DNA of 64,000 nucleotides from Strigops habroptila (taxonomy: Eukaryota; Chordata; Aves; Psittaciformes; Psittacidae), in contig NC_044288.2 of the NCBI RefSeq assembly GCF_004027225.2, positions 1,766,719 through 1,830,718 on the forward strand, given 5' to 3'. The position numbers and the translations under genes are program-made. Position 1 is the stretch's first letter. Each line of letters starts with the position of its first letter. The notes under the pieces were generated by a model that was given only the letters and a program-made list of their open reading frames with translations, was not told the origin of the DNA and did not search any database. Shown piece by piece: positions 1 to 64,000 of this stretch.

Positions 1-3849
<3,849 letters not shown>

Positions 3850-3850
<1 letters not shown>

Positions 3851-4340
3851 GCAAACAGAGCGGCTCTGCCAGGGCAGCGCGGCGGCGGCCGAGCGGGGCG
3901 GCCGGAGGGAGCGGAGCCGAGCGGGCCGCAGCAGCCGCAGCCGCGCTCGCCCGGTGCCCCGGCTCCTCCCCGTGCCCCCCCCACCCCACCCCTTCCCCCG
4001 GCCCTGCCCCGCGGTCGCGGCCCGCGGCGGCGCCGGGCCCGACACCGACTCACACGCAGCGGCCCTGCGAGCGGAGAGGGGGCAGCGTCCCGCGGCCGCC
4101 CCTTTATAGCCACGACCGGGGCCCGGCGGGGAGCGGCACAACCCCCCCTGTCCCCGCGGCCTGCGCGCCGCCGCCCGCTGCAGCGACCCCAGCGGGGGGG
4201 AGGACCGCCGCCCGCCCGGCCGCAGGCGGGGTGGGGCGGGGCCAGCCCGCGCTGAGGGGGCTCGCGGCTCCCGGCCGCCATTTTGGGGTCGGAGTGGGAC
4301 GACCCTCATGAGGGACATGGCGGCCCCGCGGCATGGCCCT
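3850..4340. promoter_or_regulatory. CpG island at PABPC4 promoter
   Basis: Very GC-rich and dense in CpG (for example gcggcggccgagcggggcggccgg and following sequence), falling off sharply on both sides. It sits immediately upstream of the PABPC4 leader, as expected for a housekeeping promoter. Open frames seen through it are composition artefacts. Confidence 0.75.
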
Positions 4341-7300
4341 GCTGTCACCTTCGCTCCCGCCTCCTCGTGTGGCACAGGACAAGCTGGGCCTCCGTTTATG
4401 GCCAAACCAGGGATCCCCAATCCTCTGGGGAAGTTCTGTCCCCTCACAATGAACACTTACCCCGAGTGTCACACTGCCCCTCCAGACCCCAGCCCCTCAG
4501 CGAGACCAAAAACATCCACCCCTGACCTGTCGGGGATGTCTGCCTCGCCCCAGCCAGCTACCAACCCCAGAAATCAACACAACAGCTGGCTAATAGAATG
4601 GTTGGGTTGGAAAGGACCTAAAGATCATCCAGCTCCAACCCCCTGCCACGGGCAGGGACACCTTCCACTAGAGCAGGTTGCTCCAAGCCCCTGTGTCCAA
4701 CCTGGCCTTGAACACTGCCAGGGATGGGGCAGCCACAGCTTCTCTGGGCACCCTGTGCCAGCGCCTCAGCACCCTCACAGGGAAGAACTTCACCTTCTAT
4801 CTAATCTGAACTTCCCCTGTTTCAGTTTAAACCCATCAGCCCTTGTCCTGTCACTACAGTCCCTGATGAAGGTCCCTCCCCAGCATCCTTGTAGCCCCCT
4901 TCAGACACTTGAAGCTGCTCTGAGGTCTCCACACAGCTTCTCTTCTCCAGGCTGAACAGCCCCAATGTTCTCAGCCTGTCTTCATAATCCTTCAAATCTA
5001 TGTGGTTGCCACAGAAAATGGCCCCCGGGTGGTGTTTGAAGGGCAGCAGTGCAGGCTCACAGCTCAGGCCGTGTATTGATCCCGTGGCAGCTCAAGCAAC
5101 ACCAAAGCCTTGTCCCTGCTCAGCACTGACCAGACTGAGCGTGAAATCCTCTATGGGCAGCTGGGAGGGACACGCACCTGCAGCCACACCACCATGAAGG
5201 GTGTTTTTGGGGGCGTTTTCCATCCCATCCCCATCTTCTGCATACTGATGTCTCGCAAGGCAGCTCAGTCCCACCACAAAACAGGACAGCGTTGGCCACA
5301 ATGGGGACAAGGAGCAGGATGAGCAGAGGAAGACTCCAGAGAAGCGAATAATTCCTCTGGGATGAGTTTTCTCACTGCTCCAAGCGCTGGTGTTGGAGAT
5401 GTCGCTGGCAGGGAGATGAGCGGCCATGGCTGGAGCTGTTCCCACAGCCTCCTCCTCTTCGGAGCGTAAGTGTGAGTTCCTGCACCAGCTCACATCATGG
5501 GCTGCCCTGGAGCAGGACCAAGGCTCCTGGATGTTTCCCTGTGGAAGCGAGCTGTCAGTCCCTCTTCCAGGGTAAGGGTTGAACAACTCCAAGTGCAGAA
5601 TAAATCATAGAATCATCTACTGGAACAAGAGAGGGATTCACCCCCCTTGCACCATCCCACAGCTTCATCTTCATGAGATTCAGCTCCGGGGAGACCCGGA
5701 ATGATCTATTTCCAGCATCTTCAGCAGAGCGTGAGGACGCAGCAGCGTGGGATTCGGTGATTCATCAGTGACCTTTGGGCACATGGATGTCCTCTTAAGG
5801 GGGACTAGGATAGTCTGCAGAGGCTGGTAGCTGGTCTGCTGTGACTTTTCGATCCTACATTACCTTGCCTTTAATTTGCTTTCAAAGTGGGATATCATGT
5901 TATCATGTAAGTGATATGATACCTGTCCCTTCATTACAGTGGAATAATGGAGAGTAACCAAATAAAAGGCAACAATAGCAAAGCACATTGTCGTATTTTG
6001 CAATATTTTTGGTCCTGGTTATTTTCTAAAAATACAAATCATCCTTCTCCTGAGCTGATCTTCCCAACGGTGCTGGGATGCAGCACTGCTGGGATCGCAC
6101 TAGGATCACACTTGGTCCTCCACAGCCCAGCATCTCCTCAGCTGGGAAACCAGAGCTGAGACAAGCATCTTGCTGTGGAAGGAGTTTGGAGTGGCTCCTG
6201 TTCTGACAGCTAAAGACAAAACACAGCTCCAGAAACATGTTTCCACATAAAACAGGGCTGCAAGGCCCTGCTGTGGCTACACTGAGAATGGCTTTTATTT
6301 GAAACATATTTATTGACATTTGCATCCCCTCCCAGGGGACACCATGCAGACAACCGTGTCTTCCTCGGTCCTTTCCACTCCTAACACAGTGGTGACCTGG
6401 GGGTACCCTCTGCTGACAAGGGTCTAAACTGCCCCAGGGACCCCACTCCTCTTGGTACCCTCAAGACATGAGGGCAGCTACCCCTGATGACCAACAAGAG
6501 CCTCCCAGTTTGCCCTCTCAAGACCTTCAGCAGTGCCTGAGTGAAGGTTTTAATGTCTTCATCTTGCCAGTGCAACCCCATCGATGATGCTGTGTGAGAC
6601 CCATCGCCCAGAGGCATCCCATGCGTGTGAATGGTACCTCACCACTGATGGTCCTCACAAAACACCATCCGGTTTTCAACACGGGTGGCAAGGTTTCAAC
6701 CAAACGCTGACCCTGCTTTAGGATTTCTCCTTCTTAGCTTTGGGATTTCACCAGCAGAGGGCAGGCCGGGATTGCACCACGAGTGGAAGGCGGCAGGCGG
6801 GAGGGAGCCTTTCACCCGGGGCAGGCAGGAGCAGGGCCAAGATAAGCACCGTTTGTCATGCAGGGGGATTTGGGAGAGCGGGACCCGCTCGCTGCACAGC
6901 GGAGCTCCTGCAGCCTGGAAGTGGCCTGGTCCCCTCCGAGTAGCAGGCGAAGGCGGGTTCATCAGGCCCCTGTTTCATGCCGGCCTCGCTGCTGCAGGAG
7001 CTGGAGCAGCGTTCGGCACCACCGCATGCCACAGAGCCAGCCCACACATTCCCATAGGCCTCTTCATTATGTTTTTCTTTGCCTGGAGAACAAGGATGAA
7101 GAGAGTGCACAGAGAGTTTGGGGATTTCCCCTACAGGGTAGATCAAAAGTTGCCAGGATGTGTTAGAGGAGACGTTTAGGCTAAAGAAGACCCTGGGAAA
7201 AAAAATTAAGCTCCAGTCCCGGGCTACTGCTCTAATCACTGTGTTGCTGTGGGGAGAAAACCCCACAGGCCTGAACCGATGCCCTCCCACCCGCTCCGGC

Positions 7301-8220
7301 TCCTGTTTGATCAGCAGAGATCAGGAAGTGTTTTTGTTCCAGTGCCTCTGTTTTGGTTTAGCAGCGCAGCCCGCGGGGCTGGTCTGTGCCTGCCTCCCAC
7401 AGCGAGGGCAATTCCGTTCCTCTCCCCAGCCAAGGCCACACCAGAGCACTGCGCTCCCACCGCCGCCTCCAGCCGGGTCAGGGCAGCCCAGGCACCAGCG
7501 GGACAACCCGGCATCAATGGCCCTATTATTGCTCTTGAAGTTTCTCTCCCCTTCCAGACGGATGCTACATTACACCATCACAGCTGCAGTTGCTCCCTTC
7601 CAGCAATTCCCAACACAGCACTTAAGGCAGGGATTTATGGGCGGTTTTGAAAGGCATTTTGGAGCGAGAAGGAGTTATGGGAAAGGAAGTCGAATTCCCA
7701 CCATTCCCCACAAAATTCTCCCAGCATCTTTCACGAGCAGGATCATTTGCTGGTCCTTTCCTCAAGACAGAGACCAGCTCTCAGCTGTGGCTCTTTGTTT
7801 AGCCCAAAGCATTTCCCAACAGCAAGATGCAGCCGGGGTTATTCTGGTCCTGCTTGCAAAGGCTCAGGAGGCCGAGGCGCCGGGCTGCCGGGCTCCACCA
7901 GACCCCCTTTGGCCACTGATATTTCTGTAGATGCTGGTAGCTAAATTAAATCATTTCTTCTCAACCCACAGATTATTGCCAATCTCAGGCCAAGTGCTGC
8001 TGCCTGTCCGGCTGGTTCTGACTCACAGAACGGTTTGCAAAGTAAAAAGTCAGGGGACCAGAGTTCCCAAGAGCAGCAGCTATAAAACAACCAGCAGGGA
8101 CAAGCCGCACTTCACCTTCTCTGAAGCTTTTGAGGAACACAAGCTAACCTGCTGCAGAACTGGATGAGCAGAACAGAGTCACATCAACACTACATTTCAC
8201 AACCAGGACGGGGGTTTGAA
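4340..8220. other. intergenic, PABPC4 to HEYL
   Basis: Between the PABPC4 promoter and the HEYL 3' end. Apart from the CR1 tail listed separately I see no supportable gene. Open frames here are short, GC-driven and match no family I recognise. Confidence 0.6.
4589..4995 (-). mobile_element. CR1 LINE 3' tail
   Basis: Begins with the complement of the CR1 3' end (ATAGAATGGTTGGGTTGGAA then AGGACCTAAAGATCATCCAG) and continues through the well-known CR1 3' segment (tccaaccccctgcca..., ccttgaacactgccagggatgg, ctgtgccagcgcctcagcaccctcacag). About 0.4 kb, 5'-truncated as is typical of CR1. Coding strand is minus. Confidence 0.92.
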
Positions 8221-8224
8221 AGAC

Positions 8225-8230
8225 TTTATT
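8225..8230 (-). terminator. HEYL: candidate HEYL poly(A) signal (AATAAA)
   Basis: AATAAA on the minus strand, 1.86 kb downstream of the HEYL stop codon, in keeping with the long 3' UTR of HEYL in other vertebrates. A second AATAAA lies upstream in the transcript at 8366-8371. Which is used cannot be told from sequence. Confidence 0.5.
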
Positions 8231-10086
8231 TGACACCTTTGCTGGATGTCACAGCTCGTGAATCTAACAGCTCTCCACAGTGTAAAGTGAGGCCGGGCTA
8301 CTTGCTGTGAGCTCTAGCGTGCCGACCAGCCGCAGGAACCACCGGGGCCCGTGACCTCCTCTGGCTTTATTAACAGCAAATAGGCTGTTCCTGGCTGATC
8401 CCGGCACTTCAGGACAAGGGTGGGGAGAAGCAGTGGAGGCATTTCTGTGTGTTAAGTGCGATGACTTCCATCAAAACAACTGGGAGGGACTCGCTTTCCA
8501 CACAATAGCAGATACACACATTGCCATGCACATGGCAGATGCAATCTGCAGGAAGGCAAACACCAGCTCATCCGCACAGTCTAACCGGCTGTGCGTTTGA
8601 CCTGAGGCGCTGGGAGAGCCTCTCCCATTCAAGAGCGATCTTCTCTCTCTTTTTTACCTTTCTTTCCACTGACCTTTCCCCACTTTTCTCTCTTTTCGTG
8701 TCACAGTGCTGTAGAGGGGGGGTGAGACTCCTTGGGGGGGGGCATGCAACTGGGTCCAGGCTATTCTGCTGGTGTATCCCAGCAAGTCAAGGCACAGATG
8801 CAGGAGCAGGGGCTGCTCAGACAAGGAGGAGCACTGAGACACCCTGTCCTGGACACCACGGGAGCTTGGGATGTGGCACAGGAGCAGGGTGGCTCCTGTT
8901 CCTTTCTGCCCAAAGGAGAGGAGGGGAGGACCGCTGGAGGAGCAGCATCTGCTGCACCACTTATCTTGGGGCACGCAGGCCAAGGCAGAAAAAGCTCTTG
9001 GGACTTGGGACAAGTGCGGCCCCAGGGCTTGCCAAGGTTTGCAGTGAAACCTCAGTGGGTTTTGGTCGTGGCCCAGGGAAAGGGATAAGCAATGTGAGAC
9101 CAAAACATGGTGCTGAAGAAAGAAAACAGCGACAGGAGGAAAGGGTGAGGTGTGCAGGGCTACGAGAGAACAAGGGAGGCACTTCAAATGCAGGCTGCTC
9201 TGACCCATTCCCCCCCTTTGCAGTCACAGCTGTTCAGCAGGGGACGGAGGAGAGACTGGCGGAGGGAAAGGCCTTTTCTTCTCACTTTGGCCATCAGAGC
9301 CTTCCCCTCCGTGACTGACATCCCTTTGAAATCCTCCGGCTCGTCTCTTCACACCTCGGCGCGGAGCGGGGGCTGCGCAGGCCTGGCTGGCTGCTCCTGC
9401 ATGGTTTGTGCAGGGATCCGGTGGAATTCCAGCCCGGCTGTGGGAACGAGCTCTCTTAAGCTGTTGCCTCACTCCACCTTAAGGGCACGTAAGTGGGGAA
9501 AGCTGGTAATGCAGTGAGGAAAGCGTGGGGATTAACAGGCAGGCAGTTCACTAAGGGAGCGGGGGGGGCTGGAGCTGGGGTGCCAGCAGTGCTGGCGATG
9601 GGGGGAGCTGCATCCGTCCCACCACACCAACATGAGGTGCTGCAGCTGGGGGACACATCGCAGGGCATCGGCGTGAGCAAGTCTCTCTCTGGCAGCTCGG
9701 AGCCCCCAAGGAAATAAAACAGTATTTCAAGGCTGGCTCTTTTCCAAAGGAGAGCACTGCCGGGCTCCGCAGAGGGGTTTGCTGGAGGAGGAACAGGGCT
9801 GGGATCTGCGTGAGCCCCCTCCGTTGTAGCCGGAAGGATCTGGGGCATAGCCACGTGCAGACAAGTGCATCGAACTGGATGTGATTCCTCTTTGTGGGCA
9901 TCACGAGGGAGAGGACGTGTGATGGTGAGGCAAGGAGGGCGGTGCGAGGAGAGAGGGAAGAGTAAAGAGGATTTTCTTTATGGATCCTTGGCTTTTGCAA
10001 AGCAGGAAAGATGCCTTTTCGGCTGAGTCTGTTCTTAGGCCTGTGGGCAATGAGTGCTGAAGAATTCCTGGCTCCGAATGGGAGGG
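8231..10086 (-). other. HEYL: HEYL 3' untranslated region (probable)
   Basis: From the HEYL stop to the candidate poly(A) signals. No other gene seen. The extent depends on which signal is used. Confidence 0.5.
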
Positions 10087-10754
10087 TCAGAAAGCCCCGA
10101 TTTCAGTAGCCCAGGAGCGGCAGATCCTGGATGTCCCAACCCTGATCCCGGGTCCCTGCGTGGCAGCGCCCAAGGCGGGAGGTGCTGTGTAAGCCGGTGG
10201 CATGGGGATGCCAGCGGAGGCTGGTGAGAAGAGGAACGTGGCGATTTGGCTGCTCTTGGACGAGCCCTCTCTCAGTGCACCTGCTGGCGCTGGCATCCTG
10301 GGCACGGCTGCTACGGCCGCGGATGAGCCCGCACCCCGGGCCCTGCGGCTGGAAGAGCCCATCCTGCCGGCCAGGAAGCCCCGGCGGGACGGCAGCATGT
10401 CGCTGGGGACACGGCGGAGCGGGGCTGGCCTCACAGCGGGGCTGGGGTACGCCAGGGAAGATGCAGTCAAAAGAACCGGAGCGGGAGCAGCCTCCCTCCT
10501 GGGGATCTGCACGGGGCCAGCGGCGCTGTGGAGGAAGGACCACGGCCACGTCTGGATGGGCAGGAGGGAAGTGGCCACAGGCGAAGGCTCCATTTCTGCC
10601 ACGTAATTATTGAGGTGGGAGAGGAGGCGCAGCCGGATGGGGTCAGCGGCATTTTGACCCTCAAGGATGCCCAGGTACCTGACAACTTCAGTGAGGCATT
10701 CACGGAAGCCAATGCTCCTGTAATCCACAGCCAGAGCTCGAGCATCTAAGAAGC
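10087..10754 (-). CDS. HEYL: HEYL coding exon 5 (terminal)
   Basis: Two bases complete Gly105, then 221 codons and a stop. Holds the Orange domain ([20 protein letters not shown]...) and the Pro/Ser/Ala-rich tail to EIGAF. Acceptor ccctacag. Confidence 0.96.
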
Positions 10755-13700
10755 CTGTAGGGAGAGGACACAGTGACAATAAGTCCATGCGGAGCTCAGG
10801 AATGTGCTTGGATTTCACTACCCTCTCTAACACACTGTGTATTTCACTTGAGGCACTTTGCTGCCGGGCGATATTCCTGATGCAGACAGCCAAGTGGGTG
10901 TCCAGGACTGGACGTTTGCATGTGTGAGAATAGCATCTGTGGTTATCTCATCGGGACAGAGCTGCCAAGGTCATGAAGCCTCTTACTCCAGCATGTGAGA
11001 CAAGTAAGAGGTTTCGTTAACTGTGCTCAGGAAGGAAGAAATTTTTCCTATTGGACTCTAAGCTGCTGGAGACACGGCTGTGGGCCGGATGGGCACTGGA
11101 TCCCTCTTTGCAAATTGACCATCCTTGGTCCTGCAGACCGGTGGGATGCTGGGTCTCCCCATGCTCAGCTTAGCACCATTTTCCTCTGCCTGGGTCCCAA
11201 TTTTTATCCTTCATTTAAGCACATATCCAGCTGAAGGACACGGGACAGTGGCAGAACCCAAACCACTGGGCCAAGAAAGCTCAAAGCCACAGAAATCAAC
11301 AGGATAAAATACAACCCAGGGCTGCTTTTTAGGCTTCTGCTCCCTCCTTGCAGCTCCAGAAGACAATCAGCAATAAAGCAGAGAATGTCACAGCACAGTG
11401 AAGCGCTTGGACCACTTTGCTTGACGGGGTCTCTCGTGACAATACAGCCCTTTGTTGCAGTGCAGTCAAACTGAATATCTAAACAAATGTTCCAGACCAA
11501 GTTACAGCTCTGAACCAAAGCCTGGATGCCAGCAATGTCCCCAGCAAGCCAAAACCGGGTGGTAAGCAAGCCAGAGACTTCTTTACTGGAGCTGTGATCT
11601 CCATCCTGTTAACTGGAACAGGACAGAGGGTCTGTACTGAGGTCTCAGTACAAATAAGACCTTTGTTGAATTTTGCACAGGGCTCCCTCTCTCTTCTTGT
11701 AACAACCAAGAGACACACAAAAAAAAGAACAGAGAGGGAAAAAAGCCTTGTTTATTTGCAGAGTCTCCATGCAGAATCCAGCCTCTGCAGGAAACGTATC
11801 CCAGGGAGGAGGTGAAGAGCTCAGTACAGCTTTCCTGGGAGCTGAGCAGGACCAGGCACGTCTCTGGCTGCACGGCTTTTAGCAGGGTGTGTGACAACGA
11901 CAGTGGTGCCATCACCATGGATCTGTGGGATTTGCCATCCCATATACCACTGTCTGCCAAATGGATGCATGGAAACATCCCTCAAAGGGCATTTCCCTTG
12001 GGAAGCAGGCAGAGCAGCAGTCAGTTTGGTGCTGGCTGGTGTCAGCAAGGCACGCCAGGGTCAAGATACTGCTTGATGCGAGGCTGATGGGCAATTTCCC
12101 TTCCAGTTTTCACCTTCACCTCACACATGTGCAGTTCTTACCTGCTCCGCCAGTGGCGTGAAGCATTTTTAAGTGATCTACTGTCATTTGTAGAATTTCT
12201 GCCTTCTCCAGCTTGGAAGACCCCTGCGTGTTGGGAGCAGGAAAAAGAGCAATTCATCGTTTTATGAGCTGGGGTTTTGTGCCTCTCAGGAGCTGCCCAG
12301 TGACCTCCCCCCTCCAAAACCTTCCTGAAGCCCAGAAGCACTCAGATGGAGCAGAGCATCCTCCTAGGACACTGGCTCTGGTTTTCACACCCTTCCCAAG
12401 GTGCCCAGATGCAAATTGAAAAAGCCCATTTCTGTGCATCTTCATATCTGGTTTACCCAAAACACTTCCTGGATTGACTTCATCCTCCCCAGGGCTCCTG
12501 AATATTTGGGAATATTGTTTTACCACCCAGTTTCACCACCTACTTAGTCCCTGAAGTGATGATGATAAGACAGCCTGCCCGGATGGGAGGAAGTGGGAAT
12601 CATGGACACACTCACCTGCTTCTCGAAGGCGGTGGGCACCAGGCGCCGCAGCTCCGAGAGGCTGCTGTTGATCCGGTCCCGGCGCCGCTTCTCAATGATC
12701 TGCAGGAGATTCCCAAGGGGAGAGAAGAAACCAGGGTCATTTATGGCCACAGCTTCACAGGCAGGTTGGGAGAGGTGCTTAGAACAGGACCATATAAGTA
12801 AGTGGTTTTGGTGCAAAAGCTGAGCACAGAAACGTTGACTGGTGTGATAACCCCAGTGAAACCACGCTCCTCCATCCCATCCCCACCCTTTCCTGCCAAA
12901 TTTGAGGCCAAACCTCTGCAAAATAAGTCTCCGGTTGGCTGTGGGGAGAGTTCTGCAGGAGATGGAGCAGGGAACACTGTGAAGTTCATTTTCCACTGTG
13001 TCCCCACCGTAAGGACATGCCCACAGCACCCCACTGCATGCAGAGGATGCCACAGTTAGCCCTTGCAAACAGGCTGACCCCCCCAGGAGACACAGCAGAG
13101 CCACCCTGGGCAACATAAATGAGACTCACCCCTCTCCTCTTCTTCCTGGCTTGTATCTGAGACGTTGTAGTGGGAGACACAGACCTGGAAACATGGCTGG
13201 AAGGGAACAAGAGGGAATCATTTCTCATGCTAGCTAGAGAGGAACCTCCATCGCACATGTGCTTTACAGACGTTTGCCATCTGCCGTTTCCCCCCTCCCT
13301 GAATAATGTCTTCTGTAGTTCCCATCTTATTTTTACCCACAACACAGAGCTCAGGAATTGGGGATGGGAGCCAAGCAGAGACTCAAGTCCCACTCCGAGT
13401 CTCCCACCAGCCTGGGACAGATTTCTGCACCAAAGTGTCCATCTGCTACCAGGCACCCGTCTCCTTCGATCTCAACCCATGCCGGCATCTCCATGGGGCT
13501 GGAAAAGCAGCAATCCAAGCTCTGGAGTCGTGGCCTTTTCCTTCTCCATGTGTGAACCTCCCGGCTCTCGTGTCTGAGCCTGCCCTGTCTGCAGGGCTCT
13601 GCCTCTCGGAGCTGCGATAGCACCAGCATGTCCCCGAGCTCCCACCCAGGAGCAGCGAAGGGCTGGCTGCTCCTCAGGGTGAGGCTAACAGCAGCGTTGA

Positions 13701-16325
13701 TGTGGTTTATGAGGGCTTCCTGGAGAGTCACTTCACAAACCACGGGGTTTAGAGCAGGCTGCGATGTTCTGAATGCACCGGGGATATTCTGGATAACCCC
13801 CAATCAGGCAGAGAGGAGCCAGGAGCTGGGCAGGGGAGCACCCAGCAGGAGGGGATGGAGCAAGGACCCTGCCTGCTGGCCAACAGCTCTGCTTGAGGGA
13901 CAGGGGGGGAAGAGGCTAAGAAGGGCCCCCACAAACCGTCTTGTGCCTGGTGGGCAGGGAGGAGGTTAGAGACACCAAAGGTCAGCACTAGACATGCACA
14001 GGGAGACAAAGTTCAAGCCCCAGGTCCCTGCGGAGGTGAAGACTCCACAATGATGGATAACCCAGCGTGGGAAACTCCTTGGAGCAAAGCCCGTCTGCCT
14101 GGGGGGAGGCTGCCCAGGGCCACCTTCCATCTCCACAGGCAGGGTTTCTCCCTCTGGAAAGCTGCACTGGTTTAGGGCTGTTTCTGTGCCTTATGGAACC
14201 TGGTGCAGGGATGTTAACAGCGACTGTGGCCAGCCTGGCGCTGCGGAGGGACCGCGCAAGACATGGATCTGGGAAGGGGCATTTTAACAGCAGCCTATTA
14301 AAGATGTTCCTGCAGGGACAGAGCTGTCTGCACAGCAAGCCAAAAACCAGACCTGGCTCAGCCCATTAGAAATAGGTTCTGTTGGGCCCAAGCGAGGTGC
14401 TTTTACACACTCAGATGAAGCACCACGTTCTTCACTCCCCTCCACGGGCACCTATCTGAATGGCTGCTGGGTGGGCTTTCCCTGGGCATAGGTGCTGGCT
14501 GGCTCCAACAAGCACCGACACGTGTTGCCAATATACATAAACACACACAGGATGAGCACGTATGATGTGAAAACAGGCTCTGGGGCATGATACGTGCCAG
14601 GGGTCGATACCGAAGCCTCCTGGGACACAGGAATGTGGAACACGCACTCAAGGAGCTGTAACAGGGAGTCCTGAAGCTCTGCTTGCAGAGCTGTCCGAAC
14701 GTGCCGCTCTCTGTGAGCTGCAGCTCCAGATGTGGATATAAAGACCGAGCTCGCTGCAAAATATGCTTTCAAAATATGCTTGACAGATTTGAACCACATA
14801 AAAGACACCCTCACGATGTTCTCTGATGATTAGAATTGCTGTGCTGCTCTCTGCTCGATTTTATAACTTACAGCACAACTTTGGCTGTTGATTCAAAACA
14901 AGCAGCAAAACCCCAAAGAACCCAGCCCTGTCAGGGCAGGAACAGCTCTTTCAGCTGCGTGTTGGTGTGACACGAGCAATGATACACCCGTACACAAACA
15001 CCAGCTCACAGCGCTGCCTGGTTCCATGGCTGGAGAAGATAAACATCTTAGCAGCACCAGAGAGCTCAACAATTCATCGTTACCATTCACTGAAACATGA
15101 CAATTCCTCTGTTCCATCCATCGGGATACTGTAGACTCAGTGCTGCACTGATGTGAAGAGGTGGGATGTATTTCACATGCGGCAGGGAGGTAGCTTAAAC
15201 ATTGATGTGCTTGGAAACTGCCTAAGGGGTCGGTGAATTGGTGCAGGACGCTACTTCTCAGGCTCTGCCACGAGTGCATCAGCGACAAGCTGACTCCTGA
15301 ATTTAGTCCCATGAGAACGGCAGCTTGGCACTGGCCAGGGAGACTTCTCTGCTTGGGATACCAAGCAGCAAAAGGGAATGAATTAACCTGGGGACTCACT
15401 GGACACGAAGGGAGGAAGACACTTGGCTACTGAAACAAGAGTTCAAAAGCAGCTGAGTTTTGGAGCAGAACAAGTCGCAGAGCCCTTCCTTCATCCCCAG
15501 CACCGTCTGCGTGCCCAAAGCCACACTGGCACAGTGTAAGAAGCCGAGCTGCTGGGAATGCCCTTTGCCAGGGGAGCTGGCAAAGCAGGAGGACATGGCC
15601 TGGGAACCACGCAGGGGTCCTGTGCTCGCTGTTTCCTCACTATCTCCCCAAGCAGCAAAGCCCCAGAGCCGAAACCGCGGCTCAGCAGCGATGGGACGGA
15701 GACGGCGGTACTGGAAGCGCAGCTCAAAGCCGGGCAGCTCTCCCCGGCCGGGCTCCCTCTTAATTAAGATCAAAGCCCCAAGTGGTGCATTACAAATGCA
15801 TCCCCACAGCTGAAGCGTTTCTCATGCAAAACCTCCCGGATTCCTCCGCGCTCCCTGTGAGCCCGTGGATCGCTGGGGCTGCAGCAGCACCCGGTGGGTG
15901 CCTCTGCTCTGGGTGCTGGTGCCAAGGGAGCTCAGAGCCGCCCTTCTCCCCCCTGGCAGGGGAAAGCTTTTGCTCTGGCTTTAGTTTTAGTTTCCTTGAG
16001 CTCAATCAGCTCGTAACAGCTTCGATACGTGCGTCGCGACGGGGCTCTCCCCGCCCGGTCTCCCCACACTCGCCGGTTGGGATGACCCGGTCCCCCCCGC
16101 CCGTCCTGCCCACGGCAGCACCGGCCCGGCCCGGCGGGGTTAACCGAGGTGAACGGAGCCGCGCTGCAGCGCCGGGGAGCCGCTGCAAGCGCCGTGCCCG
16201 GTGCCGGGACCCCCCCAAACTCCGCCGCTGGCCCCGCGCCCTCACCGGTACACCTCCTCCCGGCCCACGTCGATAGTGCCGTCCGACTCGGTGTCGGAGG
16301 AGCTCTCCTCGCACAACCGCTTCAT
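10087..16325 (-). CDS. HEYL: HEYL, bHLH-Orange transcriptional repressor (complete)
   Basis: Hairy/enhancer-of-split related with YRPW-like motif. A nuclear Notch-effector repressor that dimerises and binds E-box/N-box DNA. Coding exons are 16246-16325, 13130-13196, 12616-12699, 12142-12223 and 10087-10754. They join in phase (all GT-AG) to 326 residues, against about 328 in human. The acidic N-terminus [15 protein letters not shown] is followed by the basic region (QARKKRRG, residues 42-49) with the Gly where HES proteins carry Pro. Helix-loop-helix spans about 50-102 ([20 protein letters not shown], then [20 protein letters not shown]). The Orange domain ([20 protein letters not shown]) is at about 110-155, then a Pro/Ala/Ser-rich tail ends [10 protein letters not shown]. 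The EIGAF end and lack of a canonical YRPW point to HEYL rather than HEY1 or HEY2. Confidence 0.97.
12142..12223 (-). CDS. HEYL: HEYL coding exon 4
   Basis: 27 codons plus one base: [20 protein letters not shown] then LHATGGA. Helix 2. Acceptor cacgcag, donor GTAAGA. Confidence 0.96.
12616..12699 (-). CDS. HEYL: HEYL coding exon 3
   Basis: Exactly 28 codons, phase 0 at both ends: [20 protein letters not shown] through FEKQ. Helix 1 and the loop. Acceptor cctgcag, donor GTGAGT. Confidence 0.97.
13130..13196 (-). CDS. HEYL: HEYL coding exon 2
   Basis: One base completes Arg27, then 22 codons [20 protein letters not shown] plus RG. Acceptor ttcccttccag, donor GTGAGT. Carries the basic region. 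Confidence 0.95.
16246..16325 (-). CDS. HEYL: HEYL coding exon 1
   Basis: Encodes [20 protein letters not shown] and a few more residues; 26 codons plus two bases (CG), then donor GTGAGG. The ATG is the first in a CpG-rich leader and matches the family start MKRP...SDGESDGPIDVG. Confidence 0.93.
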
Positions 16326-16720
16326 TGCTGCCGGCGGCACCGGGCGGGCTCGGCTCGCTGCGGCTGCCCCCAACCACCGCCGCCGTCCAGTCCTTCTTCC
16401 TTCCTTCTCCCGCCGTCCTCGGGGCAGCGAGTGCGGCCGCAGCCCGGTCTAGCGCGGAGGAGCTGCCCGGGACCGGCCCCTCCCCTGCCCGCCCTCCGCC
16501 TTCCACACCCGGCCGCGCCCCGGCCCCCCGGTGAACGGGTTAATGAGGCACCATCCCCCGGGAGTGACGGATTGCGCGGCCCAGGTTCCCAGGGCCCCCC
16601 CACCCCCTCCGCCTCCTCCCGCTCGCTGGTCGAAATCCCAAGTCTTCCTGTAAAAGGAACAGTCTGTGTGAACCGTCTCATGTCCCCGCCGCCCCCCTTC
16701 CACCCGCCGCACGTTGGCCT
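16326..16720 (-). promoter_or_regulatory. HEYL: HEYL CpG-rich promoter and 5' UTR
   Basis: GC- and CpG-rich sequence directly upstream of the HEYL ATG, without a TATA box. The transcription start is not visible. A consensus CSL/RBPJ site lies just beyond it at 16767-16774. Confidence 0.6.
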
Positions 16721-16766
16721 CAGCCCCAGTTTAAAGGGACCAGTGACCTCACTGGCAACAGAAAAC

Positions 16767-16774
16767 CGTGGGAA
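16767..16774 (+). promoter_or_regulatory. consensus CSL/RBPJ (Notch) site CGTGGGAA
   Basis: CGTGGGAA matches the YGTGGGAA core bound by the Notch effector RBPJ, about 440 bases upstream of the HEYL start codon. HEYL is an established Notch target, so the position is suggestive. No paired head-to-head second site is seen within 30 bases. Confidence 0.5.
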
Positions 16775-17353
16775 AGAGATGGGACTGATAAAGCCTTGAG
16801 TTGTTTCAGGGAAAAATCAACATCCAGCCCCACACACACACACATGTCTGCCCCGCGCTGGGCGCAGGCACTCTCGGAGGCTCATGGTTCAGATAGAAAC
16901 CAGCTCACTGGAGGTGAGCACGGTGATGTTCGAGGACGTTGTTGCAAAGGGCCCTCGACTGCCATTAATCCCTGAGGGCCAGGATGGCAGTGGTGGCACC
17001 ACGGTTGGAAGCATCAGGATGGGTCTGGCACGATGCTGGACCATTGCGATGGGTCCTGGTCCCACCAGGAGCTCAGCTCCCAGCTCTGGAGCATCTTCGA
17101 GTGCCAGCTCATGGCACTGCCGGGGCATTCACCACCTACATTCACCACAAACCAACCAAACACAACTTTATGGTTCTATGACACCAGGATGAATTGCTGA
17201 TTTCTTGTCTCATCCCATAATGCCGGAAACTCAGACCCACAGCCTGGCATCTAGAGAGCATCTTGCCTTCCCTGAGCTTGCAGGACGGAGGGAGGAGGCT
17301 GTTTGAGGCTGTTTTTCAGAGCCCTGAGCTGCTAAAATCCCCCAAGGCAGCAA

Positions 17354-17357
<4 letters not shown>

Positions 17358-17390
<33 letters not shown>
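17358..17390. repeat. (GT)n microsatellite
   Basis: Uninterrupted run of about 16 GT dinucleotides. Confidence 0.98.
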
Positions 17391-17392
<2 letters not shown>

Positions 17393-18114
17393 AGACAGAG
17401 GGGAGGAGGGAGAGCGCTGAAGTGGAAGTTCGCAGTACAAAAATAACGCCTTTTAGTTGGAAAAAAAACCCCACAAAATAATCAGCGCTGGGATCTGGCA
17501 CCACGTGGGTTTCCCAAAGCCTTTTGCAGAGACCGTGGCGGCGATAACAGCCCGTGAGCGCTGGGGCCGGGTGCTCCCGCTCCTCCCTTCCCAAGTGAAG
17601 GAACAGAGCCCCGGACCAGCCACCCCGCGCTGGAGTGAAAAACTGAGGTCTGGGAATGAGAATAAAACATTTGCTTTAGGTTATGGCACTTTGTTTCTGT
17701 GATGTTGGATGTTTTGATTTCCCCGTAAGTGGTCAAGAAACCGAGCTGTTATTAGCTTACATTTCAAAGTGAAGTTGCTTTGAACCAGAATTAGTGTTAT
17801 TTTAAGTGAGTTTGAGACCCACTCCTCCTTTCCAAAGTGATTTCAGTTCAAAATACATACATCTCCAAACTAAACTTCCCATAAACATGTGTTTTCAAGA
17901 GATTAATACCCTTTCCACTGATAAAACCATTTAAATGGGATCCAGAGATTGGTTGTTTCAAGCTCTTGCTCATACCACAATGAGCCTGAACCAAGCAGAG
18001 CCCAGACCGCCACAGAGGAACACTTTTCCTCTCCCTTAGAAAGGAATTCACTGTCCAGGCTCCATCTTTCCTGGACTAAGTCTTCTTGTCTAAGTGTCAT
18101 TATCTGGGTTCAAT

Positions 18115-18156
18115 TGAAGTGTAATTGGCAACATGTTTTTCTAGGATTACACTTCA
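18115..18156. repeat. perfect 11-bp inverted repeat, 20-base loop
   Basis: TGAAGTGTAAT at 18115-18125 and its exact complement ATTACACTTCA at 18146-18156, within an AT-richer block. Confidence 0.9.
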
Positions 18157-18750
18157 TTATGTACAGAGAGGGGCCGAAACCCACGTCTCCTGTAATCGGA
18201 TCCGTTTTCCAGCCTGTGCTTCTGGATAGTCATTTATAATGCCCCCCGGTGAGCCCCAGGGGATCCCAAGGTCCATCTGAACCACCCGGAATGGATGCAG
18301 GGATGGTGCTGAGACCCCTCGAGGTTGTTTGAATGGAGATGACAGGGAAGGATTAAGCTGTGTGCGAGGGAAGCCGGGTTTTGGTAGGCATCACCCGTGT
18401 CTCGCGGCAGAGAGCAGGACATGGGACGATGCTGGGGAAGGGGAGATGGGGTCTAAGAGCAGAAATGGGGTTTCTGCCACCTCCTTGCCTCTCACTGAGC
18501 AGCCATGCAAGCTACTCCCATGGTATACTTGCTTGTGGTGGCAAATCCTGACCCCGAGCACAAAGCCACAGACTGGGCAACCAACCTCCTCCCCAAGCCG
18601 CTCTGCTCTTCCCAGAGAGCTACAGCCTTTGCCACAGCCAGGCCAGGGAATTATTAGAGGAAATCTCTCCCCAGTCCCTGAATGATGAACGCTGGCCCAG
18701 TGTTGAGGGCTGTTTCCCCTCCTGCACGGTCTCTGGGAGCTCAGCGAGCA

Positions 18751-18784
18751 TTGCTGCAGTGCTTGCAGTTGCTGCAGTGCTTGC
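18751..18784 (+). repeat. tandem 16-mer, two copies
   Basis: TTGCTGCAGTGCTTGC occurs at 18751-18766 and 18769-18784, giving a period of 18. Confidence 0.9.
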
Positions 18785-20223
18785 CCACAGCCCCAGGACC
18801 CCTGTGAGACCCTCGGGGGCTGGAGGCTGATGAGAGCTGTCCCTGCTCCCGCTGGCTGTGCCTCTCGCGGTGGGAACTGTTTCCAGAGGATGGGTGTCAC
18901 GAGGACGGGGCTAAGCCATCCATCACACCCAGCACTAATTGGCTACCCTGCTTCAGAGGCCAAGGAATAAGTGAGCTGCAAAGATTGATGTCCTGTCTCT
19001 GCAGCAGGAAAAACTCTCCCAGCCAGGGCTGAGGGTGGATCCCTGCCAGGGACCTGGGATTGCCCAGGTTTGGCGGTGCCAAGCCCGCTCCGGAGGGTGA
19101 AGGGCTCCAGCCCAAGGTTCCCTGGAGGGGGGACACAGTCAGACCAGACACCAACCCCCCCACCACGTCCTGCTCCTTCCCCTCCCTCCTGCTCAGCTCT
19201 GGGAAATGTCCCCGGAGAGCGGCCAGCTGTGAAAAGCTGCAGCAGCTGGAATGTGGGAGGGAGGACAAGGCTTCTGCAGAGCCAGAGGCAGCAGGAGCAG
19301 GACTTATCTGTTACCTCCCCATGAACTGACACCTCTGCTTTAACCCCGTGCATGTCTGGAATGCCCTGTCCGCACATCTTCAGTCAACATCACCTCCCTA
19401 ACCTCGGGTCCCACCACTGGCTGCCAGACCCACAGCTGTAATTGCAAAAGCAGAGGCCTTGCAGGGATGCTGGCCGGGATTCCTGGCTGCAGCGCTGTGG
19501 ACAGGCTGTCTTGTACTGTGGCTAAGCAGAGAGATTCATCACAGGCAGGAGAGGCAGGCAGGGCTTTCGGGAGGTGATTGGGGATGAAAGCGTGTAGGTA
19601 GGAATATGCTATCACCTCCGTGTGTTGTCAGATCTGGAGAGCAGCCAGGAGAGGATTGTTTGCCATGGCTGCGCTCCAAGCCAGAGGCACCACAATTGTT
19701 GACTCCCCCCCTGCTTCCCCGGCCCCCGCAGTTCAGAGCCGGCCCAGCGACAGCTTGGGGCAGGCCAGGGGAGGGAAAAACAACATTTTCCCACAAACCC
19801 ATGGCCTCACCCTTCCCCAGGCAGGGATGGGGCAGATCCTGCACCTCGGCACTGCACTCGCCACCCCGGCAGCGCTGTCTGTGTCCTCACACCTATTGCC
19901 CTGCAGCAGGTCTATTCCAGCAGCCAGGAACACAGCTCCACTTGGGCAGCCGTGGACACCCCGTGGGATGGGCCTTGGGACACCTCGGAGGTGGTGCTGC
20001 CTCAGTAAGAGCTTCTGCCCCATAAGATGGTGTTTGTCCCCCTGAGCCTGTGACCAGCAAAAGGCTGGGACACGCAGCCGTGAATACCAGGCATAAGGTG
20101 GCTCTGGTGAGCAGGGCTGGCTGATGGCCAGGGACAGGATCACCCTCTGTTCCAGAATCAGCAGTGTATCCCGATGGATTGTGTCAGACAATGCCAGAGC
20201 TTTAGTCCTGGCTTCCCTTGATA

Positions 20224-20239
20224 TGCCTCAGTTTCCCCA
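20224..20239 (+). repeat. 16-mer family copy 1 (TGCCTCAGTTTCCCCA)
   Basis: Exact copy of the 16-mer found seven times in the window. It resembles the GAGGAAACTGAGGCA core of MIR/CORE-SINEs. Confidence 0.6.
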
Positions 20240-23200
20240 CCCATCATGCTGCGAATGCACTGGGCACTCACTGGACAGAGGGGCAACAAAGAGCAATGAT
20301 TGATGTTGCACCAGACAGGGCTACTGGCTCATCCAGGAGACAAACCGATGTCAGGGCTCCCCTGTGGCTACTACACAAAGGGCCCAGAAACTTGCTGTTG
20401 GTGGACACAGGTCTGCTCCTCTCTGGTGTTTTGGATCTGGAGCAGGCAATGCAGACAAGGTGAGGTGTGTCTGTGTCAGGATGGTCTGCATGAACGCTGC
20501 AGTGGGCTCCTGGGCTCTTGGCTTCCAGCCCCGCTCCGGTTTCTGGGCACTGGAAGGACGCGGATGCCCTTGAGGCTGCACCCGAGCTACAGCAGCAAGA
20601 GCTGGGATGGGAAAACCGGGGCTGGTGAAGCAGCGGGGCCCTGTCCTTCCCCCGGGGCCAGGCCCCAGGGCTCGGGGAACACAACGCCTTTGTTTTGCTC
20701 CTTGGCCTGCACAAGGAGCCCTTCCCTCAGCCCCACAACACCAACCCTTCAAAAGGGCTGTGCCCCCCTCCCGTTCCCCCAGCGATGCTAATGTGCCAGG
20801 GCTCTTCCCAGGAAGCCTGGGAGAGATCAGCCTGGTTAGACAGTTTCACCACTTGTTAAATGTGTGTTTAGCGATCTTGTGAGTAGACAAGAACAAATAC
20901 AAACAAGCCGGGCTGGAGAGCCCCTGCCCCTCCGCCCTGCCTGGAACGCACCAGCCCCAAAGCCTTTCTTCTCTAACCACTTAAAACTTTCATTTCTTCT
21001 GAAGCCACAACAAGGCACACTTTGTAAAGCAAATGAGTAAACAGCAACTTTCAGCTTAAAAGGAAAACAAGGGGGAGGGACTGTTTTTAATTACTGGATT
21101 TTAAAAAGGGCTTTATTCGGTTAATTGCTTTCTGTTGTAAAATGTTCTTCTGCGCACAGCCCTGGTTTGAGCTGCATCGCTGCTGGCCAGATGGCATTGC
21201 AGAGGTAATGACAGCATGTGCGTTCGCTGCTCGGGTACACAAGTGCCTTTAACATTCACAGACATCCCCCCGAGCCCTCCCAGCCTCATGGAAATGACAC
21301 GAGGCACCAAGTTGTGCTCAGACATGACCAGTGGTTTGGCATGTCCAACTCGCATCACTTCCAAAGGACCGGGGGATGAGCAGTCGGCACGCACAGAAAA
21401 GCCTCCGCAGCGTTTCAAGCCGAGTTCCCAAAAGGGCTAATTGCTGATGATTGCCACGGCTGCAGCGTGTTACCTTCCTCGTCTGGGGTAACAACCCATG
21501 TTCGTGCGAGGTGCTGTGCTCAGCTCGGTCCTACCCTTCTGGAGCAGGGAGTGACAGCGCTGCGAGGGCTGGCGCGGCAGCGGCGTGCGTGGAGGCATCT
21601 GAGCACATACGTGTGCGTGTGGCTTGGTGCAGCAAGATGGATTCCAACTGTATCCCTGATGATCACAACCAGCTTGGAAGATACCCCAAGAGCCTGTGGA
21701 GACAGGAGGATTAGAATGAAGAGAGCCAGCTAAGAGGTGCACAAAGGGATCGTCAGCAGAAGCGCCACCAGCGCAGAGCTGTGAAGCTGTCGCTGTGCTG
21801 GGGACAGATGGCACGGGGAATGGACAGGCAGAGGAGGCAGCGGGAGACTCTTCTTCAATTGGATCAGCCTTGGAGGGGAAGAGCAAGGAAAGGAAATGGA
21901 GCAGGAATGGCCTTGGGCTCCTGGCAAGTGGAACTGCCCGGGCGCTCCTGAAAGCGCTGTGGCTCCTCACTGCAGGCTGGGCACTGCAGGGGTGTCCATG
22001 GTGAGCAGGGGCCTCATGGGTAGCAGGAGCGCGTGTTCTTTCCTCCCTTGTCAGCTTAGAAAATACCAGGAGGGAGCACACACATGTGGGGAATAGGGCC
22101 AAGGAGGCTCCTGGTCCTCTTTCAGTGGGGACAGGGATCATCCCCTGCCCCTCCTCACGCTGGCCAGCATCTGCTGCCTCAGTCAAGACAAGCTCCCAGC
22201 ACAGAGGAGGGCAAATGCACATCCAAAGGGCTTCCAAAGCCACCAGCCCTCAGCCACAGAGGCCCCAGGGTCAAGGAGCGCGCAGAGTTCAGGGCAGAGG
22301 CTGAACCTGCAGCGATGGGGCCACCGTGCTGCTGTTCGTCCATGGCAAGCTCATGGCTCCTTGTGTGGCTGCTCCCCACTTCGTGTCCCCCCAACCCACG
22401 CTGGTGCTTTCCATGTGGCTGCTTTGAACAGGCAATCTTTGCAAAAACAAAGACAGGAGAGAACACTGACAGCAGTACCAGCAGGAGGGAAGCATCCAGG
22501 CTTACCTCAAGGCTCTCTGGAGCAGCGCTGTGCCTGTGGCAGCAGCAGCATTCCTGCAAGGAGACTGTTGTTCCCTGCGCCCACCGTGGCAGGTGGCTCT
22601 GCTCCTGCCAGCAGTGATGAATGCTCACTTTCTCTAATTCAAGTAGCAGGAAGCTAAATCTTGTTCCTTTGCCTTTCAGGCTGTCAGCTGGAACAATTGC
22701 CCACCTGTAGCACCACCCCAGGGATAGGAATAAGGAACAGAACACAATGCTGCCAGAGGAACGGACCACGTTCCCAGAAGACCTCCTAATACTGCATTGC
22801 CATGTTGTGTGCCCACACAAGAGAGGGATCAGCGCTGTGGTGGGCAGTGCTGCTGCTTCCAGGCAGCCGTGCAGGCGGGATGGGGTGGGAATGAACATGC
22901 AGGGGACATGCACAGAGCACAGCCGTGGTGCACGAGCAGCGGGGAGGAGTGTGTGAGCACATGGGCATGGGTTCGTGCGAGTATGTACAGCTATGCACGT
23001 CCTCTTGGGAGACACATACCGCTGTGAGATGAAGCGCCAGGCGCTCTGCAGCAGCTGGGGTGACCGGTGTTCCCATCCTGGGGCTTCCAAACCAGTTGGG
23101 TTTGTCCCACGGCTGCCCTTGCATCCTCAGCACCCGGCACAGGCAAGCATGTGCTGGTGGCTCCGCTCCTGCTTGCTTCCCCTTGCGCCAAGTGCTCTGC

Positions 23201-24360
23201 TGCTCCCTCCTGCACCCAACGTGCTTCTCTGCCACCTCCGGCATTCCATCATCAGTTCACAGCCAGGCCCAGCGCTCCCGCCGGGATGCTCCCAAGGCAG
23301 CGGCCGTCACGGCTGGGCTAAATCTGACAATTACACACAGCTGGAGGAAGCCCAGATGAGGATAAGGATGCAAGCAACACGGACCCTCCGTGCAGGACGG
23401 GAGGGCAGCGGGAGGCACCGACACGCACACGCACAGGCCAGCGCTGTTGCTGCGGGAGGAAATTATTAATTTGCTGGGAATAAAGTCGGCAGCGAGTCAA
23501 AGCCCGTCCTCCCAAAGAGAAAAGCCTCCCCCTTCCCCTGCCCGCCAGCAGCCCTGTCGCCTTTGTGCTGGGAGACGGGCCCAACACAAGGGCGTCTGTC
23601 TGGGCACCACGTCCCCGCGGCGGGATGAAGCGCATCCATCGCTCCCCCAGCGGGACTCGCGGTGCCCTGATCCCACCTCCCAATGCCATGGCGGGAGGAT
23701 TGCAGCCACAGTCATGCCCCCCCTCCCAGACATCCCTTTGTCAGTCACTGTGGCAACAGCCGCAGCCCAAATGCCGCTTCCCTGTTTGTTTTCCCTGTCT
23801 CCATCTCGGTGGCAGCCGCAGCCTCCCTCCCTCCGGCTCTCCGAGCGGGAGCCGGGGTATTCAGGGCTCGGCAGCCTGAATGAAGCCAGATCCCTGGACA
23901 CATTCCTGTGGTTGGGGTTTTTTTTTCCCTTCCCTTTTTATTCCCCCCCGCCTCTTCTCCCTTGCTTGGCACAAGCTAAAGGATTCAAAAGGAAGCCAGG
24001 CTTGGCAGACACGGGGGGAGGAGGGAGTGGGGAGATGAAAGAAGGCCTCTCTCCAGCTTTCCCTTCCAGTTCCCACACTCAGCTCCTAATGATTCCCAGC
24101 CGCACCTGGAGGAGGCCGCCGAGGAAGCGGGGGCTTGTTTATACAGCCATAGGAAAGGTCCCCATGGCCCGGCTGTGCTGTGTGGGGTGGCCCCACAGCC
24201 CCATCACTCCAGGGGACAAAGGTGCCCGAGGTGGCCACCTGAGATGGTGGCTCTACCTCAGTGTCACACTGGTGTTTACCATGGTGCCCCATGCCAGAGC
24301 TGGTGATGAGGAAAACTTCCCCATTCCCAGCTCGGTGGGCTTCAAGCATTGCCCTTCCCC

Positions 24361-24400
24361 ATGGAGGACATACCCCATGTGGTGGTGGTATGTCCTCCAT
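24361..24400. repeat. perfect 14-bp hairpin, 12-base loop
   Basis: ATGGAGGACATACC at 24361-24374 and its exact complement GGTATGTCCTCCAT at 24387-24400, separated by CCATGTGGTGGT. Confidence 0.93.
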
Positions 24401-26544
24401 ACCATCTGGGACCTATGCGTTAGGGACTGTGGGGGCTCAGATGGTTACAGGGCTGTGCTGAGGCAGCGATGCTGTTCACACACTCCCCACACACAGGCCT
24501 GAAGGGGAAGGAGCAACAGGCCACACCATGGAGGGTGGTGATGCCACTTGGAGCACATTGGTTCATGAAGGATGCCTGCAACAGGGACTCCTGCCACCAT
24601 GGCACCCCCCTGCCGCCACGCAGCCCTTGTTGCCCTCTTGTGGCACCTGCTCAGCACCACAACCATCCCTATCCCTGTCCTTGTCCCTGTGCCCACGGCT
24701 GTGGCAGGAGAAACAGGCCCACCATTCCCCAGAGGAATCACATCCCCACCAGGATGGGTACGAGTTTCCATCACACTTCCACCTGTGCACATATTCCTGA
24801 CAGATGCAGCCCTAAAGCAAGCACCGCACAGGGCCAGCAGAGCCAGGCTACCCTCGCAGGGCAATTGGGGCAAGCTTTCCCAAGTTTATCCTCCCTCTCA
24901 CAGGATAAAGATTCCTCTGGTCCTCAGTCAGGGCTTGGCAGCATTTTGTGAAGCGTTGTTCTGCTTGCGACTGGAAAAGGTCAGGGGGGATGGCATCAAC
25001 TCCACTGCCTGCAGACGATAACTTGCATTGCCCTGAATGGGTTTGCTTCATCTTGAGGGGGAAATCACTGCTCTACTGCTGATGGCCACAGTGACAAGCA
25101 TGGACCAGATCCAGCTGCAGGCTGCTCACGTGTACACAGAGCCAGCCCTGGGCTCTGCATCCCCTCTTTGCCACATGGAGAAGGGATAACCATGGCATTT
25201 GCCCTAAGTGAAAACAAGAAAAGTCCACTCCTGCGCCCAGGCCTGCTGCATTTCTCCAACACACTAATGCCCATCTCCTCCTAAGTCATTCAACAAGAAA
25301 ACTTGGCATGGGTTGTGCCATGCTGGCAGCACGGGGCTGCCATTGCTCCAGTGCAGCCCCAGCAGACCTCCTCCTCTCCTCCTCCTCGGTGGGATTATGT
25401 GCACAGTCCTGTCTGGCACAGCGCTGCCAGCACAGCTTTGAAGTGCAGCCCTGGTAACAAAGCTGCTGCTGCAGGAATGGGAAAACACTGGGACAGAGGC
25501 ATCTCCACCTCCATCACTCACTGGCCTGGGCAGAACTGGAGAAATGAAGCAGTTCTGTAAAAGGCAAAGCTCCAGGCAGAGAACAGGGAATATTTGCTCT
25601 GGACATACAACATCTTTGCCCTCTTGCATTTTGCTCCAGCCCTTTAACCAAAGGGTTGTTTCCACCAATGTGGGTGACACACAGAGCTATGTAAGGACCA
25701 TCATCAAGCTGTGGAACCCTCTGGCTCCCAGACAGAGCCGGACAAGCCCCACATGTGGGGCTAAGGAATAAGTGGGGTGGAAGGTGGGTCTATTTACCCC
25801 ACAAACTCCTGGTCAGAGGCCATGCCTTAGACAGAAACCGCCTGGTGCATCTTCCAAGGCGCTGGCCCAGTGTGGAGCTGCCTCTTTCCCCGTCAGCGGG
25901 CGATGAGCAGCTCCACACATGCTGTGTTGAGTGGGTGCTTCACTGGTGGCCTCCCCAGCACCACATGGCTGAGTCCTGGGTGCACCAGGCGACCTGTTTT
26001 AGGCTCCGGTGACAGAGGCATCAGCAAACGCTGCTATAAATAGTGGTGTCGAAGGAATGAGGTGCTCAGGCTGTTCAAATCCTGGCACGGCCCCGCTAGC
26101 GCTGATAGCGAGTGCCCTTTGCTTGTTCTCTTGCCGCTAGGTCCTCTTATCTATTCCTCCAAGTCCGGGTGTTTCTGTCACCCTGTCACCAGGTCCCCTG
26201 CTCTGATATTTCAGCCTCCTGGGGTGGCTGCAGGTCCCTGCTCGCATTTGTTGGCCCTTATTCTGTGCTCCAGAAAGGAAGTAAAACTAAATGTGCTGCA
26301 GGGACGAGGTGCAGTCACCTCATGGGACCCCTCATGGCCAATACCACTGGGTCGTAAGGACAGCCCTGTACTTGCATGGCCCCTACACACTGGGACCTGT
26401 TGCTGGCCATGCAGGCGTCACTGCAGATATGGGGTTTCACTGCACTTCAGAGCACTCCTGGATTGCTGCTCTTCTTCTGCAAGGAGCTGGAGTCATCCTC
26501 CAGACCTGATGTTACCTCTGGATCATCCTGATCTGTCACAGTGA

Positions 26545-26560
26545 TGGGGAAACTGAGGCA
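26545..26560 (-). repeat. 16-mer family copy 2 (reverse)
   Basis: TGGGGAAACTGAGGCA, the exact complement of the 16-mer at 20224. Confidence 0.6.
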
Positions 26561-27767
26561 GGGAGGTGTCATGACTTACCCTATATGTACGTGAGGACCA
26601 GGAGAGCAGAGTCCACATGCTGCCTGACCTGCCATGCAGCTGGTCATCAGGGATGTCACATCCTCACCAAGAACCCCATGAGTTTTGGGGTTAAATCCTG
26701 GATTTGTGATGAAAAGCAGTTCTTGCTGCTCAAAGACCATGATTACCTTGTGAACATCTGCACTGACAATAGCTGAGTGGCAGCATAATTCTCCACCAGC
26801 TCTGCCTCCGCTTTCTCCTCCTCCGTGATCTACATTTTAAAGCACACTCATCATAAAGCTTGATGAGAACCCCAGAAAACAGGCAACAGAAACAAAAACC
26901 TCAGGCTTGCAGCAAACCAACAAGAAGACATCACAGACCCATCACTGGTCCGCAGGAGCAAGTCAAGGGCTCGGAGTGGTCTTTGAATGAACATCAGAGG
27001 CAGCTCTTGGCTTTGGTGTAGACATCCCGACCTCTCAAGACAGTGTGGGCCCACCTGGACCTTCACTGGTGCAACATGGGCCTTATCAGTGCTGGATTTA
27101 TTTTTCCTCCAGGCATCTGGTGGAAGAACATGCAGGGAAAGCATTCCAGCAAGCAGGAACACTCTGCTGAGGGCCATCCATCCATCTCTTAAATGAACAC
27201 CCATAGCAGAGATGCTGCCCAGGGGTCTATGGACATTCCTTGGCTATATTTGGTGACAGATGGAGAATTTGTTGCTTCCCCTTAATCCATCTGTTCTTAT
27301 TGGCAGGGAGGGGCTAACACCAGAACTGCAGTGTCGCTATTCGGATAAACCCGGTACTTCAGCAGCAATAAATCTCCTCTAAAAAGCTTTTGCTGCCTCC
27401 CACCTGTTGGCTGGGAGATCAAGTTGACAAAAGTCTTCTGCCAAACTGTATTTTTACCCCAGACTTCATCACGAGCCCAGGTTACAATAAAAGCCTGTTG
27501 ACAAAGCAGAGCAATGGAGCTGGATCACAGCACATCTCTCAACCGGAATCCCACCTCTCCCACAGCTCTCCAGTTCCCAGGTAGCTGCTTTGATTCTATT
27601 TTCTGAACTCCTTTAAACCCCAAAATGCCCTTTTCCTTCTCATCACACCCACCCCCTCGCCATAAACATGGGAGGTCCTAAGCTGGGACCCCAGGCTCTT
27701 GCTGGCTGCACCAGGAAGCCAAAATACCCATTGCGAGAATGGCAACAGAGCGAGGCTGGGACAATGG

Positions 27768-27773
27768 TTTATT
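27768..27773 (-). terminator. NT5C1A: candidate NT5C1A poly(A) signal (AATAAA)
   Basis: The only minus-strand AATAAA in the 2.5 kb after the NT5C1A stop. A weaker ATTAAA lies nearer, at 29102-29107. Use is uncertain. Confidence 0.35.
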
Positions 27774-30236
27774 ACAGAACAACACCCCGAGGGGTTCCAT
27801 TAACAGGGCAGCCCATCCATAAGGAAAACCACTGGAGGACAATGAAGTGAAACCCACAGCAACAACACACAGCGGGAAGTTCAGTCCTTGGCCAGGGCAG
27901 CACAAGAGGCACAACCGCACCGGCCCATCCGGGTGGGATATGTGCCCAGGCTTAATCCCCCAGCCCAAGGAGACAGCACAGAGGGGCACACAAGGGAAGT
28001 AAAACAGCAGCAAATCCACCTCTGCCAGTTGTAGTAAAGGAGGAGAAAACAACGTGGGAAGCCATGTGGAGAAAAGCAAACAGGGCAGCCACTGCAGGAG
28101 CAGAATATCCTCCCTGCACAAGGACTGGGGAGGTGCAGAGCGAGGTCTGCCTCACTTGGGGCCCATTTGCTGAGCCCCTAAACTGCCCTGGCAGCAGGAG
28201 AACCTAAGCAGAGTCACTAAAACTCCTGCCTTCACCATACCCCTGCTGCCAGCTCGCCCCCAGCTCCTGTGCATCTCAGGACGGAAAGGCAGCAGTGAAA
28301 GCTGCTGAGATCCAGGGCTGTGCCCCAGAACCATTACACATTGCTGACAGCATCTTCAGACAGAGCATCTCCTCCTGCACAGCACAGCCCTGCCAACACC
28401 TCTTATCTGAAACACGCATCCCCCATGGCACCCAGTGCAAGCACCCATCCCCAGTGGCTGTTCTTGCACCCTTATCCAATCCCACCAGCACCCTGGGGTT
28501 CCCAAGGGCTTGCTGACAGCTCCATTCCTCTTCCAACATCACCTCCTGGGCTGGCAGGACACCATGGAAGTGTTTCCTGGGAGGCCAGGCTGTTATCCCA
28601 GCTGCCAAAAGGTCTCCGAGATACAGTTCAGATCCCAATATCTGGGGTTCACGTTGAAAAGACAAGGCCTTGTTATAAACTTGTATATTAATAGGTTATT
28701 AGATACTCATTTCTTTCAAGACTTTTTTGTGTCTGGATTTTAGACTCTTCTCTAAGGTGCTCCTCACCCAGATGTGACAAGTAACAGTCAAAGTGAAATA
28801 GTTCTGGGGGGTGGGGAAAGTGCAATTTCCTTTTCTCTGCTAGAGCAGGATTTAGTGCAAAGAGAAAAGAGTCTCCCAAGCCATCCGAGGCATCACCAGC
28901 TTGTGCGTATGATCATGCAAAGTGCCCTGCAAAGGCGAGCCAGAGGCAGACACATACCTCAGAAAACCTCAGCCCACGGAGCTGGTGTTTGTAGAAAGCT
29001 ACTGTCTGACAACACTGAGCATCCTTCGTGCCCAGCCATGGGGTGTACCGCCTACAAAAGACAAAAAGGAGGGGAAAAAAACCCACAAGAAAGAAGTAAT
29101 CTTTAATTCTCCTCCTCCCTCCCCGCCGAGAGCATCCTTTGGGACAGGGCTTTGTGCAGAAGCATCAGTGTGATTTTCACACCGATCTGGAAGCAGCTCT
29201 CCAATTGATTTCTCTTCCTGTTTTTCCATTGGAGCTTTGCTTCTCCCGCACAGCATCACTAGCAGCGGTGTCTATTTTAGGAAACACCAGCGGTTTTAAG
29301 AAGCTAAGAAGAAGATGATGATATCAACTCACTGGGCTCAGCCTAGAAAGGGGGAATAAAATCCTTTAATTAAATCCCCCAGGCTGAAATCCTCTGCAGA
29401 TTTACCTAAATGGACTTCAAATGATGTCTCTAACGCATTAGGGTCTGCTTTTAACTTAATTCAAGCCCCAGGCATGTGTCTGCAGAGCCCGGGGTGCTTA
29501 CAGCAGAGCTGGCCATTGAAGGCCTCACTGAGATGATTATAAATCACACAACTGGGAAACCCAAACCCAAGAACCTGGGCCAGCAACTCACTAACCCAGA
29601 GCTCCGAGTAGGAAACAGGACTTTCGTCTTTCTTTTTCACGTGTTTGCTTCTATTTTCCCCAATTTTAGTGCATGAAAGGAAAGCTGTTCAGCTGACAAA
29701 AACCTTGCTGAAAAGACAGGAAAGATTTTCTGGCTGGGGAGGAGGGGCTGGCGCTGTGAAGGAACAATATTATGGTGGAAATTTAGTTTAAAAGGGCAAT
29801 ATTTGGTTTCAAAGCTGCAAGAAGGGGTTTTGTGCGCTCCCAACTTTCCAGTTCAACAGCTCGGCCTGAGCATTTGCTTTGTAAGTCAAGGCTTTGGGAA
29901 TCACCTGGGGTTTTAAAGAAACACCAATAAATTAAACCTGGTATAAACAGTGCGCAAAAGGAGGGATCCATCCTCCAGGGGGTTTGCCTGAAGCAAGTGC
30001 AGAGGAAAGGGGAAATGGCTCATGGGGCTGCCCGGGAACAGGGACAATGCCAAGACATTGCAATAATACAGAGGCAAAAGGAAGCCTTTCATCAGCCCCT
30101 TCCTCCATCCATGCCCCCAGCACGGCTCCCGCTGGGAATAACCTCGTGCTCGCAGGGCAAACACTCTGTGCCTTGAGACCCCAGCCCAGGTCAGAGTGTG
30201 GTGCACGGGTGAAGCTGTGCTGACCAGCCAGCTCCA
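27774..30236 (-). other. NT5C1A: NT5C1A 3' flank or UTR
   Basis: Sequence from the NT5C1A stop codon to the farthest candidate poly(A) signal. No other gene is visible. How much is transcribed cannot be decided. Confidence 0.35.
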
Positions 30237-30602
30237 CTACTTGCTGTTCGGGGTTTGCTTCTCCTGCGCCGGCTTCTTGTGCTTCTGGGCGATGCCATAG
30301 GGGACATGGGCAGCGACGGTGCCCATCTCTTTGGCTCCCTCCACGTGGAACATCTGGTCATCGAAGAAGATGTGAGGACGGATCTTCTTCAGCAGCGGCC
30401 CCTTGGGGGCCCCGGCCAGGAACAAAGCCTCATCCGTCTCCAGGCCCCAGCTGCGCAGAGTCTTTAGTGCCCGGGCTCCCGAGCTGGCCGCGCTCCGGGC
30501 AGTGACCAGGTAGGTGCGAATGGGACATTCCATCCTCAGCCCCTTGGAATAGAACTTCTTCTGCAGCTTCCCCAGGGCCTCCAGGAAGCCCTTCAGGGGT
30601 CC
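30237..30602 (-). CDS. NT5C1A: NT5C1A coding exon 6 (terminal)
   Basis: 121 codons and a stop. Starts [20 protein letters not shown], holds [20 protein letters not shown] and the FFDDQ motif, and ends in a Lys/Gln-rich tail that differs from human. Confidence 0.97.
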
Positions 30603-33600
30603 CTGTCAAAGCAAGAAGAAACCATCACTGTGCAGACCTCCACATTATCCCTTCCTCCAGACACCCAGTCCCAGCAGAGCCAGGTATGTGGCTGACCCCT
30701 TCTCCCTGCGAGCCCCAGAAACAACAGCAAGGGGCCAGCCGCAGCCATCCCATGGGCCAGCTGACCCATGGCATCTCACACTCCATGTGCCAACCCCTGG
30801 CTTGCTCCCAGAAGCAAGAACATCTCTGTGGGCTTCCTTCCAGAGGCTATTTCTGGCTGGACCCCAGCACTACCTGTGCCAGAGGCTTGTTCTCGTGAGC
30901 CTTTTCGTGCTCAAAAAACATGTCCAAGCCATGAGCCTTCACAATCTGCTCCGACTCGTCAGAGAACAGCACAGCATCACCATCGAATGCCACCCGCAGC
31001 TGGTTCTCCGACACTTCCAGGTCTTTGCTGGGGCTGAAGATGGTGGCTGCAGCGATCCCTGTGGAGGTAAAGCGTGAGGCAAGAAGCAGCAGTTACCCAA
31101 GGACCCAGCCTCGCAGCTTATTCATTGAGGAGCAAAGCAAAACACAACAGGCTGGAAGCAAACACTGCAAGGAGATGCAAACACCCAATAGTGCCTGCAG
31201 CTTGGCCCCAAGACCTTTTACAGCAAACCCAAATCCCCAGATGACAAACCTCCCTTGGCATACAAGAATTAATGGGGAAAAACGGTGCTTTTGCCTTGGA
31301 AAAGCTGTGGAGCTTGAAAAACCCCTTATTTCTATGGAAACTAGAGGCTCTTTGGAGCATCGAGGATGGGAAAGCTAGGCAGACCCTAGCGTTCACATCG
31401 ATGCAGGGACAGGGACATTGGAGCTATAGCTGTTGACGCCAACCCTCTGAGGGCTCCAGGCTCCCCCCACTTTCCCCCACAAGCCAAACCTCAGACTCAC
31501 CCTCTTCAATGGCCCCACTCACTTTCTCGGCATCGGAGGAGAGGTAGAGGTTGGTGTGATAGGCCTTGAGGTAACAGATGGGGCTGTTCCCTCCCGTCAT
31601 GCAGAACCTCTCGATGAACAGATCTGAGGGCAGATGGACCCGGGGTGAGCCTGGCTGCCCCAAAAAAGCTTTGACACCGTTCCCCCGTGGCCTCCCAAGA
31701 GTGACATGATGGGGCTAACGTTGGTACCACTGTTCAACAGCATGGTTGGTGGCCAGAGCATCCTCACCACCAACCAACTGTCACTCAGAGCCCAGAAAAC
31801 TTGGGAGAGGTGGGTTCAGCGCATGGTTTGGAGGCAGAGACAAGAGGACATGCCTCCTTTTCCTGCTGCCAAGCAATAATGCTGCCCAAAAGCCATGGGT
31901 GCCTGCACAGAGCACAGCTTTGCTGCCAGCTCACCGTAGTGATTGATGCTGTTGATCAAGCGAACCCCAACCTGGGCATGGTTGTTGGTCATGAGGACGA
32001 TGTCAAAGAGCTCCTCGCTGTCAGGGTAGAGCTCGCGCAGCTGCGTGTTCACCGCCTCCAGTGCCTGCAGCACCCAGGGAGAGGGGGAAGGAGTCAGTGA
32101 GCCCCCAGCACAGCCCTGACCCCCTTAGCACTGAGCAAAACACTTCTGTGACCAAAACCAGGGATCTGACCGACCCCAACTGCACCCCGAGCCACAGTGG
32201 CTCCAGCTGCGAAAAAGAGACTGATGTGGTGAAAACACACGGAGCTACTCTGCTGTCTGCACACACAAAAGGTTTTGAGCTTTCATTAGGAGGTGGGAAT
32301 AACTCAGAGTTACAGGTAAGTGTTTTTCAAGCAATCAGAAACAAGACAACATCTCTACCCCCCAAGTGGATTAGGTTATTCATTGGGAATGGGCAAGAGG
32401 TTGCTCTGGTGAGAGCCAGGATACAAACCTGCCCTAAATCCAGTGGAATTCAGGGAAATTCCACTGGGGCAGAAATTGGAAAATATTTGTACAGTTTGAA
32501 ATGCCTCATTGCAACATGTCAGCATGAGGAGTTGGCGGCTCCAGCAAGGCTGAATTCAGCCAGTTTAAAAGAATAAATACAATTTAATTTAAAAAAACCC
32601 CAAACAAATAAAAATATGAGAATTCCCCAAAGGGAAATGATCCAAAAAGATTTCTTCAGCTCTTGGGCTCAGTTGCCAATTTGGAAAATCCAGCATTTCC
32701 TCAGTCTTGGAAGAAGCACATCACTTGCCAGGAAGTTTATTTGACCTCTGTTTGCTCCGTGGCTACATCCCCTCTGCCACACTGCTCATTTCCCACCCCT
32801 TCCCCGCACAAGCACCCCATTGCCCTCCCCTCTCCCCAAACATTTTGGGTGAGGACCACAGAGCAGGTCTTGGCTCCGGCGGGTGGATGCTCACCTTGAC
32901 GAAGGGGAAGGCAGCACCAGGGAGGAAGGGCTCGTTCTCGTGGTCCAGCTGGTATTTCACATAGGCCTCCACCCCCTGCTCGTTGTAAATCTTCTGCTCC
33001 TCCTCCATGCGGAACAGCGCGCGCGAGGACACCGCGATGGTGATGGCGTTCTCGGGCTTGGGCTGCAGGGGAAGAGAAGCAATGGGGAGGCAGCCCCTGC
33101 ACCAGACCTGAGATGGGACCTGCTGACTTCCAGCATGAAGTGCAGGTGACACCTCCATAGCGATGTGGAGGATAATGGGGCAGCTGCAATCCTGATCTTC
33201 CAATGCTTCGGCAGGCAAAGCCCTGATGCACCATCCCCACGCATTCAGGATACCCAAGAGCCTTTTTCTGCTGCTCACACCATGCCCAAGCACTCCCAAA
33301 GCAAACAGGCTCCCAGGATCCATCCAGACCCCAGGAGAACCACTCAACCCCAGGCAGAAGGAATTTGGGTGGCTTTCCACCCCTCCCCAGCCAGGAAAAG
33401 CCACACACTGCGGTTTGGCCTGCTCCGCACTCCCACGATGCTGTCCAGATGTGACAAACAACCCGTGCCAGCTCAGCTCATAAAAACACTTGATATAGTT
33501 ATTGTGGGCGGAAACATGACAAACAGGTGGTGCAAGCAGTGATTTATGAGTCATTATTATTAATGTTCGAGGGCTTGATCCAAAATCCACTGAAGTCAGC

Positions 33601-36600
33601 AAGGGGCCTTGGCAGCAAGAAAGGGGACACCAGGAAAGTCAATCTCGTCTTGACCCCCACCGGTCCTTCCTCTCCCCTCGGAGGGCAGAAGGGTGTTAAT
33701 CCCCATCACTTGCTCACAAGTATGAAAGCAAGTTCGTTACTGATGGCCAACAAGAAATCCTCACTCCCAGAACAGCAAATCCTAAGGAAGGACAGTGGTG
33801 CAGCTGCCCTGAACCCAGCAAACTGCCCACAGCAAATCCCAGGAGCAGGACAGGGTTTGGGGCTCACAGCCGGGATGCTCCCTGGGAGCAATCCCAGCCC
33901 ACACACTCTCTGGCTGTGCCCAGGGATGCACCTCCACAGGGAGCCTGTGAAATCCAGGTCATTGGCACTCCAGAAACACCTCACCCTCAGCTCCTCTGTG
34001 ACTTCCACGATCCTGGCGCTGCCCCTGTGAGTAATGCTCCAGCAATGCTGTTTGCCATGGGGCAGGAGGGCACCTTCGCCAGCTCCACACACCCAGGTGC
34101 TCTGAAGTTCAAGCTTTCACCCCGCCTAGGGCTCAGCTTTGCAGGAACAGCAGCCTGGCAGGGACACGGCACCCATCGGCACTGGGGATCCTGCCCTGGG
34201 GCTCGCTCTGCCCCCAGCCCGGCCCCGCTGATCCTGCCCAGCCTGGAGACGCACCCAGGGCTGAGTCAGTGCAGCCTTAATGCCATTCCCAGCCCCAATG
34301 CCATTCCCAGCCCCATGAGCAGTACCTGAGGCCAGCCCTGCAGCGTGGACGGTCCCTGACACCTCTCCAGAGCCACACCAGTACCCAAAATCCCCCTGCA
34401 CGCAGATTACACAGCGGGCGCTGAGGACTAGACGCACATTAGCTCAGGCTGAGAACATCGCTGTGGCCAGAGGGATCCCTTTCCCACAGCATTTGCAGAG
34501 GAATTAGGTCTCATTTGGAAGAATCTGTTTTACACAGGCAGGTAAACACCCCCCAGGGCACAAAAGATCACCCAGGTCCATGCCCAAGCTGATCAGCGAC
34601 ACCAGCATCACTCCCGCCAGTGAACCACAGCCAGGTCCCCATCTCACCTTTACCCCCCCAATGGGTGTTAGCTATTAACCTGGAGCGCCAAGACTTGGCC
34701 TGTGACAACTCATTAATTAACAACTCTGGTGTTATGGGCCATTTATTAGCTGAAAATATTAATAACTAATAAAGGTCTTGGCACATCCGGCCATTAGCCT
34801 TCAGCAAGGAGCCCTGCTGCTCCATGCTGATCCCAAGTTCCTGCCAGCGCCGAGTTATTTACACAGGAGATCTGTTGGGTGTTTGCTCCCTGCTCTTGGT
34901 GCCTGAGGGACAATGGGGCAGAGCATCCTGTGCAGGAGGATTCCCAGCAGAACCAGCAGGTCAGCAGCACGCACAGCACAGGGAGATGCTCCAGGGGATG
35001 AGGCGCTGGCACAGGGTGCCCAGAGAAGCTGTGGCTGCCCCATCCCTGGCAGTGTTCAAGGCCAGGTTGGACACAGGGGCTTGGAGCACCCTGCTCTAGT
35101 GGAAGGTGTCCCTGCCCGTGGCAGGGGGTTGGAACTGGATGAGCTTTAAGGTCCCTTCCAACCCAAACCAGGCTGGGAGTCTATGAGATGTGTGCGGGGC
35201 TGTAAGCAGAGCCTAGCTGGGTGCCCAGCCTGGATTTGCACCTCTATCTCCCCACACCTTGCACCAGGCGGTTGCCAAGAGCACAAGCACCTTGCGCAAC
35301 AGCAGCAGGCTGCTCAAGGTCCCTTCCCTGCCATTAAAGGCACCAGCCTCCAGGAGGTTCATTTAAGAGGCAATAAACACAGCAATAAAAATAACCGTAA
35401 GCCTGGGGCCTCGCTCTGCCCCAGCCTGGGCTGCTGGAGCCCCAGCTGCTGCCGGGTGGGAAACCCGGCCTCCGGGAATGGGACCTGCCGGATCCTGTTC
35501 GCTCCTGCCATGAAAGATTTGCACCTTTGGAGGACTTTCTGCAGGAACATCTCACCCAGGTGCTAACACAGCTCTGGGCTGGGCTGGGATTATCCCTGTT
35601 TGTTCACTGGGAAATGCTGACATTTATAAAACAAGGCAATTCTGCTCTGTGAGGATGGATCTGCATTTGGACATTCCTTTGAAGTGGAAGTTTCACTTGG
35701 AAGTGTTCCCTCCTCAAGGTTGTTTGGATGCTTCTCCATCCCCACTGGTACTGTAGATGATCATTACTACACCCAAAACCAGGAACCGCAGCACCTCAAA
35801 TCCTCCATCAGAGCACTGCAAACAACCCAACAAACCCCACTTTGCCCTGAAACATCACAGTTTGGGGGGAAATACCCTTCACTTTTAATAGGAAGTGTGT
35901 GCATGGAGAGGTCCCGCTCACAGCCCTCACTGGGATGTGTTTAGTCCCACGAGCTGTTGTGGAGCTCAGCACCCATCCCAACACAGCCTCCTCCTGCCCC
36001 GGCCCCCGTGGGTTTGGGCACTCTGAATGGCAAACCCTGGTTCACCCTCAGAGCAGCATCCAAGGTCAGCCAACATCAGTTAAGTGGCCGCTGGGCTCTG
36101 CCCAGCCAAATCCAATTGAATGTGCTGCCTGGGGATTCATGGTGAGCTCCTCTCCCTTCCCATGGGAAGGTCAGATCCAACCCCATCCTGAACATCAAGC
36201 AAGAGATTCATGATGTATTTAACAGAAGAACGAGCAGGGTGGCGGGGGGGAAGGTCCCATCCCACCCCTGGGCTCATCCCTGGGCTCAGCCACACAGGAG
36301 AGACAGCCAGGAACATGTCCTGACAGCCCAGCCCTCTGAAGAGGAACATCATCCCTTGGCACAGGGGCGATGGGTGGTCCACAAGGTCCAAATAAACCCA
36401 TCTCAGAAGCATCAGTGACCCCTTCCAGCAGGTTCCAGCTCCATAAAGTGCAAAATCCATCCCAGACCCAAACACCCCAGTATGGGTACAGATGTATTTC
36501 TGTACATTGCACATTGTCCTCTGCAGACCCAACAGCTGCTGCCTTTAAATCACTCTTCTAATCACATATAAATCCTAAGCATCCCCCCAGGGATTGGGAG

Positions 36601-39263
36601 CAGACATTTGGAAATCCCACACGCTCCCAGATGTGCCCACAGTGGCACCAACACCAACACTGCCACCCCTGGAAGCCATCCCTGGCTGGCTCTGAGGAGG
36701 AGCCACAGCAGGGATCCCATTCTGCACCCCTTGATCCTTTTGCATTGCCTGGAGCTGAAGCTGCTGGACCCACCTCAATCCTAAAAACCTGGAGGAACCC
36801 TGGCACTTCCCTGGATGCTGCAGAAGACCAAAACTGTGGCCAAATTGGAGATGAATATTGGTGAGATCTGGTCACAGAAAGGGAAGGGCTTGCTCCAGGC
36901 TCAAGCATGGTCCCTACCCCAGCTAAAGCATCCTAAAAATGAGGCACCCCAGTGAGCTGGATGAGTCCCCATGGGTGCAGGGGACAGGCAGAGCAGGGTG
37001 CCCAGAGGAGCGGAGCTCCAGCTCCCACTAGCCCGGCCTCTCCTCCCCGCAATGTCACTGGAGAGGCTGGGGGACATATCCCGCATTGCTGAGGGGTGAC
37101 AGGTCCCATCGCTGACCTCCCCGGCTGGCAGGAGCGAGGTGGGAGCAGGCTTGGGAAGAGCAGAGACTCCTGCAAAGCCGGGGAGCCTCATCGGGACGTC
37201 CTGTCCACCCCTATCCCAGCCTGGAATGGGCTCCCACCACCTTACAGCCCCTCTCCAGGAGGAGCAGAGCCCACAGCTTGCTCCTGCTCCCCCACCACCA
37301 GTACCTGCTCCGGCTGCCAGAGCCGTTGAGCCAAGAGGACAGACAGACCCAAGAGGACAGATGTCAGTGAACTCCACTGCCCACATGCACAAGGGAGCCC
37401 CGAGCGGGCTCGAGCCCCCTGCTCGGGATCAGATTAAAGTTCAGGGCAATGGCTGGAATGGTTTTGAGTTTTCCAGAGGCATTATTTATAATCAGAGAGT
37501 GCCCTGCAGCCATCCATCACTGCCCCGGCAGCTGCCTGGCAGCACCGTGGTGTGTGACGGCAGCCGAGCTGCTGGCCATGGGCATGGGGGCCTCCAGCCT
37601 GCCCCATGGAGGGACATAGGGCCAGGCAGCTATTGTCCCCAGCCCCACATGGAGGATGGCACAGCCTAGTCCTGAGTGCCAGGATCTCAACTCTGTCGCT
37701 GGGAATCTGGGAGCTGAGGGAATCCACAGAGACAGGGGGGATCTGGAGAGATCCCAGGCAACCAAGGGCAACCCAGGGTTGTCATGGAGGAGTAGGGGCA
37801 CTTCGAGAGACCCAGGGGTTCCCCAAGGACCTAGATTGAGATGAGGGCTCCAGGAAAAAACAGAGACGTACAGGAGGACCCTGAGAAGCTGGAGGACATG
37901 GGGCACTCAGAGGGTTCCATGAGAAACCCAGGGAAGATAAGGCACCCAGAAAGACCCTGGAGCATCTGCAGGAGATGGGGCATACAGAGAGACCCAGAGG
38001 GTTCCATGGGTGAACCCAGAAAAGGTGAGGCACCATACCACTGCCCCTTGCCTCAGTTTCCCCAGCTGTACAGCAGAAAAAGGCGCGCTGGTCACCGAGC
38101 TGGCCACAAAGAGGAAGAGGAGGAGCCTGGGCTGATGACAGCATGGCACGAGAGACAACCAGCGGCATCCCACCACCGAGCCAGGCTGCCCCTCTCCTCC
38201 GGGAAGGGTGACGGCAGCAGCGCTGAGGGTTGGCAGCAGGTACAGCCCTGGGGCGCTGCAGCCGGGTCCCCAGCACGGAAACCGCGGCGGCTGCTCCACG
38301 TCGGGTCCGCAGAGCCGGGGCTTGGCCGCCCGCCCTCGCCGGGGCGGTCACCGGCAGAGCTTTGCCACCGCGCTCCCCACATCCACACCGGAGGGACCCG
38401 CAGCCCCGAGGGTGGCCGTGGCCGGGTGGGCTCTCAGGGGCCAAACCGCCGCGGGACGCAGCCCCCAGCCTCACGTACCGCAGCTATAGGCGCGTTTCCA
38501 GGCGCTCCCATGTTCAAACGCGGCCGGCTCAGCCCTGGTTAGGTAACACAGGCTTTCCCTCTAATCTCCCCGAGCAGGCGAGCCTGGCAGGGGCCTCTAT
38601 ACCCCTGTGACACCCCGGGCAGGGACTCGGCTGTCCCCCTGCTCCACCGCAGCCACCTCTCCTGTCCCTGGCAGGGCCTCCTGCCTTGGCAGAGGCAGCT
38701 CGTGGGGCACTGAGCCGCTCTGCAAGGACACCTCAGCCCAGGAGGGACCCGAAGACACCCCGGGACCTGCGGGAACCCAGAGAGACTGCGGGGATCCAGA
38801 GGGATCCCAGGCAAACAAGTGATGCCATAGAGGAGCGGGAGCACCTGGAGAGACCCAGGGGTTCCCCAAGGACATGGATTGAGATGGGGGCTCCAGCAAA
38901 AAACAGAGACACGCAGGGGGACCCTGGAGAAGCTAGAGGACATGGGGCACCCAGAGGGTTCCATGGGGAACCCAGAGAAGATGAGACACCCAGAAGGACC
39001 CCAGAGCACCTGCAGGAGACGGTGCACCCAGAGAGACCCAGGGGGACCTGAAGGAGATGGGGATGCGGTGGGGGGGGACACCCAGAGGACACGGAGCCCC
39101 AGAGGGTACCCAGAGGGGCCGGTTCCCCTCTGGGTCGGCGGCACCGCGGGGCTCTCACCGATTTGGGTTTCTTCTTGGGGGCGAGGTTGTCGTAGAACGC
39201 TTTGGCCTCGTCCCAGGGCCGCCCCGCTGCGCCCGGCGCCCCGGCGGTTCCCGGCGGCTCCAT
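30237..39263 (-). CDS. NT5C1A: NT5C1A, cytosolic 5'-nucleotidase 1A (complete)
   Basis: Cytosolic nucleotidase cN-IA, which hydrolyses AMP to adenosine and phosphate, chiefly in muscle and heart, and belongs to the HAD-like fold. Coding exons are 39159-39263, 32895-33062, 31935-32064, 31501-31623, 30874-31058 and 30237-30602. They join in phase with GT-AG introns to 358 residues (human 368; the difference is in the N-terminal Pro/Glu-rich leader). Visible motifs: [14 protein letters not shown] in the middle; the DxD nucleophile motif [13 protein letters not shown] with Asp201 and Asp203; TARSAA at about 271; [17 protein letters not shown] with Asp318 and Asp319. Almost identical to human NT5C1A through the catalytic half. 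The paralogue NT5C1B is longer at its N-terminus and sits elsewhere, so 1A is preferred; synteny agrees. Confidence 0.97.
30874..31058 (-). CDS. NT5C1A: NT5C1A coding exon 5
   Basis: Completes Gly176, then 61 codons beginning [20 protein letters not shown] and including the nucleophile motif AFDGDAVLF. Ends HENKPLAQ at donor GTAGTG, weaker than the gene's other donors. Confidence 0.96.
31501..31623 (-). CDS. NT5C1A: NT5C1A coding exon 4
   Basis: Completes Asp135, then 40 codons [40 protein letters not shown] and one base. Donor GTGAGT. Confidence 0.96.
31935..32064 (-). CDS. NT5C1A: NT5C1A coding exon 3
   Basis: 43 codons plus one base: [20 protein letters not shown] then [20 protein letters not shown] and NHY. 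Donor GTGAGC. Confidence 0.97.
32895..33062 (-). CDS. NT5C1A: NT5C1A coding exon 2
   Basis: 56 codons, phase 0 at both ends: [20 protein letters not shown] through AAFPFVK. Acceptor cccctgcag, donor GTGAGC. Confidence 0.97.
34279..34314 (+). repeat. tandem 18-mer, two exact copies
   Basis: AATGCCATTCCCAGCCCC repeated twice without a gap in NT5C1A intron 1. Confidence 0.95.
34660..34800. promoter_or_regulatory. TAAT-rich AT island in NT5C1A intron 1
   Basis: An AT-rich patch in GC-rich surroundings with several homeodomain-type TAAT/ATTA cores (GCTATTAACC, CATTAATTAAC, TTTATTAGC, TATTAATAACTAATAAAG). It is framed by an 8-bp inverted repeat, GCCAAGAC and GTCTTGGC. Enhancer role is inferred only. 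Confidence 0.35.
34985..35186 (+). mobile_element. CR1 LINE 3' tail
   Basis: Contains GCGCTGGCACAGGGTGCCCA, ccctggcagtgttcaaggccaggttgga and the 3' end gttggaactggatgagctttaaggtcccttccaaccc. Short 5'-truncated copy, plus orientation, in NT5C1A intron 1. Confidence 0.93.
37700..38035. repeat. duplicated block, copy A
   Basis: Matches copy B at about 38760-39060 over most of its length (shared GAGACCCAGGGGTTCCCCAA, then CAGAGGGTTCCATG and CACCCAGAAAGACCC). Within each copy are short internal repeats of the type cacccagagngacccagagggttccatgg. Direct duplication about 1 kb apart, diverged by scattered substitutions. Confidence 0.8.
38049..38064 (+). repeat. 16-mer family copy 3
   Basis: TGCCTCAGTTTCCCCA, with flanks ACTGCCCCT before and GCTG after that resemble copy 5 at 52523. 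Confidence 0.6.
38760..39060. repeat. duplicated block, copy B
   Basis: Partner of copy A, about 100 bases from NT5C1A exon 1. It continues into further degenerate cacccagaggacacggagccccagag-like units up to about 39120. Confidence 0.8.
39159..39263 (-). CDS. NT5C1A: NT5C1A coding exon 1
   Basis: 35 codons: [20 protein letters not shown] then [15 protein letters not shown], phase 0 donor GTGAGA. The [13 protein letters not shown] end matches human. The start ATG is 80 bases below a TATA box. Confidence 0.95.
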
Positions 39264-39520
39264 AGCGCGGCAGCTCCGGGGCACCGGCGGGTCCGCACGT
39301 ACCGGGCGCTCCCGGAGCCACCGCCGGTCGGCGGAACGCGCTTTATAAGGCATCCCATGAAGCTCCGGGGTTTCAGCCCACCGGGACATGGATTAACCGC
39401 TTCGGGACCGGGACCGAGCCCGCCCCCCCCCCCACCCCCGAACACCGGAGTCGCTCCGGGGCAGAGTCAGCGCCGGGGGCTGCAAACCCCGGGGAGCGAA
39501 GGGAAAGGGCTGGGGACGAG
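39264..39520 (-). promoter_or_regulatory. NT5C1A: NT5C1A promoter with TATA box
   Basis: TATAAA on the minus strand at 39342-39347 (context CCTTATAAAGCGC), 80 bases above the start codon, which implies a short leader starting near 39315. The surrounding sequence is CpG-rich. A C-run lies at about 39421-39438. Confidence 0.7.
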
Positions 39521-41140
39521 GTGGCACCAGCAGAGAGCGCAGGGAGGGCACCCACGGGTGGCTCTCGGTGGTCGCCGGGGTTTGCCCACCCCTGCAGAGC
39601 ACAGGGTGACACCGGGTGGCCGGACAGGCACAAGGGGAGGTCAGGACCGGGAGCCCGTGGGTGCCCTGTCACCTCCATGGGTAACCTGCGCTGTGTGTAG
39701 TTAACGGAATGAACGTGGATATTAATTAAAGCTCTTCACTAAACGTTCTCCCACGAGTGCTGGTGGGATTGAGTCCAGCCAGAGCTGTGCATAGAGCCCC
39801 GGTGCCAGCTCAGGCTGAAAATGGACTAACAGACCCCCCCGAGGGTCGTGGGGAGCAGGGAGTGAACCCCAGAGACCAAAACCCATCAGCCAGGAAGAGC
39901 CAAAGGATGGAGGATCCCACCTCACCTCACCCTGCACAGGGCAGACCCCCAGCACCGAGGCCCGCAGAAGGGTTTTACCCAAAGCTCTCTGTCAGCAGCC
40001 AAACACCAGCCCTCCCCCTACAGACCACAGCCTCAGGGACCCCCGTGTCCCTGCCCTTGAGACCAACCAGACACAACCTGGCTTGCACCGAAATTCAGCC
40101 AAGAGGGCACAGCCAGGGGGAGCTGGGTGAGGTGAACAGGGCTGGCTCCAGGGCTCATCCTGCTGTCTGATCCTGAACCCTTTGTGATGCCCTCCTAGGA
40201 GTTTAGCATCATTTCAGCCTTATCAAAGACTCCTTTCCCCTTTGCAGGTCCCTCCTGGGACATACCTGAGCTTCCTTTGGGGTGGCTTCAAGGGAAGCAG
40301 GAGCTCTGAGGGCCCCAGGATCACTGAGGCTACTCTTGAGTCCCTTCCAGCTTGAGTTGCTGCCCTTTCCAACAGTAGTCCTGGCCTGTCCCCAGGCTCC
40401 CACACAGCAGGAATGACCTGATGTCCCTTGTCCCTCCTTCCCCAGGCACTGCTGAGCTGCAAACACACACACAGAGCCCAGGCGAGCCCAAGGTGCAGAG
40501 CTCTCCCCTCAGCAGCGCTCCTAAACATACACTCACTGCTCTGGCTTGGGCATCCTCCCATCACTGCGCTCAGGTGCTGGCTGCTGCAGGGCAGATGAAT
40601 GCTGGTGAGTGCAGGGTGACCAAGCACCAGCCAGGAGCCAGCCCTGCCCGTTCACTGTGGAGATGGGCTCCAAGTTGGTGAGAGCTCCCTAGCAACAGCC
40701 ACAGTCTCTGCAGGCTGCTGATGGAGGAGAAAGGCCAAAGATATGTGCAGGGAAGATGGGGGTGGAGAAGAGGAGGCTGAGGAGGACAAGGATGCAGTGG
40801 TAGCAGGTCCCAGCTGCTGGTGGTGCTGCGACGGGGCCCAGGACAAAGCCACCAGGTCCGCGGGCTATGCCCAGCCCTAAATGAAGGGCACAGCAAGGGT
40901 CCAGCTCCTGGTTGCCAAGTGAAATGCATTTCCAGCACAGATCTGCCCCCAAGGGATAACATCCCCCTCCCAAAGCTACCTGCATGGCTGAAGGGTTTCA
41001 AATCCACCCATCTTTGCCCCACTGTGCTGTTCCCAAGGGCTTCTCCATCCCTTGGAGTGTCACAGGCTCAGATGAGACCCATAAATGATGCTCAGAGCGC
41101 AGTGTTGTCAATCCACTCTCCCCAGCAGCCATTCGGGGGA
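39521..41140. other. intergenic, NT5C1A to HPCAL4
   Basis: No gene or repeat that I can support. Open frames are short and unrelated to any family I recognise. Confidence 0.65.
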
Positions 41141-41162
41141 ACACCACACATGTGGGGGACAG

Positions 41163-41168
41163 TTTATT
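41163..41168 (-). terminator. HPCAL4: candidate HPCAL4 poly(A) signal (AATAAA)
   Basis: AATAAA on the minus strand, 1.2 kb past the HPCAL4 stop codon, the first canonical signal reached. Confidence 0.6.
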
Positions 41169-42366
41169 TTCCCATTAAAAAAATAGATAACAACTTCACC
41201 ATTTAACAGATATTACAGTCAAAACCACCACAACGTGCAGACTAAATACCGACCTGTGACAATATTCCTGTCCTTGGGCAGGAGGGATGGAGGCAGCAGG
41301 CTGGGATGGGGGAAGGAAGGAGACAGACACATTTCTTGTGGCCTCAGATCCCTGCCAGGAGGTTCAGTGGGTATAGAACCCATCCACACCTCTCCACAGC
41401 CCCAGTGCAAGACCCACCAGCGCCCTGTGGTGCCACACACCAGGAGCAGCACCAGGACATGCCTTCAACACCCACACTCCTGACATCGCCCCAGGGCAAC
41501 CCGCAGAAGCCCCTGCCTTCAATGTGGGACCCCAGGCATCAGCTTAATATCCAGGAAGGCCAGAAACTCCACAAGGCATCCAAGATGCTGCTGGGGCAGT
41601 TGTGGTGGTCACCCACTTGCTCTGCCACCTCCCAGAGGTGATGGGGTGGAAGGTGGCTTCTGGGATCAGACACTGGCCACATCCACGGTGGCCTTGGACA
41701 CTTCTGCTCTCCCCTAAAGTCCCCTGACAGATTCTGGCTGTTCCCAGTAGCAAAAGCAGAGCTGGAGGAGCTGAAGCCAGGCAGAGGAAGCAAAGGCAGT
41801 GAGCCCTCAGGGAGGGTGCAGCACCCTGCCTGAGCTAACAGCACCCTGGAGCCAGCCCTGGTCCTTCCGGGCAGCCTTGCAGGGAATTGCCAGTGAAGGA
41901 GAGACCAGGACCAGGACTTGGGACTTTTCAGCCTCCCTGGAGGCACCACAAGCAATGAGGGGCAGGATCAGCAGCAAAGGGAAAGAGCTGGTTTCAGTTA
42001 GGATCAGGGAACAGGCCAGGCTGGGAGAAAGCAGCAGGGACATGGGAACAACTGGTCCTGGGATAGCAGGACACACACTGTTGGCTGCAGGGAGTCCAGC
42101 TCCAGGAGGGGAGAGGGTGGATTTGGGGGTAACCTCAAGCCCGCAATACCCAGACCAGGCTCTACCCATCGAGGGAGAGCTACAGCCCATGGACCGCAGG
42201 CTGCTGAGGACACAGGCAGGGTGGGTGACAAGAAGGAAGGACAGAGCGTGGCTCATGCCTGGGGCAAAGCAGGTACAGGGACACTCAGCAGGAATAGGGA
42301 TGTGGAAAACCCATCCCGGGAAGCAGAGGTTGGCTGCTGCCAGTCCAGCCACGAGCCCTCAGGGCT
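41169..42366 (-). other. HPCAL4: HPCAL4 3' untranslated region (probable)
   Basis: Sequence between the HPCAL4 stop and the AATAAA at 41163. No other feature recognised. Confidence 0.55.
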
Positions 42367-42564
42367 CTATTTCTGCATGTCACACTGCAGGAGGAGGACG
42401 ATGGAGGGGTCGCTCTTCGCTGCCTCCTTGAACTCCTCCAGGGAGATCTGGTCATCCTTGTCCTTGTCCATCTTTGTGAAGATCTTGTCAACACGCTGCT
42501 GGGGTGTCAGCCCATCTTGGTTCATCCTCATCATGATCACAGTCCCCACCATCTTGTAAATGGC
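42367..42564 (-). CDS. HPCAL4: HPCAL4 coding exon 3 (terminal)
   Basis: 65 codons and a stop, [20 protein letters not shown] through CDMQK. Holds EF4. Confidence 0.97.
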
Positions 42565-43292
42565 CTGGAGGAACAAGAGAAGCAAAGTACCAGAGTGAGA
42601 ATGTTGGATGGACAGAAGGGAATGCAGGGACAGGATCGTTGCTCTACTGGGGCCCAATATGAGCTATGTTGCTGCACAGCTACATCAGATGCTCAGCAGG
42701 TACCTTTCAGACAAGGCTCTGGGCAGGAAAAGTCATCCTTTAATGCCAAAAGGACCCAACTATTGGGAAAAGCCTGGGAAAAGCCAGCAACCCCTGCTGC
42801 TTTTAAGCACTGGTACCTCAATGATCTCCAGCATCTCCAAGCGCGTGATCTTCCCGTCCCCATCCAGGTCATACATCTCAAAGGCCCAGTTGAGTTTCTG
42901 CTCAAAGGTGCCCCTGGAGGTGACGCTCAGGGCACAGATGAACTCCCTGAAGTCGATGGTCCCATCACCGTTCTTGTCAAAGGTGCGGAACGCGTGCTGG
43001 GCAAACTTGGAGGCATCTCCATAGGGGAAAAACTGCAGGGAGGAGAGAAGAGAGAGGTTGAAATGAGGAGGGGGAGCTACAGGGTGCTGGAGCCCTGGAG
43101 GCAGCCCTTGACCCCCCCAGTGGAGCCCACCTTGATGTAGAGCTGCTGGAACTCCTCCAGGTTGAGGATACCAGTGGGACAATCCTTGAGGAAGCCCTTG
43201 TACCACTGCTTCAGCTCCTGCTCGCTGAACTCCGTGCTCCTCACCAGGTCATCCAGCATCTCTGGGGCCAGCTTGCTGCTGTGCTTGCCCAT
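42367..43292 (-). CDS. HPCAL4: HPCAL4, hippocalcin-like neuronal calcium sensor (complete)
   Basis: EF-hand calcium sensor of the VILIP/hippocalcin family, mainly neuronal, membrane-targeted through N-myristoylation of Gly2. Coding exons 43131-43292, 42817-43032 and 42367-42564 give 191 residues, the exact family length. [16 protein letters not shown] carries the myristoylation signal. EF1 is degenerate with CPTG at 38-41, the family rule. EF2 is [12 protein letters not shown] (73-84), EF3 [12 protein letters not shown] (109-120) and EF4 [12 protein letters not shown] (159-170), all with intact ligands. The C-terminus LLLQCDMQK is the HPCAL4 signature as I recall it. HPCA and HPCAL1 end differently, so HPCAL4 is preferred, and synteny agrees. 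Confidence 0.97.
42817..43032 (-). CDS. HPCAL4: HPCAL4 coding exon 2
   Basis: 72 codons, [20 protein letters not shown] through LEMLEIIE. Holds EF2 and EF3. Acceptor cctgcag, donor GTACCA. Confidence 0.97.
43131..43292 (-). CDS. HPCAL4: HPCAL4 coding exon 1
   Basis: 54 codons from ATG, ending EEFQQLYIK at donor GTGGGC, phase 0. Eight leader bases (43293-43300) precede the ATG after acceptor cccgcccag. Confidence 0.97.
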
Positions 43293-43300
43293 GGCTGCCC

Positions 43301-44624
43301 CTGGGCGGGAAAACACGGATCTGACACACCAGGCATGGAGAGGGCTGGTGCTCCCAGGCCCTCCTCCACCTCAGCAGCTGGTTAACCCCACACCATGATG
43401 TCCAGCTGCCCTCTAAAGATGGGGCAAAGAAGAGGTAACACAAACCCTCCCTCGCACTGGTGGCCAAGCAGGGAGTGAGGATGGGCTGTGCCGTGGGGCG
43501 CTGGCAGAGCCTGTGGCTGTGTGGGCAGGACGTGGAGCTGCTCCGATACACGCCGTGCCCGTTCCCACGCAGCTCCGGCTGCCAGCGCCGCGCAGCCCGA
43601 ACACCAGATGGTTTGCTGAGAGCTTCTGGAGCTCCTCTCTCCATGAAGTTGAGCAGAAGTTAACCTGGAGCCTGACCAAGCTCCATCTCCCTTCTGAGCA
43701 TCTGATTTCCTGGCCATGTGGGCTCAGGGGACATGGGGGTATCCTGCAATGGGCACAAGCCTCCTCCTGCAACAATGTGGGGCTCCCATCCAGCCCCCTC
43801 CCAGTGAATCCCGCAGGCAGAGGCTGCTTCCTGCCCCATCATCCCACCAGCATCTGTCACCGTCTGCTGTGGCAGCGCTTAACCCACCACCCCTCGGCAG
43901 CCAGCACTGAGAAGACATCCAGACACCCACAGAGCACGATGCTTCCCAGTGATGCCCAGCTCAGCTGTGGAGCTGAACGAGCCCTCTTGGCACCAGAGCC
44001 CAGCTCTAACCTGTAGGGACCGATTAATCCCACCATGTACCACACTCACGTCCTCCCGCATCTCCCACCACCATGCTGGTAGGTGGGTGCAGCCCCTTGC
44101 CAGCTCAAGGGGCAGCTCTTCCCATCAGGGAACAGCAGGGAGGACCTTTGTTAGAAGCATCACACCTTATCCTGCAAGCTAAGACCTCAAAGAGGCCAGG
44201 ACTCAAGAGCAGCATCCTTTGGCCCACAGACCTCGATTCCCTTCTGAGCAAGACCCAGCACAGGCCGTGCCAGGACAGGGAACAGTAGAAGGGACATCAC
44301 ACGCTTGGCATGAACTCAAAGCACACTTGGCTCACTTCAAAGCACCAATATCATCATGGGCCATGGGCTGTTGGTCCCAAAACAGGACAGAGGGGGGGTC
44401 ATCACGGGTGTCCCCCCCTGGGTCCGCACCCTGGGCTGCACAGGGCACCCAGCATCACCCACCGGCTCGGCACCCTGGGGAGCAGGGAAGGGGATGGACG
44501 GGGCGGGGGGGCCGGGGGCTGCTCTGCCCGCCCGGGGGGTAGCTCCGGGGCACCGACCCCGACAACCCCGGGGAACCGAGTCCCAGCCCCGGGGGGACGC
44601 GGCTCCGGCCCCGACGGCCCTTAC
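43301..44624 (-). other. HPCAL4: HPCAL4 5' intron
   Basis: Intron inferred between the acceptor at 43301-43302 and a strong donor, CGACAG followed by GTAAGG, at about 44624. No other feature seen. Confidence 0.65.
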
Positions 44625-44770
44625 CTGTCGTGCGGCGCGGGCAGCGGCGGGGCCGGTGCCGGTACCGGAGGGGCCGCGGTCCAGCCCGGCGGCTCTGCCC
44701 GCGCCGCTCCCGCCCTTCTTGTAGCCGCGGGCCGCCCGCCCCCCCGCCAGCAGCGTTCGTCCATTGGCTG
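44625..44770 (-). promoter_or_regulatory. HPCAL4: HPCAL4 noncoding first exon and CpG promoter
   Basis: A CpG island (about 44480-44770) with a consensus donor on the minus strand, so the first exon should be noncoding and lie within 44625 to about 44730. No TATA box. The transcription start is inferred. Confidence 0.6.
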
Positions 44771-45004
44771 GGAGCGCTGTCAGTCAACCGAGAGGGGCCG
44801 CAGGGGGGGTCGAGGTGGGATATTGTGGGGGTATTGGGAGGCTGGGGGGTGGGAAATGGCACTGGGATGCTGGGGGCCGCTGGAGGGGAAAGTGGAGAGG
44901 GACCGGGATGCAGGGGGGATGCTGGCAGTGGGTTGCAGGGAGGATGCTGGAACCAAGATGCTGGGACCAGAATGCAAGGACCGGGATGTGGGTACCGGGA
45001 TGCA

Positions 45005-45085
45005 AGGGGCACGCTGGCAGTGGGATGCAGGGGGCATGCTGGCAGTGGGATGCAGGGGGCACGCTGGCAGTGGGATGCTGGTGGT
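45005..45085 (+). repeat. 25-bp minisatellite
   Basis: About three tandem units of CACGCTGGCAGTGGGATGCAGGGGG with one-base differences. More diverged gggatgctggnnc-type units reach back to about 44860. Confidence 0.9.
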
Positions 45086-46708
45086 GTTGGTTCAGCATCA
45101 GGGATTCTGCAGGCCCTGCCTGCTTGGAGGTGCCAGCCTGGTCACCAGTGAGCAGAGCCCTCCTGTACTCCCTGCCCTGCTGCCACTCACTGCTTCTGCT
45201 TCCTCCTCCTCACTCTGCCCCCCTCACCCACCTCTAGCTCCTGTTCCTGATGGTGCCTGATCTCCAAGCATCCCAAAATCCCCTTCTCTTGTGCTTTAGG
45301 GCTGGCAGAGGCCATGCTGCCTGTATCTCCCTGCCAGGCACCCAGCAAGGCCCCACACTGCCCACACTGAGGGGACACAGCAGGTCCTCTCTGCTTGGCA
45401 GAGCCGTGGCTGAAGCACAGAGGGAAAAGAGCCCAGAAATCCGCCCTGATCTCCGGAACCAAACGTGGAGTGTTTCCATGGCAATCACTGGTGGCTCTTC
45501 CCAGTGACCTTGGTTGCCCCACCATGATCCCAGTGCCACCTCTGCAGCTGGTGGCCACTGAGCCGGGATGAAGTCTCAGTCCAGCCAGTGCTAGTCCCCC
45601 ATCCTGGTTCCCAAGGGAGCTGTGGGATGCCACGGGGTGCTCTCCCATTTCCAGTGGGGCTGCAGGGACCCATCATGCTGGGAGCAGCAGGGATGGACGC
45701 CCCATGGCTGATCACACGTTCCTGCACCATGCCCTTGGCCAGGGCTGGATCCCCACCTGGGTTGGGGTGATTCAGCCCTGCAGCTTTCAGGTCCCTCCAC
45801 CAGGGCACATGGCCCCAAAACCTCTCTATGAGCCTGCCCAAGAGCACAGGGGGATGAGCCCCCCCTGGGCACCCCACGGCTGGTTCTCATGTGCTCAACT
45901 CATGGGGTTGGGCTGTGCCAAAGGAGCATGGGGTGGCTGGAAGAGGTGGGGGAGCACCAGGCTGTGAGTGCCACATGGGTGCCCTGGGGTGGCTGTGGGG
46001 TACTGGGGTGTCCAACTTTACAGGGCTGTGACACCCAAAGTCCTGGTGTGCTGGGGAAATGGGATTAGCAGCATTGGTGTCCCCAGGCACGGGGCTGGAA
46101 CACCCGGCTGAGCCCAGCAACTAGATCAGGGCACCCCAATGCCCTCACATGAGCCCAGGCTCAAATGTTGGCCCTGGGGTTGCAGGAGGTGCACCAGGCT
46201 GTCCGGGGGACACACACGGGCTCTGCAGACGGCGCTGGCTCCGCGCTGCCCTTTGCTCCCCACTCCCGCAGCAGCATCACCCCAGCTCCCTGCCCCGGGC
46301 CCGCCGGGGCGCAGAGCTGCCAGGACCACCCCGCGTTCCCAAAATCTTCGTTACCCAGCGGCGCTGCGGATGCGAAGGGCTGCAGCTTCCCCCAGCGGCT
46401 ACGGGCTGCAGCAGCACGGCCTGGGGGGGCTGTGCCCAACTTGGGGGACATCATCTCTTGGGGAGCAGCCACACGAACCCCTCCTGGCCTGGTCCGGGGA
46501 GGACTCGAGGGAGGATGGATGGTGCTGCCTGGCCAAAACGAGGTCCCGGGGGCACGAATCTGGTTTGTCCCCATGGCGGTGGCACCGGGTGGGTTGGTGA
46601 CTGTCCCCCCCCACCGGCGGGGAAGCGGTGCCATCCATGGGCTGCGGTAGGAACTAAGGAAAATGTGGGGCTTCCCTCCCCCCGCTCAGAGCTGGCTGTG
46701 GCAAGGGG

Positions 46709-46731
46709 ACACACACACACACACACACACA
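46709..46731 (+). repeat. (AC)n microsatellite
   Basis: Eleven AC dinucleotides. Confidence 0.97.
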
Positions 46732-46849
46732 GAGGCACCCACTCGGTGTCACCGCGTCCCCCAAAACCATGGAGCAGCCCCGCAGCGGGACCCGCAGCCC
46801 GGGCCCAGGCAGCCGCCGGCACGCAGGGGGTTAAACATCCCCGTCTTCC

Positions 46850-47013
46850 TCACACTGGAGACGTCACCGTCACCAGTGTCGGGGCCGGGGGGGTTATGGT
46901 GGTCTTTGTGGTGCGCTCGGCGCTAGCGCAGGGCTCACGGCGCTTCCCGACGCTCCGCAGCACCCGGAGGCACCGGCCGCCGCCTGCCCGCGCCTTCAGC
47001 CCCCACCGACACG
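46850..47013 (+). promoter_or_regulatory. candidate CYRI distal promoter and leader exon
   Basis: CpG-rich stretch ending in a consensus donor (CACCGACACG followed by GTGAGT; exon end 47013). Two TGACG-type half sites (ACGTCACCGTCA, 46862-46873) sit at its start. It is the first plus-strand leader candidate above the CYRI coding exons. Inferred from sequence only. Confidence 0.4.
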
Positions 47014-49400
47014 GTGAGTGACCGGGACGCGGGGGCCACCGGGCCTGAGACCGGCGCCGGGGGGGAGGCTGTAGCAGCCGCTGGTTGTGTCCCCCAGGGA
47101 CCCAAACCCTTGTAAGGGCCCCTCTTTCCCTTTGCACCCCGAAACCCGGTGCACCCAGCGCTGACAGACCGGGGGTGCAGGGTGGGTGCAGCTCCCCACC
47201 CCGGGATGATGCTGCAACCCCGGGGGGGACCTGGGTGGGTGCGGGAGCGTGGCTGGGTGCTGCGGCTCGGCTCCTGCGGTAAATCCTGCCGCTCACCCGC
47301 AGCCGCAGCGATAGAGGCCCCCGGCACCCCACTGGCCCCGCTCGTGGGGCTGAGCCCATGGGGGGACTCACTTCTCCCTCCAGCCACGGAGGTCCCCAAA
47401 GCGGGGGGTGACAGACCCGGGAAGCCCCAGCTCCACCCCGGGCAGGGCTGGGGGTTCCCCGGCTCATCCTAGGGCAGCATCTGGCCCTGGCACTCTGATT
47501 CCCAGGATAAGGTCGCCCACCCCGAAATAATCCTTCAGGCACCGCGCATCCGACCCTGGAGCGGCTGCGGCGATGCCAGCGTGGCCATGGGTGGGGGGCA
47601 GCGGCAAGAGGGGCTCGGTGATGGCGATGGGCACCAAGTGGGCACCCAGTGGGCACCAGCGGTGGAGGGGGGGGTGCGGGACTTGGAGCCGGGTCAAGGG
47701 AAGGGGCACCCAGCCCCTGGCCGGGGCGCGGTGCTGCACCAGGCTGCGGTGCCCACAGTGATGCTGCGCTGGTGGCAAAGGGGCACAGCCCCAAGATAGC
47801 CCCGGGTGACACTGAGATGGCCTGATCCGGGACATGACTGCCCCTTTGGGGTGGTCAATAAGGGCACCGCCAGCATGGGGGTAGCGATGCTCCTGGGTGC
47901 AGGATTTGGCCGTGCCTGGAGCAGGAGGGGGGGTCACGCCATCAGCTGGGACGTCCCTATGGAGATGACACCCGCCACGGGGTCCCCATGGGGCAGGATG
48001 CTCGGGGGAAGCAGTCCGGGGTGGGTGCCTTTCCCCGTGGATTTGGGGAGCTCAGTCCCCCCAGTTCAGGCTCATGGCGCTGGGCAGCCACACTGGTGCA
48101 AGCCCCTCGCCTGCCCCAACAGCCACCCGGGGGGCGGACGTGCCGTGGGTCCCCAGGCCAAGGGCCACTGTGGAGTGTAAGCACCTGGGGCCACAGAGGG
48201 TGCAAATCAGGGACTGACCCCCAAGCGGAGCCGTCCCTGCAGACCAGGGGGGCTGCAGCCATCCCCGTCCTCCCACCCAGCACCAAACCCCTGTGCCACA
48301 GCTCAGGCCTCATGCCAGGGCAGCCTCATGCTGGGGACATGGGGACCCGTCCTTGCCCCCTCCCTGGGCACAGGCAGGGTTCAGCGATGACAAATCTCAG
48401 TCCCAAGCCGCCTGTCAAGGACAACCGTGGCACGGGCATAAGCACAGCGTGTGCGTGAATGCCAGAGGAGAGGGTGCAAATCTCCCCCCCTCCACTGCTC
48501 TGGGCACCCCAGGGACCCCTCAGCACCATCCTGCGGGCCCCAGCACCCCTCCAAAAAACCCCAGCACCCAGAGGGATGAACCCCGGGGTCACTGCACCAG
48601 GCAGCCCTCGATGCCTTTGTGCCACTCCACAGGGTACACACACCCAGTGCACATGGGGAAACTGAGGCAGGGGAGTGCAGTGGGGAACCGGGGTGCCCTG
48701 GCTCCCCCAAAACAGCCTGGGTTTTAGCATCAGCCCAGTGCAGCCCCAGTGTAAAGCCACTGCTTCCCAGGCCTGGGAGGAGGAGGAGGAAGGCAGAGCC
48801 ATCACTGTTGATGCTCAGGGGCTGAGCTGGGGCTGAGCAGGGAGCACTGGGCTGGGGGGCAGCAGCCCTGCCACTCCCCACTGCTACTGCCTCCTTCAGC
48901 TCTCCCTCTCCCATTCCCTCGCCACATTAATTAAACCCAAATGCTTAATTACAACTTGCTGAATCCCTCAGCCACTTCTCAGAGCCAACCCCATGGGGCC
49001 AACTCCGACCCCCCCACATCCCCTTAGGAAACGTTGGAGATGGGGGAACCTGGGGAGCATCCCGGCACCTGCAGGATTTGGGTTGTGGCTCAGCAGCAGC
49101 AGCATAAAGGGATCTTCATGCAACGCGTGGAAAAGAGCAAACCCAACCAGCAGCACCGGGAATTTCATCCCTGGGGGCCTTGGTCTCTCCAAGGGAAGAT
49201 GGGGACAGATGGCTCAGCCCCGGGGTTGTCCCTGCGCTGTCCCAAGGGGATGGGGATGCTCAGCCGGTGCCTGGCTGCTGGCAATAAAAAATGATCGAGG
49301 TAAATCAGGTGAAGGCTGGTGGCGGGGTGCGGGGTGGGGGTCCCCCAAGGGCATGGGGTGCCCATGGGGTGTCCTGACCCTCCTGCGTTCCTGCCTGCAG
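47014..49400 (+). other. candidate CYRI leader intron
   Basis: Two kilobases between the distal leader donor and the next noncoding exon candidate. It holds 16-mer copy 4 and an AT-rich, TTAATTAA-containing patch near 48925-48955. No gene recognised. Confidence 0.4.
48654..48669 (-). repeat. 16-mer family copy 4 (reverse)
   Basis: TGGGGAAACTGAGGCA, exact complement of the 16-mer. Confidence 0.6.
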
Positions 49401-49479
49401 GTCCCTGCCAGCCCATGAAGTGATTCAGGCGGGTGGCACAGCCCCTGCTCCTGCCATAGCCGCCGCACCGGGCACCGAG
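49401..49479 (+). other. candidate CYRI noncoding 5' exon
   Basis: Seventy-nine bases bounded by a strong acceptor (gttcctgcctgcag) and a consensus donor (CACCGAG followed by GTAAGG). It lies above the first coding exons, so it would be 5' UTR. Confidence 0.4.
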
Positions 49480-49639
49480 GTAAGGACTCGGGGCTGTGGC
49501 TGTGCAGTAGGTGGGATGCTCCGGTGCTGGCGCCAGACCCCCAAACAGGGTCTGTGTGGCTGAAATCCCAGCTGAGGTCTTCCCCTGCCCATGGGGGGAT
49601 GCCCAGCCCCGTCAGTGAGGGAATTGGCGTGACCCCATG

Positions 49640-49825
49640 AGGGGAACCGGGGTGCCTCGGGGGAGGCGGTGGGGACGGGGCGCCCGCAGGAATCGCGACA
49701 CTCCCAACCCGCGCCCCGCTCCCCGCTTCCCTCCCCGCCGCGGCACCCGGTGCCGGTCGAGCCGCCGCGTTTCGGCGGATGCTCACACCGGGGCTGGGGA
49801 CCGCGGGGCCGGGGGCCGGGCGCAG
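49640..49825 (+). promoter_or_regulatory. candidate CYRI proximal CpG promoter
   Basis: Dense CpG sequence ending in a donor-like CGGGCGCAG followed by GTAGGT, 95 bases above the acceptor of coding exon 1a. It could supply an alternative first exon. Confidence 0.4.
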
Positions 49826-49932
49826 GTAGGTGCCGCGGTTGCGTTGGGGGCTCGGGCGCACCGGGGTATCCGGCCGGCGGTTGCCGGTGCTGTTCCACTG
49901 TGCTGTGTTTCTCTCGCTCAGGTCTGCTGGCC

Positions 49933-50002
49933 ATGGGCAACCTCATAAAGGTATTGGGCAAAGATTTAGAAAACTGTCCTCATTTTTTCCTGGATTTTGA
50001 AA
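49933..50002 (+). CDS. CYRI alternative coding exon 1a (CYRIA-like)
   Basis: 23 codons plus one base: [16 protein letters not shown] then HFFLDFE, donor GTAAGT. The exon itself starts at 49921 after acceptor ctctcgctcag. [11 protein letters not shown] resembles [11 protein letters not shown] of CYRIA. Confidence 0.92.
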
Positions 50003-53000
50003 GTAAGTCCCGTGAGCGGGGCGGGCGCGGGGCGGGCCGGGGCCACCGCCGCGGCTGCTCTCCGCAAGATGGGGATAGGCATCAGTGTGTCCCCGAGCAG
50101 CCCCGTATCCCCAGGCGCCTCGGGGCAGCCCCGGATGCGACCCACAAAGGGCTGAGTTGGGCAGGAGAGCAGGACCTGTGCCTGCCCCATCCCTGAACGT
50201 GCGGGGAGACGTCCCTGGCTGAGCTCCTGTGTCCTTGGCAGCAGGACCTGGCCCGTGAGGACTTCAGCCACATGCCCACCGCTGTTAGTTGATGGCACCG
50301 GGTGGCCATTCAGGAGAGCCGGGAGGCCGGGAATGCCGGGGAAGGAGGAGGGAATGATGCATGCGCCTGTGCTGCAGGACGGGCAGTGCGGTGGTCGCAG
50401 CCTGCATCTGAGGAACAGGGGTCAGGGGCTCCAGTTCAGCCCAGGGGACCTGCCCCAGCTTCTCACTGGCCTGGGCTAACTGGGACATGGCCCTTACACG
50501 TCTCCGGCTGGACACGGGTGTACGGGAGATGGTGGCCACCACGGCAGAAGGCTGGACCCGGCGCAGCCCCAGGGCCCCCCCTTTGCTCCCTCTCCCCACC
50601 TTCCTCCTGGGGCACAGCCCAGAGCAAGAGCAAGGGGGGGTAAAAATAGTGCAGCAGCAGCCGCTCGCCTCGGCACTGGCACGTCCCAAAATAGCCGGGT
50701 TGGGGTCACGCAGCCGCCCCGCTCCCACGGTGAGGGACCTTCCTGGCTCCTCCTCGGTCCTTTGAGCCTTCGCCCACCTCCAGCCCTCTCCTCAGCCTCT
50801 GGCACGGGGATGGGGCTGGAGGGGCTCCTCAGGACCCCCGTATCAGGGCTGGCTCTGCAGCTAGAGGCGGGGACACTCCTGTAGCCAAGACTTCAGGGAC
50901 TTGCTCACCGCTTCGCCCGGCGGCTCTCTCCTCCCTCTGCTCCTTCCTCTCCATCACCCCATCCGCCAGCGCTCATCACCATCGGGGGGGAAGAGGCTGC
51001 AGCCGGGGCCGGGAGCAGCCGCGGGGTCACCCCGAGCCCCGGGGAGCCGTGGTGGGGAGACGGGGGCTCCGGCCGCCGCCGGCCTCTGCCCGTAGCCCAG
51101 CACCTCTTCCCCGAGCACCACCTCACCATCATGCTTTTTGCCTCTTGTTTCTTCTCTTGCAGGTTTCACATGGGGAACCTTCTAAAAGTGTTGACTTATA
51201 ACGAACTTGACCAAGGCCCTAATTTTTTCCTTGACTTTGAAAGTGAGATGGGATTTTTATTTCCCTTTTTCGTTCCGTACTTCTCCTGAGTTCCACATCC
51301 TCACCATTTTGAGTTCTCGTCCCCGTCGCCCATCGCATCGCGCCCATCCCAGACGTCCTCCCCCCACCTTTGCTGTCCAGGGGTCTCCCCGGGGAGGGGG
51401 GGGCCGCGGCCGCAGACCCATGGCCGGGGGCTATCGCTCCCCACCTCTTCCCCGGGGCAGTTTGCAGCCCGTTGGGGCTGAGGGCTGCTCAAGGACCCCT
51501 CCGTGAGCAGGACCACGGTCGCAGGGCAGCCAGGACTCACCCCCACCTTCCCCAACCTACGGCTTGGCTCAAGCTTGAGCAAGGAGATGGACCAGGGGGA
51601 GAAACCCGCCAGGAAGGGCTGTGGGCCGGCGGGGGAGCCGTGGGAACGGGGTGCTGCACCCCACCGCGGCTCTCGCCTCCCGGGGCCCCGCTCAGAGCCC
51701 TCCGGGTTTCTCTCCCCGGGGCGCTGCCCTGCAGATGCGCAGCCGACGGCGGCCGAGACGGCGGTGTGGAACCAGGTGAACGCGGTGCTGGAGGAGGCAC
51801 AGGCTGTGCTGGCCGAGCTGCAGTCCTACACGGGCGCGGGGCAGGAGATCCGAGAGGTGGGTGCAGCCCCGGCGCCCGCGGCCGCGCTCCCGCCGCGCCG
51901 TGAAGCAAACGCGGGTGCTCCCCCCTCCACAGGCCATCCAGAACCCCGCGGACCCGCGGCTGCAGGAGCGCGCCTGGAGCGCCGTCTGCCCGCTCGTCGC
52001 TAAGCTGAAGCGCTTCTACGAGTTCTCCCTGCGGCTGGGTGAGCGCCCCGAGCCCTGGCCCCCCTTCCCCACATCCCCCCGTGGCATCTCACATCCCTCA
52101 TAGAATCTCAGACTGGTTTGGGTTGGAAAGGACCTTAAGATCATGCAGTTCCAACCCCCTGCCATGGGCAGGGACACCTCACACTAGACCATGATGTCCA
52201 AGGCTCTGTCCAACCTGGCCTTGAACACTGCCAGGGATGGAGCATTTATCACTTCTCTGGGCACCCTGTGCCAGCGCCTCAGCACCCTCACAGGGAAGAA
52301 CTTCTTCCTTATATCTAACCTGAATTTCCCTTGTTTCAGTTTGAACCCATCACCCCTTGTCCTCTCACTACAGTCCCTGATGAAGAGTCCCTCTCCAGCA
52401 CCCCTGTAGCCCCCTTCAGACCCTGGAACATCCCCCCATTGCATCCCACATCCCTCTGTGGATGCAGCAGCGGGGCAGGGTGGGGGGAGGCCTGGCCGTG
52501 GGGTGGATGCCGCACTGCCCCGTGCCTCAGTTTCCCCAGCTGGGGCTGGGGACATGCAGGGGGGACCAGCGGTGCTTTGTCCCCAGAGAACGCGCTGCGG
52601 AGCCTGCTGGAGGCGCTCACCAGCCCCCCGTATGCCCCGACCCAGCACCTCGAGCGGGAGCAAGCCTTGGCCAAGCAGTTTGCAGAGATCCTCCACTTCA
52701 CCCTCAGCTTCGATGAGCTCAAGGTACCTCCCCATGGGACCGGGACGTGGGATGGCTGCGGGCTCTGCACACTCGGATCCTCATTCAAACCCCATGAGCC
52801 AGAACAGCCCCTTGGGACCCCTGAGGCTCCCCCCAGGCTCTGGCCATGGCCCCTCAAACAGGGCTCCCCTCCACAGATGACCAACCCTGCCATCCAGAAT
52901 GACTTCAGCTACTACAGAAGGACCATCAGCCGAAATCGCATTAACAATCTGCAGGTGAGGGGGGTCCCAGGACAGGGGATGGTTCAGGAGGGTTCTACCT

Positions 53001-54026
53001 CCCCAATGCTCCCCTCATCCCCCCCACAGCTTGACGCAGAGAGTGAGGTGAACAACGAGATGGCCAACAGGATGTCCCTTTTCTATGCCGAGGCCACCCC
53101 CATGCTCAAAACACTCAGCAATGCCACCACCAAGTTCGTTTCTGAGGTGAGCGAGGTCAGGGGGGACCCTCGGGGTGGGGAAAGCCCCCTCCAGCCCCAG
53201 CACCACATAGGGATCAGATGGGGCTGGGAGTCCCATGGTGGGCCAGGAGGGGAAACAGCATCCAGGACCTGTTGGGTTTCAGAACAAGACGCTGCCAATT
53301 GAGGACACCACCGACTGCCTGAGCACCATGGCCTGTGTCTGCAGGGTGATGCTGGAGACCCCGTGAGTACCCCACAGGGGTTGGGGGGCACATCTGGGTG
53401 CTGGAGTCCCTTCTGCCACCCTCCCTGGGCTCAGCCGGCCCCTCTCCTGGCGCAGAGAATACCGGAGCCGCTTCACCAACACCGAGACCCTCCTGTTCTG
53501 CATGCGGGTGATGGTTGGGGTCATCATCCTCTACGACCATGTCCACCCTGTGGGGGCTTTTGCGAAGACCTCCAAGATTGACGTGAGTGGCAATGGGGTG
53601 CACCAGGGGGGTCACTGCCATCCCGCTCATCCCAGTGTAGGTGTGATGCCAGGGGTCCCTCTCCCTGGATGATCCCTTTGGGGATGTCTCTGAGCTGCTC
53701 CATGGGGGAACACAGCGAGGAGGAGGATGGGGAGGAAGGGGACCAGCCCCTCACAGCACATCCAGGCTCTCACAGCTCTCTCGCTCCCCCCCACCAGATG
53801 AAAGGCTGCATCAAAGTCTTGAAAGACCAACCCTCAACAAGCACCGAGGGGCTCCTGAATGCTCTGAGGTGAGCCGGGGGCCGGGGGATCCCCCCGTGGC
53901 GCAGGGGGACAGCGGCAGAGCAGGTCGGGGTGTCGTGGGGTGACTGTCCCCTCTCTGTCCAGGTACACCACTCGGCACCTCAACGACGACACCACATCCA
54001 AACAGATCCGGGCGCTGCTGCAGTGA
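49933..54026 (+). CDS. CYRI/FAM49 family gene, third paralogue, two alternative first coding exons
   Basis: CYFIP-related Rac1 interactor: in the family, an N-myristoylated protein that binds active Rac1 and competes with the WAVE complex to limit actin branching. Exons: 1a 49933-50002 or 1b 51170-51242, then 51735-51856, 51933-52038, 52587-52723, 52877-52954, 53030-53146, 53283-53362, 53456-53582, 53798-53868 and 53963-54026. All join in phase with GT-AG introns, giving 323 residues with 1a and 324 with 1b, the lengths I recall for CYRIA and CYRIB. Gly2 in MGNL permits myristoylation. The Rac-binding pair YYRRT falls at Arg160-Arg161 in 1b numbering, as in CYRIB. Highly conserved blocks: [60 protein letters not shown]. 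Divergent residues throughout ([31 protein letters not shown]) match neither CYRIA nor CYRIB exactly, and the position between HPCAL4 and TRIT1 is not that of either in human, so I leave the symbol empty. Confidence 0.95.
50003..51734 (+). other. CYRI introns around exon 1b
   Basis: 50003-51162 and 51243-51734 flank exon 1b. Part (about 50990-51110) is CpG-rich and could hold a further promoter. No other gene recognised. Confidence 0.6.
51170..51242 (+). CDS. CYRI alternative coding exon 1b (CYRIB-like)
   Basis: 24 codons plus one base: [18 protein letters not shown] then FFLDFE, donor GTGAGA. The exon starts at 51163 after a long pyrimidine tract and ttgcag. [12 protein letters not shown] resembles [12 protein letters not shown] of CYRIB. 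Same phase as 1a. Confidence 0.92.
51735..51856 (+). CDS. CYRI exon 2
   Basis: Completes Asn, then 40 codons beginning [20 protein letters not shown] and ending GAGQEIRE, phase 0. Confidence 0.95.
51933..52038 (+). CDS. CYRI exon 3
   Basis: 35 codons plus one base, [20 protein letters not shown] through FSLRL. The preceding intron is only 76 bases. Confidence 0.96.
52099..52432 (-). mobile_element. CR1 LINE 3' tail in CYRI intron 3
   Basis: Starts CATAGAATCTCAGACTGGTT then tgggttggaaaggaccttaagatcatgcag, the complement of a CR1 3' end, and continues through tccaacctggccttgaacactgccagggatgg to about cccccttcagaccctgg. 5'-truncated. Confidence 0.94.
52523..52538 (+). repeat. 16-mer family copy 5
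   Basis: TGCCTCAGTTTCCCCA in CYRI intron 3, between the CR1 tail and exon 4. Confidence 0.6.
52587..52723 (+). CDS. CYRI exon 4
   Basis: Completes Glu, then 45 codons [20 protein letters not shown] through LSFDELK. Confidence 0.97.
52877..52954 (+). CDS. CYRI exon 5
   Basis: 26 codons, [26 protein letters not shown]. Contains the Rac1-binding arginine pair. Phase 0 at both ends. Confidence 0.97.
53030..53146 (+). CDS. CYRI exon 6
   Basis: 39 codons, [20 protein letters not shown] through TTKFVSE. Confidence 0.97.
53283..53362 (+). CDS. CYRI exon 7
   Basis: 26 codons plus two bases, [26 protein letters not shown]. Confidence 0.97.
53456..53582 (+). CDS. CYRI exon 8
   Basis: Completes Pro, then 42 codons [20 protein letters not shown] through AKTSKID. 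Confidence 0.97.
53798..53868 (+). CDS. CYRI exon 9
   Basis: 23 codons plus two bases, [23 protein letters not shown]. Confidence 0.96.
53963..54026 (+). CDS. CYRI exon 10 (terminal)
   Basis: Completes Arg, then [20 protein letters not shown] and a TGA stop. Confidence 0.97.
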
Positions 54027-54115
54027 GTGGCCCCACGCACATCACTGATGCCATGACCATACTGCTCATGTTGTACAGAGGGAAAAGGGACAATGAGAAA
54101 TACACTAAAACGCAA

Positions 54116-54121
54116 AATAAA
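54116..54121 (+). terminator. CYRI candidate poly(A) signal 1 (AATAAA)
   Basis: AATAAA 90 bases after the stop codon, followed by a short A-rich stretch. A second lies at 54413-54418. Confidence 0.5.
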
Positions 54122-54412
54122 GAGAGATAAAAGCAGCCCGAGGCCACGCCCAGTGCACCCCTCCTCCCAAATCAGCACCCGCTGGACACAAGCACAATTG
54201 GGTGCTGGGGCTGGGCAGGATGGACCCAGGCAGGGGACAAGGGGCAGTGTCACCCCCTGTCCCCATCCTCATCCAGAGGAGGAGGAACAAACATCCCTGC
54301 AGACCTGCGCTGACTGGTGGAAACGGCTCGGTCTCACCTAGTAGACTTTTAATATGAGCAATTAAATCTCCACTCACCTTTTCTTTTCTACATGGTTTTA
54401 TTTCAGGTGTGA

Positions 54413-54418
54413 AATAAA
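54413..54418 (+). terminator. CYRI candidate poly(A) signal 2 (AATAAA)
   Basis: AATAAA 387 bases after the stop, preceded by a T-rich stretch. Either or both signals may be used. Confidence 0.45.
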
Positions 54419-55150
54419 ATGACATTTACTCTGTCGGTGGCCGGAACGGGGCCCTCTCTGCTGCGTCCCATCCCGCACCGCACTGGCTGCAGGCACCTGC
54501 ATCACCATGTCCCATCCATGACACCCCTGGGACTGAAACCCCCCCCAGGGACCACGTCCCCCTTCCATGAGGCTTATCCCTGCTGGGACAAACCCCATCT
54601 CCAGCCATGTCACAACCCTGCAGTGACACTACCACGGACTAGGAGCTCCTGGAGGGACAAGGAACAAGGGCTGGTCCCAGGGGCTCCCCCCCTCCATGGC
54701 TGCCCCCAAGCCAGTCTATTAGGGGCACCCTCCTTCCCCAGTGCTCCATCGGCTCTAGACTGGGAGCACTGGGAGGCTGCCCCGTGCCTTTGCCGGCAGA
54801 TGGCCCTGTGACACCGTAACAAAGCAGCCCCGTGTCCCCCCCCCCCACCTTGTGCCAGCTCCATAGTGGGGGGACTCGCCCAGCCTCAGCCCCCCCACCC
54901 GCAGCACAGCGCCCAGTGCCAGCGCTTGGCGGGGCTGTGTCACCCCATGGGGACACCCATGGGACACTCAGCCCAGCGTTACTGGGGTTAGTGGGGTTGG
55001 TGTCCCGCCACTCGTCCGTGCTCTGCTTCCTGTGGTCTTTCCCACCGGGAAGCTGCCTGCACCACTGCCCCACAGCCCCCTGCACTGCCGGGGTCCATGA
55101 GCACCCCGCGTGTGACACCCGGACCCCACAGCCCTCATGCAAGGTGCCCG

Positions 55151-55166
55151 TGCCTCAGTTTCCCCA
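55151..55166 (+). repeat. 16-mer family copy 6
   Basis: TGCCTCAGTTTCCCCA, then CCTGTGCAATGG, resembling the MIR continuation ATCTGTAAAATGG. Confidence 0.65.
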
Positions 55167-55625
55167 CCTGTGCAATGGCTGCAGGGGCAGGGTCCCCCTG
55201 AGCACTGGACACCCCCCCTGCATCGCTCACGGTGCCAACATGAGGACACCATCGTGCTCACCGCAACCCGGCTTAGCCCCATGTCCCCAAACCTGCACCA
55301 GCACCCCCGGCCATGGCAGCCGCAGGGGACAACGAGCAGCACAAGGAGTGGCCAAGGAGGTGGGGGGAGACCTGGCAGCCCCCATCCCTCTGGATACCGG
55401 TGTTTTCCAGGCCCGGTGCCAGGATCTTTGCCGCCAAAGCCGCCGAACTCCCGCGCGGCACCGCCTCGGCCAACGGCTCCTTTTATTTCCAGGCTCTTGC
55501 AACACACCTTCCGTGCAGCCCGCCTGGAATGCTGCCGAGGCACCGAGTGATGGCCCATGGGGTGCAAAGCGCCCTGCCCCGCTCCCAGCCCTGGCAGCAG
55601 GCAGAGCAGCTCCACGCACCAGCCG

Positions 55626-55641
55626 TGCCTCAGTTTCCCCA
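55626..55641 (+). repeat. 16-mer family copy 7
   Basis: TGCCTCAGTTTCCCCA, 475 bases from copy 6 in the same orientation. Confidence 0.6.
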
Positions 55642-58078
55642 CGAGTTACCTTTGCCCAGCAGACAGCCCTGGTGACCCCAAGCAGACCCCGAGGGCTCGC
55701 TCCCACTGAGCCCATCACCAGGGGCTCTGCAGCACAATGATCCCACCTGGGAACTGACGAGGGGGCCAGGACATGGCTGGGTTCAGTGGCTGGATCTGCC
55801 ATGTGCCTGCGGGAGCTGCGGCACATCCCACCCCAGCGAGGGGGTGAAATTCCCTGCAGGATGAGCAGATCGGAGCATTTCACAGCCAAAACATGGCAAG
55901 AAAAGGGAACCAAAAGGTGGAGGAAACAGAAGCAAGCACAAGTCCTTGAACATCACAGCCAGACACTGGATCTGAGACTAGCAAAAGGGCTTTGGCTGCT
56001 TTTTGCTCCAGGGCTGGTGGCCACAAGTGAGAGCCAACCCCATCTCCAGTGTGTGATGTGGAGCCATGGAAGGGGCTGGTGAAGGCTGAAGGCAGGAGGC
56101 AATGGGGAGGTGGATGGTGGGATGCTGCCCGTGTATCCCTGGCTGCCGGACACAAGGAATTGGGCTGCACTGGCTGCCCTGGTGCCAGTCCATGGGGACT
56201 CCATGGGGACAATGTCCTGTCACAGGGGTCCTCCAGCCCAAGCTCTTCAGCTGCAGTGCTCAGCTGGGCCAGGGCACCGAGGACTTTAACTGATGGAGAG
56301 CCAAGCCCTCCCAGGCCTCTGCTGTTTTCTAATCCCAGTGGAATTAATGACCTTATCTTTGGCCAAAGCCATTTAGATTAAGTGGCTGGTGTGATGGGCT
56401 CGGTGGCTCCGGCTGCACAGATGGAAGAGCTGCGTTTGTCTGGGGATTAGCGAGGGCAGATGGAGGGAAGTGCCATTCCCCATCCCTAAAGCTCCCGGCA
56501 CTGCCAGCAGCCTGAAACCAGAGACCACAACAACTTCTCAGTGACTCCTGGCTGGGTCTGGAGAGCGATTTGATCAGAGGCCACCGTCTCTCAGAAAGCA
56601 AACTCACCTGCTTCTTGCTGCTGGCAGCATCGGGGCACGCGTCCACCTTCCATTTCCCGGACCAGCCACAGCATGAACAAGCAAGAATGACAGAGTCTCA
56701 TCCTGCTGGGACACCCAGGAGCTGCTGCCCCCAGACCAAGGCACTGGAGCGGTGGCAGGGAGCAGGGGAAAGGCCTGGAACACCCTGTCCATGCTGGCTG
56801 CAGCACAGCCTGTGTGAGTGGCTCTGGAACACAACAGGCAGAGTAGCAGCTACTGCGGTAGAGGAATAACATTTATCTGTGGGGATAACAAAGTTCATAT
56901 TAAACCGATTAGGGATATTAAATCTGTTTCTAACAGTGTGGTCATCTGACTGCACCCAGGAGACAGCAGATAATCCCACCCCTCATTCACAGAGCTGCCC
57001 CGAGGATCCCAGCCTGGCCTGGGGACATGACTGAACACATCCACACTCAGCACACGGGCAGGGAATGGGGCTTTACACCCGGCCTCACCTTGTCCATCCA
57101 AGCCAGCAGAACCCCCTGGCCGTGTGCTCCAGCGCTGGGCTGAGCCCACATCCACGTACGCTGAGTCACTGTGGATGGCAAACAAGTCTGGGCTGGAGAA
57201 GAGGTTCAGCTGCTGCTGCACAGACCCAGCAACGCAAACGTGGTGCCTGGCATTTCAAAAGGCTGACGCCCAGCTCTGCCCCAATGCTGGCAGAGAAAAG
57301 CCAACACGAATTCCCAGCTCTTCCCTGCATCCTCCCTTTAGCCCAAGCTCCCAAGCCACCCCACACCCCAATCAAACAGCCCAAAGCAGCTGCCCCACAC
57401 AGAGTTACAGAAATAACTCAGCGCTGAGGAGCACAGACTGGAGGGTTAATGGGATCCCACCAGAGCAGCACCTCCAGAGCCTGCACCCACACAGCCCTGC
57501 GAGACGGCTCTTGCCACGTGGTGTATTACAAGCAGCTGAAGGAAAACTGTGTGTTCTACCACCCCAAAACCCTCCCAGGAGGAACCAACCGTCTTAACTG
57601 CATTTGCCAGGAGAGTCCCAAACACCCCGTCAAGGCCTTCCCTGTTCCACCTGGCGGGAATGATGGTGCAGAGACCAACCGCCCGGAGAACATGGCACAA
57701 GGAATTTGCTGCTCAGCAACTTGGATTCAAATGGAGGGCTGGTTCCCATTGCCAAACCACAGCGTAAACCCCCGGGAATTCAGCTCTAACTAGGACAGAC
57801 TCATCTGCTGCAAACTGGATGAGATCACTTCCAAGTTCCTGTTTAACAGGTGCCAGCTCCCTCTGCACCTGCTCCGTGCATCGGGATCAGACGGCCTCCA
57901 CCAAGCCGGGAACATCTGCTCAGCTCCCTCGGAAGCTGCAGGAAAGGTGGCTGGAAGAAGGAACCAGGCCTGACCATCCTGCCCCATGCCCAGAGCAGGG
58001 AACCTGGGCCAGGTGGAAACAGAGAGCAAGAAAACTGCGCTTGTTAATGGGGAGAGGAACCCACAATCAGTTTGCAAC

Positions 58079-58084
58079 TTTATT
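58079..58084 (-). terminator. TRIT1: candidate TRIT1 poly(A) signal (AATAAA)
   Basis: AATAAA on the minus strand, about 410 bases past the TRIT1 stop codon. Confidence 0.65.
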
Positions 58085-58496
58085 TCCATATAAAAGAAGA
58101 AAATATTTCTCTCCACAATAAAGGCAGCAAGAGCTCGCCCAGCTCTGGAGCTGCGCTCCTGGCCAAGCTGGAGGAGGGCAGGGTGTTTCTGTCTCCAAGC
58201 AGGACACATTCACATGTCAGCTCTACCATTCCAAGGATAATGCTGCGTCTCTGGCAGGAATTAACACCTGGCACGGGAGGATGCTCCTAGCAGCCTTGCC
58301 CCAGGGCCCAGCCCTTTCCAGGCAGGGCTGGGGAAGCATGGGAACACGGCACGATGACGCCACATGAAGAGGATCCGATGCAGCCTTTGGCCATCACTTA
58401 CACACCTGCCTCAGCCCCAAAAAATGACTCAGCTCGCTCAGTCCAAGGCCACCAAGGACCAAGTCGCTTCCTCCCCTCCAGAGGCAGGTTGGAGCC

Positions 58497-58636
58497 CTAT
58501 GGCGAAGGCTGGCTGCTGTCCTCATCCGACGTCGCTGCACCCGCACTGTCCCCCTCAGCCTCTGCAGCACGGCCGGTGGCCTCCAGCTTCCTTCTCCTCT
58601 TCAGATGGTGCAGGTGGGATTTGGATCGTGTGTGAG
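58497..58636 (-). CDS. TRIT1: TRIT1 terminal exon (zinc-finger histidines, tail)
   Basis: Completes Ala, then [20 protein letters not shown], an Ala/Glu/Asp/Ser-rich tail and a TAG stop. The two finger histidines are in HTRSKSH. Confidence 0.93.
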
Positions 58637-61600
58637 CTGGAGGGAGAGGCAAACAGAGTCTTTAGTTCTGGGGAACACCCAACCCCATCTCCCTGTGCAG
58701 CGTGGGGCACCCTCCTTTCCCATCCTCCTGCACAATTCATTCCTGCAGAGAAGTGAATTCCCAAGCCCTGCCATGGCCATTTCTCAGGAAACTATTGAGG
58801 CTCAGAGGGGGACAACCCTCCCAAGCCTCCTCCTCATCACAGGAAGGGTGGGAGAGCCACAAATCCCGGTTTTGTATATGCAGAAGACTCCAGATTGTCA
58901 GGACTCACTCGACTCTCCCAGCAAATCTGTTCCCAACCGTGACAACACTGGGAGGACGGGAGAAAGGAAAGTGTTACCACAGAGGCGGCACACTGAAGGA
59001 TGCAGGCAAGGTTCTGCAACTCTCCACCACCCCATGGAGCCCTGCCAGGATCATTTATAGGCCTAGATGCCTGCACCACAGCACTGGGATCTCCTGTACA
59101 TCTGCAGAGCAGCTAAGGATGGAGCCCAGAGCATAATTAGGCTTTTGCATAACTCCAGGGCAAGGCCCCCAGCCATGAGAGCACTTAGCAGGAGGCAGAG
59201 GGAACAGAGGCGTAATCCCTGGGATGCAACTTGTCCTGACAGCACAGCAGCAGGAGATGCACTTGTTTGAAATCACAGAGTTAAGGGCAGTAAAACCTCC
59301 TGTATCAGTGGTGTTACCTAAGTAGAAGGTGCTTTGTCTAACCAGACCCGTGAACCATCTTGGCAGGGTGGTTTTGCTATTTCCAAGAGATCAGAGCAGC
59401 AGTTAATGCAGCAATCTTTCCAAGCAGGGCCTTCATGAAATGATGGGCTCACTGAATCAAGGCCCTCAGGTGTTTTCCAGACATCCTTTTCTGCCAAGGG
59501 ATGAAGTTACATGCAGAGCTGCTCCTTTATCACAACTGCTGTAGGGTCACCTCAGCCTGAAATCAAGTCTCACCTCTTAAAACTTGTCACAAGCAGCACC
59601 AAAGCTCCCAGGGGCTGGAGGAGGTGCTGCCTGCTGCTGCTGCTGCCTGGGAGGTGTGCTCTTTGAAATCCACACAAATTGTAAAATTAGAACTTTTACA
59701 TCTCCCAGACCCAGTGGGGCACTGGGAAGCAGTTCCCAGAACTATCTGTAACTTGCCTACAGAAAACAGAGCAGATTGCAGATCAGCTCTGCCCCCACTA
59801 CTGTTTTCACTTCCCTTTCAGCTTTTACATTTTGCACTTAAAAGTAACACCCAGTTTGGGACCATTTCTCTCCCACCATCTGGGGATGTGAGCCAAATTC
59901 AGCTGGATGCAGAGAACAACAGCTGGTTCTTGGTTGAGGAAGGTACTGTCATCATCTATGAGAATTTGGGATGACATCCCTGGAGGACATGCAGTCACAG
60001 CTATGGTGTTTGGGGGGCTTTTGTGGAGTTCCCACTCAGCCACAAAACCTGCTGGACCCTGATAGCTTTCAGAGTCCTCTAGTTCTGGAGGAGGCAGAGC
60101 TCCTTCAAAGCACCTCGGAGCTGAGACTGGCTAAAATAACAATTGCACTTACAAACTGATCTCATTACAATGAGCTTCCTATTCTGAGCCTACTTCCATC
60201 TTTGCTTTCAGCAGTTCCCTGGATCAATAGGAATAAGTGACTCGTTCAAATCCGACGACCAATGACCTGCAGAACTTATCTCTGCATTGTGTTTGCATAC
60301 ACTGTGTTTGGGCAACACATGGAGATTTACCAGTTCTGTTCCTGCAGCCAGTTCCTCCACTACTTTTTGTTCCTGGTTCTCAGCATGAGCCTCACAGCAC
60401 AGATAAATTCACAGAGTTAATCTGATTCCAGCTGAGCTCGTTTCAAGTCAGTCTATTGAAAATAGAAAATCCTTTTCTATTACCATTGCAGCTCACAATA
60501 CTCTTTTTTTAAAGACTAAACCACACAAACAGGAGACACTGGAGCAAACCTGAGCTATTAAAAACCATTTCAAAAGTTCCATTTTACACAAAATTTTAGA
60601 AGAAACAAATCTCTTCTCTGCTTTTTGACACAGTACCTGAAAGTGCTGAAAAGGGCCAGCAGCCCTCACTAAACAAACAGCTCTGAGGCTCGATGGTACC
60701 TATAGATCCTCACGCCTGGCGTGATGATGGGGCAGTGACTGGGTGCAGGGAAGGGGGGAAGCCCGACAGATGGCTGCTGTGGCACAGCTCCTGCACCCCC
60801 CTGGGCTTGCAAATGGCTCCTTTCATCCCGGGCTGTAAACAATCCCTGAAAGCCCAAAATGAGGAGCTGAGGGTCATCCGGCCAAGCAGGCAGCCAAGGA
60901 AGCTGCTCTGCTTCAGAGAACTGCCTCGCTGCATCCCTCTGTGTAACTGCACTCGCTGTGCCCCCTCCCAGGCCCTGTGTCCCCCCCCCATCAGGTCCTA
61001 CCTGCCCACTCCCTGTCCCCGATGATGAGTCTGTCACAGAGCTCACACACGCGGTGACTCCGCTTGTTCTCCTTTACATTGTGCTCCATCTTCACAGGCT
61101 CTGCTGGGGGCTCCCGGCCCTGTAGATTAAATAATGTCTCCATTTGGGTTCTGCTGTGAAATCTGACTGGCTGTGTTCACTTTGGGATGTGAACCTGCCA
61201 GACGCAGACACTAAGGTTAGCAGGACAGACGCTGCAGTTGCACCATGCGAGACAAGGGGAGTAGTGGCCATTAGGAGAAATTTTCAGCTTAGACAACAAC
61301 CCTCTGCCACTGTGAGGAAAGCCCAAGGCTGGGCTTGTAAGCAGACAGCAGAGAGACTAAGTGCCAAGTTAATGTCCCTGGAGACCACCAAGAAGTTGGC
61401 TTCTTGGTCATGGGTCCCATGTTAACTCCAGTTACCAAGTACCTGGATGAAGCTCTCCACAATCTCCAGAGCAGGTTTCAGCACATTCTCTTCCCACCGC
61501 AGGAGATCAGACACCTCCAAGCCATACACTGCGGGCACATTGGGCCCGGGACCTAGAGAGACACAGAAAGGCAAGTCAGCACACCAGAACACCCCCAGCA

Positions 61601-62849
61601 TCATGTCACAGTGCCCATGGGGCTACACTATGAGCAGGGTGTCCTGCTTTTTCCTATCTAGTTGTCTTTTAGCATTCAGCAAACAGCATCAGCCTTTCCA
61701 GAGCCCAAATTATCAAAGACCTCAGCCGGGGAGGAGGTACCACCCTCACAAGGAGCATGAGCACCTAAGAACTCAAGCAAGCATCTCCATGGTTGTCTGG
61801 TTGGGACAGCATTGTGAAATCTGAGCACGCCAACAGCCCAGCACAGCAACAAACACTTCATCACTGCCATGGTACACGGGAGGCCACAGGAGATCAAAAA
61901 GCTAGATCCGGACACAAAGCCATCACACAAAGCTTACAAGGAGATGCAGGCATGGGGCCTGGATGAGGAATCTGTGGGTGCAGTTCCTCACTCAGAGCTG
62001 TACTGGCTTGTGTGGCTGCAGGGGCAAATGCTCCCAGCTCCCAGCTGCAGACCACAGTGGGAGATGCTTTACTAATGCCCCAGACAAGGCCCAAGTTTCA
62101 AAGCCACCCCTTTGGCCTCCCCCAGCGCGGTGTGAGGGCACGGGGCACTCGCTGCAGCCCAGCAGACAGCAGCAATCAGAGCACCCGCTCGGACAAAGCC
62201 ATCGCAGGCTGCCAGGCTCCAGCAGCTGCTGCTTCTCAGTGCTGTAACCACAACCAACCTCCCCACAAAGCTGGTCTGAAGCACACCTGCCACCAGAAAG
62301 GTGAGCCACAGCCACCGAGCACATGGCTCCAGGACAGCTCTTGCACCTCATTCAAAACCCAGCTTTTGATCCAAGTTTCTCCCTGCCTGGGTTTTTTTTT
62401 CTTTATTTTATTGTTGTTTAGCCCCTACCGAGCACCTTTCAACAAGTGCCCGGCTCCCAGCTGCTGCTGCTGGCCCTGCTCCAAGGCTGGGGCTGCGATG
62501 GGGAAGTCCTGCTGGCTCCTGGCCACTGCAGCCAGCACAGCCCGTGCTCAGAGCAGCCAACAGGCTCATGCTCCTAATCTGGAGGGCAGCATCAACTGGG
62601 CACCATGTGTGGCACCATGAGGAGAGGGACCATGCTGGGGACCCCCTGCCCAAGCCCCAAAGCAGTGGAGCATCTCCTGTCCTCTCCTGAGCTGGGAGCA
62701 GGGGATGTGCTGGGGAAAGATGAGAGATGAAGAACAGGGATGGTGAGGCAGGGTAGGAACAGAGGACTCACGTTTCAGGAAGCGGTTTCGGACCCATTTG
62801 TTTTGCCTCCGGGCATATCTCTTGGTCACCTGCTTCAGGGCCTGGATCC
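58497..62849 (-). CDS. TRIT1: TRIT1, tRNA isopentenyltransferase, last four coding exons (5' part beyond right edge)
   Basis: Transfers a dimethylallyl group to A37 of certain cytosolic and mitochondrial tRNAs (i6A37), which stabilises codon-anticodon pairing. Visible exons 62772-62849, 61443-61552, 61002-61119 and 58497-58636 join in phase. The first gives the end of the catalytic domain, [26 protein letters not shown]. Then follow the linker [20 protein letters not shown] and the segment to IVESFIQ. The C-terminal matrin-type C2H2 zinc finger, [17 protein letters not shown] followed by SKSH, is split over the last two exons. The finger and order match human TRIT1; the tail after LKRRRKLE is acidic, shorter and unlike human. 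The ATPase/DMAPP-binding N-terminal exons are outside the window. Confidence 0.96.
61002..61119 (-). CDS. TRIT1: TRIT1 exon (first half of zinc finger)
   Basis: 39 codons plus one base, [20 protein letters not shown] then [19 protein letters not shown]. Acceptor ctacag, donor GTAGGA. Confidence 0.94.
61443..61552 (-). CDS. TRIT1: TRIT1 exon (linker)
   Basis: Completes Arg, then [36 protein letters not shown]. Phase 0 donor GTACTT. Confidence 0.95.
62772..62849 (-). CDS. TRIT1: TRIT1 exon (end of catalytic domain)
   Basis: Two bases complete Gly, then [25 protein letters not shown] and one base. Donor GTGAGT. Confidence 0.95.
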
Positions 62850-64000
62850 CTTTGAAACAGAGGGATTAAAACACAGGTGAGTGCAAGGCTGTAAACTGAG
62901 CTCAGAGCAGAGTGAAAGAGGCTGTCAGCTCCAGTGGGGGAAATCACACAAGACAAAGGTTTGTGCTGGATGGTACCACGCTCACTTAAGAGAAGTGTTT
63001 GTACTGTCAGTCAGGAGGTCTCCGAGCCAGCAGTGAGAAGAGGCCAAGCCTGGCAGTCAGCACAGAGACAGTGGCAGTGTGGAAGGGCTGGATGTGTCCC
63101 AAATATCCCTGAATGAACATGGGGTGGAAAGGGCCCAAAAACTCTGCCCTGAAGCTTTAGCAGGTAGAACAACCTGTCCAAGGGCCGCACTGCTCTCACA
63201 ATACCCGAGTATCCACCTGCACAAATGGAGCTCAGGACTCCTCGTCCTCCCCACTGTTGGCCCACAGGATGGTTGACCACTGTACAACCTTCCAATATTC
63301 AGTACCAGACTTATTGTATCCCTCTGTAATTGTCTCCTGAGCAGGCACAACAAGCCCCTTCTGCACCAGACTTGTTTTCAAGCCTTCTATTATTTCCGTG
63401 GTTTCCTCAGACTCCCATCTCCACTTTGCACTGAACCCTCCTCGACACAGATCAACCCTGCCTGGGACCTCTGCTCTGCTGAGGAGCAGAGCAGCTCTGT
63501 CCTCTAACAACAGTCCTGACACTCCAGAACGGAACATGCCATTGAAGAGTGCATCACTATTGACTCATGCTGTGATCTGCTAGATCCCCAGGTTCCTTCC
63601 CACCATAATGCTGCTGAAACAGATGCTGAGTTCTGCTTCATTCCTTCTTTCTAGCCCTGTTCTCCACAGCATTCACACCCCAGCTGGGATCTCATCACCC
63701 AGGTCACTGGTGGACCAGCTCCAGGTCCCAAGACATGCTGTGCCCAGTACAACTTGCAGGGAGACTGGGGGAAAAGGAGGGAGGAATTGCTCTGGCTGTG
63801 CTCAGCAATGCTCCAAGCACTGAAAAAGGAGTCCCTGTACCCCTGGGCTGGCAGAAATGGAAAGTGCAGAGAGAAAGGTGCAGCTCAACCCCAACAAGAC
63901 CTGCGCTAAGGTGTGAACTTGGCTCAGCCCATCAGGCAGTGTCACCCGGAGCTGCATGGGGCTGTGGGATGTAGGGCACATAGGGTGCTCCTCCCACCTT

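Follow-up and report, generated by a model that had tools for sequence, protein, structure and literature searches.

The stretch of DNA analysed here (the window, 64,000 nucleotides of the kakapo genome, Strigops habroptila) contains a gene whose 5' end carries two candidate first coding exons, either of which could open the same protein. This raises the question of whether one gene can supply two N-termini, how old such an arrangement would be, and how far it is shared with related genes.

Gene model and identity of the window locus

A complete CYRI/FAM49 gene lies on the plus strand at positions 49922-54026, and the introns that part its coding exons begin with GT and end with AG. It opens with two alternative first coding exons, separated by 1160 nt. 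Exon 1a (49922..50002, +) has an 11-nt leader, an ATG at 49933, 23 residues and the donor gtaagt; exon 1b (51163..51242, +) has a 7-nt leader, an ATG at 51170, 24 residues and the donor gtgaga. Exon 2 (51735..51856), common to both forms, and exons 3 (51933..52038) and 4 (52587..52723) were placed by ag/gt boundaries and an open frame. They are followed on the same plus strand by exons 5 (52877..52954, starting at Met147 in 1b numbering), 6 (53030..53146), 7 (53283..53362), 8 (53456..53582), 9 (53798..53868) and 10 (53963..54026), the last of which includes the stop codon TGA. Within intron 3-4, a stretch at about 52100-52400 has a repeat-like appearance and presumably resembles a bird CR1-type repeat.

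The first-pass annotation of this DNA had proposed that exons 1a and 1b each have their own acceptor and donor, share a phase and both fit exon 2 at 51735. These points were confirmed. The acceptor AGs end at 49921 and 51162, both exons end GAA-A, and the spliced products are 323 (1a form) and 324 residues (1b form) without an inner stop. The CYRIA/CYRIB Rac1-binding domain that marks the CYRI/FAM49 family (PF07159) covers nearly the whole 1a protein (E 2.2e-143, residues 18-319), and the 1b and 1a forms alike match CYRI-B chains in the PDB over their whole length. Both start with MGN and thus carry Gly2, a candidate myristoylation site; CYRI-B is myristoylated (PMC7955166, PMC7543656). Both models also contain YYRRT which, aligned with CYRI-B, supplies the two arginines that contact Rac1 (159/160 in CYRI-A, 160/161 in CYRI-B; PMC8236918). 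The two N-termini share an MGNLxKVL start and an FFLDFE end around a differing loop (about residues 9-18). In the corresponding protein region, residues 10-18 form the loop between the first two helices (PMC7543656), and residues 1-25 of CYRI-B are its membrane-binding part (PMC7955166). The proline of this region is found at position 16 in CYRI-A and 17 in CYRI-B (PMC8236918), and exons 1a and 1b place theirs at 16 and 17, respectively.

Exons 1a and 1b have the features of mutually exclusive exons: they are homologous neighbours (50/70 nt identical), end in the same phase and have their own ag/gt sites. As had been claimed, including both would stop translation at once. The 1a-1b-2 reading runs ...FE SFTWGTF stop, with the stop at codon 31 and further stops at codons 34, 65 and 116. 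The idea that double inclusion is self-penalising holds in that this stop is real, but the stop is not specially designed, as an 80-nt exon shifts the frame anyway. With both first exons skipped, the first methionine of the body is Met147. The central proposal, that a single gene has two alternative and mutually homologous first coding exons and so two possible N-termini, is thus supported.

Three CYRI loci were found in the genome (1.15 Gb, 89 contigs): the window gene on contig C12 and two others on C1 and C6. The C1 locus is taken as CYRIB, since its exons match the CYRI-B chain of the PDB. The C6 locus we take to be CYRIA, by elimination and by its likeness to CYRIA sequence. Body residues are identical at 245/295 positions between the window gene and CYRIA, 239/293 between the window gene and CYRIB, and 236/293 between CYRIA and CYRIB. 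As these three bodies are all 81-83% identical, the window gene is a third paralog, present in this genome beside CYRIA and CYRIB and distinct from both.

The surroundings of the gene were scanned against Pfam with 30 of the 655 open frames of at least 60 aa; three of these matched (Hairy Orange, 5'-nucleotidase and HLH), and the other 27 matched nothing. The 5'-nucleotidase gene (PF06189; 30285-33053, minus strand) lies about 17 kb from the window CYRI gene. A paralog of it is found on C6, about 1.0 Mb from CYRIA, and a third on C4, where the whole-genome CYRI search found no CYRI gene. A CYRI gene within about 1 Mb of two of three 5'-nucleotidase loci fits what is expected of a duplicated chromosome block. 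We presume that this block goes back to the vertebrate genome duplications and that the nucleotidases correspond to NT5C1A/NT5C1B. The Hairy Orange and HLH matches (10090-10947 and 12547-13125, both on the minus strand) would, on their shared strand, belong to a HES/HEY-type transcription factor gene, which we suspect to be HEYL.

A third family member named Fam49c, present in birds and not in human, has been described (PMC8872254). By elimination, and from the description in that paper, the window gene is most likely Fam49c; its body lies at much the same distance from CYRIA (83% identity) as from CYRIB (82%).

Paired first exons in CYRIA and the question of promoters

The exon pair is not peculiar to the window gene. 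An ungapped six-frame scan with the 1a and 1b peptides, covering 304 kb (the window itself and, for each of the two remaining CYRI loci, 120 kb around it), found four places scoring at least 38: the two window exons and two places in the CYRIA locus. Whole-genome searches with each peptide (E <=10; four of the four best candidates scored) returned the same four places, and a search with a CYRIB peptide found no place beyond the window and CYRIA. This two-exon match is far beyond chance. In CYRIA, an a exon of 23 residues is followed by a 188-nt intron and a b exon of 24 residues. The two ATGs are 265 bp apart, the a-then-b order is that of the window gene, and both exons join exon 2 in frame. 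Double inclusion would stop at codon 31 here too (RTKWEIF stop), so that in silico it is non-productive in both genes. CYRIA thus resembles the window gene in both exon types and in their order, phase, 80-nt b exon and stop position. It differs in the distance between the first exons (188 nt versus 1160 nt), at residue 9 of the a exon (Thr9 in CYRIA, Gly9 in window 1a) and at residue 10 of the b exon (Cys10 in CYRIA, Tyr10 in window 1b).

By blastn, the conservation upstream of exon 2 is confined to these exons. When the plus strand of 15.7 kb of the window locus was compared by blastn with about 104 kb upstream of CYRIA exon 2, four matches at E <=1 were obtained, and none lay outside the four first exons: a to a (5.5e-12), b to b (3.7e-14) and two weak cross-type matches (0.11). 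Upstream of exon 2, no other conservation between the two loci was found at this threshold.

The explanation that we favour, with considerable confidence, is that the window gene is a third CYRI paralog with an old pair of first exons, of which 1a or 1b is spliced to exon 2. The gene would be a third vertebrate relative of CYRIA and CYRIB with a DUF1394 Rac1-binding body, its first coding exon having been duplicated in tandem at the 5' end. A pre-mRNA begun at an upstream start would have either 1a or 1b, each through its own acceptor, joined to exon 2, and both exons would be spliced in kakapo. Either choice would give a full CYRI protein; the body would be common to the two, and the first 23 or 24 residues would change. 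Transcripts that included both exons would be frame-shifted and destroyed, or yield no CYRI protein, and those with neither could start at Met147 at best. The duplication of the exon would be older than the split between CYRIA and the window gene, with the pair kept in both, and CYRIB may also keep two first exons, going by the description of its human transcripts (PMC8872254). The choice would be made by leader exon or promoter together with splicing control, and the loop at residues 10-18 may alter membrane or partner binding.

The strongest competitor to this reading concerns how the choice is made. Separate promoters or leader exons could each feed one first coding exon, leaving splicing little to choose; we give this somewhat less than an even chance. 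A CpG-rich stretch around exon 1a (49500..50249) is a candidate promoter region with an observed/expected ratio of 0.77-0.79, but the ratio falls to 0.47-0.55 between 1a and 1b. Strong donor-like sites occur at 49480, 49826 and, between 1a and 1b, at 50730. The first of these belongs to a candidate non-coding 5' leader exon (49401..49479, +; acceptor AG ending at 49400, donor gaggtaagg), whose donor score of 10.4 is the best of the six candidates listed for 48900-51200. The many variants of human FAM49B (23 exons, 78 transcripts; PMC8872254) would also suit such promoters. However, acceptors precede both exons in the window gene as well as in CYRIA, which makes the exons look internal, and the CYRIA first exons are only 188 nt apart.

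Age of the two exon types and the evidence from CYRIB

Under the favoured reading, exons of one type should resemble each other across genes, and this is what was found. Between the window gene and CYRIA, the a exons are identical at 53/70 nt and 17/23 aa and the b exons at 58/73 nt and 22/24 aa, whereas the four a-b pairs share 48-50/70 nt. As like groups with like across genes, the duplication of the exon most likely predates the split of CYRIA from the window gene.

Exon 1a is the weaker case of the two. It differs from its CYRIA counterpart at 6/23 residues, as against 2/24 for exon 1b. Third codon positions hold 11/15 of the b-exon differences between the two genes (p 0.002) and 10/17 of the a-exon differences (p 0.03, marginal). 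It is conceivable that one exon, more probably 1a, is a fading relic that is hardly used in the window paralog. We consider this improbable, because exon 1a retains its ATG, open frame, acceptor and donor, stands out as a significant conserved block in the blastn comparison, has a donor that outscores that of 1b (9.2 vs 7.4) and has changed preferentially at third positions.

A still less probable account is that each gene duplicated its exon independently, or that gene conversion homogenised the copies, in which case the pair would not be ancestral. The two types within one gene are indeed related, being 50/70 nt identical in the window gene and in CYRIA alike. However, every comparison made put an exon nearer to its same-type counterpart in another gene than to the other type in its own gene, and both genes keep the a-then-b order.

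Protein structures extend the comparison beyond the kakapo. Among the CYRI-B chains of the PDB, 7ajk has a type b N-terminus and the whale shark chain 6yjj one of type a. When these two were added to the four exons read here, the six within-type pairs of N-termini scored 86-122 and the nine between-type pairs 61-76, although the grouping alone is a weak test, as a three-and-three split of six has only ten arrangements. The two chains differ at 24 positions: 10 fall within residues 1-24, compared with 14 among the remaining 300 (Fisher p 7e-7). Most substitutions between whale shark and human CYRI-B have been placed at residues 10-18, a region called poorly conserved (PMC7543656). This contrast between 6yjj and 7ajk looks like that of the two exon types, which is another account of it than species divergence.

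These observations bear on how the two exons were first named. The labels CYRIA-like and CYRIB-like stand as names of exon types and fail as gene identities, because CYRIA has both types and CYRI-B proteins of both types exist. For the same reason, the suggestion of an ancestral pair later parcelled out, one type to CYRIA and the other to CYRIB, is unsupported. It is contradicted for CYRIA, which keeps both types in the kakapo genome, and CYRI-B proteins occur as type b (7ajk) and type a (6yjj). Simple chemical rules dividing the types were considered and set aside. Across the six N-termini, the net charge is -2 in all of type a and -3 in all of type b, only one apart. Window 1b lacks the Cys10 of type b and window 1a has Cys15, leaving no simple lipid-anchor rule.

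In CYRIB itself, neither an a-type nor a b-type first exon turned up in the readable part of about 104 kb upstream of exon 2, nor did the whole-genome peptide searches, in which the best candidates were scored, reveal one. A search of the sister loci for a second first exon thus succeeded for CYRIA, which has both types, and gave neither type in the readable letters of CYRIB. Evidence for CYRIB comes from human FAM49B (PMC8872254). Its isoforms 1 and 3 have 324 aa each and differ only in the first 25 aa; exon 12 carries the isoform 3 start codon, and a guide on exon 14 destroys isoform 1. Among the RT-PCR clones of the knockout line, one carried exon 12 where exon 14 would be, with the length unchanged, and exon 14 was missing from two others; some protein of about 37 kDa was still present (PMC8872254). 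FAM49B/CYRIB therefore resembles the window gene in having starts on two different exons, one of which is swapped for the other at equal length. It is a different gene, however, and the passages on it in PMC8872254 give no peptides for the two isoforms, do not call the swapped exons homologous and do not extend the swap to CYRIA or Fam49c.

We infer that the exons swapped in CYRIB are the same a/b pair, so that one of human isoforms 1 and 3 would be type a and the other type b. The surmise that the sister genes conceal the pair as well is supported by both types in CYRIA and by the published CYRIB swap (PMC8872254). There is also a human isoform 4 (316 aa, one transcript) with a further N-terminus (PMC8872254), which means that the first-exon choice of FAM49B is not strictly two-way. 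Isoform 2, of roughly 20 kDa (PMC8872254), would fit a start at Met147 with both first exons skipped. The arrangement of paired first exons is thus very probably real, old and shared.

Control of the choice and its significance

What could keep exons 1a and 1b apart in a transcript? Steric or spliceosome incompatibility, for which other exon pairs provide precedent (e.g., distant branch points in OGDH; PMC7969005), is very unlikely to bar 1a-1b joining: the introns between the first exons measure 1160 nt (window) and 188 nt (CYRIA), both donors have an ordinary GT, and the stretch free of AG upstream of the b acceptor is no longer than 45 nt (window) and 30 nt (CYRIA), so that the branch points should lie close to the acceptors. 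On these grounds steric exclusion was rejected, and with it U2/U12 incompatibility. As 1a-to-1b joining looks possible, exclusion would have to be a matter of regulation, of each exon having its own leader or promoter, or of decay of the frame-shifted product.

A splicing factor that recognises TCTT was considered as a regulator. Four such motifs occur in the 80 nt upstream of exon 1b (mononucleotide shuffle p 0.007) and none at the other ten acceptors of the gene. In CYRIA, two precede the b exon (shuffle p 0.51) and none the a exon. At nine further script-picked acceptors each in CYRIA and CYRIB, between 0 and 3 were counted; one of the CYRIA picks looks misplaced. For want of support, this lead was dropped. 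For tissue bias, FAM49B has been listed with a predicted normal-specific cassette exon in central nervous system ESTs; as the list leaves the exon unnamed, this is only a lead (PMC2941758).

Like the tandem exons of published surveys (PMC9741552, PMC4465641, PMC5740500), which are homologous, phase-compatible, used one at a time and often ancient, the CYRI exons are homologous and phase-compatible and would form a mutually exclusive pair. Unlike them, the CYRI pair carries the start codon, and searches for internal exon swaps may therefore pass it over. The names CYRI and FAM49 are absent from the main text of these three surveys. The alternative first coding exons of CYRIB and the existence of Fam49c are already in print (PMC8872254). 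In the open-licence literature, no paper among the matches listed described a second first exon of CYRIA, reported the pair for Fam49c or recognised the two first exons as homologous throughout the CYRI family. A degenerate pattern used to look for the pair in other organisms matched once in genome contigs, in a record titled as a bacterial genome, and gave no match in viral contigs.

CYRI proteins restrain Rac1 and the Scar/WAVE complex. It is possible, though in our view a little more doubtful than not, that the pair acts as a regulated anchor switch, older than the vertebrate CYRI duplications and retained in every CYRI gene. Were this so, cells could alter how CYRI is seated in the membrane without changing the gene, and N-terminal differences between CYRI-A and CYRI-B, or between shark and human (residues 10-18), would largely reflect exon choice. 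If every CYRI gene makes two N-termini, comparisons of CYRI-A with CYRI-B must name the exon, as must tagging around P16 or P17 (PMC8236918) and knockouts of a first exon, of which the line in PMC8872254 is a case. The interest lies in the pattern across the family and in the interpretation of N-terminal differences, rather than in a new kind of system.

The composition of the first exons also sets them apart from the rest of this GC-rich locus. Both first exons of the window gene have a GC content of 36-37%, compared with 47-71% in its other exons. A ATTTTTTCCT run coding for FF is common to all four first exons read in the window gene and CYRIA, and this run or the low GC content is perhaps a splicing element.
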